A stretch of 64,000 bases of DNA from an uncultured Succinivibrionaceae bacterium (GTDB lineage Bacteria > Pseudomonadota > Gammaproteobacteria > Enterobacterales > Succinivibrionaceae): assembly GCA_944389835.1 (NCBI GenBank), contig CALXNU010000001.1, forward strand, positions 1 to 64,000, in the 5' to 3' direction. The position numbers and the translations under genes are program-made. The stretch's first letter is position 1. Every line of letters begins with the position of its first letter. Under the pieces are notes generated by a model, which searched no databases, was not told where the DNA came from, and saw only the letters and a list, made by a program, of their open reading frames with translations. This document shows, in pieces, positions 1 to 64,000 of the stretch.

Positions 1-69
1 CTTCGACCTTGCTCTGTACAGCTGGTCCAGGGACTTTCACCCATTGGATTGCGTGCATGCCGCGCACAC
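1..69 (-). mobile_element. Group II intron (class C type), 5' end only
   Basis: On the minus strand, immediately after the gyrB terminator and its T-run, the sequence begins GTGTGCGCGGCATG and continues with GGGTGAAAGTCCC about 30 nt later. The GUGYG start, the CGGCAUG element and the GGGUGAAAGUCCC element are what I recall of bacterial IIC intron 5' ends such as the Oceanobacillus iheyensis intron. IIC introns characteristically insert just downstream of intrinsic terminator hairpins, as here. The rest of the ribozyme and any reverse transcriptase/maturase lie beyond the left edge, so completeness cannot be judged. Confidence 0.8.
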
Positions 70-98
70 TAAAAAAGGGTGCTAATCATTGCACCCTT
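70..98 (-). terminator. Intrinsic terminator of gyrB and intron target
   Basis: On the minus strand an 8-bp perfect stem, AAGGGTGC paired with GCACCCTT around an 8-nt loop (75-98), runs into six T residues (76-71). It lies 21 nt after the gyrB stop codon. The intron begins at the second base after the T-run. Confidence 0.88.
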
Positions 99-119
99 AC
101 TCCATTATGACATTGTGTA

Positions 120-2549
<2,430 letters not shown>

Positions 2550-2871
2550 TTAAAAAACCTCAGTGATAGCTTGTAACTCACAAGAAAAAGAAAACTATAT
2601 TTTTAACGCAATAACAACCTTGCTCTCTTTTATAAAGCGAGCCTCTGAACTTCTAAAACCCTGGAAAAGAAATTGAAAATTCAGGGAAAGTTCCGCCTGA
2701 AATTAGTTAATGCATTTTTGATATTGATCACAATTATAGCCTAAATTAGGGGTATTTTTCAAGTTTAGAATACCCCTATAAACTGCATTCTTATGCGGTT
2801 TGTAGAAGATTTTTACACTAAGTTTTAGGCTCAAATTTTAAAGCTAAAAATACCCTTTTTAGCCTCTATTT
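2550..2871. other. Intergenic region between jetC and gyrB
   Basis: These 322 bp hold no convincing gene. A perfect 10-bp inverted repeat, TAGGGGTATT (2747-2756) and AATACCCCTA (2769-2778) with a 12-nt loop, lies about 95 nt beyond the jetC stop. It lacks an obvious T-run, so it could be a weak terminator, an mRNA-end hairpin or an operator. The remaining AT-rich sequence next to gyrB probably carries the gyrB promoter, but I cannot place it with confidence. Confidence 0.5.
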
Positions 2872-5800
2872 TTAAACTTCCCCATCTCCTTCTTTAAAAA
2901 TATCTTGCGACTCATCTAACACTATTGTTTCTTGAGACGAAGAATTTTCCTTGGAACCTTCTTGATGATTTATTCCAAGAACAGGATTTTCTACTTTTAA
3001 CTGTTCTTGAGAACTATCTCCTTTTGTCTCCACATTGCTTTCCTTTTCCTTCTTTTCAAGGTAAGCGGCTTTATCTTTAGCGTACTCTTCAACGGTTAGA
3101 TTCTGTATAGCTGATAACTCTAAATTATTATGCTTTACATCTACAAACATTTGAGCATAGGCTACGGTCTTTACAAATTGCTCAATAACATTAAGTTTAA
3201 GTAAAGGAGTAATTACCATAACCTGTAAATCAAGCATCTTAAAGACACTTAAAGTATGTCTTGCTGTATCATCAGATCCTCTACAGAAAGCCTCATCGAT
3301 CATCACAAATCTAAAGGAGCGATTATTATCTTGAACAGCTAAACGATATTGATAAGCAATCGCCGCTGCCAAAATAGTGTAGGCTAATTTTTCCTTTTGA
3401 CCGCCAGACTTACCATCAGAACCATCAAAGTATTCTTTTTCTTGATTGTCAAAATGATAAAGTTCTTCGGCACCGAAGATTAACCAATTTCTGACATCTA
3501 AAACCTTCTCACGCCAAGTCTTATCGATTGAGGCTTTACCGTCACGTCCTGCAAAACGATCTAAAAGCTTTTTAATTTCTAAAAACTTTTCACGTGCCTG
3601 TTCTTCATCAAATTCATTATCCTTAAAGGTAAATGATGTGCAGTTTTTAAGATCTTCTTGGAACTCAATTATTTCTCGATCATTACTTTTTCTTGGCTTA
3701 ATTAAGATATAAGTACCAGGATTATAATCAAGTTTAGCTAATGAAGAATTAATATCATCAATATGACGTTTAATACTCTTCTCTTCTTCCTTTAAACTAG
3801 AGGCAAGATTTCCAATACTATAAATAGTCTGATCACGAAGCTTCTGCTTAAAACTTTCAATAAATTTAGGCAGATTATCATTCTCTAAACTATCTAGCAT
3901 TTGCTTAAGTTCTTTATAAACTAACACATCTTTTGGATTAATATCCCTAGTAGCATCAGGATAACGATTCACAAAAGTAGTCGCAGCGCTAATTACATTA
4001 GATGACAGCGCAGAGATTTGAGTATTAATTTCTTGTCTTTTATTTACAATTAAGTTTGTAAAAGCACGATCAAAATCATCGCGATGCTTAAAATCAGCCT
4101 TCTTCTTTTGCGTAGCCTCTACGAAAAACTCATTTAATTTAGCTTTGTGATCTTCTCCGATCCCTTTTTCAGATGCAACTTGTCTTGCTAATTGCAACTC
4201 AGCTTTAAGCTGATTAATTTTTTCTTCAAGTTTGCCATTATCATTAATCAAGCGATCTCTTTGCAAAGAAGACTTTTCTATTTCGCCTTCAATATAATCT
4301 TTACGCTTCTTTAAGCTTTCTAATTCTTTACCACTATCACTTGCTAACAATTCCTCCTTTTGCTTGTTTAATTTTTCAATCTCAAGCTCAAATGGAGTTA
4401 AATCAATTTGTGAAAATTGTTGATACTCAAGCAAACGATTTACTGCGATTATAGAATTATTAATAACATCAATACGATTACGAGCTTCCTTACGCTTTTG
4501 CATAAGTAAAGCTAGTTCCTGCTCAGTTTTAAGTAAAAGTTTTTGCAAACTTTGGCGTTTTTCAACATTAGACCAACCTAAAACATAGCGAGTTCTATCA
4601 TCAATATTATGGCGATCATCTTTTTCATGACGACCACCTGGACTTTTGGTCATGCCCCTTGAGGTTAAAGCCATTCTTTCGCGTTTAAACTCAAGCAAAT
4701 CATCTGTACAAACGTAATTGAAGCGCCTTAACAAATTAGCAAACACAAAATCATAAAACACCCGATCGTTGTCTTTAACTTTTACTCTCTTAACAAGAGA
4801 CTTAGGTGACATAAAGCCATCAAAGCGATCTTTAGCAGGTTCGACGCGATAGTAAACTAAACGTCCTCTTAAATTACTTGAGTTTACAAACTTAACGATC
4901 TCATCATAGTATTGAGGTTTGACTAACATCGAAAGTGCAAAGCCATATAAGACACGCTCAATTGCGCCCTGCCATTTTTCTTTATAAGCATCCTCAACTT
5001 CAATAAGCTCACCTACAAAAGGTAATTCCTCTGTAGGAATATTTAAAGCCTGACATACAGTTTCTCTAATTCTTATTTGCTCTAAAGGCAAATTACTCTG
5101 TCGATGTTCTAAAGAGGCAAATTCAGCTTTAAGAGACTCATAGGTGGCTTCAAGTTTATAATAAGGCGCATCAATTGAACTGCGATCGTCCTCAAGACGT
5201 GCTTTTTCTTCTTGAAATTCTTCTTTATGGCGTGAAAGTTTAGAGCGAAGACGTGTAAATTCAGAAATTGTATTTGGAACCTCTTCACCTAAATTTGTCA
5301 CTAAATTAGCAAACAAATCTCTTACAGTTTTAATAGTCTTAAGACGTTCCTGATTTTCTTTAAGATCTCTGTCAATAGCCTCTAAGCGACCGCCACCTTT
5401 TTGATAGATACTCTCGACAAATTTATCAATCTGAACTTTGCAACTTTTAATAAAGTTTGATACTTGCTCAAGTTCTGCATCAAGATTGTCCTTTTTTAAG
5501 GTCTCAGTATCAATGATCCCTTTAATCACATCCGCCCAATAGGTTGCAAGATAGGTATGAGCTAATTTATAGCACTCATCATAAATTTTAACTTCTTCAA
5601 CTAGTAAAGCGTATTTTTCACCCGCATTTACAATTGGAGTTAAATCTATAATCTGCTCCTTAGCCTTTTCCATCTCTTCATAAATCTTAGTTAAATCATT
5701 AAATTGCTCTAAGATATTTGAAGCTTTGGCATTAAAGTCCGCAGGTGGGATCATATGTTCTTTAACAAAAGAACTTAAATTTGGTACCTGTTTAGTACCA

Positions 5801-6432
5801 ACTGCCTCACAAAAAAGCTCTAAAGCCTGATTAGTACCTATTCCTAAAGCACGTTTAAAATCAGCAACATAACTCGAATAAGTTTCATGAACGGTATAAA
5901 CTTTCGCTAAACGCTTTTTAAGAGCCTTAATATCACTTCCAAAATTACTAAAGTGATCTTTAATAGTTAAAGCCTCATCTGCTATAACACAAAAACCATC
6001 TACTTGCTTTGAATTACCTTGAGGCCACAATACTCTAGCTAAAGTAACCGAAGCACTTCTTTTTTGATCTGTAAAAACCGCTAAAATTACTGTGAAATGG
6101 TTTTTCTTTCTCAAACATAAATATTCAGTGTCATCTCCAACACCGGTTTTTTTATAAAAACCTACCACATAAGTATAAAGAGTTCTCTCACCTGCTGAGG
6201 CACCTGCAGCCTCATTGTAATGAGGATTTCTATAAGGTGAAAGCAAGGCTAATAAAGCATCAGCTGCCGTAGATTTACCAGAACCATTTTCACCTGTTAA
6301 TAAAGTATTTTGACAATTTAAATTAACCGTCCAAATGCGATTGTGAAAAGTTCCCCAATTATATAGTTCTAAATGATCTAATCTAAAACCTTCAGGAAGA
6401 TTGATATTTTCAATAAAATTTGTCTCAGTCAC
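2872..6432 (-). CDS. jetC: JetC/MksB-like SMC ATPase
   Basis: Large SMC-like ATPase of the JetABC (Wadjet) / MksFEB family, expected to form a DNA-binding, loop-extruding complex with the two preceding genes. 1186 residues. The N-terminal head has Walker A GENGSGKST (47-55). Long charged coiled coils occupy roughly 240-480 and 640-960, with a hinge-like globular segment between them. The C-terminal head has a signature-like SGGQKEKLAY (about 1009) and Walker B MIDEAF (1044-1049). A Ser/Glu-rich, probably disordered tail of about 60 residues follows. It starts 3 nt after the jetB stop, so it is translationally linked. No JetD nuclease gene follows; the next gene is gyrB. MukB is an alternative, but the partner genes are JetA/JetB-type, not MukF/MukE. 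Confidence 0.88.
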   Translation of the reverse strand: MTETNFIENINLPEGFRLDHLELYNWGTFHNRIWTVNLNCQNTLLTGENGSGKSTAADALLALLSPYRNPHYNEAAGASAGERTLYTYVVGFYKKTGVGDDTEYLCLRKKNHFTVILAVFTDQKRSASVTLARVLWPQGNSKQVDGFCVIADEALTIKDHFSNFGSDIKALKKRLAKVYTVHETYSSYVADFKRALGIGTNQALELFCEAVGTKQVPNLSSFVKEHMIPPADFNAKASNILEQFNDLTKIYEEMEKAKEQIIDLTPIVNAGEKYALLVEEVKIYDECYKLAHTYLATYWADVIKGIIDTETLKKDNLDAELEQVSNFIKSCKVQIDKFVESIYQKGGGRLEAIDRDLKENQERLKTIKTVRDLFANLVTNLGEEVPNTISEFTRLRSKLSRHKEEFQEEKARLEDDRSSIDAPYYKLEATYESLKAEFASLEHRQSNLPLEQIRIRETVCQALNIPTEELPFVGELIEVEDAYKEKWQGAIERVLYGFALSMLVKPQYYDEIVKFVNSSNLRGRLVYYRVEPAKDRFDGFMSPKSLVKRVKVKDNDRVFYDFVFANLLRRFNYVCTDDLLEFKRERMALTSRGMTKSPGGRHEKDDRHNIDDRTRYVLGWSNVEKRQSLQKLLLKTEQELALLMQKRKEARNRIDVINNSIIAVNRLLEYQQFSQIDLTPFELEIEKLNKQKEELLASDSGKELESLKKRKDYIEGEIEKSSLQRDRLINDNGKLEEKINQLKAELQLARQVASEKGIGEDHKAKLNEFFVEATQKKKADFKHRDDFDRAFTNLIVNKRQEINTQISALSSNVISAATTFVNRYPDATRDINPKDVLVYKELKQMLDSLENDNLPKFIESFKQKLRDQTIYSIGNLASSLKEEEKSIKRHIDDINSSLAKLDYNPGTYILIKPRKSNDREIIEFQEDLKNCTSFTFKDNEFDEEQAREKFLEIKKLLDRFAGRDGKASIDKTWREKVLDVRNWLIFGAEELYHFDNQEKEYFDGSDGKSGGQKEKLAYTILAAAIAYQYRLAVQDNNRSFRFVMIDEAFCRGSDDTARHTLSVFKMLDLQVMVITPLLKLNVIEQFVKTVAYAQMFVDVKHNNLELSAIQNLTVEEYAKDKAAYLEKKEKESNVETKGDSSQEQLKVENPVLGINHQEGSKENSSSQETIVLDESQDIFKEGDGEV

Positions 6433-6435
6433 GAT

Positions 6436-7161
6436 TTAATCCTCAGTGGTAGTATTATCTTGATTAAGTTTTAATAAATATTGCTTTAAAAGCTCATCAA
6501 TACTATTAATATTTTTAGCATCAAAGAAAGCTCTAATAATTCTTTTAACCTCGTAACGGCAAGTTCTAACTTCTTTTTGTTGCTTATCTAAAGGCCATAA
6601 AAAACCAAGTTTTACAGCTTGATTTATAGAAGTAACTAATTTTTCATCAATTTTAGCTGAATTAGTACCTTCATTAATAAAGGTCTTTACATACTCAATA
6701 ATCTCAGCTCCACTTAACACTAACTTAATACTATCTGAGCTACTATCAAACTCGATTAATCGCTTTCTTAACATGATCAATAAAAAGCAAGTAAAAAAGC
6801 TTAATGCAATAGTTCTTGAAAGTTTTGGTGGGCGATGGATCATATCATCTGGATATTCTTCTTCACGATAAGATCTCAAATATGCATAGCCTTCTGCGTC
6901 ATCAATTTCAAGAGCAAGACCGATAGTTGCTAAATACTCTCTTACATCTCGCTCTACTTTAAGTAAATACGCAAAAGTTTTAGCATTATTTTGCTTATAG
7001 AGCACACCTTTTAAAAGGGTAGCACTTACATAGCCTACAAGATAGCTACGATCTTCATTAAAATCTTCTTCCTTTTCTAAAGACTCATTGTTTTGATTTT
7101 CAAGCTCTAAATTTTTCTCTTCATTTAGAGTATTTTCATCTAAAGGTAAACTCTCAGTCAT
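6436..7161 (-). CDS. jetB: JetB/MksE-like subunit (DUF4194 type)
   Basis: kite-type winged-helix subunit that bridges the kleisin JetA and the ATPase JetC. About 241 residues. After an acidic N-terminal stretch of about 40 residues it shows DUF4194 features: VREYLATIGLALEID, EGYAYLRSY, a leucine-rich helix SFFTCFLLIMLRKRL, and the late motif AVKLGFLWPL followed by YEVKRIIRAFFDA. I prefer ATG 7161, which begins 2 nt after the jetA stop; a TTG at 7197 would add 12 residues and overlap jetA. The tight packing jetA-jetB-jetC supports an obligate complex. Confidence 0.87.
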   Translation of the reverse strand: MTESLPLDENTLNEEKNLELENQNNESLEKEEDFNEDRSYLVGYVSATLLKGVLYKQNNAKTFAYLLKVERDVREYLATIGLALEIDDAEGYAYLRSYREEEYPDDMIHRPPKLSRTIALSFFTCFLLIMLRKRLIEFDSSSDSIKLVLSGAEIIEYVKTFINEGTNSAKIDEKLVTSINQAVKLGFLWPLDKQQKEVRTCRYEVKRIIRAFFDAKNINSIDELLKQYLLKLNQDNTTTED

Positions 7162-7162
7162 C

Positions 7163-8632
7163 TTACTCTTCTCTATATTTAATAACTGTTTTTTCAATTA
7201 AAGCCTTACGAATTACTTTTTCACCAAGAGCGTTTTCGCTCTCCCAAGTAAATTCCTCAAATTCATCATCTGAAGTTTCTACTTTAAAATGTAACCTTAA
7301 GACTTCAAAGTAATTTAAAATCTCTTCAAGGCCGTATTCTAAAGGATGTAAATCTATAACTTCTTTTAAAGTAATCTCTTTTTTACCATTTAAGGTACTT
7401 AAAAGATTACTAAAAAGTAATTCCCTGTCCACAGATCTTTGCGCATAGAGCTTATCAAGACCATCCTTACCAATTTCGCCTTCCTCAATATCTGAATCTA
7501 AAATCATCTTTTCTTTTAATTCAAATAAAGAGCGATCCATGGGAATTTGTATATCAAAAATAGGTAACTCAATCTCAAAGAAGCGATCATTTAACTCTTT
7601 ACCTATTTTTTCTAAACATACTGCCTGCTCTTGAATGGATTTAATCGATCTTAAAATCGTTCTATTTTCTAAATAAATCTTATCATCGACAAAATGCCTA
7701 ATTCTCTTATTAATGGTACCAATGATGTCATGAATTCTTTCATCAGCTTTAAGCCATTCACGATAAATAAAACGTAAATTAGGATCAAAGCCCATTTCCT
7801 TAACTTCAGGCAACTCATATAAATGATCGATCATATTAGAGAGCATCTCATTTTGCTTATATTGAGTTAAGAGTCTTGAAAAAGCTAGAGCAGATTTACC
7901 TTGATCTGTATTATCAATAAAATCAGATTGTCCTAAAATCTCATCAATAAGCTTGCCCTTTGACTCATCCCATAACTCAATTTTTTGTCTAATATCGCGA
8001 TTTAATTCCTTAAAATTATATTCAACTTGTCTAAAATCAGATAATAAAGTTCTTGCTTGTTGCTCAAATTGTTGAAAACGATCTTTTACCTGAACAGGCT
8101 CTAAAATATCAAATATTCCTTCTTCGGCAAGCTTAATTTTTTCTTCAAGTTTTGCTTTTTGATCTTTTAAATCTTGAAGATATTTATCAGGATCTTGATT
8201 TGTCCCAACGTTTAATTGCTTAACTAAATCAAAAATTTGCAATAAACGCGATTCCGTGCCGACAAACTCATAGGTTTCAAGAGAATTTAGAAAATCTAAA
8301 GCTTTTTGCGTGGCTGGAGTTATATCATAATAGCATTCATTACTATCTGCCTTAAGATAAGCTCTACTTAAAAAACCGCACTGATCTGAAGACCATTTTA
8401 AAAGGTAATCTAATGGATCTTGTTCAAATTTATCCCCATATTGATCTTCAATAGTAAAAATTAAATCACGAAGTCTTTCAACTAAATCTGTTTCTGAAGC
8501 ATAGGTGATACCTCGCTTAATAAAAGCGACATTTAAAAAGCTAATTATTAAAGGAGCCTGATCAGCACACAATAATTTCCATGCACTATTTTCAAGGCGC
8601 AGTGATTTAACTGATTGATAATCAAATTCCAC
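7163..8632 (-). CDS. jetA: JetA/MksF-like kleisin (DUF3375 type)
   Basis: Kleisin subunit of a JetABC/MksFEB complex. 489 residues, a normal length for DUF3375 proteins. Family features are visible in order: ENSAWKLLCADQAPLIISFL near the N-terminus, the segment LVERLRDLIFTIEDQYG, and FVGTESRLLQIFDLVKQL near 130. These are followed by a coiled-coil middle (about 150-330) and a C-terminal winged-helix-like part. It begins about 20 nt after the recF stop on the same strand, so recF and jetA are probably cotranscribed. The gene order A-B-C is that of Wadjet loci, but here it is embedded in the replication-initiator cluster. Confidence 0.9.
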   Translation of the reverse strand: MEFDYQSVKSLRLENSAWKLLCADQAPLIISFLNVAFIKRGITYASETDLVERLRDLIFTIEDQYGDKFEQDPLDYLLKWSSDQCGFLSRAYLKADSNECYYDITPATQKALDFLNSLETYEFVGTESRLLQIFDLVKQLNVGTNQDPDKYLQDLKDQKAKLEEKIKLAEEGIFDILEPVQVKDRFQQFEQQARTLLSDFRQVEYNFKELNRDIRQKIELWDESKGKLIDEILGQSDFIDNTDQGKSALAFSRLLTQYKQNEMLSNMIDHLYELPEVKEMGFDPNLRFIYREWLKADERIHDIIGTINKRIRHFVDDKIYLENRTILRSIKSIQEQAVCLEKIGKELNDRFFEIELPIFDIQIPMDRSLFELKEKMILDSDIEEGEIGKDGLDKLYAQRSVDRELLFSNLLSTLNGKKEITLKEVIDLHPLEYGLEEILNYFEVLRLHFKVETSDDEFEEFTWESENALGEKVIRKALIEKTVIKYREE

Positions 8633-8652
8633 TTAAACTCACCTTATTGTGT

Positions 8653-9729
8653 TTAAGAATAAATAACCCCATCATCTATCTTAAATAATTTGCTAGATGC
8701 TGGAATAGTATTAGAGATCTTATCTTGTATATTGGTAATAAATACCTGACTTTCACACTCCACAAGCTCGTTCATAAGCACTTCTTGAGACTTAACATCA
8801 AGTTCAGAGTTCAAATCATCTATTAAAAATATACAAGAACTATTATTATTTTTTCTAAGCAAAGTACCTTGTGATAAACGCATTGCACAAACTAAAAGTT
8901 TTAGTTGTCCACGTGACAAAATAGAAGAAGACAAAACTCCTGAGGTTTTAATCTTAAGATCGGCTCGATGACATCCTGAATAAGTAAAACCAAGTGTTAG
9001 GTCTCGGTCTAAAAAATCATGTAAAGCACTAAAAGGATCTAAATCTTTAGGATAACCTAAGTTTAGTGAAAAACTAAACTCAAGACTTGGCAGAAAATCT
9101 TTTAAAACTCTATTTAGTTCAGGAAGTAAAGCTTGTAAATAATCCTCTCTTAGACTATTAATCTTAAAAGAAAGCTCAGCTAATAATTTATCCCAAGGCA
9201 AAAATTGAGCTTTAGGAGCTTGAATCTTTAATAAACGATTTCTTTGAATAAGAGCCTTTCGATAATCGTAATATAATTTTTTAAAATCACTGTACTGATA
9301 AAAAACGCCCCAATCTAAGTAAGAGCGACGCAAATCAGGTCCTGCGGTTACTAATTCCACCCCTTGAGGATGAATAATTTGTACGCAGATATGTGAAATT
9401 AAATCTAATAAGCGCTTGCCTTTATCAGCATTGATTAAAATTTCTAAATCTTGGCCCTTTTGTCTTTTAACCCCTAATTGCACCTCAGGTTCATCTTTAT
9501 GCTCAAGGATCGAGGCAAAAATTTCAAACGCATTAAACCCACGTTTTATTAAATAATTATAATTAAAGCCTCGAAAAGAACGACCTAAAGCTAAATAAGA
9601 AATAGCCTCTAAAACTGAAGTTTTACCAGATCCATTCGCACCATAAATAATGTTAAATCCTGGATCTGGCTTTATCTCAGATAAAGAGATATTCCTAAAA
9701 TTACTAATTAACAGTCGATTTATTTTCAT
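8653..9729 (-). CDS. recF: DNA repair and gap-binding protein RecF
   Basis: SMC-related ATPase that with RecO and RecR loads RecA at single-strand gaps. 358 residues, family length. Walker A GANGSGKTS (about 30-38), a signature region SRGQLKLLVCAMRL, and Walker B CIFLIDDLNSELD are all visible. It lies 15 nt after dnaN in the canonical dnaA-dnaN-recF order. In most relatives gyrB follows recF directly; here jetABC intervenes. Confidence 0.97.
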   Translation of the reverse strand: MKINRLLISNFRNISLSEIKPDPGFNIIYGANGSGKTSVLEAISYLALGRSFRGFNYNYLIKRGFNAFEIFASILEHKDEPEVQLGVKRQKGQDLEILINADKGKRLLDLISHICVQIIHPQGVELVTAGPDLRRSYLDWGVFYQYSDFKKLYYDYRKALIQRNRLLKIQAPKAQFLPWDKLLAELSFKINSLREDYLQALLPELNRVLKDFLPSLEFSFSLNLGYPKDLDPFSALHDFLDRDLTLGFTYSGCHRADLKIKTSGVLSSSILSRGQLKLLVCAMRLSQGTLLRKNNNSSCIFLIDDLNSELDVKSQEVLMNELVECESQVFITNIQDKISNTIPASSKLFKIDDGVIYS

Positions 9730-9744
9730 GAGAGAAGTGTAATA

Positions 9745-10884
9745 TTACACTACCACTCTTGCTATAAAATAACTTACTCTAACCCCAGATTCATCTTCTT
9801 TTTGTGGGATCACCATCGTACTTGCAAGCTGTGTAGTACTTACAAAGTTAAACATGACAATCTCACTTTGAGAGAGCACATTTAATACATCTAAAACATA
9901 AGAGGCATTTAATGAGATCTCAAAAGGCTCGCCTGCATAATCTAAGCTTATCTTATCGCTTGCAGTCTCATGCTCAGAGTTTTCTGAACTTAAACTTAAA
10001 AAGCCTGGTGCAAAGTTTAATGTAATACCATTTACGCGCTTTGAACTTAAAACCGACACTCTCATAATTGACTGCTTTAAGAGGCTGCGATTTACTGGAA
10101 TGGATACTGTTAATTGTCTTGGGATTACTGCTCTTACATTAGGATAAGGACAGATCAAAAGCTTTGAGGTTAAGCGATAGTTATTGATGGTGGTAGTAAG
10201 CAGATTTTTTGAAAAAGCAAGTGTTACTAATTCATCATCGCCTACTGAATTTTGTAGAGTTTTTAAAAGCTCTGTAGCACAAGGCTTAATTAAAGTAACG
10301 CCAAAACTACCATCTAAAGGTTGAGGTAAAGTAGTTTCATTAATACTCATCCGGTGACCATCTGAGGTAAAAACCGATAAATTCTCGCCTTCAACCTCAA
10401 AACGCATACCGCGCAAGTATTCCCTAAAATCTTCATTTGAGATACAAAAAGTTGAGTTTTCAATAAGTTTACGTAATTGTTGAGCTTGAATTACTAAACT
10501 TTTTTCTACATCTTCTTGATCCATTAAAGGAAAATCAGCAGGATTGCGAGTTCTAACCTTAAATACCGTACTTCCTGATTCAATGGTTAAAACTTCTTCC
10601 ATTTCATCGTAGCTGAACATGGCAATAGCGCTTTGATCTAATCTTGCGCATGCCTCTCTTAACTTTTGAGCATTAACGGTAGTTTGCCCTTCAGATTGCA
10701 TTGAAACTTGGGTAGTAAAAGACAGCTCCACCCTATAATCAGTAGCTCTTAAAAAGAGATTATTATCTTTAACTGAAATTAATAGGTTATGTGCAATATC
10801 ATCTGCATTGCTTGCCCCACCTGCTACCGCAGATAATTGCTGCAATGGTTTAATAAATGAGGCAACTGGTGCTTGAAACTTCAT
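9745..10884 (-). CDS. dnaN: DNA polymerase III beta sliding clamp
   Basis: Ring-shaped processivity clamp that tethers polymerases and other partners to DNA. 379 residues against 366 in E. coli, with the three-fold clamp domain organisation recognisable: FQAPVASFIKPLQQLSAV at the start, then TSDGHRMSINE, then SYVLDVLNVL near the end. It is 18 nt from dnaA. The extreme C-terminus is odd: where enterobacterial clamps end with the partner-pocket motif MPMRL, this one ends with FIARVVV. No frameshift is evident. Confidence 0.96.
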   Translation of the reverse strand: MKFQAPVASFIKPLQQLSAVAGGASNADDIAHNLLISVKDNNLFLRATDYRVELSFTTQVSMQSEGQTTVNAQKLREACARLDQSAIAMFSYDEMEEVLTIESGSTVFKVRTRNPADFPLMDQEDVEKSLVIQAQQLRKLIENSTFCISNEDFREYLRGMRFEVEGENLSVFTSDGHRMSINETTLPQPLDGSFGVTLIKPCATELLKTLQNSVGDDELVTLAFSKNLLTTTINNYRLTSKLLICPYPNVRAVIPRQLTVSIPVNRSLLKQSIMRVSVLSSKRVNGITLNFAPGFLSLSSENSEHETASDKISLDYAGEPFEISLNASYVLDVLNVLSQSEIVMFNFVSTTQLASTMVIPQKEDESGVRVSYFIARVVV

Positions 10885-10902
10885 AACTACCCCTTAAAAG
10901 AA

Positions 10903-12792
10903 TTATTCTTTCTTCAACGACAGTGTAAGTTTATTATACTTTGAAGCAATCTCCGGCTCTTGATCGATGCGATTTTTAATCCTTTTTATTGCTTCATGGA
11001 CAGATGAGTGATCTTTATTAAAAGCTCTGCCAATATCAGATAATGATAAAGAAGGGATCAAATCACGAGCAAGCGCCATAGACATAGAACGCGCAAGAGA
11101 TACAGTCTTTTTCTTTTCAGCAGATTCCATAGAAGCTACGGTCACTTCAAACTCACGTGACACACGCTCTTTAATCGTATCAATTGTACAAACTTGATTT
11201 GAAGCATTAACTAAATTAGCTAAGATCTTCTTTGCTTCTTCAACTGTAAGTTCAGCTTCACTATTTAGTTTATGTGAATTTAAAGTTTTAATTGCGCCTT
11301 CAAGCTCACGAATATTAGAGCGCACATTCGTTGCAATATAATTAATAACATCCTCAGAGAGATTAATCTTCATCTCCTCACACTTACTAATTGTAATTGC
11401 AGTACGCGTTTCCACACCAGGAGGTACTACTTCACAACAAACACCAGATCCAAAACGCGTAGTAAGACGGGCATTAAAACCATTTAAATTACCAGGTGGC
11501 ACATCAGAGGCCAAAATCAATTGACGATTTGGCTTATCAATAAACTCAGCGATAATATCAAAGAAGGCATCACGTGCTTTTGGACCTTTAATGAAATTTT
11601 GAATATCATCGACAATGAACACATCATGTTCAGTATAAAGGTCCTGAAAATGCACTTGTTGATCATCAAAAGGTGACTTTTTAATGCTCGCCATTGATTC
11701 AACATAATGACGAATAAACTCTTCAGCTCTAGTATAAATAATAGAAATATCAGAGTTTAATTGCATAATGCGATTGGCAATTGCAAATAAAAGATGCGTT
11801 TTACCAAGGCCTGATGCACCATAGATATATAAAGGATTGTAATTTGAAGATCCAGGATTAGTCGCAACGGCAATAGCTGTAGCAAAAAGAGTCTTATTTT
11901 CAGGATCTATAACGTAATTTTCAAAAGTCTTATTGGGATTTATTGGATTGCGTTTCCTAAAGTTTGGAAACATCTTCTCAATTGCCGCAAGCTTTGAGCT
12001 CTTAGCTCTTGGGGTTGGATTATGTGCTTTAATCTCAGGACGATTGGCATTATTAAAAGCTGCATTATCATCTTGATAATCCTGAAGGCTTGCTTGTTGT
12101 TGCTGTTGCAACATTTGCTGTTGAATTTGAGCTGCCATTGAAGGCATATTAAAACCCATCGCATAATTTTGCATCATCTGCAATTGTTGAGGATTTAAAT
12201 TAGGGTTAAAGCCCATCGCCTGTTGTTGCTCAGGAGTTAATTGTGCAAAACCATTTAAAAGATGGTTTTGATACATAAAATTAGGATTAAAGGCAGGCAT
12301 ACCCATCATTTGTGGGATCATACCCTGGTTTTGCATAGCAACTTGACTTTGCAAATCATGACCTTGATCAGTAAAATTTCCATTTGATCCAAGATTTGCA
12401 TTAGGCAAATTCTGTACTTGAGCCTGAAAAGGACCATTATTCTGTGAAAAGGTAGAGTTTGGATTAAAATTTTGATTCTGGTTTTGCGTCTGATTTGTCA
12501 TCGCTGGAGCTTGAGCACTGCGAGTGTTATCAGCACTGTTTACCTGAACCTCAACTCCAAATGAATAACCAGGATTTCCTAATAGATTTTCAACCTCTGA
12601 GTAGAGTCTTGCAGCATAATTTACAAAAATGCCCCAAAAATAAGAATTATTGCAAGTGAAGACAATCTTACGGCCTTCAATATTCATAACTACTTGCTGA
12701 CGAAATAATTCTAAATTTTTACGCTCTTCTTCATTATCTGTAGTCTTGAGAACTTCAGATATAGCGGTATTCCAAAGCTGAACGTAGTCCAT
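10903..12792 (-). CDS. dnaA: Chromosomal replication initiator DnaA
   Basis: AAA+ initiator that binds DnaA boxes and melts oriC. 629 residues against 467 in E. coli. Domain I spans about 1-90. Domain II (about 95-265) is a very long Gln/Asn/Met-rich low-complexity linker. The AAA+ domain has Walker A GASGLGKTHLL (about 324) and sensor segments, with VFIVDDIQNF as Walker B. Domain IV carries the DNA-binding motif NKDHSSVHEAIKRI, where E. coli has GRDHTTVLHACRKI. The start at ATG 12792 is preceded by a purine-rich AGAGAAAGAGAG ribosome site. It is divergent from rpmH across a region with box-like repeats and is probably autoregulated through them. Confidence 0.97.
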   Translation of the reverse strand: MDYVQLWNTAISEVLKTTDNEEERKNLELFRQQVVMNIEGRKIVFTCNNSYFWGIFVNYAARLYSEVENLLGNPGYSFGVEVQVNSADNTRSAQAPAMTNQTQNQNQNFNPNSTFSQNNGPFQAQVQNLPNANLGSNGNFTDQGHDLQSQVAMQNQGMIPQMMGMPAFNPNFMYQNHLLNGFAQLTPEQQQAMGFNPNLNPQQLQMMQNYAMGFNMPSMAAQIQQQMLQQQQQASLQDYQDDNAAFNNANRPEIKAHNPTPRAKSSKLAAIEKMFPNFRKRNPINPNKTFENYVIDPENKTLFATAIAVATNPGSSNYNPLYIYGASGLGKTHLLFAIANRIMQLNSDISIIYTRAEEFIRHYVESMASIKKSPFDDQQVHFQDLYTEHDVFIVDDIQNFIKGPKARDAFFDIIAEFIDKPNRQLILASDVPPGNLNGFNARLTTRFGSGVCCEVVPPGVETRTAITISKCEEMKINLSEDVINYIATNVRSNIRELEGAIKTLNSHKLNSEAELTVEEAKKILANLVNASNQVCTIDTIKERVSREFEVTVASMESAEKKKTVSLARSMSMALARDLIPSLSLSDIGRAFNKDHSSVHEAIKRIKNRIDQEPEIASKYNKLTLSLKKE

Positions 12793-13376
12793 AGCTCTCT
12801 TTCTCTAGTGATAAACTCTCAATTAAATGCCTAAAATTTTTATTGTTTTTCCTAAATCTTAAATTTTTATCTTTTAGAACTTAGGAGGCGAGCAGATCAT
12901 AACATAAAAAAAATTATCGATCTGTAACTTTTCCCAAAGATTTTTAAAATTTCCCACAGGATAACTTACTGATTAAACAAATTTTCTTTAAATTCAATTT
13001 TAAACCCACCAAAATCTAACAGCAAACATTTAACAATTGTGGGAAAATTTCCCACAGGATAAAGTATGACTCTGTGAGCTTTAGAGTATTTAAACACACA
13101 TACTTAATATAGCAATAATTAAAATTTATAAAAATACTATTAATAAAAAGATTATAATAGATATTAATTTTTGATTTTCAATTGATTATTTATATAAAGA
13201 TGGCATTTTTCTAAGCTTCTTTAAGATTGAAACAATTTTATTGAGTAAAAAATAGCAAAATAATGAAAAAATCTTTACTCAAGATGTTGACGTAAATCAA
13301 ATTCTGCGTGTAGAATTAGCGGTTCAATGAGCAGCGTCGTTTCACGCTGTGTTGCAATGGAAAACTTTTTGTAAAA
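12793..13376. other. dnaA-rpmH intergenic region: box-like repeats and candidate origin
   Basis: No gene is seen. An exact 19-nt direct repeat occurs at 12946-12964 and 13044-13062; each copy contains TTTCCCACA. The second copy also forms a 19-bp inverted repeat, TGTGGGAAAATTTCCCACA (13038-13056), so three exact boxes lie within about 110 bp next to dnaA. From about 13090 to 13270 the DNA is extremely AT-rich. In many bacteria dnaA-rpmH is oriC, and TTTCCCACA resembles TTATCCACA with two changes. It is a candidate origin or a dnaA autoregulatory region, and presumably also holds the dnaA and rpmH promoters. Confidence 0.55.
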
Positions 13377-13426
13377 GGAGGCGCAATCCTCCCCTAATTT
13401 TTAGGGGTTCCTTGCGTAATTTTTAT
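13377..13426 (+). promoter_or_regulatory. rpmH leader: distant Shine-Dalgarno next to a hairpin
   Basis: The strong Shine-Dalgarno GGAGG (13377-13381) is 45 nt from the rpmH ATG, and no SD lies nearer. Between them is a hairpin with CGCAA (13382-13386) pairing with TTGCG (13412-13416), and CCCCTAA (13391-13397) pairing with TTAGGGG (13401-13407). Folding places GGAGG at an effective 10 nt from the ATG. A competing hairpin, GGAGG with CCTCC (13388-13392), would hide the SD. The function is inferred. Confidence 0.55.
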
Positions 13427-13576
13427 ATGAAGCGTACTTATCAGCCAAACAATCTTAAGCGTAAGCGTACTCATGGTTTCCGTGCTCGCATGCGCACTGC
13501 CGATGGCCGTAAGGTTTTATCTCGCCGTCGTGCAAAGGGCCGTAAGCGTTTAGTTGTTACCGTGAATGGCAAATAA
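13427..13576 (+). CDS. rpmH: 50S ribosomal protein bL34
   Basis: Small basic protein of the large ribosomal subunit. 49 residues starting MKRTYQPNN and continuing with the conserved [20 protein letters not shown] core. The start at ATG 13427 is set by the family N-terminus MKRTYQP. An in-frame ATG exists at 13349 but would add a non-homologous extension. It overlaps rnpA by 11 nt, the usual rpmH-rnpA coupling. The leader is unusual because the SD is far upstream. Confidence 0.98.
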
Positions 13577-13931
13577 TACCTTTTCTCGCTCGTCAAGATT
13601 ATTGACAAGCGAGGATTATGATAAGGTATTTAAAAACCCGGTCCGAGTTAGCGCACCGGGCGTTTTGATTTTAGCTAAGCTAAATCAAGAACCTGAAGCA
13701 AGACTCGGATTGGTAGTATCAAAAAAGGTTTTAAAGAGAGCCGTTTGGCGCAATCGTGTTAAACGTGTAATCCGTGAAACCTTTAGGAATTCTAAAGACA
13801 TCCTACCCTCGGCTGACGTGGTGTTTATTGCACGACCAGGTATCGGGGAGATTGGTAACAGACAGCTCAGTTCCTGTGTGACAAGACTATGGGATCAAAT
13901 CTCTCGCCGGCTCAAAAGTCAGCAATCTTAA
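13566..13931 (+). CDS. rnpA: Ribonuclease P protein component
   Basis: Protein cofactor of RNase P, which processes tRNA 5' ends. 121 residues. The family signature [13 protein letters not shown] (about 62-74) and the preceding GLVVSKKV segment are present. It overlaps rpmH by 11 nt at its start and yidD by about 43 nt at its end. This is the standard rpmH-rnpA-yidD-yidC-mnmE series. Confidence 0.97.
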
Positions 13932-14137
13932 TGTTAAGAACATATCAGAAGGTTCTAAGCCCTCTGCTTGGACCTCGTTGTCGTTTTTATCCAAGTTGTT
14001 CGCAATATACACTAGAAGCCATTAAGGAATGGGGTCTTGCAAAAGGCATCTATTTGGGGGCACGAAGATTAAGTCGTTGCCACCCTCTTAATGAAGGCGG
14101 TATCGATCCGGTGCCGAAAAACCCACATAAGGCTTAA
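13889..14137 (+). CDS. yidD: Membrane protein insertion efficiency factor YidD
   Basis: Small membrane-associated protein that assists YidC insertion. 82 residues with the family core SPLLGPRCRFYPSCSQYTLEA, conserved cysteines, and CHPLNEGGIDPVP. ATG 13889 gives an N-terminus resembling other YidD proteins, although it overlaps rnpA by 43 nt. An internal ATG at 13931 is the alternative start. Confidence 0.93.
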   Translation: MGSNLSPAQKSAILMLRTYQKVLSPLLGPRCRFYPSCSQYTLEAIKEWGLAKGIYLGARRLSRCHPLNEGGIDPVPKNPHKA

Positions 14138-14142
14138 TTGCG

Positions 14143-15813
14143 ATGGAACAACAAAGAAATATACTTCTAATTTTATTACTAGTGCTAACTCTGTTCCTTT
14201 TTTGGAGCTGGGAAAGCGATAAGCTAACCGCTGCCCAACGTGCAGAACAAGAGGCTATACGTGCTGAGCAAATGCTCACTGATGCTGCTTCCTCAAGTTC
14301 CATCGGCAAGCTTATCAAATTAAAGAGTGATGCTTTAGAGCTTACTATTGATTTAAATGGTGGCGATATTGTTGATGCTAAGCTCTTAAAAGTTATGCAA
14401 GAGCAGGGTAAGGATGATCCTTTCCACCTCTTAATGAATAATCATGATTTCGTTTATTACGCTCAAAGCGGTCTTACTGGTAAAGACGGTCCTGATGCAA
14501 AGGCAAGACCTTTATACACTAGTGAGAAAAACGAGTATGTAATAGCAGATGATCAAAACGAAGTAAGTGCTGTCTTAACCTTCGTTCAAGATGGTGTTAC
14601 TTATACTAAGACCTATACCTTACATCGCGACACTTTAGATACCAACTCTAAAGCCTATGTAATTGATGTTTCCGCTAAGGTTGATAATCAAACAGATCGC
14701 ACTTTATCTATGGCCTTCTATGGACAATTAAAGCAGACTGTTGATAACACCGCTTTAGTTGAAAGCTCAGGCTTTGGTATGGTTGCAGGTGCCTATCGCG
14801 GTACAGCCTATAGCACTCAAGATACCCGTTATGAGAAAAATACTCTTGAAGATTTAGTAGATCTCTCAAGAGAAAACTCAAACTTAAATGTTCAAACCGC
14901 AGGTGGTTGGGTTGCAATGATTCAACATTACTTTGTATCAGCCTGGATCGGCAATACACAAGATAATGTTAATAACATCATCTACTCCAATCAAAGCGCT
15001 GAAGGTCGTGATGCAATCATTGGTATTATGAGCACTGCTCAAAATATTGATGCCCACTCTTCACATGAGTTTAAAGCTCAAATGTGGTTAGGTCCTAAGA
15101 ATCAGGATCAAATGGAAACTGTAGCACCAAATCTTGATTTAACCGTCGATTATGGTTGGTTATGGTTTATTTCCATTCCTTTATTTAAGATCCTTGAGTT
15201 CATCCACTCTTATGTTGGAAACTGGGGCTTCTCCATTATTCTTTTAACTATTGTTGTAAGATCTGTGCTCTTCCCACTTACTAAAGCACAATACACTTCA
15301 ATGGCTAAGATGCGTCTTTTAACTCCAAAGATGCAAGAGTTACGTGAGCGTTATAAGGACGATAGACAAAAACTAGGTCAAGAGACCATGCGTCTTTATA
15401 AGAGCGAAAAAGTAAACCCAATGGGTGGTTGCTTCCCGCTTTTAATTCAGATGCCAATCTTCATTGCCTTGTATTGGACCTTAATGGAATCAACTGAATT
15501 ACGTCACGCTCCATTTATTTTATGGATTACTGACTTATCAGTTTACGATCCTTATTTCGTGACCCCAATTTTATATGGTATTACCATGTTCTTCATTCAG
15601 AAGATGTCACCTACACCAATCAATGACCCTGTTCAAAGAAAGGTGATCATGGCAATGCCTTTAATCTTTACTTTCATGTTCTGTACATTCCCTGCTGGTT
15701 TAACAGTTTACTGGTTAGTTTCTAACTGCTTTACCATTTTCCAACAGGTAATTATTTATAGATCACTTGAAAAGCGTGGTTTACACGTAAGAGAAACAAA
15801 GAAGGCTAATTAA
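14143..15813 (+). CDS. yidC: Membrane protein insertase YidC
   Basis: Inner-membrane insertase of the Oxa1 family, acting alone or with SecYEG; its substrates include the ATP synthase c subunit. 556 residues: N-terminal transmembrane anchor (about 5-20), large periplasmic beta domain (about 50-330), then the 60-kDa family core with NWGFSIILLTIVVRSVLFPL and PMGGCFPLLIQMPIFIALY. It lies 5 nt after yidD. Its stop overlaps the start of mnmE by one base, indicating coupling. Confidence 0.98.
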   Translation: MEQQRNILLILLLVLTLFLFWSWESDKLTAAQRAEQEAIRAEQMLTDAASSSSIGKLIKLKSDALELTIDLNGGDIVDAKLLKVMQEQGKDDPFHLLMNNHDFVYYAQSGLTGKDGPDAKARPLYTSEKNEYVIADDQNEVSAVLTFVQDGVTYTKTYTLHRDTLDTNSKAYVIDVSAKVDNQTDRTLSMAFYGQLKQTVDNTALVESSGFGMVAGAYRGTAYSTQDTRYEKNTLEDLVDLSRENSNLNVQTAGGWVAMIQHYFVSAWIGNTQDNVNNIIYSNQSAEGRDAIIGIMSTAQNIDAHSSHEFKAQMWLGPKNQDQMETVAPNLDLTVDYGWLWFISIPLFKILEFIHSYVGNWGFSIILLTIVVRSVLFPLTKAQYTSMAKMRLLTPKMQELRERYKDDRQKLGQETMRLYKSEKVNPMGGCFPLLIQMPIFIALYWTLMESTELRHAPFILWITDLSVYDPYFVTPILYGITMFFIQKMSPTPINDPVQRKVIMAMPLIFTFMFCTFPAGLTVYWLVSNCFTIFQQVIIYRSLEKRGLHVRETKKAN

Positions 15814-17186
15814 TGGCCATAACAGATACCATTGCAGCTATTGCCACCGCGCCGGGGCGCGGTGGCGTCTCCATAGTTCGAGTTTCAGGAAGTCAAGCCC
15901 TGTTAGTGGCCAAAGCCATTGCAGGGCTTGATACTTTAAAGCCCCGCTATGCTTATTTCCGACCCTTTATGGATGGCGATGAAGCCGTTGATGAAGGTGT
16001 AGTTTTGTATTTTAATGCTCCTCACTCCTATACCGGTGAAGACGTTCTAGAATTACAAGGTCACGGTGGCAATATCGTACCGCAAAAAATCCTCAAAGCC
16101 GTCTTAAAGATCTCAGGAGTAAGACAGGCTCAACCTGGTGAGTTCACGCGCCGTGCTTTTTTAAATGGCAAGATGGACTTAACAGAAGCTGAAGCTGTTG
16201 AAGATCTAATCTCCTCAGGATCTGAAAGAGCTGCCAAAGCTGCTTTAAGTAGCCTTGATGGTGCTTTTAAATCCCATATTGATGAGCTTTTAGAAGGCAT
16301 TACTGATTTTCGCGTCAAACTTGAAGCCTGCCTTGATTTTCCAGAAGAGCATGAAGACTTCTTCGATTCTGGCGTTGCTAAAGATGAATTAGACAAAATC
16401 ATCTCTCACGCTCAAGAGGCCATACAAACTGCCCATTGTGGAGTGCTTTTAAATGAAGGGGCCAGAATTGTCTTAGCAGGCTCGCCAAATGCCGGTAAAT
16501 CAAGTCTTTTAAATGCTCTAGCAGGTTCTGACAGAGCAATCGTAACCCCAATTCCAGGCACCACCCGCGATGTTTTACAAGTAAACATTGAAATTGGGGG
16601 GATCCCAGTTACGATGACCGATACTGCTGGAATTAGAGATAATCCTTCAGATGAAATTGAAAAAATTGGTATCGACCGGGCAATTGATGAGGTTAAAAAA
16701 GCCGATCTTATCGTCTTGATGATCGACGGCTCAAAACCTGCTCCAGATGCACTTGCCACCTTAAAGAGGATTGAAGATTTAGCTCAAGGCAAGTTAAATA
16801 TCTTACTTGTCATCTCCAAAAAAGACTTACCTCAAGATGAAAGCACACAAGCTTTATTAGAAAGCACCGAATTTAAGGATTTAAAGCGCGTCTATAGTTC
16901 AACTAAACTTAAAGACGGACTTTTAGAGCTTAAACAAAGCTTGAATGAAGCTTTAGGTATTATTCCTCAAGAAGGCGTCTTCTCTGCAAGGCTAAGACAT
17001 GTCACAGAGCTTGAAGAGACCTTAAAATCTCTTACAAGTGCTAAAGATATGCTTGATTTCGGTGATTTAGTCTTGTGCGCAAGAGAGCTTAATCTTGCTC
17101 AAGATCATTTAGGCACTATTACCGGAAAAGTAACCTCAGATGATATTTTAGGTAAGATTTTCTCTACCTTCTGTATCGGCAAATAA
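15813..17186 (+). CDS. mnmE: tRNA-modifying GTPase MnmE
   Basis: GTPase that with MnmG installs the (carboxymethyl)aminomethyl group at wobble uridine 34. 457 residues: N-terminal tetrahydrofolate-binding domain, helical domain, G domain with GSPNAGKSS (about 222) and DTAGIRD, and the catalytic C-terminal CIGK. It is overlapped by yidC at its start. Its partner mnmG lies about 14 kb away in this window. Confidence 0.98.
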   Translation: MAITDTIAAIATAPGRGGVSIVRVSGSQALLVAKAIAGLDTLKPRYAYFRPFMDGDEAVDEGVVLYFNAPHSYTGEDVLELQGHGGNIVPQKILKAVLKISGVRQAQPGEFTRRAFLNGKMDLTEAEAVEDLISSGSERAAKAALSSLDGAFKSHIDELLEGITDFRVKLEACLDFPEEHEDFFDSGVAKDELDKIISHAQEAIQTAHCGVLLNEGARIVLAGSPNAGKSSLLNALAGSDRAIVTPIPGTTRDVLQVNIEIGGIPVTMTDTAGIRDNPSDEIEKIGIDRAIDEVKKADLIVLMIDGSKPAPDALATLKRIEDLAQGKLNILLVISKKDLPQDESTQALLESTEFKDLKRVYSSTKLKDGLLELKQSLNEALGIIPQEGVFSARLRHVTELEETLKSLTSAKDMLDFGDLVLCARELNLAQDHLGTITGKVTSDDILGKIFSTFCIGK

Positions 17187-17192
17187 TGTATT

Positions 17193-17226
17193 AGGGTATC
17201 TTATTGATACCCTTAATTATTTTTGT
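17193..17226. terminator. Probable bidirectional terminator, mnmE and pqiC
   Basis: An 8-bp perfect stem, AGGGTATC (17193-17200) and GATACCCT (17206-17213), with a TTATT loop, lies between the convergent mnmE and pqiC stops. It is followed by a T-rich run on the plus strand. Confidence 0.75.
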
Positions 17227-17762
17227 TTAAAATCTTGAAAAAGACTTTGACAGCCTTGAATAAAACCTGTCTTTAAACGTATCGCAAGCTCTTTGTACCC
17301 ATCTTGCCTTAAATCTAATTCTTGTTGTATTGACTTAGAAAAAAGCTCCTTACCACCTTTTTTATTTAAAATTTTAAGATTAAAGCCAACTTGGGCACTA
17401 CCCTCAACCGTTCCCCAAAATTGACTTAATTCAAGCACATAATAATATGACTTCGAGGCTAAATCATTGTTTAAAAGTTCATTGGCAAATAAAAGCTCAA
17501 GATCATCTACTAATGGTTTGGCAAAGCGATAATTTGAACTTTCAATAATTTCAACTTCAGAGGTCTTCATTAAAAGACCTCCTGCGGTGGTAAGAAAATT
17601 TGGTACTACTTCAATGTTAGAGAGTAAATCTTGTGTATAAACTTGTGGACTTACCTCTAAAGATAAACTATAGCGCTCATAATTTATCTCTTGAGCACAA
17701 GCTGTCACCATTAAACCTAAGACTAAAGTATTAAAAATGGCTAAATACTTATTTGTTTTCAT
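17217..17762 (-). CDS. pqiC: PqiC-like outer-membrane lipoprotein
   Basis: Lipoprotein partner of PqiB in an envelope-spanning lipid transport complex. 181 residues. A signal peptide ends in a lipobox-like LMVTAC (cysteine about 22). The rest matches the size and position of the ABC-type transport auxiliary lipoprotein family. It is last in pqiA-pqiB-pqiC and overlaps pqiB by 14 nt. Sequence identity to E. coli PqiC looks weak, so the call rests largely on operon position and the lipobox. Confidence 0.75.
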   Translation of the reverse strand: MKTNKYLAIFNTLVLGLMVTACAQEINYERYSLSLEVSPQVYTQDLLSNIEVVPNFLTTAGGLLMKTSEVEIIESSNYRFAKPLVDDLELLFANELLNNDLASKSYYYVLELSQFWGTVEGSAQVGFNLKILNKKGGKELFSKSIQQELDLRQDGYKELAIRLKTGFIQGCQSLFQDFKQK

Positions 17763-19368
17763 GAGTTACTCCTTTAGCTTTTGGCATCACCTCTTTATTT
17801 TGAGTACCAAAAATTACTGAGGATGGTTTTTGACCTAATTGTACTAAAGCAGGTTTTAATTCTTGGAGAAGCTGTCTTACATCCTTCAAGGTTGTATCCA
17901 TATTGCGATAAAATTCACTGTTATCATCATAAGATTGCAACATAACCCTAAAGTTTTCAAAGGCAGCAGTCATCTTAGGTAGCAAAGATAAACGTCCCAC
18001 CTCATCATTAGAGCGGGTAAAAGCATTCATGGCCTCTGTAAAAGCATTTAAAGATTTTCTTACATCATTTGAGACCCCTGCTAAATCCATATCATTAATA
18101 GATCTTGAAATTTCATTTAATCTATCATCAATGGAAACAGAGCTTGTAGCATTAACCGCAATTAAATTTCTATAAGAGGTAACTTGGCATTCGTTTTTTG
18201 TAGTCGCAAATCTTAAATTAATGCGATTATCTCCTGAAATAATACTTGATGAGGCAATAGCCGCGCATAAAGTACCATCTTTGGCATGTTGCTCTAAAAC
18301 ATCAGAGACAAACTCTCTTTCATCCCCACTAAAATTAAGTCCGATTAAAACAGGCAAAGTAGTTTTACTAAAAAACAGTTCTTGATAACTTTCAAACCAC
18401 GGAGCATCAATAACCTCACCTATTTTTACTGAATTAAAAAATACTCCAGAACCGCGTTTAATATTTCTTAAATCATTATCAATTAAGATTACATATAAAA
18501 GTCCGCTTCGCATTGCATCAGCTTGTGCTGAGTTCTGATCTGCAAAAAGCTCTAATTGTTGGTTAGTATCTAAAGGACTTGATACTTGATCATTATTTAA
18601 ATTATCAAAGGACATACCACCACGTAAAATACTTTCCACAGAATCAGTATAAACTTGTAAACCTTCAGTTGAGAGTTCAAAATCAAGTCCTGAGGTGATC
18701 CAAAAGCGCGTATTTGCATTTAAAAGCTTAGTATAAGGCTCCTCAATAAAAACTTTATATAAGATAGTGCCACTGTCCACCTCAAGTTGCGAGGATAATA
18801 CCCGTCCCACCGTAAAGCCGCGATAACTTACAAGATCCCCTGGGGATAATCTTTTAGTGGCCTTAGAGAAAAAGTTTAAAGTAAGCCCTTTATCATCAAA
18901 TAACTGCGGAGGTTCAGATAAAGCCTCAAAAGTTGTACTATATTTTTGCGAATTACCTTTAATAATTTGCAAATAAGACCCTGAAAGCAAAGTATCTAAA
19001 CCTGAAATACCAGCAGTCTCAACTCTTGGCTTGACCAGCCAAAAGACTGAATCTTCATTAAGCAAATTTTCAGTATTTGGCACCATTTGTATGGATAAAA
19101 TAGCCTTAGTATAGTTTTGATCAAGTCTGACACTTTCAACTCGGCCTACAGTTACAGAGCGCAGTTTAACTAAGGTCTTGCCTTCTTCAATACCTTCTGC
19201 AGATGAAATCGTAACTTCAATTTTAGGACCTTGTTCAATAGTATTTTTATAAAGCAAAATACCAGTCACAATTAAGGCCAAAAACGGAATTAACCAAACT
19301 AAAGAAATATGTTTAGCTTTAACAATTTTAGCTTTTCCTGCCTCTTCACTAGGTTTTTTCTCAGTCAT
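17749..19368 (-). CDS. pqiB: MCE-domain protein PqiB
   Basis: Inner-membrane-anchored MCE protein that forms a periplasmic tube for lipid movement between membranes. 539 residues (E. coli about 546). An N-terminal transmembrane helix (about 21-41, ISLVWLIPFLALIVTGILL) precedes three MCE repeats. The repeats are marked by GKTLVKLRSVTVGRVESV, GDLVSYRGFTVGRVLSS and GSGVFFNSVKIGEV. A C-terminal helical region follows. It overlaps pqiA and pqiC, so the three are cotranslated. Confidence 0.94.
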   Translation of the reverse strand: MTEKKPSEEAGKAKIVKAKHISLVWLIPFLALIVTGILLYKNTIEQGPKIEVTISSAEGIEEGKTLVKLRSVTVGRVESVRLDQNYTKAILSIQMVPNTENLLNEDSVFWLVKPRVETAGISGLDTLLSGSYLQIIKGNSQKYSTTFEALSEPPQLFDDKGLTLNFFSKATKRLSPGDLVSYRGFTVGRVLSSQLEVDSGTILYKVFIEEPYTKLLNANTRFWITSGLDFELSTEGLQVYTDSVESILRGGMSFDNLNNDQVSSPLDTNQQLELFADQNSAQADAMRSGLLYVILIDNDLRNIKRGSGVFFNSVKIGEVIDAPWFESYQELFFSKTTLPVLIGLNFSGDEREFVSDVLEQHAKDGTLCAAIASSSIISGDNRINLRFATTKNECQVTSYRNLIAVNATSSVSIDDRLNEISRSINDMDLAGVSNDVRKSLNAFTEAMNAFTRSNDEVGRLSLLPKMTAAFENFRVMLQSYDDNSEFYRNMDTTLKDVRQLLQELKPALVQLGQKPSSVIFGTQNKEVMPKAKGVTHENK

Positions 19369-20575
19369 ACTTTCTATTATCCCAAATCAATCTTTCATCA
19401 AACTCTTCGGCTGCAAACATAGTAATTAATACTACAGAACAAAAAGCAATAATGGCAAAACCTGGATTTATTACAAGAAGTCCTGACATGCGTACTACGG
19501 AGGACATAATAATGACCACAAACACATCGATCATAGACCACTTACCAATAAAAGAGACTAAACGATAAATAATAGAAACTCTTAAAGCTTTTCTAACCCT
19601 TTGCCTCTTTACCGTCCATAAAATCCAACTTAAAGTTAAAATTTTTAATACTGGAATAAAAATACTGGCAAATAAAATTACTAAGGCGACAAAATAAGAG
19701 TCCATCTGCCATAAAGCTATAACACCATCAACAATATTTGAACCTGTGCTAGTTCCTAAGTAATCAGTAAACATTATAGGATATAAATTAGAGGGTAAAT
19801 ATAAAATAGTAGCCGAGACTAAAAGGGCAAAGGCTTTTTGATAACAGCTATACTCTCTTGATGGCACTTCACAACCACAGCGCGGGCATGCTTTAATTTG
19901 ATTTGAGAAGACAAAATTACAATGGCGACATAAACTTAAACCTTGCTCTACACCACTTAAACCTGCTTTTGCATAAGTTAAGTCAGCTTCTTGTAATAAA
20001 TCCCACATCCTAGGCGGTCTTACTTTTAAAGTCATATAAAGTAGTAACAAAGAAAAAACAATAGCTGCATAAAAGCCCATATAAAAGCCCACCTGAGCTA
20101 ATGATGTTAATTTTACTAAAGAGACTAATACACCTAAGATAAATACATCCACCATGCAAAAGCGATGACAAAAACTATAGATCTTACAAAATATGCGTTG
20201 TGGTTTATACGATAATAAGCCTACTGCAATGATCTGACATAATAAAATAACCGGCAAAAACAGCGTAAAAAACATAAACACATATAAAAGCAAAGACCAA
20301 TCTGTGCGCAAAACTTTCACAATTGAGATTAGGCTCATTTGCTGATAAATAGAAAAACTTTCTACTGATAAAAAAGGCTCAAAAATTGCCACCCCTAAAA
20401 AAATTAAAGCCGCAATTGCCACCGCTGCCACATCTTTTAAAGACAAATAAAAACCACTTCGTAAAACCTGAGCACAACGCGGACACAGAGCTTTTTGCCC
20501 TTTTACATAAGCTGGCAGAGATACTACTAAATCACAGGAGGGGCACAAAACCTTTCTTAGAGCAAATTTATCCAA
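19361..20575 (-). CDS. pqiA: Membrane protein PqiA
   Basis: Polytopic inner-membrane partner of PqiB. 404 residues with two copies of the PqiA domain. Each copy is preceded by a zinc-ribbon pair: CPSCDL and CPRCAQ near 11-36, then CRHCNF and CPRCGC near 217-234. Each has about four hydrophobic segments. It is first gene of the operon, transcribed from the region shared with nrdG. Confidence 0.93.
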   Translation of the reverse strand: MDKFALRKVLCPSCDLVVSLPAYVKGQKALCPRCAQVLRSGFYLSLKDVAAVAIAALIFLGVAIFEPFLSVESFSIYQQMSLISIVKVLRTDWSLLLYVFMFFTLFLPVILLCQIIAVGLLSYKPQRIFCKIYSFCHRFCMVDVFILGVLVSLVKLTSLAQVGFYMGFYAAIVFSLLLLYMTLKVRPPRMWDLLQEADLTYAKAGLSGVEQGLSLCRHCNFVFSNQIKACPRCGCEVPSREYSCYQKAFALLVSATILYLPSNLYPIMFTDYLGTSTGSNIVDGVIALWQMDSYFVALVILFASIFIPVLKILTLSWILWTVKRQRVRKALRVSIIYRLVSFIGKWSMIDVFVVIIMSSVVRMSGLLVINPGFAIIAFCSVVLITMFAAEEFDERLIWDNRKYD

Positions 20576-20670
20576 TTTACGTACACTCTTGAATGTTTTA
20601 GATTTTGATTATAGCAAATTACAAGAAGATGATTTGTGATCAAAAATTTAAAAAACTGTGAAGAGATCTA

Positions 20671-20707
20671 AAAAACTTTAAATCCCCATACTTTTGCATA
20701 GGGATTT
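20671..20707 (-). terminator. Intrinsic terminator of nrdG
   Basis: Minus-strand AAATCCCTATGC, loop AAAA, then GTATGGGGATTT gives a 12-bp stem (20680-20707) allowing G-U pairs. It is followed by AAAGTTTTTT. It begins 12 nt after the nrdG stop. Confidence 0.8.
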
Positions 20708-20718
20708 GACAGGCAATT

Positions 20719-21249
20719 TTAAACAAACCCCTCTTTGAGCACAACCTGACCTTGAGCTAAAGATTTTTGAACATCAATAATTCTTTGATTTGAAGATCCT
20801 CTGTAATCAAGATCTAAAGAATGTAATTTCTTAACAAAAGGACCATCAACTACGACATCTAAACACTCTAAAAGAGCTTTGCGCATTGAATCATTTACTA
20901 ATTTATCATAGGTATAACCTGAATAAGACCACAGATCATAACCTGCTTTTTTCAAAATTTTAGCTAAAGCAATTAGAGGTCTTGTTTGAATAAAAGGCTC
21001 TCCGCCTGAAAAAGTTACTCCGGTAATGAGTGGATTTTGCACAATCTCTTGATATAAAACCAAGAGTTTAACCTCCATACCACCACCTAGAGCTTGAGCT
21101 TGTGGATTGTGGCAACCATCACAGTGAAAAGGGCAGCCTTGAGTGAAGATGGTATAACGAATGCCAGGTCCATCAACGATGGATTCTTGAACTACACCTG
21201 CAATACGCAAGTAAGTATTCTCTAAAATCTCTTTAGTTTTTTTATCCAT
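20719..21249 (-). CDS. nrdG: Anaerobic ribonucleotide reductase-activating protein
   Basis: Radical SAM activase that makes the glycyl radical on NrdD. 176 residues with the cluster motif GCPFHCDGCHNPQ (CxxxCxxC) and a following SGGEPF SAM-binding stretch. It lies downstream of the split nrdD genes on the same strand, separated from the small glycyl-radical gene by a hairpin. It is expected to act on the small 52-residue polypeptide rather than on the large NrdD chain. Confidence 0.96.
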   Translation of the reverse strand: MDKKTKEILENTYLRIAGVVQESIVDGPGIRYTIFTQGCPFHCDGCHNPQAQALGGGMEVKLLVLYQEIVQNPLITGVTFSGGEPFIQTRPLIALAKILKKAGYDLWSYSGYTYDKLVNDSMRKALLECLDVVVDGPFVKKLHSLDLDYRGSSNQRIIDVQKSLAQGQVVLKEGFV

Positions 21250-21268
21250 GCAACCACCCCTAAAAATT

Positions 21269-21290
21269 AACCGCCCATAAATGAGCGGTT
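21269..21290 (-). terminator. Hairpin between the glycyl-radical gene and nrdG
   Basis: Minus-strand AACCGCTCAT, TT, ATGGGCGGTT forms a 10-bp stem with one G-U pair, followed by AATTTTTAG. It could be an attenuator that lowers nrdG expression relative to nrdD, or a 3'-end stabilising hairpin. Confidence 0.6.
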
Positions 21291-21306
21291 TTAAAACATA
21301 AGTTAA

Positions 21307-21465
21307 TTAAACGTGCATGTGCTTAACGCGATCTCTTTCCTCAGCACGCTTTGCGTTGTTGAAACGATCTAAAGTGCCAACTAAGTAACCAGTGACTCTT
21401 CTGATACGCTCAAACTTAACGCCTTCACCTACAACACCATTACGGGCATGTAATCTTGTTACCAT
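21307..21465 (-). CDS. Stand-alone glycyl-radical segment of class III ribonucleotide reductase
   Basis: A 52-residue polypeptide, MVTRLHARNG to RVKHMHV, with RRVTGYLVG (22-30), DRFNNAKRAE and RDRVKH. This is the arrangement of the C-terminal glycyl-radical loop of NrdD; Gly26 in RVTGY is the expected radical site. It begins 32 nt after the nrdD stop with its own AAGGAG ribosome site 8 nt before the ATG, so it is a designed separate gene rather than a broken end. The preceding NrdD chain ends shortly after its zinc site and lacks this segment. Function would require docking into NrdD, by analogy with YfiD/GrcA and pyruvate formate-lyase. Confidence 0.85.
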   Translation of the reverse strand: MVTRLHARNGVVGEGVKFERIRRVTGYLVGTLDRFNNAKRAEERDRVKHMHV

Positions 21466-21496
21466 GATATTGCTCCTTCTTTCAAAGAATAAAAAT

Positions 21497-23755
21497 TTAA
21501 CCGGTACAAATGCAATCTACACCTAATTTTGACAAGCGCTCAATGGTAACACCTTCACCATCTTTGCGCCCGCACTTAGGGCAGACATCATTAATTACAC
21601 CCACATAGCCACAGACTGGGCATCTATCTACAGGGTGATTGATAGAACCGTAGCCTATACCACAGTCCTTCATATATAAAATAACCTTTTCAAAAGCGTC
21701 CACATTGCGAGTCAAATCGCCATCCATTTCCACATAGGAAATAGCACCTGCATTACATAAAGCGTGATATGGAGCTTCAATAGCAATCTTCTCGGCAGCA
21801 GTTATATTGTAATACACTGGCACATGGAAAGAGTTAGTGTAATAATCGCGATCGGTAACGCCTTTGATTACTCCATAAACTTGCTTATCAATCTTTACAA
21901 AGCGACCTGAAAGTCCCTCAGCTGGAGTTGAGAACAATGAGAAATTAAGTCCACTCTCGCGAGTCTTAGCATCAGTGAGCTCTCGCATATGAGTAATAAT
22001 CTCAAGACCTAACTTTCTTGCTTCCTCACTTTCACCATGATGCTTACCAATTAAAGCCACCAAGGTCTCTGCCAAACCGATAAAGCCTACAGATAAAGAG
22101 CCATTTTTAATAACATCAGAGATCTTATCGTCTAGATTTAACTTTTCAGAATCAATCCATACCCCCTGACCCATTAAGAATGGATAGTTGTAAACGTGCT
22201 TATTGGCAATAATCTCAAAACGATCTAAAAGCTGATCGAAAATTAAATTAACTACCTTATCTAAGCTCTCATAGAACTGACTAATTGAACCATGAGCCTC
22301 AATACCTAAACGAGGTAAGTTTACAGTTGTAAAAGATAAATTACCACGACCTGGAATAATTTGCTTGGTCTTATCGTAATCATTACCAAAGACACGAGTT
22401 CTACAGCCCATCACTGCAACTTCAGTTTCAGGATGGCCAGGCTTATAGTACTGCATGTTATAAGGTGCATCTAAGAAAGAGAAGTTCGGGAACAATCTCT
22501 TTGCTGAAACCTTACAGGCTAAACGGAACAGATCATAATTAGGATCTGAAGGTTTAGTATTAATGCCATCTTTTACTTTAAAAATTTGCACTGGGAAAAT
22601 TGGTGTTTCACCGCCACCTAAACCTGCGTCAGTTGCTAAGAGCACATTTTTCATAATCATGCGCTCTTCAGGAGTGGTTCCTGTGCCATAGTTAATGGAA
22701 GAGAATGGCACCTGAGCTCCAGCACGGCTTTGCATAGAGTTTAAGTTATGAATCACAGCTTCCATAGCCTGATAGGTTTCACGCTCAGTAAGCTTTAAAG
22801 ACTCCTTCATAACATAATCAAGATCATCTACGCTCTCATTGCCATTATCTTTTAGGACAATTGCCACTTGTTCTTTTAAGCGCTTTTGACCTTCTTCATC
22901 TAAAACAGTGCCACGCTCCTTATAAAGAGCATCACCAAACTCTCTTAGAGGTTCAAGATCGATATCATCATTACGTAAAACGATATTGATAACTTTCTTT
23001 ACATTCTTTAAATAAGAAACCACTACGTATGGAGCTAAATCATACTCAAACATTGGAATAGACTGACCACCATGCATATCATTTTGATTTGATTGAATGG
23101 CAATACAGCACAAAGCTGAGGCTGATTGAATAGATTTTGGCTCGCGTAAGAAACCATGACCTGTTGAAAAGCCACGTTTAAATAAATTCTTTAAAGAGAT
23201 TTGGCAGCAATTAATCGTTAAGAGATAAAAGTCCAAATCGTGAATATGGATAGTACCATTAGTATGTGCTAAAGCATGTTCAGGCTTTAATACATAACGC
23301 TTCACAAAGTCTTTTGAACCCTCAGATCCAAAGCGTAACATTAAGCCCATTGGCGCATTAGCATCAATATTGGCATTCTCACGCTTTAAATCCATATCAG
23401 CAGTAGACTTTGAGGTAAGATCACGATAAATCTTAGTAAGCTCTGCGTTATAGGTTCTAACATTAGTACGTTGCTGACGATACAGAATAAAATTCTTAGC
23501 CTCATCAGCTAAATCATGTTTAATTAAAATTTTCTCAATTAAATCTTGAGTATGCTCAACAGTTGGGGTTTTACCAACCTCACCTTCAATTGCAGAAACC
23601 ACCTCAGCAGTTAAGGTCACCACAAGCTCTTCATCTTGCTCAGTTACCCCATCATCAGGATGAACAGAAACAAGAGCCTTTTTGATGGCGTTTGCTATTT
23701 TCTGTTGATTAAAAGTGACCTTACGGCCATCTCTTTTAACAATATGCCTAATCAT
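21497..23755 (-). CDS. nrdD: Anaerobic ribonucleoside-triphosphate reductase, catalytic chain
   Basis: Class III ribonucleotide reductase, reducing NTPs to dNTPs without oxygen. 752 residues. An N-terminal ATP-cone (about 1-95, IVKRDGRKVTF) senses dATP/ATP. The body includes LLTINCCQISLKNLF and the loop GGGETPIFPVQIF. A zinc site CPVCGYVGV...CPKCGRKDGEG is near the end. The chain then stops at GVDCICTG with TAA, without the RVxGY glycyl-radical loop that normally follows the zinc site. That loop is encoded by the next gene. The start at ATG 23755 agrees with the ATP-cone N-terminus. Confidence 0.96.
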   Translation of the reverse strand: MIRHIVKRDGRKVTFNQQKIANAIKKALVSVHPDDGVTEQDEELVVTLTAEVVSAIEGEVGKTPTVEHTQDLIEKILIKHDLADEAKNFILYRQQRTNVRTYNAELTKIYRDLTSKSTADMDLKRENANIDANAPMGLMLRFGSEGSKDFVKRYVLKPEHALAHTNGTIHIHDLDFYLLTINCCQISLKNLFKRGFSTGHGFLREPKSIQSASALCCIAIQSNQNDMHGGQSIPMFEYDLAPYVVVSYLKNVKKVINIVLRNDDIDLEPLREFGDALYKERGTVLDEEGQKRLKEQVAIVLKDNGNESVDDLDYVMKESLKLTERETYQAMEAVIHNLNSMQSRAGAQVPFSSINYGTGTTPEERMIMKNVLLATDAGLGGGETPIFPVQIFKVKDGINTKPSDPNYDLFRLACKVSAKRLFPNFSFLDAPYNMQYYKPGHPETEVAVMGCRTRVFGNDYDKTKQIIPGRGNLSFTTVNLPRLGIEAHGSISQFYESLDKVVNLIFDQLLDRFEIIANKHVYNYPFLMGQGVWIDSEKLNLDDKISDVIKNGSLSVGFIGLAETLVALIGKHHGESEEARKLGLEIITHMRELTDAKTRESGLNFSLFSTPAEGLSGRFVKIDKQVYGVIKGVTDRDYYTNSFHVPVYYNITAAEKIAIEAPYHALCNAGAISYVEMDGDLTRNVDAFEKVILYMKDCGIGYGSINHPVDRCPVCGYVGVINDVCPKCGRKDGEGVTIERLSKLGVDCICTG

Positions 23756-24111
23756 AACTACTCAAAATTCAATTTACATACGAGTCTTAGACCTCTTAAT
23801 TCAAAGAAGCCCAACACTACTTAAAAAAAACATAGGGAATTAAAACTGACGCTTATCCTAACTTTAAAAAGCTTAAAGATCAATGTTTAGAAAATTCACG
23901 TCACTTTATTAACATATTGAATTTAAAATAATTAATCTTTACAGATAATACTTATTAAGTGATAAAAAGCCTCAAAAACGCATCTTAGTTTCGCTTTCTT
24001 AAAGGATCTTTTAAAACCAAAAGAGACGTTTTTGCAATTTTTTTTTAAATCCTCTAAATTTATTTAAAAATTTGACTTGACAAGCGACTTGTCATTTTGC
24101 TGTGAGGTTTT
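23756..24111. other. Divergent nrdD-earP intergenic region
   Basis: These 356 bp hold no gene. I find no clear NrdR or FNR box by eye. An imperfect long-loop hairpin, CAAAAACG near 23974 with CGTTTTTG near 24025, is followed by a nine-T run at 24032-24040, which resembles a terminator or attenuator ahead of earP. A separate perfect palindrome lies at 24078-24094. Confidence 0.45.
24078..24094. promoter_or_regulatory. Perfect palindrome upstream of earP
   Basis: TGACAAGCGACTTGTCA is a 7-bp perfect inverted repeat with a CGA centre, ending 17 nt before the earP ATG. A TTGACT (24073-24078) overlaps its edge. It may be an operator or a 5' UTR hairpin close to the ribosome site. Confidence 0.4.
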
Positions 24112-25200
24112 ATGAAATACGATGTGTTTTGCAATGTAATTGACAATTATGGTGATGCAGGAGTTTGTCTTAGACTTTGTCGTGAACTTGTAAAACAAGA
24201 CAATGAAGTAAAGCTTTTTTGTAATCATCTGCCAACTTTACAAAAAATTTTAAATAAAAGTGATTTAAACCTTAAAGGATTTGCAATTAAAGCTTGGCAA
24301 GACGCCTTAAAGGAAGATTATAAAGCAGCCCCTTGTATAATTGCAGCTTTTTCTTGTCATCTTGAGCCAAAGCTTTTATCTCAAATTGAAAAGCAAAGTC
24401 TTATGATAATTAACCTTGAGTATCTAAGTGCAGAAAACTTTGTTGAAGAATTTCACGCTATGCCCTCCCCTTTATATAAAATTCCCTGCTATTTCTTTTT
24501 CCCAGGCTTTACCTCACAAACCGGAGGTCTTAATTATGAACAAAGCTTTAAAGAAAAAATCTTACAAAGCTCTTTTAATGAGGATCAAAAGTGTTTGAAC
24601 CTAACTTTATTTTCTTATAAAAATAAAAATATTCTAAAACTTATAGAGGAGCTTCAATCTTTTAATAAACCTTGTTGCCTTGATGTTTTTGAAGGTCTTG
24701 CCTTAGATAACTTAAATGATCTTTTAAATCTTAAGCTTTCTACAGGTCAAAGTGTCAAACTTGAAAATTTAACCATCCATGCTTTAGCTATGACCTCTCA
24801 AGATGAATATGACACCTTACTTTTAAAGCATGAGATAAATTTAGTAAGGGGCGAGGATTCAATTTGTCGAGCCATGCTCTGTGGTAAACCTTTTTTATGG
24901 CAAATCTATCCTCAAGATGAGAATGCTCATCTTATAAAACTAAATTCTTTTTTAGATAAAATGCAAGAATTAGCTCAAGAAGAAGAAATTGAAGCTTTTA
25001 AAGACTATCGTAAAATTATGCTTTTTTATAATGGTGAAGACCAAGCTATTTCTAAGCTTGAAATCTTAAACACCCTTTTTTCTCTCAAAGATCTTTTTAA
25101 ACGCTTTTCCATACATTTATTAAACTTAGGAAGCCTTGCGCAAAACTTAGATTGTTTTTGTAAAGAAAAGCTTAAAGCGCAAATACAAGCGAATTCTTAA
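24112..25200 (+). CDS. earP: EF-P arginine rhamnosyltransferase EarP
   Basis: Transfers rhamnose from dTDP-rhamnose to arginine 32 of EF-P. 362 residues. It starts YDVFCNVIDNYGDAGVCLRL, the family's N-terminal signature including the catalytic-site Asp in NYGDAG, and has the nucleotide-sugar site VRGEDS...GKPFLWQIYPQ near 250-265. It lies directly upstream of efp, whose Arg32 is conserved, which strongly supports the call. Confidence 0.95.
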   Translation: MKYDVFCNVIDNYGDAGVCLRLCRELVKQDNEVKLFCNHLPTLQKILNKSDLNLKGFAIKAWQDALKEDYKAAPCIIAAFSCHLEPKLLSQIEKQSLMIINLEYLSAENFVEEFHAMPSPLYKIPCYFFFPGFTSQTGGLNYEQSFKEKILQSSFNEDQKCLNLTLFSYKNKNILKLIEELQSFNKPCCLDVFEGLALDNLNDLLNLKLSTGQSVKLENLTIHALAMTSQDEYDTLLLKHEINLVRGEDSICRAMLCGKPFLWQIYPQDENAHLIKLNSFLDKMQELAQEEEIEAFKDYRKIMLFYNGEDQAISKLEILNTLFSLKDLFKRFSIHLLNLGSLAQNLDCFCKEKLKAQIQANS

Positions 25201-25345
25201 CAGATTTAGCAAAATCTGATAGAATTGATTGAGTTTGCACCCCCTTAGATGATAAGGTTAAAGGTCTCAGTTTTTTAAGCTGAGAAAACTGTTAATTTTT
25301 AATAAAAGCGCTACCTAAAATTTAGGTTTCGCCTGAGAGTTTGAA

Positions 25346-25909
25346 ATGAAGTTAGCACAAGAAATCCGCGCCGGTAACGTGATTATGCTTAACGGCAATC
25401 CAATGGTTGTTCAAAAGACTGAGTACAGCAAGTCAGGTCGTAATGCTGCTGTGGTTAAGATGAAGTTAAAGAACCTCTTATCCGATGCTGGCACCGAGAC
25501 TGTATTCCGCGCTGACGATCGTTTAGAGGACGTTATTTTAGAGCGTAAAGATTGCACTTACTCTTACTACAATGATCCTCTTTATGTCTTCATGGACGAA
25601 GAGTTCAATCAGTACGATGTTGAGAAGGACAACTTAGGTGATGTTCTCAACTATTTAGTAGATGGCATGGAAGATGTTTGCCAAGTTACTTTCTACAATG
25701 GCAAGGCCATCTCTGTTGAGTTACCAATTTCCATCGTGCGTGAGGTTGAGTACTCAGAGCCAGCTGTCCGTGGCGATACCTCAGGTAAAGTCACCAAGCC
25801 TGCTCGTTTAAAGGGTACTGGTTATGTAATTCAAGTTCCAGATTTCGTAAATATTGGCGACAAGATTGAAATTGATACTCGTACCAACGAGTTCAAGAAG
25901 CGCGTCTAA
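25346..25909 (+). CDS. efp: Translation elongation factor P
   Basis: Relieves ribosome stalling at polyproline stretches. 187 residues, three beta-barrel domains, with [10 protein letters not shown] at the tip of domain I. Position 32 is arginine, the residue modified by EarP, not the lysine used by EpmA/EpmB. It lies 145 nt after earP and probably has its own promoter, consistent with higher expression than the modifying enzyme. Confidence 0.98.
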
Positions 25910-25949
25910 TAACTTACAAGAGTAAAACTTTAAGTTATTACGAAATCAA

Positions 25950-25976
25950 AAAGGCCCTGCTTAGTCAGGGTCTTTT
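25950..25976 (+). terminator. Intrinsic terminator of efp
   Basis: GGCCCTG, a 6-nt loop CTTAGT, CAGGGTC, then TTTT, lying about 45 nt after the efp stop. Confidence 0.85.
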
Positions 25977-25995
25977 CGTATAAGGAGAACGTAGT

Positions 25996-27060
25996 ATGTC
26001 ATCTGCGCTTAGCGTATGTCATATCAATTTAGCAAGAGGCTTTAGAGGCGGTGAAAGACAAACTGAACTGCTAATCCAAAATCTAGCTTTACTTGGCGTA
26101 AAACAATGCTTAGTAATTCGCGATCACAGCCCTCTTTATGAACATTTAAAAGACACTCCAAATCTTGAAATTATAAAACTTCGTAAAGTATTGGATTTAA
26201 GATTCAATGGCCATCTTAAAGTAGGCTCAAGATTTGATTTTTTACAAGCGCATGAAGCTCGTGCTACACAATGGGCTTTCTTACATCATTTAATTTATAA
26301 AACCCCATTTGTCACCACAAGGCGCGTGCCTGAAAGTGTCCGCGATAACACTTTTAATCGTCAAATCTATAGCAAAGCAAGCGCAGTGGTTGCCATTTCC
26401 AATGCTATTGCCCATACTTTAGAACAACAATTTAAACGCCCTATAGAAACTATTCCAAGCGCTTGCGCGCACTTTTTAGTTGACAAAGAAAAAGCTCAAG
26501 CAATTAAACTTAAATTTAAAGATAATTTTGTGATAGGTCATATTGGAGCTTTAGTAGATCGCCATAAAGGTCAAAGTGTAATTTTAAAAGCCGCAGCCTC
26601 TTTAGTTGATAAAATCCCAAATCTTAAAGTAGTGTTTTTAGGTAGCGGTAGCGATGAGGCTTTATTAAAAGAGCAAGCTTCAAAACTAAACCTTGAGGAT
26701 AAGGTGGTATTTACCGGTTTTGTAAATAATGTTGTAGATTACATAGGATCATTTGATGTCTTTGCTTATCCTTCAAATTATGAGGGCTTAGGATCAGTAT
26801 TACTTGATGTCATGGAACAAAAAGTTCCAATTATTGCCACTAATGTAGATGGCATACCTGATCTTATAAAAGATGGGAAAACTGGCATTTTAATTGAAAA
26901 GCAAGATGATAGGGCTTTGGCTCAAGGAATTTTAAAGTTAAAAGAAGATCAAGATTTTAAAGTTAAACTTATTGAAAATGCCTTTTTATTAGCTAAAGAC
27001 TTAAGCCCTGAAAATATGGCCAAAGCTTATTTAAAGCTTTATCAAAAATTAAAACCATAA
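25996..27060 (+). CDS. Glycosyltransferase, GT4-like
   Basis: Retaining glycosyltransferase of GT-B fold. 354 residues. An N-terminal acceptor domain has the glycine-rich ARGFRGGERQTELL. The C-terminal Glycos_transf_1 domain has GHIGALVDRHKGQ, VFLGSGSDEALL and YPSNYEGLGSVLLDVM, with the family EX7E-like acidic pair. The substrate is not evident; a cell-surface sugar such as lipopolysaccharide core is plausible given the envelope genes nearby and ugd 670 bp away. It starts at ATG 25996 after AGGAG, downstream of the efp terminator. Confidence 0.85.
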   Translation: MSSALSVCHINLARGFRGGERQTELLIQNLALLGVKQCLVIRDHSPLYEHLKDTPNLEIIKLRKVLDLRFNGHLKVGSRFDFLQAHEARATQWAFLHHLIYKTPFVTTRRVPESVRDNTFNRQIYSKASAVVAISNAIAHTLEQQFKRPIETIPSACAHFLVDKEKAQAIKLKFKDNFVIGHIGALVDRHKGQSVILKAAASLVDKIPNLKVVFLGSGSDEALLKEQASKLNLEDKVVFTGFVNNVVDYIGSFDVFAYPSNYEGLGSVLLDVMEQKVPIIATNVDGIPDLIKDGKTGILIEKQDDRALAQGILKLKEDQDFKVKLIENAFLLAKDLSPENMAKAYLKLYQKLKP

Positions 27061-27072
27061 AGTTTAAAGCAT

Positions 27073-27102
27073 AAAAAAGCCGAACTAAGTCGGCTTTTTT
27101 TA
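27073..27102. terminator. Bidirectional terminator, glycosyltransferase and tpx
   Basis: AAAAAAGCCGA, loop, TCGGCTTTTTTT forms a symmetric stem with A- and T-runs on both sides, between two convergent stop codons. Confidence 0.9.
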
Positions 27103-27116
27103 ATAAATCTTTTTAA

Positions 27117-27629
27117 TTAAAGACAAGCTTTAGCAGCCTCTAAGGCTTTCTCATAATCCACTTCATGAGTAATCTCTTGAACTAATTGTGTATAGGCAAC
27201 CTTACCTTCTTTATCAATTACCACAATTGCACGAGATAAAAGACCACGTAATGGGCTGTCGATAATGGCTACGCCATAATCTTCACCAAAATTACCATCA
27301 TGACGGAAATCAGAAAGAGTGCGCACGTGCTCAATACCTTCAGCTTGGCAAAATCTTCCAGAGGCAAAAGGTAAGTCTTCTGAAATGCATAAAACTTCAA
27401 CACCCTCTAAGCTTGCAGCTTGTTGATTAAACTTTCTTGCAGAGGCGGCACATACACCAGTATCTAAGCTTGGCACAATTGATAAAACATAAACTTTGCC
27501 AAAATTCTTAGATAAAGTAAACTCACTTAAATCAGCACCACATAAAGTAAAATCTGGAGCCTTTGAGCCTACAGCAGGTAAAGAGCCTTTTAAAGTAACT
27601 TTAGCACCATCAAAAGTAACAGTGGTCAT
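27117..27629 (-). CDS. tpx: Thiol peroxidase
   Basis: Periplasm-tolerant atypical two-cysteine peroxiredoxin that reduces lipid and hydrogen peroxides using thioredoxin. 170 residues. The peroxidatic cysteine is in PSLDTGVC (about 61) and the resolving one in ASGRFC (about 95), the Tpx pattern. No export signal is seen. It is convergent with the glycosyltransferase and shares a terminator. Confidence 0.97.
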   Translation of the reverse strand: MTTVTFDGAKVTLKGSLPAVGSKAPDFTLCGADLSEFTLSKNFGKVYVLSIVPSLDTGVCAASARKFNQQAASLEGVEVLCISEDLPFASGRFCQAEGIEHVRTLSDFRHDGNFGEDYGVAIIDSPLRGLLSRAIVVIDKEGKVAYTQLVQEITHEVDYEKALEAAKACL

Positions 27630-27726
27630 AACTAATCTCCTAAAATTTTAAACTGCGTAAATAATAAAGCATAAAAATTTTCAGGTTTAAGAAAAATGAT
27701 CATGTAATAAATAATCTCAACTTAAA

Positions 27727-28899
27727 CTAAACGTTGTGGAATAAGTCCCTCGTATAGACTTTATCCTTAACTTCGTTTAACTCTTCAACCATGCGATTGG
27801 CAATAATCACATCGCACTCTTCCTTAAACTTAGTAAAATCACGTTCAACTTTTGAATTAAAGAAGAGATCATCCTTTAATAGAGGCTCAAAAACCACTAC
27901 CTCAATACCTTTAGCTTTAATTCTCTTCATAATGCCCTGAATTGAAGAGTCTCTAAAATTATCTGAGCCTGATTTCATAATCAAACGATAAACACCAACC
28001 TTCTTTGGGTGACGATTTAAAATATCATCGGCGATAAAATCTTTTCTTACCCGATTAGCATCAACAATGGCTGCAATAATACTATTTGGTACATTATCAA
28101 AGTTAGCTAAAAGTTGCTTGGTATCTTTTGGCAAGCAATAACCGCCATAGCCAAAGGAAGGATTATTGTAAAAGTTACCAATTCTTGGATCTAAGCAGAC
28201 ACCTTGAATAATAGATTTAGGATCTAAGCCCTTCTTTAAAGCATAAGAGTCAAGCTCATTAAAGAAAGAGACTCGCAAAGCAAGATAAGTGTTTGAAAAT
28301 AACTTCACGCTTTCAGCTTCAGTTGGAGCCATGATTAAAGTCTCAACTTCTTCTTTTAAACAAGGCTCTTTTAAAAGATTTAAAAAGAACTTTCCAAACT
28401 CTTGATTATGCGTACCGATAATAATGCGTGAGGGATAGAGATTATCGTATAAGGCTAAACCTTCACGTAAAAACTCAGGTGAGAAATGAAGGTTAGTAAT
28501 CCCATACTTTTGACTAGTACTTTCAGTAAAACCCACAGGTAAGGTACTTTTAACTACAATTTGTGCATCTTTGGCATACTTTAAAGTATTTTCAATCGAA
28601 GCATCAACAGAGCTTACATCAAAGCTATTTAATTTAGGATCGTAATTAGTTGGAGTTGCAATAATCACCACCTGCGCATCTTTAAGTGCTACGGCTGGAT
28701 CTGCATAAGCTTTAAGATTAAGCTCTTTTTCTTTTAAATAAGCATTAATCTCCTTATCTTGAATTGGACTTTGACGATTATTAATAAGCTCAACCCGCTG
28801 TGGGTTAATCTCAAGTACTCTAACTTCATTTTTTAAAGCTAAAAGTACCGATAGAGACATACCTACGTAGCCTGCACCAATCACACAGATAGTAGCCAT
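27727..28899 (-). CDS. ugd: UDP-glucose 6-dehydrogenase
   Basis: Oxidises UDP-glucose to UDP-glucuronate, a precursor of capsule and lipid A sugars. 390 residues, the short form. N-terminal NAD site GAGYVGMSL (about 7-15), catalytic cysteine in [15 protein letters not shown] (about 255), and C-terminal UDP-binding domain. It stands alone, divergent from the gene at 29433 across the origin-like region. Confidence 0.96.
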
Positions 28900-29432
28900 T
28901 AAAAACTCCTTAAACTAAAAGCTGAAAACACAAGCATTGTACTCTAAAAAGTCTGTCCTAAGGCCTCCCTTTAAGGAATTCCCCACAGGTTTAAATTTTC
29001 CCACAAGGTTTATTTTGTTTAAATATCAATAAATTAACAACAATTCTTCAGCTTATAAATAAAGATCCCACAGCTTTTCCCAACACCTAAAATCAGCACT
29101 TAAGCCTAAGTTTCCCACAAGAGTGTGTTAAAAACTTGTGTAAATAAATTTAGAAAGACTTGGGATCATGTTAGGTAAAATTTAGGTAGAATAAGTATAA
29201 TTTTTAGTCTTTTGATAAAACTTAAGTTATTAACAGCAATTTCTATACAAAATAAAGTTAAAAATACAAAGTTAAATCTCAATTACTTTTTGAAAAATAT
29301 GATCTTTTGCAAGATCTAACAAAAAATTCCATGCTAATAAAGATAAAGAAGATCATATATAAATATAGTATATATAATTAATATTAATTATTATGAGCAA
29401 AGCGTTTTACTAAGGGAGTTAAAATTATAGAC
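28900..29432. other. Origin-like region: box cluster, IHF site, AT-rich tract
   Basis: No gene is seen in these 533 bp. From 28979 to 29119 there are TTCCCCACA (28979), exact TTTCCCACA at 28997 and 29111, GATCCCACA (29064) and TTTCCCAAC (29076), all on the plus strand. A perfect IHF consensus TATCAATAAATTA (29024-29036) sits between the second and third. An AT-rich stretch follows, extreme at 29341-29393, with GATC sites at 29301, 29312 and 29351. Ordered boxes, IHF site and AT-rich tract resemble enterobacterial oriC, which also lies near mnmG. Function is inferred. Confidence 0.6.
29024..29036 (+). promoter_or_regulatory. IHF consensus site
   Basis: TATCAATAAATTA fits the IHF consensus WATCAANNNNTTR exactly. 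It lies between initiator-box-like repeats, as the IHF site of E. coli oriC does. In AT-rich DNA such matches also occur by chance. Confidence 0.45.
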
Positions 29433-30527
29433 ATGAGCCTTAAAACGATCCTCCAAGATCCCCTACGCATAAAAAAGCGGCAACAGGCTTTAGATAAAGC
29501 CTTAAATGAGGCTTATCGCTATAAAGAGGCTCAATACCTAACCGTAGGTCTTAATGAAGAGCAAGAGAACGTCAAATACTTAAGCTTAGAGTCACAAGAG
29601 AGCTCCAACACTTCCTTAAAGCAAACTTTTAAAGATTTGCATGAGAAGGCCTTAAATCTTTTACACAAGGGTGAGGAGTGTGAAAGTGTAATTACGAGCA
29701 CTCTCTCCCCACAAATCGTCTCTAAGGCTAAAGAGAGCCTTTTAGAGGGCAATCTTTTAACCAAAGATGGACGACTTGTTAAAATCGCTGCGCTAAAAGA
29801 GCTAGGTTTGAGTTTTACAAGTCCAGTTTTTCTTTTGCATCTGACTTCACTTTTACTTGATAACAGCCAAAATCAAGATGAAATACTCACCGAGCTTAAA
29901 GATTTAAATAAGCTTATTTCAAAACAACAAGAGGAAAGAGAGGCAGAGAGCGTAGCTTTACTTGAAGATTATGCAGACAGACTTAATTTTTATCTAAACT
30001 CAAAAGAGCCCTTGAGCACTTCAGATCTTCATGCCATTGATGATATGCAAAGAAAACTCTCTTTAGAGCTTTTAAAATGCTCAAAGCTTGTGGAAAAAAT
30101 CACCTTACCTAAGATTAAACGCTATTTTCGAGATTTAACGGAAGCTAAAGAGGCCACCGCCTTTCTTGATGATTATTTCTACACGACTATTGAGCGCTCC
30201 ATAATTACGGCGTTTTTGTACGTTATCTCCATGATGCTTGCAAAAAGCAAACTAAAACTTAGTTATGAGCCCTCTTGGGATCTTGAAAGCAAAATCATCA
30301 CGCCTATAACGCAAATCCTCTGCTATGTGCACGCACAGGTTCTTTGTCGTCTGCAATTTCTTGAAAAGAGCATCAAACTAAACCCATTTGATCGCGATAA
30401 GGTCTCTGAACTTCGACAAGCTCATGAAAAAGCCTTCTTAAAAGTCGATCTTAACTTTAAGCGCTTTTTAAAATTCTATCGCCAAAAGACCACCTATATC
30501 TTAAGTTTTAAGCTAAAAAGCGCTTAA
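29433..30527 (+). CDS. Unknown protein between two box clusters, upstream of mnmG
   Basis: I do not recognise this 364-residue protein. It is largely helical and charged, with a Glu/Lys-rich N-terminal half, a coiled-coil-like stretch around 155-180 (LTELKDLNKLISKQQEEREAE is typical), and a hydrophobic segment SIITAFLYVISMMLA near 255 that could be one membrane helix or a buried helix. The C-terminus is basic. The start at ATG 29433 has AAGGGAG 14 nt upstream, rather far. It occupies the place where mioC sits beside oriC and mnmG in E. coli but does not resemble flavodoxin-like MioC. Box-like repeats flank it on both sides. Confidence 0.75.
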   Translation: MSLKTILQDPLRIKKRQQALDKALNEAYRYKEAQYLTVGLNEEQENVKYLSLESQESSNTSLKQTFKDLHEKALNLLHKGEECESVITSTLSPQIVSKAKESLLEGNLLTKDGRLVKIAALKELGLSFTSPVFLLHLTSLLLDNSQNQDEILTELKDLNKLISKQQEEREAESVALLEDYADRLNFYLNSKEPLSTSDLHAIDDMQRKLSLELLKCSKLVEKITLPKIKRYFRDLTEAKEATAFLDDYFYTTIERSIITAFLYVISMMLAKSKLKLSYEPSWDLESKIITPITQILCYVHAQVLCRLQFLEKSIKLNPFDRDKVSELRQAHEKAFLKVDLNFKRFLKFYRQKTTYILSFKLKSA

Positions 30528-31027
30528 ATAAGCCAATCCCACAACATTTAAAATACATCCCACAGCTTAAATTTAAGTTAATCTCTGTATTTATAAGCGT
30601 TTTTTAAAATTTAATGTTAAATGTTATAAGAGAGTGTTTAAAACTATCCAAAAGAGCTTTAGAAGAATTTTACTTAAGATCTGTATAAAAACTATGCTTT
30701 TGATAAAATCGCACTTCTCTACACCTAAAAAACACTAAATTAAAGCTAAGCTAACATAGAAAAACTTAAAATTATTTCTTAATTTTTAAGGAAATTTTTT
30801 TAAACCCACAAAAAGTGAGCTCCTAATAAGAATAAAGATAATTAAATATATAAATATAAAATATTTAAATTTATTCTTTTAATATAGAGTTGTTAAATGT
30901 TAAGAAGAGCCTATTTAAACTTTAAGCATGAAGCTTTGATTTAAGCTTAGGATCTTGTAAAGAAAGTGTTAAAATAGCGCACCTTTATTAATCTACTTGA
31001 GCCTAATTTATTTCGAGCGTTTTTCAT
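30528..31027. other. Intergenic region upstream of mnmG with further boxes
   Basis: 500 bp without a gene. AATCCCACA (30535), CATCCCACA (30556) and AAACCCACA (30802) recall the boxes on the other side of the preceding gene. A very AT-rich tract spans about 30831-30890. Near the mnmG end, TGTTAAAAT (30967-30975) could be an extended -10 promoter element. No Shine-Dalgarno is obvious before the mnmG ATG. Confidence 0.5.
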
Positions 31028-32917
31028 ATGAATCAGCATAGATCTTTTGACACAATCGTAGTAGGTGCAGGACACGCTGGCATTGAAGCTGCTGCAGCTG
31101 CTGCAAGAATGGGGATGAAAACTCTTCTTTTAACCCATAACCTTGAAACTGTAGGTGAAATGTCATGTAATCCAGCCTTCGGCGGTATTGGCAAAGGTCA
31201 CCTTTTAAGAGAAATTGATGCTATGGGTGGTGTTTGCCCACAGGCAATTGATCGTGCTGGTATTCAATTTAGAACATTAAATTCCTCTAAGGGTCCTGCC
31301 GTAAGAGCCACTCGTGCTCAAACGGATAGACACCTTTACAAAGAGGTGATGAGAAAAACTTTAGCCTCTTATCCAAATTTGACCTTATTCCAACAACCTT
31401 GTACTAAATTGCTTTTTGATGGTAATACTTTATGTGGTGTTGATACCGCAGCTAATATTGAGTTTTATGCACCAACGGTAATTATTTGTGCAGGTACCTT
31501 CTTAAATGGTTTAATTCATATTGGTTTAAATCATTATCAAGGTGGAAGAGCGGGCGATCCTGCCTCAATAGGTCTTGCAGAAAACTTAAAAGATTTAGGT
31601 TTAAAAGTAGGTCGTTTAAAAACAGGCACTCCAGCGCGCATTGTAGCCTCAAGTATTGATTACTCAAAGATGCAATCTCAAGCACCAGAGTCACCTTTGC
31701 CTTGTTTTTCATATCTTGATGATGAAAGCGTACTACCTACTCAAGTGACCTGTCATATTACAAGAACTAATGAACTTACTCATGAGATTATTAGATCAGG
31801 TCTTGATAGAAGTCCTCTATATTCTGGCGTAATTAAATCAACAGGTCCTCGTTATTGTCCTTCAATTGAAGATAAGATTGTGCGCTATCCGCATCGTACA
31901 TCTCATCAAATTTTTATCGAACCTGAAGGTTTAACTTCACCTTTAGTGTATCCAAATGGTATTTCAACTTCTCTTCCTTATGATATTCAAGAGAAATTTA
32001 TTCACTCTATCGAAGGTTTGGAAAATGCCATTATCGCCCGCCCAGGCTATGCGATTGAATATGATTTCTATGATCCGCGTGAACTTAGTGTTTCCATGCA
32101 ATCCAAGAAAATTAAAGGTTTATTCTTAGCAGGTCAAATTAACGGTACTACAGGTTATGAAGAGGCGGCAGCTCAAGGACTTTTAGCAGGTATTAATGCC
32201 GCTTTGTATGTTAAAGGTCAAGATCCTTGGTTCCCATCTAGAAATACTGCTTATATGGGCGTGATGATGGACGATCTTTGCACTTTAGGTACCCGCGAGC
32301 CTTATCGTATGTTTACCTCTCGTGCTGAGTATCGTTTAATGTTACGTGAGGATAATGCTGACTTAAGACTTACGCCTAAAGCTCATGATTTAGGTTTAAT
32401 TAGTGATGAAAGATGGCGTCGCTTTGAAAATAAAGCCAATGAAATTGAAAAAGAAAAGGCACGTTTAAGAGCTACTTTAATTAAGCCTTCATCAAAGGAA
32501 GGTAAAGCTTTATCTGCAAATCTTTTAAAGACTCCATTATCTAAAGAACAATCTTTAGAGGAGATTTTGCGCCGTCCTGAAGTTACTCTAAAGCCTATGC
32601 TTGAGTGTTGTGAACTTGAAGCAATTGCCAAAGATCCTCAAGCTTTAGAGCAGGTTGAAATTCAAGTACGTTATCAAGGCTATTTATCTCACGAAGAAGA
32701 AGAGATTAAAAAGCGCGAGCAAAATGAAAAGACCATGTTGCCTTTAGATTTTGATTATCGCTCCATAAGTGCGTTATCAAATGAAGTGGCTCAAAAATTA
32801 AATGAATTTAAACCTGAAACTTTAGGTATGGCCTCAAGAATTAGTGGTGTAACTCCAGCTGCTATTTCAATTTTATTAGTGCATTTAAAGAAATTAGGAC
32901 GTTTGGGAAAAAATTAA
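31028..32917 (+). CDS. mnmG: tRNA wobble-uridine modification protein MnmG
   Basis: FAD/NADH-binding partner of MnmE in 5-carboxymethylaminomethyl modification of tRNA U34. 629 residues, standard length. FAD motif [12 protein letters not shown] (about 12-23), GGIGKGHL, and [16 protein letters not shown] near 375 are family signatures. rsmG follows immediately (TAA then ATG), as in enterobacteria. Confidence 0.98.
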
Positions 32918-33556
32918 ATGCTAGATCAAAAAGATATTGCTAATAAAATTTCAGAAGGCTTAGTTGGGTTAAACATTAAGGCCGAGCAAGAGACAGTAAA
33001 TCGCTTAGTGACTTTAATTGATTTACTTGCCTCGTGGAATCAGAAATTAAATTTAACTGCCATTAAAGCTCCTCAAGAGATGGTGGTGTTGCATATTTTA
33101 GATAGTGCAGCTCTAAGCCCTCTTTTACCTTCTAACATTAGTACGGTTGCTGATGTGGGAACTGGAGCGGGCTTCCCAGGTTTGGTGCTTGCTACTTTAA
33201 ATCCTAAGCTTAAATTTACGCTTATTGACTCGATTGCAAAAAAACTTTCGTTTGTGCGTATGGCTGCCCTTAAAATGGGGCTTGAAAATGTCGAAATAGT
33301 AAATAAGCGAGTTGAGGAAATTAAAGATCAAAAATTTGATTTAGTTGTCTCAAGAGCTTTCGCTCCTTTAGGTAGAATGTGTAATTGGTGTTTGCCAATT
33401 TTAAAGGAACAAGGTTTAATGATCGCTATGAAAGCAAATCTTACAGAACAAGAGTATAAGGATGTGCCTCATAGTGTTAAAATCGAAGAGATAGTAGATT
33501 TATTTGTCCCAATGCTTGATGCAAAAAGGCAAGCGGTTTTTATTAGACATTCCTAA
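32918..33556 (+). CDS. rsmG: 16S rRNA m7G527 methyltransferase
   Basis: SAM-dependent enzyme that methylates G527 of 16S rRNA. 212 residues with the SAM motif VADVGTGAGFPGLVLA (about 76-91) and WNQKLNLTAI near 42, both characteristic. It abuts mnmG without spacing and is followed by parA 17 nt later. Confidence 0.97.
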   Translation: MLDQKDIANKISEGLVGLNIKAEQETVNRLVTLIDLLASWNQKLNLTAIKAPQEMVVLHILDSAALSPLLPSNISTVADVGTGAGFPGLVLATLNPKLKFTLIDSIAKKLSFVRMAALKMGLENVEIVNKRVEEIKDQKFDLVVSRAFAPLGRMCNWCLPILKEQGLMIAMKANLTEQEYKDVPHSVKIEEIVDLFVPMLDAKRQAVFIRHS

Positions 33557-33573
33557 CTTACGGACTGTGTTAG

Positions 33574-34359
33574 ATGGCAAAAATAATAGCAATTGCAAAT
33601 CAAAAAGGTGGAGTTGGTAAAACCACCACTTGTGTGAATTTAGCAGCCTCTCTTGCTGCTATGCAAAAAAAAGTTTTAGTTGTAGATTGTGATCCACAAG
33701 GCAATGCCACTATGGCCTGTGGAGTTAATAAGTTTGGTTTAGATGATAAGACTATCTGCCAGGTATTAATTGATGGGGTAGATATTCGCGATGTAATTAT
33801 CACCAAAACTAATGGTGCTTTTCATATTATTCCTGCAAATGAAGATTTAACTGCCGCTGAAGTTAAACTTTTAGACTATTTAGCTCGTGAATTTAGACTT
33901 AAAAATGCTTTAGAAGAAGTAAAAGACGGCTACGATTACATTTTAATTGACTGCCCACCAAGTCTAAATTTATTAACTGTAAACGCCATGTGTGCGGCAA
34001 ATAGTATCTTAGTGCCACTGCAGTGCGAGTATTTTGCTCTAGAAGGTTTAACTTTACTTATCGATACTGTCTCACAGCTTGCAAGTGCAGTTAATCCAAA
34101 ACTTAAAATCGAAGGTATTTTAAGAACCATGTTTGATAATCGTAATCGCTTATCTACTGAGGTTTCAGAAGAGCTTAAAAGTAATTTTGGCGATTTATTA
34201 TATAAAACGGTTATCCCAAGAAATGTACGTTTAGCCGAGGCTCCATCTTTTGGCAAGCCTGCAATGTACTATGATAAATCATCTGTTGGCTCAAAAGCTT
34301 ATTTAGCCTTAGCGGCTGAAATTATTGAGCGCGATGGAATGGTTGTTAATCCAAATTAG
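33574..34359 (+). CDS. parA: Chromosome partitioning ATPase ParA
   Basis: Deviant Walker ATPase for chromosome segregation. 261 residues: NQKGGVGKTTT (9-19), VVDCDPQGNAT (about 36-46), IDCPPSLN. It lacks an N-terminal helix-turn-helix, as chromosomal Soj/ParA proteins do. It forms mnmG-rsmG-parA-parB with its neighbours, the usual near-origin cluster. Confidence 0.97.
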   Translation: MAKIIAIANQKGGVGKTTTCVNLAASLAAMQKKVLVVDCDPQGNATMACGVNKFGLDDKTICQVLIDGVDIRDVIITKTNGAFHIIPANEDLTAAEVKLLDYLAREFRLKNALEEVKDGYDYILIDCPPSLNLLTVNAMCAANSILVPLQCEYFALEGLTLLIDTVSQLASAVNPKLKIEGILRTMFDNRNRLSTEVSEELKSNFGDLLYKTVIPRNVRLAEAPSFGKPAMYYDKSSVGSKAYLALAAEIIERDGMVVNPN

Positions 34360-34378
34360 TTAAAAAGAGGAGTAAGCT

Positions 34379-35329
34379 GTGGCTTTAGGTCGTTCTTTAA
34401 ATGCTCTTTTAAGTGAAAGCGATAGTGCTCGTCAACGAAAGGAGAGCCGCTTAGCTGAGGTTACTCCTATGCCTAGCTTTAGCGAAGGTAAAAATTTAGA
34501 TTACGCCGATGCAAGAGAGGGTTTAAGAAAAATTCCTTTAGATAAGTTAAATCCCTCTAAATATCAGCCTCGTCAGTATTTTGATGAAGACTCTTTAAAG
34601 GAACTTGCTGATTCTATAAAAGAACATGGACTTTTAGAGCCTTTATTAGTCAGGCAATCAACTGAAGGCAATTTTGAAATTGTCTGCGGTGAAAGACGTT
34701 TTAGAGCTGCCAAAATTGCAGGCTTAACGGAAATTCCGTGTCTTCTAACCGATGTCTTAGAAAAAGATGCCTATGCTATCGCTTTAGTTGAAAACTTACA
34801 GCGCCAAGACTTAAATCCAATTGAAGAGGCTATGGCTTACTCTTTAGTTTTAAAAGAGTGTGGGATAACGCAAGATGATTTAGCAAAAACTGTTGGCAAG
34901 TCAAGAAGTACGGTAGCTAATGTTTTAAGATTAAATAGTCTTGATGAGGCGGTTAAAGAGTATGTAATTTCAGGTCAGTTAGACATGGGACATGCTCGCG
35001 CTCTTTTAGCTTTAGAAGATAAAGAATTACAATCAAAAACTGCGCGCTATATTGTGCAAAAGGGCTTGAATGTCAGACAGACTGAGCTTTTTGTCAAGCA
35101 AGTCAAAGAGCAAGGTGATGATAAACCAAAGAAAAAAGCAGAGCGCCCGCTCGAATTTGATGACTTTGAAAAGAAACTTTCAACCGGGCTTTTAGGCACG
35201 AGAGTTAAGTTCACTATTCAAGGTGAGAATAAGGGCAAGCTTACGCTATCTTATGCAAATAAAGATCAACTTGATTCTATCATTGCTCTTTTAGGGCTTA
35301 ATGCAAGTAATTTACCTGATGAGTCTTAA
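34379..35329 (+). CDS. parB: Chromosome partitioning protein ParB
   Basis: CTP-dependent DNA-sliding clamp that loads at parS. 316 residues with GERRFRA (104-110) and ENLQRQDLNPIEEA (138-151) of the N-terminal domain, a central helix-turn-helix, and a C-terminal dimerisation region. It starts at GTG 34379 with AAGAGGAG before it. No canonical parS (TGTTTCACGTGAAACA) was noticed in the window by eye. Its end overlaps the start of atpI. Confidence 0.97.
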   Translation: MALGRSLNALLSESDSARQRKESRLAEVTPMPSFSEGKNLDYADAREGLRKIPLDKLNPSKYQPRQYFDEDSLKELADSIKEHGLLEPLLVRQSTEGNFEIVCGERRFRAAKIAGLTEIPCLLTDVLEKDAYAIALVENLQRQDLNPIEEAMAYSLVLKECGITQDDLAKTVGKSRSTVANVLRLNSLDEAVKEYVISGQLDMGHARALLALEDKELQSKTARYIVQKGLNVRQTELFVKQVKEQGDDKPKKKAERPLEFDDFEKKLSTGLLGTRVKFTIQGENKGKLTLSYANKDQLDSIIALLGLNASNLPDES

Positions 35330-35741
35330 TTTAAGCAAAAGTGATCATATCAATTCTCTTAGAATATATTTTTTTAAGAGTTTGATCTTTTTAGGTGCAA
35401 GCGCAGTAATTTTTAGTCTCTTTTGGGGGATCTTTGCGCTTTTAAGAGAAAAAGAAGTGATATTTTTTATCACTTCTTCCTGTCTTGGAGTCTTAGCTTA
35501 CGCGTTACCATTAACCGTTTATCTTTTAATTGGTCTTATGATTCCAAGCTCCTTTATGAGCGCAAAATTAGTTCTATTGCGCTTAATATATGCTGTTTTA
35601 GTTAAATATTTATTAATCATCGTAACTTTAGGATTAATAATTAAATTTATTCCTATAGAAATAAGCGTTGTTTTTATATCCTTTTTCCTATCCATTATTT
35701 TGCATCAACTAGCTAGTTTGCGACTTTCTGTCTGTAAATAA
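35319..35741 (+). CDS. atpI: ATP synthase-associated protein AtpI
   Basis: Small polytopic membrane protein thought to help c-ring assembly. About 140 residues with four hydrophobic segments. I chose ATG 35319, which overlaps the parB end by 11 nt; 35301 is an alternative. Sequence is poorly conserved, so the call depends on position before atpB and on size. Confidence 0.82.
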   Translation: MSLNLSKSDHINSLRIYFFKSLIFLGASAVIFSLFWGIFALLREKEVIFFITSSCLGVLAYALPLTVYLLIGLMIPSSFMSAKLVLLRLIYAVLVKYLLIIVTLGLIIKFIPIEISVVFISFFLSIILHQLASLRLSVCK

Positions 35742-35833
35742 GCTACAGATCACCTAATTTAGATTTTATCTTTTTGTGATTTTGCGTTAATATCAATCGA
35801 CAATTGAAAGAGTTGATTTTTGAACTCTTTTAA

Positions 35834-36826
<993 letters not shown>

Positions 36827-36854
36827 TTTATTTATATTCTATCTTAGATACTAG

Positions 36855-37091
<237 letters not shown>

Positions 37092-37131
37092 GTAATTTAA
37101 AGTTCGATAACGCAGCAGGGAGCTTTAAACA

Positions 37132-37602
37132 TTGGAAATTAATGCTACATTTTTAGGACAGGCCGTAGCGTTTGTCATCTTTGTAGTGTTGTGTATGAAG
37201 TGGGTCTGGCCACCTCTTATGAGCGCTATAGAGAAAAGACAAAAAGAAATTGCTGACGGTCTTGCCTCTGCTGAAAAAGCAAAAAAGAGTTTAGAGCTTG
37301 CCCAGTCAGGTGCAACAGAAACTTTGCGCCAGGCTAAGGCTGAGGCTTCTAAGATTATTGAAGAGGCTCAAAAGCAGCGTTCTTTAATTATCGATAGAGC
37401 CAATGAAGAAGCTTTAATTGAAAAAAATCGCATCATCGAATCAGCTCGTACTGAGATTGAAGCCGAAAAGAACAAAGCACGTGAGGAATTACGCGCTGAA
37501 GTGATTAATTTGGCTATTCAAGGTGCTGAGAAGATCCTGAGCCGCAAGGTGGATGAAAAGTCCGATCAGGAGATGGTCAAGAAAATCCTTGAGACGCTGT
37601 AG
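37132..37602 (+). CDS. atpF: ATP synthase Fo subunit b
   Basis: Peripheral stalk. 156 residues: N-terminal membrane helix (about 6-26), then the [23 protein letters not shown] segment typical of gammaproteobacteria, and a long coiled coil. The start is probably TTG 37132 after AGGGAG, since the family N-terminus M-x-I/L-N-A-T-x-L-G-Q aligns exactly there. Confidence 0.96.
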
Positions 37603-37614
37603 GGGTGAGGGCTA

Positions 37615-38148
37615 ATGGCTGAGAATCTGACTATTGCAAGACCGTATGCACGTGCGGTCTTCGATCTTGCCTTAGAGACTAAAAGTCTTGATAAGTGGCA
37701 AGATATGCTCAGTGCCATGGCTGTAGCTTGCAGTGACGAAACATTTTTGAGTTTTCTAAAAAACTCGGCCTCACCTGAAAGTGCATGCTCTGCTTTAAAG
37801 AAGCTTTTAGAGGGTATCATCGACAAAAGTGCTGAAAATTTTATCAGTATCATCGGTGAGAATATGCGCTTTGAGGTTTTACCTGAAATTTATCAGGAAT
37901 TTTTAAGCTTGCGCAATGAGTACGACAAGGTACTTGAAGCTCAAGTAATTTCAGCCCGTCCTTTACAAGAAGACGAGCTTGAGGCCTTAAAGAAAAAACT
38001 TTTGTCGCGCTATGGCTGCAAGAAAGTCACCATCACAACATCCATTGATCCTTCGATCATAGGTGGCGCTATTTTAAAAATTGGCGATGAAGTGATTGAT
38101 GCCAGCGTTAAGACGAGTCTACAAAGCTTGTCTTCAACTCTTAAATGA
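37615..38148 (+). CDS. atpH: ATP synthase F1 subunit delta
   Basis: Connects the peripheral stalk to the alpha3beta3 head. 177 residues with the family start [14 protein letters not shown] and the C-terminal [23 protein letters not shown]. It lies 12 nt after atpF. Confidence 0.97.
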
Positions 38149-38165
38149 CAAGGGGCAGTAAAAAT

Positions 38166-39707
38166 ATGCAGTTAAATTCAACTGAAATTGCCGATCTCAT
38201 TAAACAGAGAATTGAGCAATTTAAAGTTGTGACACAAGCCAGAGACGAAGGCACGATTGTCTCCGTGAATGATGGTATTGTGCGTATTCATGGTCTTGCA
38301 AATGTTATGCAAGGCGAAATGCTTGATTTTGGCGAGGGCCTTTTTGGTCTTGCTTTAAACTTAGAGCGTGATTCAGTAGGTGCTATCGTGATGGGTCCTT
38401 ATGCACACCTATCTGAGGGCATGAAGGTTAGAAGCACGGGCCGTATTTTGGAAGTTCCTGTGGGAAATGCCCTTTTAGGTCGTGTAGTTAATACCTTAGG
38501 TCAGCCTATTGATGGTAAAGGCCCAATTCAAGCAGATACTTATTATCCAGTCGAGAAAATTGCACCAGGTGTAATTGCTCGTCAAAGCGTGTCACAACCA
38601 ATTCAAACCGGTTATAAGGCAGTTGACTCCATGATCCCAATTGGTCGTGGTCAACGTGAGCTTATCATTGGTGACCGTCAAGTAGGTAAAACTGCTTTGG
38701 CCATTGATACAATCATCAACCAAAAGAATTATGGTGTACGTTGTATCTATGTGGCTATCGGTCAAAAGGCTTCTACTATTGCAACCGTAGTAAGAAAGCT
38801 TGAAGAGGAAGGTGCTTTACAAAACACCATTGTAGTTGCCGCATCAGCAGCAGATACTGCAGCTTTACAATATATAGCACCATATGCAGGTTGTGCTATG
38901 GGTGAGTTCTTCATGGATCAAGGTGAGGACGCCTTAATTGTTTATGATGACTTATCAAAGCACGCTGTAGCCTATCGTCAGATTTCTTTACTTTTAAGAA
39001 GACCACCGGGGCGTGAGGCATATCCTGGCGACGTGTTCTACTTGCACTCAAGACTTCTTGAGAGAGCATCAAGAGTTAATGCAGAGTATCTTGAAGAGTT
39101 AACTCACGGCAAGGTTAAAGGCAAGACTGGCTCACTTACTGCTTTACCAATTATTGAAACTCAAGCAGGTGACGTATCCGCCTTTATTCCAACTAATGTA
39201 ATTTCTATTACAGACGGTCAGATTTTCTTAACATCTAGCATGTTTAACTCAGGTATTCGTCCAGCCGTTGATCCTGGTATTTCAGTATCTCGTGTAGGTG
39301 GTGCCGCACAGACTAAGATTATTAAGAAACTCTCAGGTGGTATTAGAACTGCATTAGCTCAGTATCGTGAATTAGCAGCTTTCGCTCAGTTCTCATCAGA
39401 CTTAGATGAGGCAACTCGTAAGCAATTAGATCACGGTCAGAAAGTAACTGAGCTTATGAAGCAACGCCAGTATGCTCCATTAACTGTGGCAGAACAGGCC
39501 TTAGTTATTTTCGCAACTGAGCGTGGCTTCTTAGAGGATGTTGCGATCAATAAGATCCAAGCCTTTGAGGATGCTTTATTAGCTTTTGCAAGAAGCTCAC
39601 ACGCTGATCTTTTAAAGTCTATTGATGAGACTCCAGATTACAATGATGAGATTGTTAAGAAATTAGGCGATCTTGTAACAGAGTTTAAGTCAACTCAGAC
39701 TTATTAG
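38166..39707 (+). CDS. atpA: ATP synthase F1 subunit alpha
   Basis: Regulatory nucleotide-binding subunit. 513 residues starting [16 protein letters not shown] at ATG 38166 after an AGGGG site, the same length as E. coli. An upstream in-frame start at 38145 would add seven non-homologous residues. Walker [10 protein letters not shown] (about 169) and the signature [14 protein letters not shown] are present. Confidence 0.98.
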
Positions 39708-39718
39708 GAGAGACGCGT

Positions 39719-40582
39719 ATGGCTGGAGCAAAGGAAATCCGCACTAAGATCGCAAGCGTAAAAAGTACGCAAAAGATCACTAGTGCCATGCAGATGGTTG
39801 CTGCATCTAAGATGAGAAAAGCTCAGGAAAGAATGAGCGCTTCTCGTCCTTATTCGCAGGGACTTTTCAGGCTTATTGGACACATTGCCGCAGGCCACAC
39901 CGAGTATGTTCATCCCTATATGGTAGAGCGTGAAGTTAAGAATGTCGGATATATTGTGATCTCCACAGATCGCGGTTTATGCGGTGGTCTTAACATTAAC
40001 CTGTTTCGTAAGGTCTTAACTGATGCTGTCTCTTTAAAAGAAAAAGGGATTGGAGTTAAAACTGTCATTATAGGCTCTAAAGCATCAGCTTTCTTTCATC
40101 GTGCAGGTATTGAAGTTATGGCTCAACAAGGTGGTTTTGGTGACAATCCAGAGCCAGATAAACTTGTAGGTTCCATAAAGGTGATGACTCAAGCTTTTTT
40201 AAACGGAGAGGTTGATAAAATTTATTTAGCCTATAACGGGTTTAAGAATACGATGGTGCAAATTCCAACGCTCACGCAAGTCTTACCGTTACCTAAGACT
40301 AATGATGAATCAATCGCCAAACACCACTGGGATTATATTTATGAGCCAGACCCGGCAACAATTTTAAATGTAATTCTCGACCGTTATATTCAGCAGACGG
40401 TGTATCAAGGTGTGCTTGAGAATTTAGCCTCAGAACAGGCGGCCCGCATGGTTGCAATGAAATCTGCAACTGACAATGCTGAAACGCTGGTCTCTGATCT
40501 GCAGCTTGAATACAACAAAGCCCGTCAGGCAGGCATTACGATGGAGTTAAACGACATCGTAGCCGGTGCATCTGCGGTCTAA
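39719..40582 (+). CDS. atpG: ATP synthase F1 subunit gamma
   Basis: Central rotor shaft. 287 residues. Terminal helices are conserved: [25 protein letters not shown]-type N-terminus and [18 protein letters not shown]-terminus. Eleven nt separate it from atpA. Confidence 0.98.
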
Positions 40583-40604
40583 TATTTAATGAGGAAAACA
40601 GTAA

Positions 40605-42020
<1,416 letters not shown>

Positions 42021-42035
42021 TAAAAAGGAGGGTTT

Positions 42036-42464
42036 ATGGAAGATATTAGTTTCCACCTTGAAGTGGTTAGCGGTGTTAAGAATATGTACTCAGGTCGTGT
42101 AACTGCCATGCGCATTACCGGATCTGAAGGCGAACTTGGTATTCGTCATGGACATACTCCACTTTTGACCACTATTAAGGCTGGTATGGTGTCATTAGTA
42201 ACGTTAGATGGTCATGAAGATCAGATTTATCTTGCAGGCGGAGTCTTGGAGGTACAACCTGAATTTGTGACTGTTCTTGCCGATACTGCTTTAAGAGCAG
42301 ATGACATTGATGAAGCTAAGGCTCAAGAGGCGATTAAAGCTGCCCGTGAGGATTTAAGCCGCACTAATGCAGGCGATAAAGACTATGCAGCAGCTTTTGC
42401 AAGACTTGCTGATGCTATGGCACAACTTAAGGTTGTGGAATTAGCAAGAAGTCGTCGCAAATAA
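42036..42464 (+). CDS. atpC: ATP synthase F1 subunit epsilon
   Basis: Rotor subunit that couples and inhibits F1. 142 residues: N-terminal beta barrel ending [18 protein letters not shown] and a two-helix C-terminal domain with ARSRRK at the end. A strong terminator follows, closing the atp operon. Confidence 0.97.
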
Positions 42465-42476
42465 AGAGTAGGTCTT

Positions 42477-42515
42477 AAAAAAGAGGGGATCTTAAGTTAA
42501 GATCCTCTTTTTTTG
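42477..42515 (+). terminator. Intrinsic terminator of the atp operon
   Basis: AGAGGGGATCTTAA (42482-42495) pairs with TTAAGATCCTCT (42497-42508) with one bulged G, preceded by an A-run and followed by a run of seven T residues. Confidence 0.93.
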
Positions 42516-42584
42516 TATTAAAGTTTTGTAAAGCATTTTATAATTAATTTAAATCTTAAGATTTCCAAAGTTTTTAAAAAATCT

Positions 42585-42627
42585 AAGCTTACAAAATGTA
42601 AGCTTTATTGCAAATGCAAGCTTTATT
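42585..42627. promoter_or_regulatory. Repeats upstream of the GntR gene, candidate operator
   Basis: A perfect inverted repeat, AAGCTTACA-AAA-TGTAAGCTT (42585-42605), overlaps a direct repeat TGYAAGCTTTATT at 42598-42610 and 42615-42627, a 17-bp period. It lies 25-65 bp before the regulator start, the usual place for an autoregulatory operator. Confidence 0.5.
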
Positions 42628-42651
42628 TATCCAACAAGTGGTGCTTGAACA

Positions 42652-43398
42652 ATGTATGATTTTTATCTACCTATCATAAAATTTAATGAAGAAGAATCAA
42701 TAGCCACTCAGCTCTATGAGCATTTGCGCAAATGTATAATTCAAGGTTTTATTCATCCTAATACGCTTTTAACTGAAAACAATCTTTCTTCAAGCTTTAA
42801 TATTTCAAGGCAACCGGTAAGGCAGGCTTTAGTCAATTTGGTGCAAGATGAATTAATTGAGATCAAACCACAGAAAGGATCTTTTGTTAAAAAAGTAGCC
42901 ATTTCTGATTTAAAAGGTTGTTGTTTTATCCGTGGTTCTCTTGAATATAACTCTTTATTAATGGCCGAACATCTTACTTTAAAAGAAATGAAGCCAATTT
43001 TAGGCAGATTAAGCAATAGCCTTAAAAAACAGAAAAAGCTTCTTGAAAATTATTTAGCTTTTCCAAATCAGGATATGACCTCTTTGCGAGCTTATTTTTT
43101 CAGTGCGGATGAGAAATTTCATTATTTGTTATGCTCTTTTTCAGGTACCCCATTAACTTGGAAAATGGTAAATCAAGTAAGTGCCAATCTTGAGCGGGTC
43201 AACTATTTAGCTTTTGATAAGGTTTTATCGCCTAAGACTGTAGTTGAAGAGCATGAAGCAATTTATAAACATCTTGAAAAGAAAGAATTAAAAGAGGCTG
43301 CTGATTTACTAAAACAGCATATTTATAAGATTGTAAAAAACGCTATTGCTCTTAAAGAGCAAGATAATTTTTGGTTTTTAGATGAGAAAAACGCTTGA
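42652..43398 (+). CDS. GntR-family transcription regulator, FCD type
   Basis: DNA-binding regulator. 248 residues: N-terminal winged helix-turn-helix (about 15-80) with IATQLYEHLRKCIIQGFIHPN, SRQPVRQALVNLVQDELIEIKPQKGSFVKKV, then an all-helical FCD ligand domain ending with EHEAIYKHLEKKELKEAADLL (histidines typical of metal or acid ligands). It stands alone between atpC and rsmD, so its target and ligand cannot be inferred from neighbours. Probably binds the repeats upstream. Confidence 0.88.
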   Translation: MYDFYLPIIKFNEEESIATQLYEHLRKCIIQGFIHPNTLLTENNLSSSFNISRQPVRQALVNLVQDELIEIKPQKGSFVKKVAISDLKGCCFIRGSLEYNSLLMAEHLTLKEMKPILGRLSNSLKKQKKLLENYLAFPNQDMTSLRAYFFSADEKFHYLLCSFSGTPLTWKMVNQVSANLERVNYLAFDKVLSPKTVVEEHEAIYKHLEKKELKEAADLLKQHIYKIVKNAIALKEQDNFWFLDEKNA

Positions 43399-43417
43399 GG
43401 GTAATTAAAAGCTTTAA

Positions 43418-43447
43418 AAACCCACGTTTAAGTTCACGTGGGATTTT
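43418..43447. terminator. Bidirectional terminator, gntR-type gene and rsmD
   Basis: CCCACGT (43421-43427) and ACGTGGG (43436-43442) form a 7-bp stem between convergent stops. The minus strand has five T residues after it, the plus strand ATTTTGTTT. Confidence 0.8.
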
Positions 43448-43449
43448 GT

Positions 43450-44016
43450 TTAAAATAAAAAAGAGCTCTTTTTTAAAATTGCAAAGCTTACCTGTCCAAT
43501 AGTTCTTTTTTCTTTGATTTCATATCCTTTAAAAATCTCATTGCGACCTGATGGTCTTTCTGCATAGATAAGGCCATTAGGGGCAAGGATATCAAGTTTA
43601 ATAATTTTCTCTAAACTTTGTGTTAATAGTTCGCTTTGATAGGGTGGATCTAAAAAGATAAGATCAAATTGTTGTTTACAATTATCTAAGAAATTTAAGG
43701 CATCCGCATTTATAACTTCAATTTGCGATTGCTCTTTAAAGCTTTGTTTCTCATTGCATAGGTTTAAGTAATTATTTCTGTCTTTTTCAATTAAAAAAAC
43801 TTTTTTCGCCCCTCTTGAGAGAGCTTCAAGTCCTAAAACACCACTTCCTGCAAATAAATCTAATACTAATGCTCCTTCAACTTTAGATCCTAAAAGATTA
43901 AAAATATCTTCACGTACCCGATCTGGAGTAGGTCTTAAGCCATCAATGGGAAGAATATTTAATTTTTTACCTTTATAGGTGCCAGCAATGATTCTTAAAG
44001 TTGAATAAGTAGCCAT
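43450..44016 (-). CDS. rsmD: 16S rRNA m2G966 methyltransferase
   Basis: SAM-dependent methyltransferase for G966 of 16S rRNA. 188 residues with LRIIAGTYKGKKL at the start, RPTPDRVREDIFNLL, SAM motif VLDLFAGSGVLGLEALSRGA (about 50) and catalytic LDPPY (about 122). Divergent from ftsY, its usual neighbour. Confidence 0.97.
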   Translation of the reverse strand: MATYSTLRIIAGTYKGKKLNILPIDGLRPTPDRVREDIFNLLGSKVEGALVLDLFAGSGVLGLEALSRGAKKVFLIEKDRNNYLNLCNEKQSFKEQSQIEVINADALNFLDNCKQQFDLIFLDPPYQSELLTQSLEKIIKLDILAPNGLIYAERPSGRNEIFKGYEIKEKRTIGQVSFAILKKSSFLF

Positions 44017-44134
44017 AATTTTTCCTTTTATTTTGAGTTTTGTTCCATTATAGCAGGTGTCAAAGATGGCTATTTTTAGGACTTTTCAGATTTTGGTACA
44101 ATGTCCGATACGATTTAACTGAGGATCATAGATA

Positions 44135-45823
44135 ATGGCTGGATTTTTTTCATTTTTTCGCAAAAAGAAAGATACTAAACAAACTATAGTTGAAGCTGAA
44201 AGTGAGCTTAAAAGTAAAAAAGAGGAAACTCTTGAAAGTGAAAGTGCTCAAAGTAAAGTCGCTGAGACTTTACCTGCTGAAGATCAAGTAGAAGAGAGCT
44301 CACTTTCAAAAGAAGAGTCTTTAGAAAAAAAGGAAGATGTAGTTGATGTAAAAGAGGATCACACTCAAAGTGAAGCTCAAGATTTAGCATCAAAAGAACA
44401 AAGTACTGACTCTTTTATAGAGCAGGAAAATGTTAAAAATGAGAGTGAGATTAAGGATCTTTTTGATAATTTAAAACAAAATGAACAAGATGTTGAAGTA
44501 GCTCTTGCAGGGGAGAGAGATAAACATGCTAGAGATACTAAAGAGCCTTCTTTACAAATTGCTAAAGAAAGTGAAGAGGAAAGCAATCTAAAAGAGGCAA
44601 AAGAGTCTTCTTTTAAAAAAGAAGAGGACTCTTTTGTCACTTCACAAGTTAAAGAGCAAAGTTTAGATCAAGAGCTTGATACTCAAAGCAAAGAAGATTT
44701 AGAGCTACAAGATGCTAAAAATAATCAAGAAAATCTTCAAGATATCTCACAAGATTCAGTTGAAGATAAGGTTTTAACTGAGCTTAAAGCTTCTGAAAAT
44801 GTAAGTGAAGAACAAAAAACAGCAGGTGTAGAGCAAAAGCTTGAGGATACAAATCAAGACGCTCAAAACTTACAAGATACGGACAAATCAGATGTAGCAA
44901 ATGTTGAAGAAGAGCGCAGTTCATTTTTCTCACGCTTAAAGAAAACTCGTGAAAATTTAGCCTATGGAATTAGTGCTTTTGTTAAAGGGCGTGAGATTGA
45001 TGAAGATCTTTATGAAGATTTAGAAACTGCTTTATTAACCGCTGATCTTGGAGTTGATACGACCGCTTGGGTGATTGAGAAATTAAGAGTCGAGGCTAAA
45101 GTTCGTGAGCTTCACGATGCTTCACTTTTAAAAAAGCGTTTAAAGAAAATTTTAACCTCCCTACTTGAGCCTTGTGAACAAGCCTTAGTGCCAGAGACTT
45201 CAAATGGTATGCCTTATGTAATTTTAATGGTTGGAGTAAATGGTGCTGGTAAAACTACCACTATAGGTAAGCTTGCGCAAAAGTATTTAGCACAAGGTAA
45301 AAAAGTCATGCTAGCAGCAGGTGATACTTTTAGAGCCGCAGCCGTTGAGCAATTAAAAGAATGGGGGCAAAGGGCTAATGTACCGGTAGTAGCCCAAAGC
45401 ACAGGAGCTGATAGTGCTTCGGTGTTATATGATGCTTTAAGCTCTGCTATTGCTAAAAAGGTAGATATTTTAATTTGTGATACTGCAGGAAGATTACAAA
45501 ATAAAGATCATCTTATGAATGAGCTTAAAAAGATCGTTAAGGTGATGAAGAAGATTGATGAGAATGTCCCTCATGAGGTGTTATTAGTTTTAGATGCTGC
45601 AACAGGTCAAAATGCTGTTTCACAAACTAAACTTTTTAAAGAGGCAGTAGGCGTTACAGGTCTTTGTCTTACTAAACTTGATGGTAGTGCAAAAGGTGGA
45701 GTGGTTTTCTCTTTGGCTAAACTTTATCAATTGCCCATTCGTTTTGTAGGTATTGGTGAGAAAGCCCAAGACTTACGTGAGTTTAAAGCTAAAGTATTTG
45801 TTGATGCTTTAGTTGATGATTAG
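44135..45823 (+). CDS. ftsY: Signal recognition particle receptor FtsY
   Basis: SRP receptor GTPase that docks ribosomes at the membrane. 562 residues against 497 in E. coli. The N-terminal A domain (about 15-265) is a long Glu/Ser/Lys-rich acidic region with no fold visible. The NG domain follows, with SFFSRLKKTRENLAYGI, GVNGAGKTTTIGKLA (about 370), DTAGRLQNKDHLM and the closing GIGEKAQDLREF. The genes ftsE and ftsX, which normally follow, are absent here; a TonB-dependent receptor begins 10 nt after the stop. Confidence 0.98.
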   Translation: MAGFFSFFRKKKDTKQTIVEAESELKSKKEETLESESAQSKVAETLPAEDQVEESSLSKEESLEKKEDVVDVKEDHTQSEAQDLASKEQSTDSFIEQENVKNESEIKDLFDNLKQNEQDVEVALAGERDKHARDTKEPSLQIAKESEEESNLKEAKESSFKKEEDSFVTSQVKEQSLDQELDTQSKEDLELQDAKNNQENLQDISQDSVEDKVLTELKASENVSEEQKTAGVEQKLEDTNQDAQNLQDTDKSDVANVEEERSSFFSRLKKTRENLAYGISAFVKGREIDEDLYEDLETALLTADLGVDTTAWVIEKLRVEAKVRELHDASLLKKRLKKILTSLLEPCEQALVPETSNGMPYVILMVGVNGAGKTTTIGKLAQKYLAQGKKVMLAAGDTFRAAAVEQLKEWGQRANVPVVAQSTGADSASVLYDALSSAIAKKVDILICDTAGRLQNKDHLMNELKKIVKVMKKIDENVPHEVLLVLDAATGQNAVSQTKLFKEAVGVTGLCLTKLDGSAKGGVVFSLAKLYQLPIRFVGIGEKAQDLREFKAKVFVDALVDD

Positions 45824-45833
45824 GAATTTAATT

Positions 45834-47870
45834 ATGAAAAAAACACCTTTTGCTTTAGCTTTAATGGCTATTTTAGGTGTACAAACTTCTTTGGCCCAAA
45901 CTTTTCAAAGCGAAGAGGTGGTAATTAGTGCCTCGCGTATCGAAGAAGATCTCTTTCAAGTAACTAAAAGTGTAAGTGTAGCAACACAAGAGAGCTTAAG
46001 GGAAAGTGGCCAAGACACTTTACCTTCAATGCTTGAGGATGAAACTTCAGTTGGTTTAGTAAGTGATGGCACTCCTGGTGTTAAAAGAGTCTCTTTACGT
46101 TCAGAAAGCTCTTCTCGAACTTTACTTTTAGTTGATGGGCAAAGAATTGATGATGCTAAAACTAAATCAGGTGCGCCTTTTTTAGTAAATCCTTTCTTTA
46201 TCGATCGTGTTGAAATTTTACGTGGATCATCCTCGGTATTATACGGTTCAGATGCTTTAGGCGGTATTGTTCAAGTTTTCACTAAAGACTATAGTGAGAA
46301 GCCTTTTTCATTTGAAGTAGGTGGAAATTTTAATAGTTCAGGTAATGGTTTTGCAGAATATTTAAATGCAAGTGGCAGTCTTGATAAATTCCACTATAAA
46401 GCCTCAGTCTTTGGTACAGAGATGGGAGATGTCTATCTTTCAGATCGAGAAAGACTTGATAATACCTCTTATCGTCAAAAAGGTGGAAATGTAGGTTTAG
46501 CCTATGATATTAACTCTAAATTTACTTTAGAGCTTATACATGAGTATTTTGATCTAGATGCTAATACCGCAAGTGATAGTACAGATCAAGATTATGCAAA
46601 TTTTAAAGCGCATATTCCACAATGGAAAAGAGAAAAAACATCTTTAAATTTTGCTTTTAAAGATTTAAATGAGTTAGTTGAAAAACTTAATTTCTCATTT
46701 TATCTTCAAGAAAATGATAAAGATTTTAACTCTCAAGTCTCAGCGCGCGGTCCTTATGTTTATGCCTTAAATGAACAAGACACTAAAGGTGCGACAGGGC
46801 AAATTGATTTGGCACTATCGCCTATGTTTTATTTAATCTCAGGTTTTGAGGTAAGACGTGATGAGTTAAAAAGCGATAGTGGGGCGCAATTTGGGGAGAA
46901 TATGGGCCCTGTCGTAAGCTCAATGCGCCTTAATATTGAAGATCGAGATTTAAAACAAGACACTTACGCTTTATATTCTCTTTTAGAGACTTATCTTACT
47001 GACTCTTTAACCTTAGAGACGGGACTTCGTTACACTTATGTGAAAACAGACAGTGGTAATAGCGCTTTAGATGTAGGTCCTATGAAAATGCCTTTATCCC
47101 AAAATCAAGACAGCTCAGATAATTTTTTAGTAGGCTCGGTAGGTCTTAATTGGGCTTTAAATGAGGAAAATGCTTTAAGAGCATCTTTTTCTCAAGGTTA
47201 TAGATCACCTAATCTTCAAGAAATGTATCTGACCACCTTCACCGGTGAAGTACAGCTTGGCAATCCTGATTTAAAGGAGGAGCGTTCAAATAGTTTTGAG
47301 CTTGGTTTTAATCATCAAGGTGAACAATTAGATTTAGATGTAAATCTTTTTTATACCAAAGCCAAAGACTATATTGATACTTATCAAGTCTTTGAAGGTG
47401 CCATGGATATTTACTCCTATCGGAATATTTCTAAGGCCATCTCCTATGGTGTGGAGCTTGACACTAAGCTTTATTTAGATCCTTTTACTGCCTATAGTAA
47501 TCTTACTGTGATGCGTCGCAAATATGAGACTGCAACAGAGGAAAGCTATGATACGCTAACTCCTCTTTTAAAAGGCAGACTTGGACTTAGATATGATGAT
47601 GTGATGTTTAATCAAAACTATCATGTAGATTTATTTAGCCGTTTTGCAACTAAAGCTGACAATGATAACTTAGATGGTGCCTCTTATTTTGATGACAGCC
47701 ATCTTGCAGGTTATATGACTTTAAATTTAGGCTTTGGTATGGACTTTTTCAATGAAAGCTTAAAAGTCTATGGTAGTTTTGAAAATATCTTAGATAAAGA
47801 TTATCGTACCTCAGAGCTTATCTCAGAGCCTGGAAGATTCTTTTCCTTAGGCTTTTCTTATACTTATTAA
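45834..47870 (+). CDS. TonB-dependent outer-membrane receptor
   Basis: Energy-coupled outer-membrane importer. About 678 residues from ATG 45834 (AGGA site), giving the signal peptide MKKTPFALALMAILGVQTSLA. The TonB box/plug start is EEVVISASRIEED; the plug includes RVEILRGSSSVLYGSDALGGIVQVF. A 22-strand barrel follows, ending with a terminal aromatic YTY. It resembles heme/siderophore-type receptors, but the substrate is not evident. It converges tail to tail with tonB, overlapping it by 4 nt, and uses the TonB system encoded opposite. No Fur box was seen upstream; it may be read through from ftsY. Confidence 0.92.
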   Translation: MKKTPFALALMAILGVQTSLAQTFQSEEVVISASRIEEDLFQVTKSVSVATQESLRESGQDTLPSMLEDETSVGLVSDGTPGVKRVSLRSESSSRTLLLVDGQRIDDAKTKSGAPFLVNPFFIDRVEILRGSSSVLYGSDALGGIVQVFTKDYSEKPFSFEVGGNFNSSGNGFAEYLNASGSLDKFHYKASVFGTEMGDVYLSDRERLDNTSYRQKGGNVGLAYDINSKFTLELIHEYFDLDANTASDSTDQDYANFKAHIPQWKREKTSLNFAFKDLNELVEKLNFSFYLQENDKDFNSQVSARGPYVYALNEQDTKGATGQIDLALSPMFYLISGFEVRRDELKSDSGAQFGENMGPVVSSMRLNIEDRDLKQDTYALYSLLETYLTDSLTLETGLRYTYVKTDSGNSALDVGPMKMPLSQNQDSSDNFLVGSVGLNWALNEENALRASFSQGYRSPNLQEMYLTTFTGEVQLGNPDLKEERSNSFELGFNHQGEQLDLDVNLFYTKAKDYIDTYQVFEGAMDIYSYRNISKAISYGVELDTKLYLDPFTAYSNLTVMRRKYETATEESYDTLTPLLKGRLGLRYDDVMFNQNYHVDLFSRFATKADNDNLDGASYFDDSHLAGYMTLNLGFGMDFFNESLKVYGSFENILDKDYRTSELISEPGRFFSLGFSYTY

Positions 47871-48763
47871 TTGTTAACTAAACGATAGACAAGTGGGACA
47901 TTGATCTTAAATGTCCCATGCTCTGCAAGCCTTTGACCTAAAAGCCTTTTAGCAGTTTGAGAGGCGGCTTTATCTAAAATAGCTCTGCCACTTGTTTTTA
48001 AAATTTTAAAGTTTATAACCTTGCCATCTTCAATGTTAAATTCAATTAACACCTCTCCTTCAAGTCCCCGGCGGCGGGCAGCTTTAGGATAAGTGGTTTG
48101 ATCTTTAATCTTACTTATAAGTGTATTTTTAAGTTGCAGAAAATTCTCTTGTGTAGCGTTTGGCGAAGGTTGGGGATTGGTAGCTTGAGCTAAAGTCTTA
48201 GCAGTAGGGTGGGGAGGGGTGGCTTGAGTGTTTACTTTAGGTGTAGCTTTTTGAGCTTGAGCCTTTTTGGGTGGATTGTTGTTGGAAGAGCTCTTATCTT
48301 GAGTGGAACTTGTTTTGGAAGCTACCTTTTTGGGTGTTAATTTTTGAGCTGTATTTTGAGGAGTAGTGTTAGCTTGTGCTTTAGGTGTAGTTGTTTTTTT
48401 AAGCACCGTTGTTTTATTTGTAGCTGTGCTTTTGTAAGAAGAATTATCATCACTCTTTTCAAGAGGAGCTATAGTTTTATTAGGTAAAGGTTTAGGGTCA
48501 TTTACCATTATCTTATTATTTTGAGGACTTTCTATATTATCTTTATTTTGGACATGAGCTTTAGAATCTAAATTAAGATCTGTATTTTTTTGTTCTAAAT
48601 TTGGTTTGTCTTGAATTTTAAGCGTTACATGTACCTTGTTATAGCTTTGAGGTACAGAGATCTCAAGTGGGAAAGCAAAAAGATAGGGAATAGAAAATAA
48701 GGCGATAATAACCCCAATGAAACCTAGAGTTCTTGAGATTAAATCATAAAAAGTCCCTTGCAT
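47867..48763 (-). CDS. tonB: TonB energy-transducing protein
   Basis: Periplasm-spanning transducer. 298 residues: N-terminal membrane anchor (about 12-31, TLGFIGVIIALFSIPYLFAF), a long Thr/Lys/Gln/Pro-rich spacer (about 55-205), and a C-terminal TonB domain with YPKAARRRGLEGEVLIEFNI and the final VPLVYRL. Last gene of exbB-exbD-tonB. The spacer is Lys/Thr/Gln-rich rather than the strict EP-KP repeats of E. coli. Confidence 0.94.
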   Translation of the reverse strand: MQGTFYDLISRTLGFIGVIIALFSIPYLFAFPLEISVPQSYNKVHVTLKIQDKPNLEQKNTDLNLDSKAHVQNKDNIESPQNNKIMVNDPKPLPNKTIAPLEKSDDNSSYKSTATNKTTVLKKTTTPKAQANTTPQNTAQKLTPKKVASKTSSTQDKSSSNNNPPKKAQAQKATPKVNTQATPPHPTAKTLAQATNPQPSPNATQENFLQLKNTLISKIKDQTTYPKAARRRGLEGEVLIEFNIEDGKVINFKILKTSGRAILDKAASQTAKRLLGQRLAEHGTFKINVPLVYRLVNN

Positions 48764-48769
48764 AGAGCA

Positions 48770-49165
48770 TTATTCCCAAGAGTTTTTTTCTTTAATCGTG
48801 GTGATACTTAAGGAGCCGTTAGTGTGCATTCTTGCTAAATCTGCAAGATCTATCAAGGCTTGAGCGGGCGCTTTAGCATCAATACTAAGTTCAATGTTTT
48901 TATAATTATGAGAAGATAAATATGCATCTAATTCATTTTTTAAAAGTATTTTATTTTCAACTAAGATCTGTCCAGTGCTGTCAATTAAGACTTTTAGAGT
49001 ATTAGGCTTTTGTGGAACGGCAGTTGCCGTAGTAGAGTTTGGTAGGGTAAGTTCAATTACCGGTAAAGCAAAAGTGGTGGTCATTAAAAAGAAGATCACC
49101 AACATAAAAATAACGTCGATTAAAGGTGTGAGATCAACGTTTAAATCATCTTCAAGATCTTCCAT
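48770..49165 (-). CDS. exbD: Biopolymer transport protein ExbD
   Basis: Proton-channel partner of ExbB. 131 residues with the family N-terminus DLTPLIDVIFMLVIFFLMTT, in which the aspartate (Asp17) is the proton-carrying residue, followed by a periplasmic domain. It overlaps exbB by one base and lies 6 nt from tonB. Confidence 0.96.
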   Translation of the reverse strand: MEDLEDDLNVDLTPLIDVIFMLVIFFLMTTTFALPVIELTLPNSTTATAVPQKPNTLKVLIDSTGQILVENKILLKNELDAYLSSHNYKNIELSIDAKAPAQALIDLADLARMHTNGSLSITTIKEKNSWE

Positions 49166-49656
49166 TACTTAACCCCTAAAATTAACACTTGATTTCTTAA
49201 CATGCGCAAATTAATTAATAAAAAATAATGCACAATTAAAGCTGGAATGGCTAAGGTCAAACCCATAACTGTAGTTAAAAGAGCCTGCCAAATACCCCCT
49301 GCTAAAAGCGCAGGATCAGGGACGGTGGTGGTAGCTAAGGTGGAGAAAACTTCAACCATACCAAGTACGGTACCTAGAAGTCCTAATAAAGGTCCAATGG
49401 CAGCACAAAGCTTTAAATAGTACATTGCATAATAAATACCTTTAAGCTCAATAAAAAGTTTGGAATTAATTAAAGAGAGCTTTAAACTTTTATCTTCAAT
49501 ATCGGTGTCTTTGGCTATTTTTAATAAAAAATTTTCCCCAAGTTTTTTAACCAGCAACATTAAAACCGTACCACGAATGGCCATAAAAATAGCAATAAGT
49601 GCTAAAAGTGCAATTAAAAGACCACTAAAGCCTACTTGATGAAAAAAAGAGAGCAT
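49165..49656 (-). CDS. exbB: Biopolymer transport protein ExbB
   Basis: MotA/TolQ/ExbB-family pore subunit. 163 residues, shorter than E. coli ExbB (244). It has three hydrophobic segments and the conserved AAIGPLLGLLGTVLGMVEVF plus AGGIWQALLTTVMGLTLAIPA. The shortened form is known in many exbB2-type systems. First gene of the operon, with a Fur-like box 55 bp upstream. Confidence 0.94.
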   Translation of the reverse strand: MLSFFHQVGFSGLLIALLALIAIFMAIRGTVLMLLVKKLGENFLLKIAKDTDIEDKSLKLSLINSKLFIELKGIYYAMYYLKLCAAIGPLLGLLGTVLGMVEVFSTLATTTVPDPALLAGGIWQALLTTVMGLTLAIPALIVHYFLLINLRMLRNQVLILGVK

Positions 49657-49705
49657 AAAATATGACCTAATGCAGAATATCTAAAAGATAATCTTAACAA
49701 AAATT

Positions 49706-49728
49706 TTAACAATGAGTATCATTGATAG
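49706..49728. promoter_or_regulatory. Fur-like box upstream of exbB
   Basis: CAATGAGTATCATTG is a palindrome matching 11 of 13 positions of the central Fur consensus AATGATAATCATT (49711-49723). Its place ahead of exbB-exbD-tonB fits iron repression of TonB energy supply. It also lies 58 bp before cydA. Confidence 0.7.
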
Positions 49729-49780
49729 AACGTGTATTAACCCTTTAGCTCTTCTTTTTTAAGAGGAGTGGAGTTTGTTT

Positions 49781-51337
49781 ATGATAACGGATGCTTTAGT
49801 TGCATTGTCGCGTTGGCAATTTGCCATAACCTCAATGTATCACTTTATTTTTGTACCGTTGACTTTAGGTATCTCATGGATGGTGTTCATTATGGAACTT
49901 ATCTATGTGAGAACTGGTAAAACGGTATATCGGGATATGACTAAATTCTGGGGAAAACTCTTTGGTATTAACTTTGCCATTGGTGTTGCAACTGGTATTA
50001 CCCTAGAATTTGAGTTTGGTACTAACTGGTCACATTATTCTCACTATGTAGGTGATATTTTTGGTGCACCTTTAGCGATTGAAGGTCTTTTAGCCTTTTT
50101 CTTAGAGTCAACCTTTATTGGTTTATTCTTTACAGGTTGGAATCGCTTCTCTAAGAAAGGTCATTTAATTGTAACCTTCTTAACCGCCTTAGGCTCTAAC
50201 CTTTCTGCAATGTGGATTTTAATTGCTAACGGTTGGATGCAATATCCGGCATTTTCAGCTTTCTCTCCTGAGAAAATGCGTATGGAAATGACCGACTTTT
50301 GGGGTTTGGTATTCTCTCCGGTAGCTCAAGTTAAATTTGCCCACACGGTTTGTGGTGGTTATGTAACCGCAGCAGTCTTTGTTATCGGTGTGTCAGCTTA
50401 TTTAATCTATACCAAGCGCCATGTCTTAATTGGTAAAAGATCTATGACCGTCGCCATTGCCTTTGCTTTATGTGGCATGGGCGGATCTGCTTTAACAGGT
50501 GATTTATCTGCCTTACAGGTAACTGAGCATCAACCTGCAAAGCTTGCTGCCATGGAGGCTGAGTATATGACTCAAGAGCCCCCTGCATCTTGGTCAATTA
50601 TTGCTTTGCCAAATGAAAAGGGAATGGATAATTACCTTTCAATTCGCATTCCTGCACTTTTAGGCTTAATTGCAACTCACAGCTTTGATACTCCTGTTAA
50701 GGGTTTAAGAGATATCGTAGCTGAAAATGAAAAGCGTGTTGAAAATGGCGCAATTGCCTATAAAGCTTTACAGGATCTAAGAGCAAATAAGGGTGATGAA
50801 AATACACGTGCCTTGTTTGATGCTAATAAGCAAGATTTAGGTTATGGTCTTTTATTAGTAGAACATGCCAAAGATCCATTAAATCCAACTAAATATGAAA
50901 TTCAAAAGGCTGCAAGAGAAAGTGTGCCATCGGTTTGGATCACTTATTTCTCCTTTAGAGCAATGATTGGTTTAGTAGGACTTATGGGACTTGTGGTTTT
51001 AGGTGCTGCTTTCTTCTTGTGGTATAAGAAGGATCTTGAAAACAGACCTAAAGTCTTAAAAGTGTTAATGTTCTCAATTCCTCTACCATTCTTAGCTTGT
51101 GAGGCAGGTTGGATTTTAGCAGAAGTTGGTCGTCAGCCTTGGGCTATTCAGGATGTCTTGCCAACCTATCTTGCTACTTCTTCTTTAAGTGCTTGGGATG
51201 TTGGACTTTCCTTATTGTGCTTCTTGGGAATTTATACCATCTTCCTCATGATTGAAGCTTACATGATGTACAAAGCCATTAAAAAAGGCCCTGCTACTCA
51301 AGATAAGAGCGTGGGAGGTACCTTAAATGCTGTTTGA
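49781..51337 (+). CDS. cydA: Cytochrome bd ubiquinol oxidase subunit I
   Basis: High-affinity quinol oxidase for low-oxygen respiration and defence against peroxide and NO. About 518 residues from ATG 49781 with a GGAG site. Heme b595 ligand histidine in SMYHFIF (about 19), b558 ligands in KFAHTVCGGY and in the WITYFSFRAMIG methionine, and a long Q-loop (about 250-390) of the E. coli type. First of cydABXDC. Confidence 0.98.
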   Translation: MITDALVALSRWQFAITSMYHFIFVPLTLGISWMVFIMELIYVRTGKTVYRDMTKFWGKLFGINFAIGVATGITLEFEFGTNWSHYSHYVGDIFGAPLAIEGLLAFFLESTFIGLFFTGWNRFSKKGHLIVTFLTALGSNLSAMWILIANGWMQYPAFSAFSPEKMRMEMTDFWGLVFSPVAQVKFAHTVCGGYVTAAVFVIGVSAYLIYTKRHVLIGKRSMTVAIAFALCGMGGSALTGDLSALQVTEHQPAKLAAMEAEYMTQEPPASWSIIALPNEKGMDNYLSIRIPALLGLIATHSFDTPVKGLRDIVAENEKRVENGAIAYKALQDLRANKGDENTRALFDANKQDLGYGLLLVEHAKDPLNPTKYEIQKAARESVPSVWITYFSFRAMIGLVGLMGLVVLGAAFFLWYKKDLENRPKVLKVLMFSIPLPFLACEAGWILAEVGRQPWAIQDVLPTYLATSSLSAWDVGLSLLCFLGIYTIFLMIEAYMMYKAIKKGPATQDKSVGGTLNAV

Positions 51338-52469
51338 TTATGATACTTTGCAGTTTTTATGGTGGGTACTAGTTGGCGTACTGTTAATCGGCTTTGCCCT
51401 AACTAATGGTATGGATATGGCAGTTTCAACTTTACTTTTCCCGGTGTGTGGTGGAAATGTTAAAGAAAGATCTGCCCTTATCTCAACAATTGTTCCTCAC
51501 TGGGATGGTAATCAAGTTTGGTTAATTACCGCAGGTGGTGCCATTTTCGCCGCGTGGCCTGAAGTCTATGCAGCCTCGTTCTCAGGTTTATACTGGGCTA
51601 TGCTCTTGGTCTTATTTGCCATTTGGTTAAGACCATTGGCTTTTGATTATCGCAATCACGGCGAGGATGCAAAGTGGTTTAGAAATTGGGATTTAGCTCT
51701 AGCTGTGGGCTCTTTTGTGCCAATGTTAATTTTTGGCGTAGCTTTTGGTAATTTACTACAAGGCTTACCTTTCTACGCTGATGCTGATGCAAGATGGCAT
51801 TATGAGGGCATTTTCTTAGGTGCTTTATTACCATTACTAAATCCATTTGCCCTGTTATGTGGCTTTATTTCAGTGTTAATGCTTTTAACCCACGGTTGTC
51901 TTTGGATTCAATTGCGTACTGTGGATGAAATTGGCAATCGTACCCGCAAGATGGTATTAATCTTTGCTATTGCAACGGTAGTACTTTATCTTTTAGCTGG
52001 AATTTGGTCATATCAATTCCCAGGCTGGAATTTAGTCGCAGAAGCCCCAGCAGGCTCTTACCATACGATTACCGGTAAGACTGTAGAGGTTATTGATCAT
52101 GGACTTTTTGATAATTATGCTTCAATGCCACCTTTAATCATTGTGCCTGTAATTGCAGCAGTTAGCATGTTCCTTGCAGGTTTCTTTGGTTTTAAAGGCG
52201 AGGCTTTAAAGGGCATCATTATGAGCTCCGTGGGTATTGCCTTTACCATTATTACCGCAGCAGTGGCCCTGTTCCCATTCTTAATGCCATCAAAGATAGA
52301 TCCTTCATCTTCTTTGACTATTTGGGATGCTACTTCTTCACACTTTACTTTACAGTGTATGCTTTATGCCGTGGTAGTCTTTGTACCTTTAACTTTAGGC
52401 TACACCATTTTTGCATATCGCAGAATGTGGGGTAAGGTATCTGCAAAAGATGTGAGCGAAAGCCATTAG
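51327..52469 (+). CDS. cydB: Cytochrome bd ubiquinol oxidase subunit II
   Basis: Structural partner of CydA. 380 residues (E. coli 379) with nine hydrophobic segments, the start LQFLWWVLVGVLLIGFALTNGMDM and NQVWLITAGGAIFAAWPEVYA. It overlaps the end of cydA by 11 nt. Confidence 0.98.
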   Translation: MLFDYDTLQFLWWVLVGVLLIGFALTNGMDMAVSTLLFPVCGGNVKERSALISTIVPHWDGNQVWLITAGGAIFAAWPEVYAASFSGLYWAMLLVLFAIWLRPLAFDYRNHGEDAKWFRNWDLALAVGSFVPMLIFGVAFGNLLQGLPFYADADARWHYEGIFLGALLPLLNPFALLCGFISVLMLLTHGCLWIQLRTVDEIGNRTRKMVLIFAIATVVLYLLAGIWSYQFPGWNLVAEAPAGSYHTITGKTVEVIDHGLFDNYASMPPLIIVPVIAAVSMFLAGFFGFKGEALKGIIMSSVGIAFTIITAAVALFPFLMPSKIDPSSSLTIWDATSSHFTLQCMLYAVVVFVPLTLGYTIFAYRRMWGKVSAKDVSESH

Positions 52470-52478
52470 GAGGTAGGA

Positions 52479-52571
52479 ATGATTTATTTAGGCTGGATCT
52501 TAGGTTTAGCTCTTTCCATTGGCTTTTGTGTTGTTGTCGCTTATATCATTGAAGCGTGGGAAGATTATTAA
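52479..52571 (+). CDS. cydX: Cytochrome bd small subunit CydX
   Basis: Single-span 30-residue subunit that stabilises the oxidase hemes. The start MIYLGWILGL and the end AWEDY match CydX, which in E. coli begins MWYFAWILG. It has AGGAGG 7 nt before the ATG, lies 9 nt after cydB and overlaps the cydD start by 16 nt. Confidence 0.95.
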   Translation: MIYLGWILGLALSIGFCVVVAYIIEAWEDY

Positions 52572-54331
52572 AGCAAAAAGACCGTGCTCAAACTTTTTTA
52601 TCCAAACTTCAAAGCACGGTTAAATCTTTGACAGCTCTGCAAAGTCTTTTAGCCTTTGCAGATGCTTTAGTATTAGTTAATGCTTATTATTTAATCGTAC
52701 AAACAGTCGCAAAGATTGTTATTTTTAATCAACGAACTGATTTTTCAAACCTTTATTTAGCAATAGCTTTAATTTTAGTACGTCTGCCTTTAGGCTTTTT
52801 AAGCTCTATTTTAAATAGCAAAATTTCCTATAAAGTTGAAAGCTCTCTTCGTGAGGAGATTTTAGCTAAGATTATTGAAAAAGGTGCTTTTGCTAAAAGT
52901 TATTCACCCTCTTTAGTCTCTTTAGCTAATGAAGCGGTAGATAGCATTGTGCCTTTTTTTACTGCCTATCTTAAAGGCAAAAAGAAAGCTATCGCCTTTC
53001 CTTTAGTTATGGGAGTTGCTGTTTTTTTAGCCTCTCCATTAAGTGCTTTAGTATTAGTTGTGATAGCACCTCTAATTCCAATTTTTATGATTTTAATTGG
53101 CAAGGTTACACAAAAGGTAAATCAAAGACAGCTTGAAAGTTTAACTAGACTTTCAGAGCGCTTTTATCAAAGCTTTTTAAATTTGCCTTTAATTAGGCTT
53201 TATGCGCTTGAGTTAAAACAAAGAGCGGTTATCAAACGCTCTACTAAAAGATGGCGGGTTGAAACCTTACAGATCTTATATGTAGCTTTTTTATCGTCAG
53301 CAGCTCTTGAGTTTTTCTCCACAGTTGGAGTGGCGCTTTGTGCTATTTTACTTGGCTTTGCAATTTATGAAAATGGTTTCCCCTATGCTTCAGCTTTGTT
53401 TGTACTATTTTGTGTGCCTGAGTTTTTTGCCCCATTAAGGATGTTAGGTTCTTTCTATCATCAAAAACAAAGAGCCGTTGCCGCAGCCCTTAAAATTTGT
53501 GAGATTTTAGAGTTGGAAAAACAAGAGTCTTGTGGGGAAAGTTGTAAAAAGAGACAAGAATCCACGATCGATTACCCACAGTTTCCCACAGGTTTTTGTG
53601 AAAATAACAGCTTTCCCACAAAACACGACAGTTTTTCACAACAAGATCCCACAGATTTGATCAAATCCCACAGGTTTTCCCACAATCTACAGGTGGCAAA
53701 AGAGCTTATGGTGGATAATTTAACTGTAGCTTACCCTGATGGGAGATTGGGACTTAAAAATTTAAGTCTTACTATCCCAACTCACAAAATTTGTGCGCTA
53801 AAAGGCCCTTCAGGTGTGGGAAAAACCACCTTACTTTTAACTTTATTTAATCAACTTCAAGTACAAGAAGGTAAGATTTATTTGGGAGATGAGGACTATT
53901 TTTCGTTGTTTTCTGAAAAGAGTGTGGCATTTATTCCGCAAAATCCACATCTTTTTTATGGCACTTTAAGAGATAACTTAACCTTATGGCAAAAAGATTT
54001 AAGCGATGAAGAATTAATAAAACGCTTAAAAGACATTGGTGCTTATCAAGTTGTAGCTTTGTTTAAAGAAGGTCTTAATAAACGTGTAGGTGAATCACAA
54101 AGGTTAATCTCAGGTGGACAAATGAGATTAATAGCTCTTGCGCGCACGATGTTAAAAGACAGTGAACTTATTTTATTAGATGAGCCTTCAGCATCTTTAG
54201 ATGAAGATACTGAGCGAGACTTTTTAGAGAAGATGCGTAAGTTTTATCAAGGCAAAACTGTGATTATGGCCTCCCATCGTGCTTTAACTTTAGATTATTG
54301 TGATGAGGTATTAAACCTTGAAAGTAAGTGA
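52556..54331 (+). CDS. cydD: Thiol-exporting ABC transporter subunit CydD, with expanded linker
   Basis: Half of the CydDC exporter of glutathione/cysteine, needed for cytochrome bd assembly. 591 residues: six membrane segments (about 25-310), then a linker, then an ATPase with GPSGVGKTT (about 420), LISGGQMRLIALARTM and LILLDEPSASLD. It starts at GTG 52556, inside cydX. The linker (about 322-380) is about 35-40 residues longer than in E. coli and consists of polar residues with FPT and SH motifs. It is encoded by a cluster of TTTCCCACA-like boxes, reported separately. Confidence 0.95.
   Translation: MGRLLKQKDRAQTFLSKLQSTVKSLTALQSLLAFADALVLVNAYYLIVQTVAKIVIFNQRTDFSNLYLAIALILVRLPLGFLSSILNSKISYKVESSLREEILAKIIEKGAFAKSYSPSLVSLANEAVDSIVPFFTAYLKGKKKAIAFPLVMGVAVFLASPLSALVLVVIAPLIPIFMILIGKVTQKVNQRQLESLTRLSERFYQSFLNLPLIRLYALELKQRAVIKRSTKRWRVETLQILYVAFLSSAALEFFSTVGVALCAILLGFAIYENGFPYASALFVLFCVPEFFAPLRMLGSFYHQKQRAVAAALKICEILELEKQESCGESCKKRQESTIDYPQFPTGFCENNSFPTKHDSFSQQDPTDLIKSHRFSHNLQVAKELMVDNLTVAYPDGRLGLKNLSLTIPTHKICALKGPSGVGKTTLLLTLFNQLQVQEGKIYLGDEDYFSLFSEKSVAFIPQNPHLFYGTLRDNLTLWQKDLSDEELIKRLKDIGAYQVVALFKEGLNKRVGESQRLISGGQMRLIALARTMLKDSELILLDEPSASLDEDTERDFLEKMRKFYQGKTVIMASHRALTLDYCDEVLNLESK
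53531..53684. repeat. Cluster of TTTCCCACA-type boxes inside cydD
   Basis: Within 154 bp: exact TTTCCCACA at 53582, 53612 and 53676; TTACCCACA (53572); TTTTTCACA (53632); GATCCCACA (53645); AATCCCACA (53664); and on the minus strand TTCCCCACA (53531-53539) and TTTTCACAA (53596-53604). Boxes occur in at least two reading frames, encoding FPT, DPT and SHR/FSH, so the repetition is at DNA level. They match the box type found near dnaA and mnmG. Candidate DnaA-binding (titration or control) locus. Confidence 0.7.
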
Positions 54332-55964
54332 AGTTGCAAAAAATGAGTTTAAAAAATCCTTTCGATCTTTATTCTTTGGGATTTTGTTGTCTTGTTTATC
54401 TTCTTTAGCTTCAGTTACTTTAATGGGAGCTGCTGGTTATTTTTTAACCATGATGGGTATTGCAGGCTTTCTTGGGGTTTCTTGTAATATTTTTATTTTA
54501 TCGGCCTTAATTAGACTTTGCGCCCTACTGCGCACTTTATTGCGCTATATAGAAAGAATTATTAATCATAAATTAACCTTTATGGTCATTGAAAAATGGC
54601 GTACCGCGTTATTTTCTAAAGTTTTAAATTTATCTTATGATGATGCAGCAAAGCTTAAAAGTCATGATGTGGAAAGAGTCTTAAGACATGATATTGCAGT
54701 AATTGAGGCTTTATATATAAAGCAGGCTTTACCTATTATTTGTGCTTTTATTTTAGGTCTTGCTTTAGGCTTCTTTTTATGTGCTTTCTCTTATCTTTTA
54801 GCCTTTACCACTTTAGGGCTCATGTTTTTAGGAGCAGTGCTTGCACCACTAGTTCTTTTAAAATTAAAAGGTCGTTTAAAACTTCAAGAAGCCTTTTTAG
54901 AGGAAAGATTACACCGACAAAGCGGTAATTTAATTTTAGGTTTATTTGATTTATTAACCGTTGGGGCTTTAGAGAAAGTTTTTTATAAGGTTTCTAAGCT
55001 TTCAAGGAGAAAAGCGACTTTACACGCTAAATTTGTCTTATATGAAGATCTGTTAAATGCACTTTTAACTACTCTTGCAAGTTTAACGCTACCACTTGCT
55101 TTTTTAATTGTCATTCCACTTTTTAATCAAGGACTTTTAAGCGGCTCACAAGTGGTTTGTTTAGCCATAGTGGCTATGGCGGCTTTTGAATGGGTGATGG
55201 CGGTACCAAGTTCTTTAATTTCCTTTAAAGAAAGTTTATTAAGTTTAAGACGGATTTATTTTTTAGAACAAAAAGGTACAAAGTCTGTAAAAACACTTAC
55301 TAATGTCACAATAGGCTCAAAAGTTCAACAAGTTACCTTTAAAAATATTTCTTTTTATCGTGAAAATTTAGAGCTTTTTAAAGATTTTAATTATTGCTTT
55401 AGAAGCGATACTAATTATTTAATTCAAGGTCCTATAGGCTGTGGGAAAACCACTTTAATTTTGCTTTTTGCAGGTATTTTAGAGCCAAAGCTTGGTGAGA
55501 TTTTTCTTGATGAGCAAAAATATGAAAGTGGTCTTTATAAAAAATGGCGTGAGCACTATGCCTTAAGTCTACAAGAGATAAGCTTTTTGCCAGGTACTAT
55601 CAAAAGTATCTTACAAGAGGGCAAGACTGAGGCAAGTGAAGAGGAGTGTTGGCACGCTTTAGAACTTGCAACTTTAGATAAGGTGATAAGAAAGCTCCCT
55701 CAAGGACTTGATACTTATCTTGGAGGAGCTACGCTTTTAAGCGGTGGGGAGCTTAGGCGCTTGTGTATTGCACGATCTTTAATCGCAAATAAAGAATTTT
55801 TAATTTTAGATGAACCATTTGAGGGCTTAGATGATAAAACTTCTTTGAATTTAATTGACAATGTTTTAAAATTCCGCAGAGGTGTTATCATTATTAGCCA
55901 TAAAACTTTACTAAGTAAGCTAGACAATTTAGAAGAACTGAGACTTAAGCGTAACTTAATCTAG
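54318..55964 (+). CDS. cydC: Thiol-exporting ABC transporter subunit CydC
   Basis: Partner of CydD. 548 residues: six membrane segments (about 15-290), ATPase with GPIGCGKTT (about 372), LLSGGELRRLCIARSL and FLILDEPFEGLD. The start is probably TTG 54318, overlapping the end of cydD by 14 nt; there is no in-frame ATG before the first helix. Confidence 0.94.
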   Translation: MKVSEVAKNEFKKSFRSLFFGILLSCLSSLASVTLMGAAGYFLTMMGIAGFLGVSCNIFILSALIRLCALLRTLLRYIERIINHKLTFMVIEKWRTALFSKVLNLSYDDAAKLKSHDVERVLRHDIAVIEALYIKQALPIICAFILGLALGFFLCAFSYLLAFTTLGLMFLGAVLAPLVLLKLKGRLKLQEAFLEERLHRQSGNLILGLFDLLTVGALEKVFYKVSKLSRRKATLHAKFVLYEDLLNALLTTLASLTLPLAFLIVIPLFNQGLLSGSQVVCLAIVAMAAFEWVMAVPSSLISFKESLLSLRRIYFLEQKGTKSVKTLTNVTIGSKVQQVTFKNISFYRENLELFKDFNYCFRSDTNYLIQGPIGCGKTTLILLFAGILEPKLGEIFLDEQKYESGLYKKWREHYALSLQEISFLPGTIKSILQEGKTEASEEECWHALELATLDKVIRKLPQGLDTYLGGATLLSGGELRRLCIARSLIANKEFLILDEPFEGLDDKTSLNLIDNVLKFRRGVIIISHKTLLSKLDNLEELRLKRNLI

Positions 55965-55974
55965 GAGCTAATCT

Positions 55975-57147
55975 ATGAGTGATTCACCCCAAAAAGATCA
56001 GAAAGCAGAAAAAGAAGTTATTGATATTACTCCACATGATATAGATCTTTTAAATGATGCTGATGAAGATGAGTCAGATACCTTACCTTATGAGGGAGAT
56101 GATGAAGAGCCAAATTTAGAGGCTGATACTACTTTAGACGCTAAAGTTAAAGATGCTTATTTGCCAGTTAAATCAGGCGGTAGTCTTGAGAGTTTTATTC
56201 GTGAGATTAATCGCTACCCAATGCTTGAGGAAGAGGATGAAAAAGCTTTAGCTAGGCGTTTGCGTGATTATGGTGATCTTGATGCAGCACGTAAGCTTGT
56301 GATGTCTCATTTGCGCTTAGTGGTAAGTATTGCAAGAGCGTATTTAGGCTATGGGCTTCCTTTATCTGATTTAATTCAAGAAGGCAACATTGGTCTTATG
56401 AAGGCTGTAAGGCACTTTGATCCTGAGGTTGGAGTGCGCTTAGCCGCTTTTGCTGTGCATTGGATTAAAGCTGAAATCCATGAATATGTAATTAAAAATT
56501 GGCGCATTGTAAAAGTTGCTACGACTAAAAAGCAAAGAACCCTATTTTTTAATTTAAGACATAATAAAAAGCATTTAGGCTGGCTTAATGAACAAGAAAA
56601 AACCGATCTTGCAGATAATCTCGGTGTTAATGTTAATGATGTCTCGGAAATGGAGTCTCGACTTTCTGGGCAAGATATTGGTTTTGATTTAGAAAGTGAT
56701 GATAGTACAAGCTCTCCAAGTGTAGCACCTGCTGCCTATCTTGAAGATGAAAATTCAGATTTTGCTTTAAATTATGAGCAAAATGATTATCGCTCCTATG
56801 AATTAAAAAGACTTAGAGAGGCTTTATCGGAAATTGATGAAAGAAGCCGTTATATTATTAAACGTCGCTGGCTTGATGAGGATAAAGCTACCTTACAGGA
56901 ACTATCAAAAGAATTAAATGTTTCTTTAGAGCGAGTGAGGCAAATAGAATCTACTGCGCTTAAGAAAGTTAAACAATTACTGTTAACAGAAGACAGTAGT
57001 GGACTTATGGCACTTGAGTACAAAGATGCGCAAAAATTAAAAGAACGTGAAAGTAAGCTTAAAGACTTAAAAGATCACAAAGAAGTAGAGGCTACTTTAA
57101 TCCCTGCACCCAAAAAGCGTGGGCGCAAGAAAAAAGAAGAGAGTTAA
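55975..57147 (+). CDS. rpoH: RNA polymerase sigma factor RpoH (sigma-32 type), extended
   Basis: Heat-shock sigma factor. 390 residues against 284 in E. coli. Core features: [20 protein letters not shown] (region 1.2), [19 protein letters not shown]-type region 2, the RpoH box [18 protein letters not shown], and region 4 [20 protein letters not shown]. An acidic N-terminal extension of about 65 residues and a Lys-rich C-terminal tail ending [11 protein letters not shown] are unusual. It lies 10 nt after cydC rather than after ftsEX, its usual neighbours. Its end overlaps rapZ tail to tail. Confidence 0.93.
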
Positions 57148-58037
57148 TTTAGACCTTTTTCTAAAGCACGATGCCGAATTTTGGCTTGAAAACCGCGATT
57201 TTTAAAAGTGTTATATAAAGACTGAGCAATATAAACTGAGCGATGGCAACCACCGGTACAGCCAATGGCAATAGTTAAATAACTGCGATTGCTTTTTTCA
57301 ATACACTCAAGCCAATCCATAATTAGATTATCAATTTGTCTTACATAACGATCTACTTCAGGATAGCGTTTGAAAAAGCCAATTACCTCAGCATCAAGGC
57401 CAGTTTTCGATCTTAGATTTTCCTCCCAAAATGGATTAGGTAAAAATCTTGCATCAAAGACAAAATCAGCATCTTTGGCAATGCCATTTTTAAAGCCAAA
57501 AGATTCAAAGACAATAACTAATTCTTTTTGAGGTTTGCCAAGGATTAAAGTGGTAACTTGTGTGGCAAGCTCGTGCACAGAAGAGGTTGAGGTATCAATT
57601 CTCAAATCTGCTAAAGCTGCAATATCGGATAGTAATTTAGTCTCCATAACGATAGCTTCATCTAAGGAGAGCTGTTTGCGGGAGAGAGGGTGTAAACGCC
57701 TAGTTTCAAGATAACGTTTAATTAAAACCTGATCATCGGCATCAATATAAATAATTGTGGTATCTAAGTTAGGATTGTTTCTTAAATTTAAATAGATTTG
57801 CTCTAAGCTTTCACTATTTTCAGGACGATTTCTAATATCAATGGAGACTGCAAGTTTAGGATATCTTTCAGGAGCGATTTTAACTAACTCACCTAAGAAC
57901 ATGACAGGTAAATTATCAATGCAATAAAAACCTAAATCTTCAAGAACTCTTAAGGCCACACTTTTACCAGAACCAGATCTGCCTGAGATGATAACAAGCG
58001 AAATGGTTTCATCTTTATTAAAAACTTTATCATCCAT
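57144..58037 (-). CDS. rapZ: RNase adapter protein RapZ
   Basis: P-loop protein that in E. coli senses glucosamine-6-phosphate and guides RNase E to GlmZ. 297 residues. Walker [18 protein letters not shown] (about 18-34) followed by FYCIDNLPV; the C-terminal domain has [15 protein letters not shown]. Last of the rpoN-hpf-ptsN-rapZ cluster. The NPr gene ptsO, which usually follows, is absent; rpoH lies opposite immediately. Confidence 0.96.
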
Positions 58038-58189
58038 AATTTTTAAGTGCCTGTGTTTAAGCTACAGGTACATCCTCCTAAAAGCTTTCTTTAAAATCTT
58101 ATGCTTTAAAAAGGCTTACTTTTTATTAGAACCAATTAAGGCTTAGCCTAAGATCTTAATTTTTAAATTTTATTTGATAAAAGCTAATC

Positions 58190-58711
58190 TTAATCCTCAT
58201 TGTTACTTGTTTTTTCTGTAGGTTCGGTTTTCATTAATGATGATAAAAGCTCATCTGCTTTACCTAAAATACGAGCAATCTTAGTATCATCATGATGAGA
58301 AAGTCTAAGTGATGTTATAAATTCACTATCACAAAGAATTTGACTTAAATGATTTAACATTTCCTCATTTTTTTCAAGATCGCTATTTTTACTAAAGTAA
58401 AACGAATAAGCGATATCAACAATTACCTTATCACTGTCAATGCTATTGAAAGTTATAGGCTCATTTAGCAAAGATAAAATTGCACAGCTTTTTTGACCGC
58501 GAATTAAAGCATGAGGAATGGCAACACCATTAGCGATATAAGTAGATCCGGCCATTTCCCTTTGATTTAAAGCATCAATAATTTCTTGGGTACTAATATC
58601 TAAAATAGCACTTGCACATTCGGCAATTTCTTCAAAAAGACGTTTTTTACTAAAACAAGATAAAGGGGCCAAAATTAAAGTTGGCGGTAAAACACTATAT
58701 GAAGTTTCCAT
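58190..58711 (-). CDS. ptsN: Nitrogen-related PTS enzyme IIA
   Basis: Regulatory EIIA-Ntr. 173 residues, PTS EIIA type 2 domain. The phosphorylated histidine is in GVAIPHALIRGQ (about 76). A short polar tail follows. It lies between hpf and rapZ. No ptsO is seen in the window, so its phosphate donor must be encoded elsewhere or be absent. Confidence 0.95.
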   Translation of the reverse strand: METSYSVLPPTLILAPLSCFSKKRLFEEIAECASAILDISTQEIIDALNQREMAGSTYIANGVAIPHALIRGQKSCAILSLLNEPITFNSIDSDKVIVDIAYSFYFSKNSDLEKNEEMLNHLSQILCDSEFITSLRLSHHDDTKIARILGKADELLSSLMKTEPTEKTSNNED

Positions 58712-58724
58712 AAGCTTTTATCAA

Positions 58725-58752
58725 AAATAATAAAGCCCTGCATGAGCAGGGC
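58725..58752 (-). terminator. Hairpin terminator between hpf and ptsN
   Basis: Minus-strand GCCCTGC-TCAT-GCAGGGC (58735-58752) followed by TTTATTATTTTTG. It may partly end hpf transcripts, which would allow hpf to exceed ptsN-rapZ. Confidence 0.8.
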
Positions 58753-58773
58753 CTGGAATAGCGATTCCTAAGA

Positions 58774-59061
58774 CTATTCCTGCTTAATCTTTTCTTTGTA
58801 TTTTACAATTTGACGGTCGACTTTATCAATCAAAGCATCAATAGCTGTGTACATGCTTTCAGCGCTAGCCTCGGCATGAATGTTACCACCATTGACCGCG
58901 ATATCAGCTTTGGCGATTTGGTCAAGCTTTTCTACTGTGAGAGTCACAGTAATTGAGTTGATGAGATCAGCCTTGCGGTCTAGCTTCTTGAATTTGTCAT
59001 TGACAAAGTCACTTAACGCATCGGTGATTTTGATGCCTGCACCTTGGATAGTTATTTGCAT
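58774..59061 (-). CDS. hpf: Ribosome hibernation promoting factor, short form
   Basis: Binds the 30S subunit and promotes 100S hibernation dimers. 95 residues from ATG 59061, the same length as E. coli HPF. It shows MQITIQGAGIKITDAL, NGGNIHAEASAESMYTAID and IDKVDRQIVKYKEKIKQE. An ATG at 59070 overlaps the AAGGA ribosome site and is less likely. Confidence 0.96.
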   Translation of the reverse strand: MQITIQGAGIKITDALSDFVNDKFKKLDRKADLINSITVTLTVEKLDQIAKADIAVNGGNIHAEASAESMYTAIDALIDKVDRQIVKYKEKIKQE

Positions 59062-59352
59062 AAGTCTCATCCTTAATCCAACCTCTATGTTGGATGGTTT
59101 GTTTGTCGATAGTCGAAAAAGCTCTTAGCTATGTATTAATATTAAAGCTTTTCTTGAATTTTTGAAGGCTTTGAGAGAAATTATCACGACTTTATTTTTA
59201 AATAATGATAAATCACGCAATTTTGAAAAATTATTAAATCAATTAACAACTTTTTATAGGGTTTGACGGTGAATATGGTATATACTTAAAAAATTGAGCT
59301 AAAAATGACGCTCAAAATTTAGGTCAAAAGATTTTATTAGTAAAAAGCCCTT

Positions 59353-60915
59353 TTAAACTAATCTTTTTCTTTGTGAAGATGAAGCAATACCTAAGGATTC
59401 ACGGTATTTGGCGATAGTTCTTCTAGCCACCATAATGCCTTGCTCTTGTAAAAGATCTGCTATGGCATTATCGGATAATGGTTTGCGTGGGTTTTCACCT
59501 GCCACTAACTCTTTAATCTTAGCTCTAATTGCAGTAGCAGAAGCGGTACCGCCATCATCAGTGTTAACATGGCTTGAGAAGAAATATCTTAATTCATAAG
59601 TGCCACGTGGGGTGTGTAAGTACTTTTCTGTAGTAACTCTTGAAATCGTTGACTCATGCATTTCAACTTCACTTGCCACATCATTGAGGATTAAAGGATG
59701 CATGGCAGTTTCACCTTCATTCAAGAAGTCTTGTTGATGATCAACAATGCATTGGGCAACCTTTAATAAGGTTTCATTGCGTTTATTTAAACTAGTTAAA
59801 AACCAATTAGCCTCTTGCAGATGTGATTTGAAAAATTGTCTTTCTTGCTCAGTTTTAGCAAAGTTTACTAGCGATTTATATTGCTCATTTAGGCGAATTG
59901 GCGGAATGGTATTAGGATTAAGTTCAACCGCCCAACTGCCATCTTTACGTTTGAAGGCTAAAACATCAGGGATTACAAAGTCTGATTTCTCTTTTATAAC
60001 CCCCTGACCTGGTCTTGGATTTAAAGAGGTGACTAAATCCATAATCTCTTTTAGGATGGGCTCTTTAACCCCAAGTTTTTGGCAAAGTTGTCTAAAATCA
60101 CGATTTGAAAGTAAATCGATATAGTCCTTGACCATCTTTTTGGCAAGTTCAAGATATTCAGTGTTTTTAGGTAGTGCATTTAATTGAATTAAAAGGCACT
60201 CTTGTACACTTCTTGAGGCAACTCCTAAAGGATCATAGTTTTGTACGATTTTTAAAACTGCCTGAATATCCTCAGGGCTTACTTCAAAGCCTGCTTTTTG
60301 CACAGCCTCTTTAATATCATCTAAGGATTCTGTAAGGTACCCTGAATCATCAATGCCATCGATAATTGATTCAGCAATTGCTCGGTCTAAACCTGTTAAA
60401 GGTGATAAATCAAGTTGCCACATTAAATGGTCTTGTAAGGTTTCTGAGGTTTCACCTTCATAAACACTAAAATCATCATCAGCAAAGGACATGCTTTTTT
60501 TGACAGAAGTGCTAGAGGTTGGGGTTTTAATATGCGCAAGTTCTTGAATACTGCCGTTATCATCTAAATTTGATAAGGAATCATGGGCGTGATTTCCATC
60601 TTCACTTAGCTCAATTTCATTAGATAGGGAAATATCTGCGGTATTGTTAATTGAACTGTCATTATCAAAAGGATCGAAAACCTCACTTTCTTTTCTTTCA
60701 TTCTCAATTAAAGCATCAAGTGATTCAACATTAGGATTGATTAAATCTTCGTTGATTTCAAGTAAAGGATTTTGCTCAAGATTTAAGGCAATTTCTTGTC
60801 TTAATTCAATGCTTGACAGTTGTAACAAGCGAATGGCTTGTTGTAACTGAGGCGTCATCGTTAAAGTTTGCGATTGAGTTTGCCTAAGCTGTAAAGCATT
60901 TTTTAATCCGGCCAT
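59353..60915 (-). CDS. rpoN: RNA polymerase sigma-54 factor
   Basis: Sigma factor for enhancer-dependent promoters. 520 residues. Gln-rich region I (TLTMTPQLQQAIRLLQLSS, 17-35), acidic region II (about 55-150), core-binding domain, helix-turn-helix, and the RpoN box ARRTIAKYRES (about 497). No sigma-54 activator gene is present in the window. A 282-bp gap separates it from hpf, which probably has a separate promoter there. Confidence 0.97.
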   Translation of the reverse strand: MAGLKNALQLRQTQSQTLTMTPQLQQAIRLLQLSSIELRQEIALNLEQNPLLEINEDLINPNVESLDALIENERKESEVFDPFDNDSSINNTADISLSNEIELSEDGNHAHDSLSNLDDNGSIQELAHIKTPTSSTSVKKSMSFADDDFSVYEGETSETLQDHLMWQLDLSPLTGLDRAIAESIIDGIDDSGYLTESLDDIKEAVQKAGFEVSPEDIQAVLKIVQNYDPLGVASRSVQECLLIQLNALPKNTEYLELAKKMVKDYIDLLSNRDFRQLCQKLGVKEPILKEIMDLVTSLNPRPGQGVIKEKSDFVIPDVLAFKRKDGSWAVELNPNTIPPIRLNEQYKSLVNFAKTEQERQFFKSHLQEANWFLTSLNKRNETLLKVAQCIVDHQQDFLNEGETAMHPLILNDVASEVEMHESTISRVTTEKYLHTPRGTYELRYFFSSHVNTDDGGTASATAIRAKIKELVAGENPRKPLSDNAIADLLQEQGIMVARRTIAKYRESLGIASSSQRKRLV

Positions 60916-60953
60916 TTTCCTAATTCCTTGTGCGTCAAATCCTAAAATTTAAC

Positions 60954-61682
60954 TTACATGGAGAAGCTTTCTCCTAAGTACACATCCTTCACTTTATCGT
61001 TATTAAGAATTTCTTGTGCGCTACCTTCAGCGATGATTTCACCTGCATTTACGATGTAAGCTCTTTCACAAACATCTAAGGTTTCACGCACATTATGATC
61101 GGTGATTAACACCCCAATGCCTCTTTCTTTTAAGTGTTTAATAATCCCTTTAATTTCACTTACAGAAATTGGATCAACACCTGCAAAAGGCTCATCTAAA
61201 AGAATAAATTTAGGATCAGCGGCTAATGCGCGAGCAATTTCAACACGTCTTCTCTCACCACCTGAAAGACTCATGCCAATATTTTTTCTTAAGTGAGTAA
61301 TAGAAAACTCTTCAAGAAGCTCATCTACGCGTTGGGCGATTTCACCTTTACTTAAATCAGGAATAAGCTCAATTACTCCTTTTAAATTATCCTCAACGGA
61401 TAATTTTCTAAAAATAGAGTTTTCTTGAGGTAAATAACCAAGACCGGCTCTTGCTCTTTGATTCATGGGCATAAAGGTAATATCTTGATCATTTAATAAA
61501 ACCTGACCTTGTTCGGTATTAATGATCCCCACAATCATATAAAACGAGGTAGTTTTACCGGCACCATTCGGACCTAGAAGTCCTACTACGCTACCGCTTT
61601 TGATCTCAAGACTTACATCATGGACTACGGTACGTTTTTTATAAGTCTTTTTTAGGTGTAGTGCTTTTAAAGTATTCATCAA
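60954..61682 (-). CDS. lptB: LPS export ABC transporter ATPase LptB
   Basis: ATPase driving lipopolysaccharide transport with LptFG and LptC. 242 residues. Walker [17 protein letters not shown] (about 33-48), signature [16 protein letters not shown] (about 138), Walker [14 protein letters not shown]. Its start overlaps the lptA stop by 4 nt. Confidence 0.98.
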
Positions 61683-62200
61683 TCACCTTTATTTTCATTT
61701 TTAAGTTCAGCAGGAACAAAGGTGCTAGAAACTCTTCCGCCTTGAGCGCGTTGATTTTCAGCTCTCATCTTTTGAGTTTGGATATTATATTCAATTCTCT
61801 CACCGCTCATTCGTGACTCACCTTGCCAAATGGTAGCCTGACCTGAAAGAACTACCAGGTTTTGTACTGGCAAATAGCTTAAAGTGCGGGACTTAGTGTG
61901 AATTGGCTTACCATTATCTAAGGTTTGCTCAAAAGTTACAGGATTACCGTAGGCGATAATGGACTCAAGCTGTCCGTTAGAGGCTCTTTGCACTTCAACT
62001 TTATCGGCATTAATTTTCATGGTGCCTTGAGTTGCTTCAACATCACCTTCAAATATAACGCGATTGGCTTTTAGATCTGCCATTTGTTGCTCTGAAACCA
62101 CATTGATTGGTTTTTCATAATCACTTTGTAGCGCAAAGGCTTCACTTGCAAAGATTATAGAGGCAAAAATAAGACTAATTGGCAGGGTAGTAGCGCGCAT
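61679..62200 (-). CDS. lptA: LPS transport periplasmic bridge protein LptA
   Basis: Oligomeric beta-jellyroll bridge carrying LPS across the periplasm. 173 residues: signal peptide to about Ala23 (EAFA), then the OstA-like fold with [25 protein letters not shown]. Overlaps lptC by 26 nt and lptB by 4 nt. Confidence 0.95.
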
Positions 62201-62750
62201 GAGGCTCTCCTGAAATAGTGATGGTATCAGTATTTAGATCTACTTTAAAACCTGTACCATAGTTAATGAAATTCTGACCTTCAATTACAATTAACCGATC
62301 AGAGAAAATTTCTTTAGTGATTAAATTGTAATCGACTTTTTCTGTAGAAATCTTTTTAAGCGTAGGGTCTTGATGTAAAGGAGTTAATACTATGCTTCCT
62401 TCTAAACTTGCTTTGCTATCAATAATATAAGATCCTTTCATGGCTTTAATTTGCCAACGGTTGGGCTCTTGTTGTTGATTTTGGTAATCATGCCACACGC
62501 CAGTTGGCTTTTCTAAAGTTATCAAGGTTTGTTTTTCAAAGTATTCAACATGTGGAGAGTCAATTACTGCTGTAAGTTGCCCCTCTTCATTATAGTTTTC
62601 ACCATGAAAGTTTTTAGCTATAAAGGTTGGATATTTAAGTAAAGTCTCATCAGAAACCTCAGGAATTAGGTTTACTGAGAGACGATACACAATTGCGGCC
62701 ATAATAATTAAGATGCCAGCTAAAATCATAGAGCGTAAGGTAACGCCCAT
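62175..62750 (-). CDS. lptC: LPS export membrane-anchored protein LptC
   Basis: Inner-membrane-anchored LPS carrier between LptFG and LptA. 191 residues: one N-terminal membrane helix (about 7-25), then a jellyroll with TAVIDSPHVEYFEKQTLITLEKP-type strands. One base separates it from kdsC, and it overlaps lptA. Confidence 0.94.
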   Translation of the reverse strand: MGVTLRSMILAGILIIMAAIVYRLSVNLIPEVSDETLLKYPTFIAKNFHGENYNEEGQLTAVIDSPHVEYFEKQTLITLEKPTGVWHDYQNQQQEPNRWQIKAMKGSYIIDSKASLEGSIVLTPLHQDPTLKKISTEKVDYNLITKEIFSDRLIVIEGQNFINYGTGFKVDLNTDTITISGEPHARYYPAN

Positions 62751-62751
62751 T

Positions 62752-63465
62752 TTAGAAAGGACCTCCGCATAAAGGTAATTTGCCTTGGCTCATTAAAATT
62801 AGATCCAAAAGCTCACGGGCAGCACCGCGACCGCCATCATAATGTAAGACAAGATCTGCAATTTGTAACATATAAGGATGAGCATCCTTTGGGCAGGCAC
62901 TAAAACCTGCAGCTTCAAAGAGTGGTACATCGTTTAGATCATCGCCCATCACGGCAATTTCATCACGTTGTAAATTGTGCTCTTTCATTAAAGTTTCAAC
63001 AGAGACTCTTTTATCTTGTTGTCCCTGCATAACAATAGTCACTCCAAGTTCATCCATGCGTCTTTGGGTAAGTTTTGAATTGCGAGCGGTAACAATGGCA
63101 ATTTTAAGTCCCACTTTTACGGCATGGGACATCCCAAGACCATCTTTGGTATAAAACTTTTTATACTCACCAACCTCAGGATCAAGATAGATACCACCTT
63201 CAGTTAAGGTACCATCAACATCAAAACCTACTAATTTAATCTTCTTTAATCTCTCAAAGATTTGTTTATCAATAGGTCCATGACAAGTTTGGATATATTG
63301 TGCGTTCAAACTTTGGAAATTTGTATCTTGTACGTTTTCATTAGGGGTATTTTGAAAGTTTGGGCCACGTCCATGTCCTTGTCCACCAAAGCCGCGACCT
63401 TGACCTTGACCTTGACCATGTCTTCTAAGGCCTAAACCTTGATTAAAATTATTTTGCTCTCTCAT
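62752..63465 (-). CDS. kdsC: KDO-8-phosphate phosphatase KdsC, with Gly/Gln-rich extension
   Basis: HAD-family phosphatase producing KDO for LPS. 237 residues against 188 in E. coli. Catalytic DVDGTLTEGG (about 77), TARNSK, and GDDLNDVPLF are present. The family N-terminal hallmark TCxGP appears as TCHGP at about 60, so roughly 50 residues precede it. These are Gly/Gln/Asn/Arg-rich (GQGQGQGRGFGGQGHGRG). The DNA there repeats the hexamer CCTTGA three times. The ATG at 63465 has AGGA at good spacing. Confidence 0.94.
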   Translation of the reverse strand: MREQNNFNQGLGLRRHGQGQGQGRGFGGQGHGRGPNFQNTPNENVQDTNFQSLNAQYIQTCHGPIDKQIFERLKKIKLVGFDVDGTLTEGGIYLDPEVGEYKKFYTKDGLGMSHAVKVGLKIAIVTARNSKLTQRRMDELGVTIVMQGQQDKRVSVETLMKEHNLQRDEIAVMGDDLNDVPLFEAAGFSACPKDAHPYMLQIADLVLHYDGGRGAARELLDLILMSQGKLPLCGGPF

Positions 63466-63491
63466 AATCTTATTTCCTATAGTTTGTTTAA

Positions 63492-64000
63492 TTAAATAAT
63501 TCCAGCTTGCAAAAGATCATGCATATTAAATGCGCCAATTGGATGATTGTCATCATCCACCACGACTAAAGCACTAATTTTCTTTTGCTGCATTAAAGCT
63601 AAAGCATCGGCGGCCAGAGTATGGGCTTTTACATAAGAGCATGATGCCGTCATAACTTTGCTAATTTTTTCTTTTAAGGAGATTTCCTTTTCTAGAGTGC
63701 GTCTTACATCACCATCAGTAAAAACTCCGGCTAAAGTATGATCAGGATTTAGCACTACAACCATGCCTAAGCTTTTTTGAGTCATTTCAATCAAGGTTTT
63801 TTCAATGCTTTCATCAATATCAACTTTAGGAAGAGCAGGTCCTTGATGCATTAAATCACCGCAACGCACTAAAAGCTTACGTCCTAAAGCACCACCTGGA
63901 TGGGAGAGCGCAAAGTCTCTTTCCGTAAAACCACGCGCTTCAATTAAAGCCACTACTAAGGCATCTCCGATGGCAAGTTCTGCAGTTGAGCTTGTGGTAG
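63492..64000 (-). CDS. kdsD: Arabinose-5-phosphate isomerase KdsD, C-terminal part
   Basis: Converts ribulose-5-phosphate to arabinose-5-phosphate for KDO synthesis. Only the C-terminal ~169 residues are in the window; the reading frame stays open to the right edge. Visible are the end of the SIS domain (SSTAELAIGDALVVALIEARGFTERDFALSHPGGALGRKL in order) and two CBS domains. First gene in this window of the kdsD-kdsC-lptC-lptA-lptB-rpoN-hpf-ptsN-rapZ cluster. Confidence 0.95.
   Translation of the reverse strand, partial: TTSSTAELAIGDALVVALIEARGFTERDFALSHPGGALGRKLLVRCGDLMHQGPALPKVDIDESIEKTLIEMTQKSLGMVVVLNPDHTLAGVFTDGDVRRTLEKEISLKEKISKVMTASCSYVKAHTLAADALALMQQKKISALVVVDDDNHPIGAFNMHDLLQAGII

Follow-up and report, generated by a model that had tools for sequence, protein, structure and literature searches.

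The 64-kb stretch of DNA analysed here (the window) comes from a gut bacterium of the Succinivibrionaceae, whose closest relatives among named genomes are MAGs of Succinivibrionaceae and Anaerobiospirillum. It carries dnaA, mnmG and cydD. The last of these codes for the thiol reductant ABC exporter subunit CydD and hosts a dense cluster of short boxes in the region encoding the CydD linker (Table 1). A first-pass annotation of the sequence had named the host gene as cydD, which agrees with a TIGR02857 match above the cut-off, and had counted at least nine boxes within 154 bp. Nine are indeed found: seven have a CCCACA core, including three exact copies of TTTCCCACA, and two are weaker TTTCACA boxes, at 53632 (+) and 53597 (-). 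Orientation is mixed (among the strong boxes, the first is on the opposite strand to the rest), and some boxes are closely paired, with a 3-bp gap at 53664/53676 and a 1-bp gap at 53572/53582. The usual DnaA box, TTATCCACA, has no occurrence in the 64-kb window.

CCCACA appears 36 times across the 64 kb, and the presence of seven copies inside 154 bp of cydD corresponds to a Poisson probability of ~1.5e-12, or ~6e-10 when corrected for window number. When the sequence is scored with a position weight matrix (PWM) built solely from other genera of the same clade, the linker is the densest site of matches in the window (7 in 160 bp, versus 4 each at the origin and at dnaA). The next densest box sites are the clusters upstream of dnaA and on the mnmG side, consistent with the earlier observation that the box is also found beside these two genes. 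Thus, the linker holds several boxes that match the species' own oriC and dnaA box.

Table 1. Box clusters, individual boxes and landmark genes. Positions are those of the window unless a contig of this genome (G000) is given.
Feature	Position	Strand	Details
dnaA, diverged DNA-binding domain IV (KDHSSV signature)	10903..12792	-	TIGR00362 341.9 bits, just below cut-off 343.9; PF08299 67.9 bits
Box cluster upstream of dnaA	12930..13056		Adjoins AT-richest DNA of the window (13070-13240)
mnmG-side cluster (TTCCCCACA, TTTCCCACA, GATCCCACA, TTTCCCACA)	28979..29119		Probable oriC
Two more boxes (AATCCCACA, CATCCCACA) upstream of mnmG	30535..30564	+	
mnmG, landmark by probable oriC	31028..32917	+	Family-wide match; congener G001 84% identical
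cydD, cluster host	52556..54331	+	TIGR02857 439.9 bits, cut-off 435
Box cluster, CydD linker	53531..53684		Codes for residues 318-369 in the translation starting at 52580
Box TTCCCCACA	53531..53539	-	PWM 13.9 bits
Box TTACCCACA	53572..53580	+	PWM 15.1 bits
Box TTTCCCACA, exact	53582..53590	+	PWM 18.2 bits
Weak box ATTTTCACA	53597..53605	-	Sequence
Box TTTCCCACA, exact	53612..53620	+	PWM 17.3 bits
Weak box TTTTTCACA	53632..53640	+	Sequence; identical site and letters in G001
Box GATCCCACA	53645..53653	+	Aligned G001 counterpart TTTCCCACC
Box AATCCCACA	53664..53672	+	Aligned G001 counterpart CAACCCACC
Box TTTCCCACA, exact	53676..53684	+	Aligned G001 counterpart TTTCCCACA
Cluster in C-terminal part of AsmA-like ORF	G000:C4:26348-26474 (L150)		Named by reading the sequence; no NCBIfam match
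Cluster at C-terminal end of unidentified ORF, before methyltransferase-like gene	G000:C8:4658-4714 (L154)		
Cluster upstream of murJ	G000:C5 about 12510-12527		
Cluster downstream of deaD	G000:C87:121-260		
Cluster downstream of zupT	G000:C132:344-362		

The proposal that DNA rather than protein is being repeated had been based on boxes in different reading frames, and all three frames prove to be occupied. Synonymous recoding of the linker with the codon usage of the window yields a mean of 0.16 CCCACA copies compared with the 7 observed, and none of 20000 recoded sequences reaches 7. The linker also uses the proline codon CCC (7/325 elsewhere). These findings support selection of the boxes as DNA and not as peptide. 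As the annotation had stated, the linker is lengthened, being longer than in the other family members aligned. The cluster falls inside the longest segment of the modelled protein with pLDDT below 50 (residues 313-372), in keeping with its supposed position in a part of CydD that tolerates change. This low score suggests that the linker is disordered, although pLDDT obtained with a 12-row alignment is no proof of disorder.

The cluster is retained in G001, the sole congener compared, so that conservation is judged from two species. The same linker of G001 carries three exact copies of TTTCCCACA and one TTTCCCACC, and 0/20000 recodings reach this count. The two CydD proteins share 54% identity and the two congeners differ strongly in GC content (in the stretches compared, about 55% versus 37%), so there has been time for silent sites to diverge. 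Nevertheless, four boxes align at identical spacings of 13, 19 and 12 bp, with letters that partly differ. The upstream boxes of the two species neither align nor agree in strand, a pattern suggestive of box turnover inside a cluster that is itself retained. Residues identical between the two proteins share their codon in 11 of 18 cases in the linker and in 101 of 291 elsewhere (P 0.024), a result that is poor support by itself. Among 15 other family genomes, none has even one strong box in its cydD. The cluster is thus limited to the two congeners and is not a family trait, and the site is dispensable in general.

The two other box clusters in the window mark candidate origins, and the separation of 24-40 kb originally given between them and the cydD cluster is correct. 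Both lie beside DNA with 79-83% AT. The mnmG-side cluster is the likelier oriC, since the GC-skew minimum of the window lies near 31-32 kb, the boxes enclose an IHF consensus at 29024, and the DNA that follows at 29130-29430 is 79% AT. However, DNA beside the dnaA cluster is richer in AT than any other in the window, and the origin may be bipartite. The cydD cluster is located 24.5 kb from the mnmG-side cluster. Its own AT content (59%) is below that of the whole gene (65%) and no AT-rich element adjoins the boxes, so that a second origin at this position is rejected. Elsewhere, the window encodes, between gyrB and recF, homologues of JetA, JetB and JetC (2872-8632, reverse strand), which resemble the Wadjet/MksBEF-like condensins.

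The PWM is built on 103 boxes collected in other genera at the origin, murJ and zupT, and its consensus is TTTCCCACA(A/G), that is, TTTCCCACAR. Because collection of the boxes required a CCCAC core, the independent part of this consensus is limited to the TTT, the final A and the R. Among 70 same-strand pairs in the clade, 28 have a start-to-start distance of 11-12 bp, where 4.5 are expected. This spacing equals the 2-3 bp gap of the double DnaA boxes of Escherichia coli, which is preferred by DnaA (PMC11317965). Pairs of TCCCACA in one genome (G046) were excluded because they belong to a different repeat, CTGCAGCTCCCACA.

The DnaA protein of this clade is diverged. Its Pfam Bac_DnaA_C scores are 59-73 bits, versus 90-108 bits for other family members and 107-118 bits for the rest of the order. 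In E. coli, DnaA contacts bases through R399, P423 and positions 432-435 and 438-439 (PMC5043019). At the corresponding positions, members of the clade have S, T, A or N in place of P423 and K in place of R432, and R399 is also replaced by K in this genus. T436, which neighbours contact positions, has become S, and the helix-turn-helix has gained one residue before it and lost one within. The changes at P423 and T436 are the informative ones, since R432K and T435S are also present in some canonical DnaA proteins. Among 20 scored family genomes, those with the diverged DnaA contain 58 box pairs versus 7 in the control, whereas those with a canonical DnaA contain 4 versus 9. The excess is uneven within the clade, with 24 of the 58 pairs in a single genome (G010) and none in several members (G014, G016, G018). 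We infer from these sequence comparisons that DnaA and its box changed together. In two genomes, DnaA lies in very long putative open frames, of 2894 codons (L339, G015:C2) and 1238 codons (L340, G002:C8), in which an enormous Ala-rich stretch precedes the AAA+ domain.

Given that the clade motif recurs at the origin and at dnaA, that the double-box spacing is shared, and that DnaA is altered where it contacts DNA, the cydD boxes very probably represent DnaA boxes whose specificity has shifted, and binding by DnaA is predicted. A search of the available literature for TTTCCCACA together with DnaA found no paper, and one on the oriC of Succinivibrionaceae found nothing relevant.

Pattern searches of the 2.41-Mb genome identify 32 copies of TTTCCCACA and 24 of the reversed pattern. 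Eleven of the 32 are inside the 64-kb window (P ~3e-10). This scarcity and clustering rule out a motif that is abundant in general, and the even genome-wide frequency that had been named as counter-evidence is not what is seen. Likewise, the whole genome has 9 pairs of TCCCACA lying within 31 bp, against 0 in the reversed control, and 4 of the 9 are in cydD. Two of the other clusters in this genome, on contigs C4 (in the AsmA-like ORF) and C8, are also embedded in coding sequence, and CCCACA exceeds synonymous recoding in both.

The cydD cluster is a real, conserved, DnaA-box-like feature at the DNA level within a coding sequence, and DnaA titration is its likeliest role. We assign a probability of roughly 0.6 to a model in which it serves as an origin-proximal titration site made of lineage-specific boxes (TTTCCCACA instead of TTATCCACA). 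The boxes would be accommodated in a disordered CydD linker, where nearly any sequence might be tolerated, and DnaA would bind some of them as pairs separated by 2-3 bp. At a distance of ~24 kb from oriC, the cluster would be duplicated very soon after initiation, such that each firing would create a new sink, lower the amount of free DnaA and help to block re-initiation. There is precedent for such effects, as a surplus of DnaA boxes near oriC is reported to be a trait linked to titration in E. coli (PMC12371093), and deletion of all six clusters outside oriC in Bacillus subtilis causes early initiation, consistent with titration (PMC5295017). Loss of Hda as a cause for titration is rejected on the basis of a match at the cut-off (195.4 bits versus 194.8). 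With Hda probably present, the main control could be something other than titration. The main doubt about the model concerns transcription, which can prevent DnaA from occupying sites within ORFs, given that the ORF-internal rplB site of B. subtilis is bound by DnaA in vitro but is unoccupied in vivo (PMC4447404).

The cluster might instead modulate DnaA actively rather than serve as a passive sink, either by promoting ATP hydrolysis as datA does or by promoting ADP release as DARS sites do. The E. coli datA locus is likewise a dense group of DnaA boxes away from oriC, with about five boxes (PMC5295017), and both would be predicted to act negatively on initiation. The dense, mixed-orientation boxes of cydD, with the first inverted, invite this comparison, as does the ability of DARS1 to work without a protein factor (PMC4585315). 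However, datA requires an IHF site between its boxes (PMC5835720), whereas the strict IHF consensus WATCAANNNNTTR does not occur in the cydD cluster (the nearest copies are at 47382 and 55701, and a degenerate site may be present). In addition, datA and the DARS sites are described as non-coding loci. DARS1 and DARS2 are likewise chromosomal clusters of DnaA boxes that act on DnaA, but they reactivate it from a three-box core, and DARS2 needs Fis and IHF. Membership in the datA class is therefore unsupported, and active modulation of either type is unlikely. Of the original proposal of a coding-embedded titration or reactivation site comparable to datA or DARS, the part that stands is a cluster of what are very probably DnaA boxes, selected as DNA and kept in a congener, and the likeness to datA is not supported. 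Plain titration, as proposed for the B. subtilis clusters, would fit better than a datA or DARS function.

Less probable still are two readings that differ in what the boxes do or in what binds them. E. coli DnaA is also a transcription regulator (PMC11317965), and cydD is directly followed by cydC and a sigma-factor-like ORF. DnaA bound to the boxes might thus act, for example, as a roadblock in the cydDC operon that ties expression of these genes to the level of DnaA. The cluster is mid-gene, however, about 630 bp ahead of cydC, and cydD of other family genera lacks it, which makes this role improbable. To a similarly small degree, the boxes could be sites for another protein common to dnaA and oriC, such as a nucleoid organiser or another replication factor. 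The motif does differ from TTATCCACA at two positions, and DnaA is proposed as the binder from sequence comparisons. Against this, the motif at dnaA and the origin, the double-box spacing and the altered DnaA contact residues all coincide in the same clade. Least credible is that the cluster arose by chance or by expansion of low-complexity sequence, or that selection on the protein favours a peptide repeat (FPT, SH). In favour of this are the freedom of the linker to vary, the recurrence of these short peptides and the conservation of FSQQxPTDL...H.FSH in both congeners. However, the use of three frames and the failure of synonymous recoding to reach the observed count in either species lead us to reject a peptide repeat, and the scarce, clustered distribution of the box in the genome argues against chance.

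Titration by the cydD cluster would have its closest parallels in the oriC-proximal DnaA-box clusters of B. subtilis, where several clusters likewise lie outside oriC (PMC5295017). The strongest of those regions are intergenic (PMC4447404), whereas the densest cluster here is coding and uses TTTCCCACA. In E. coli, boxes likewise accumulate towards the origin and are proposed to titrate DnaA (PMC12371093), but this excess is a broad gradient seen in 10-centisome windows, in contrast to the one compact cluster in cydD. The datA locus differs further in driving ATP hydrolysis and in its dependence on IHF, compared with a cluster 24 kb from the origin that carries no IHF consensus. In the literature that we found, every chromosomal site with a proven role in DnaA control is non-coding. 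If the titration model is true, a dense and conserved ORF-internal cluster would mean that the sequence freedom of a disordered protein linker can be used to encode replication control. Synonymous substitutions can eliminate the cydD boxes, which offers a clean genetic test.

A wider and more tentative reading, to which we give slightly less than even odds, is that the clade shifted its DnaA-box pair to TTTCCCACA and carries distributed clusters of DnaA boxes at the origin, dnaA, zupT/deaD, murJ and, in this genus, cydD. The densest of these would then reside in coding DNA, and the linker might be kept, and possibly lengthened, for its DNA. The diverged DnaA and its TTTCCCACA boxes would constitute a natural experiment on the joint change of an essential initiator and its genome-wide sites. 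Box clusters are found upstream of murJ in G003, G004, G008, G013, G018, G020 and G031, with weaker examples in G000 and G001, and downstream of zupT in G001, G004, G024, G029 and G034. Because zupT and murJ are adjacent in some genomes, these clusters may descend from one ancestral DnaA-control locus. Clusters at the murJ and zupT positions (the latter next to deaD) recur over genera with the diverged DnaA (L155, L159, L160, L273, L274, L283). The region upstream of mnmG in G010 holds 27 copies of CCCACA in 1.5 kb. The same genome also carries an intergenic iteron-like array (G010:C137:7190-7805, L156) with at least 13 TCCCACA boxes at a period of 33-34 bp.
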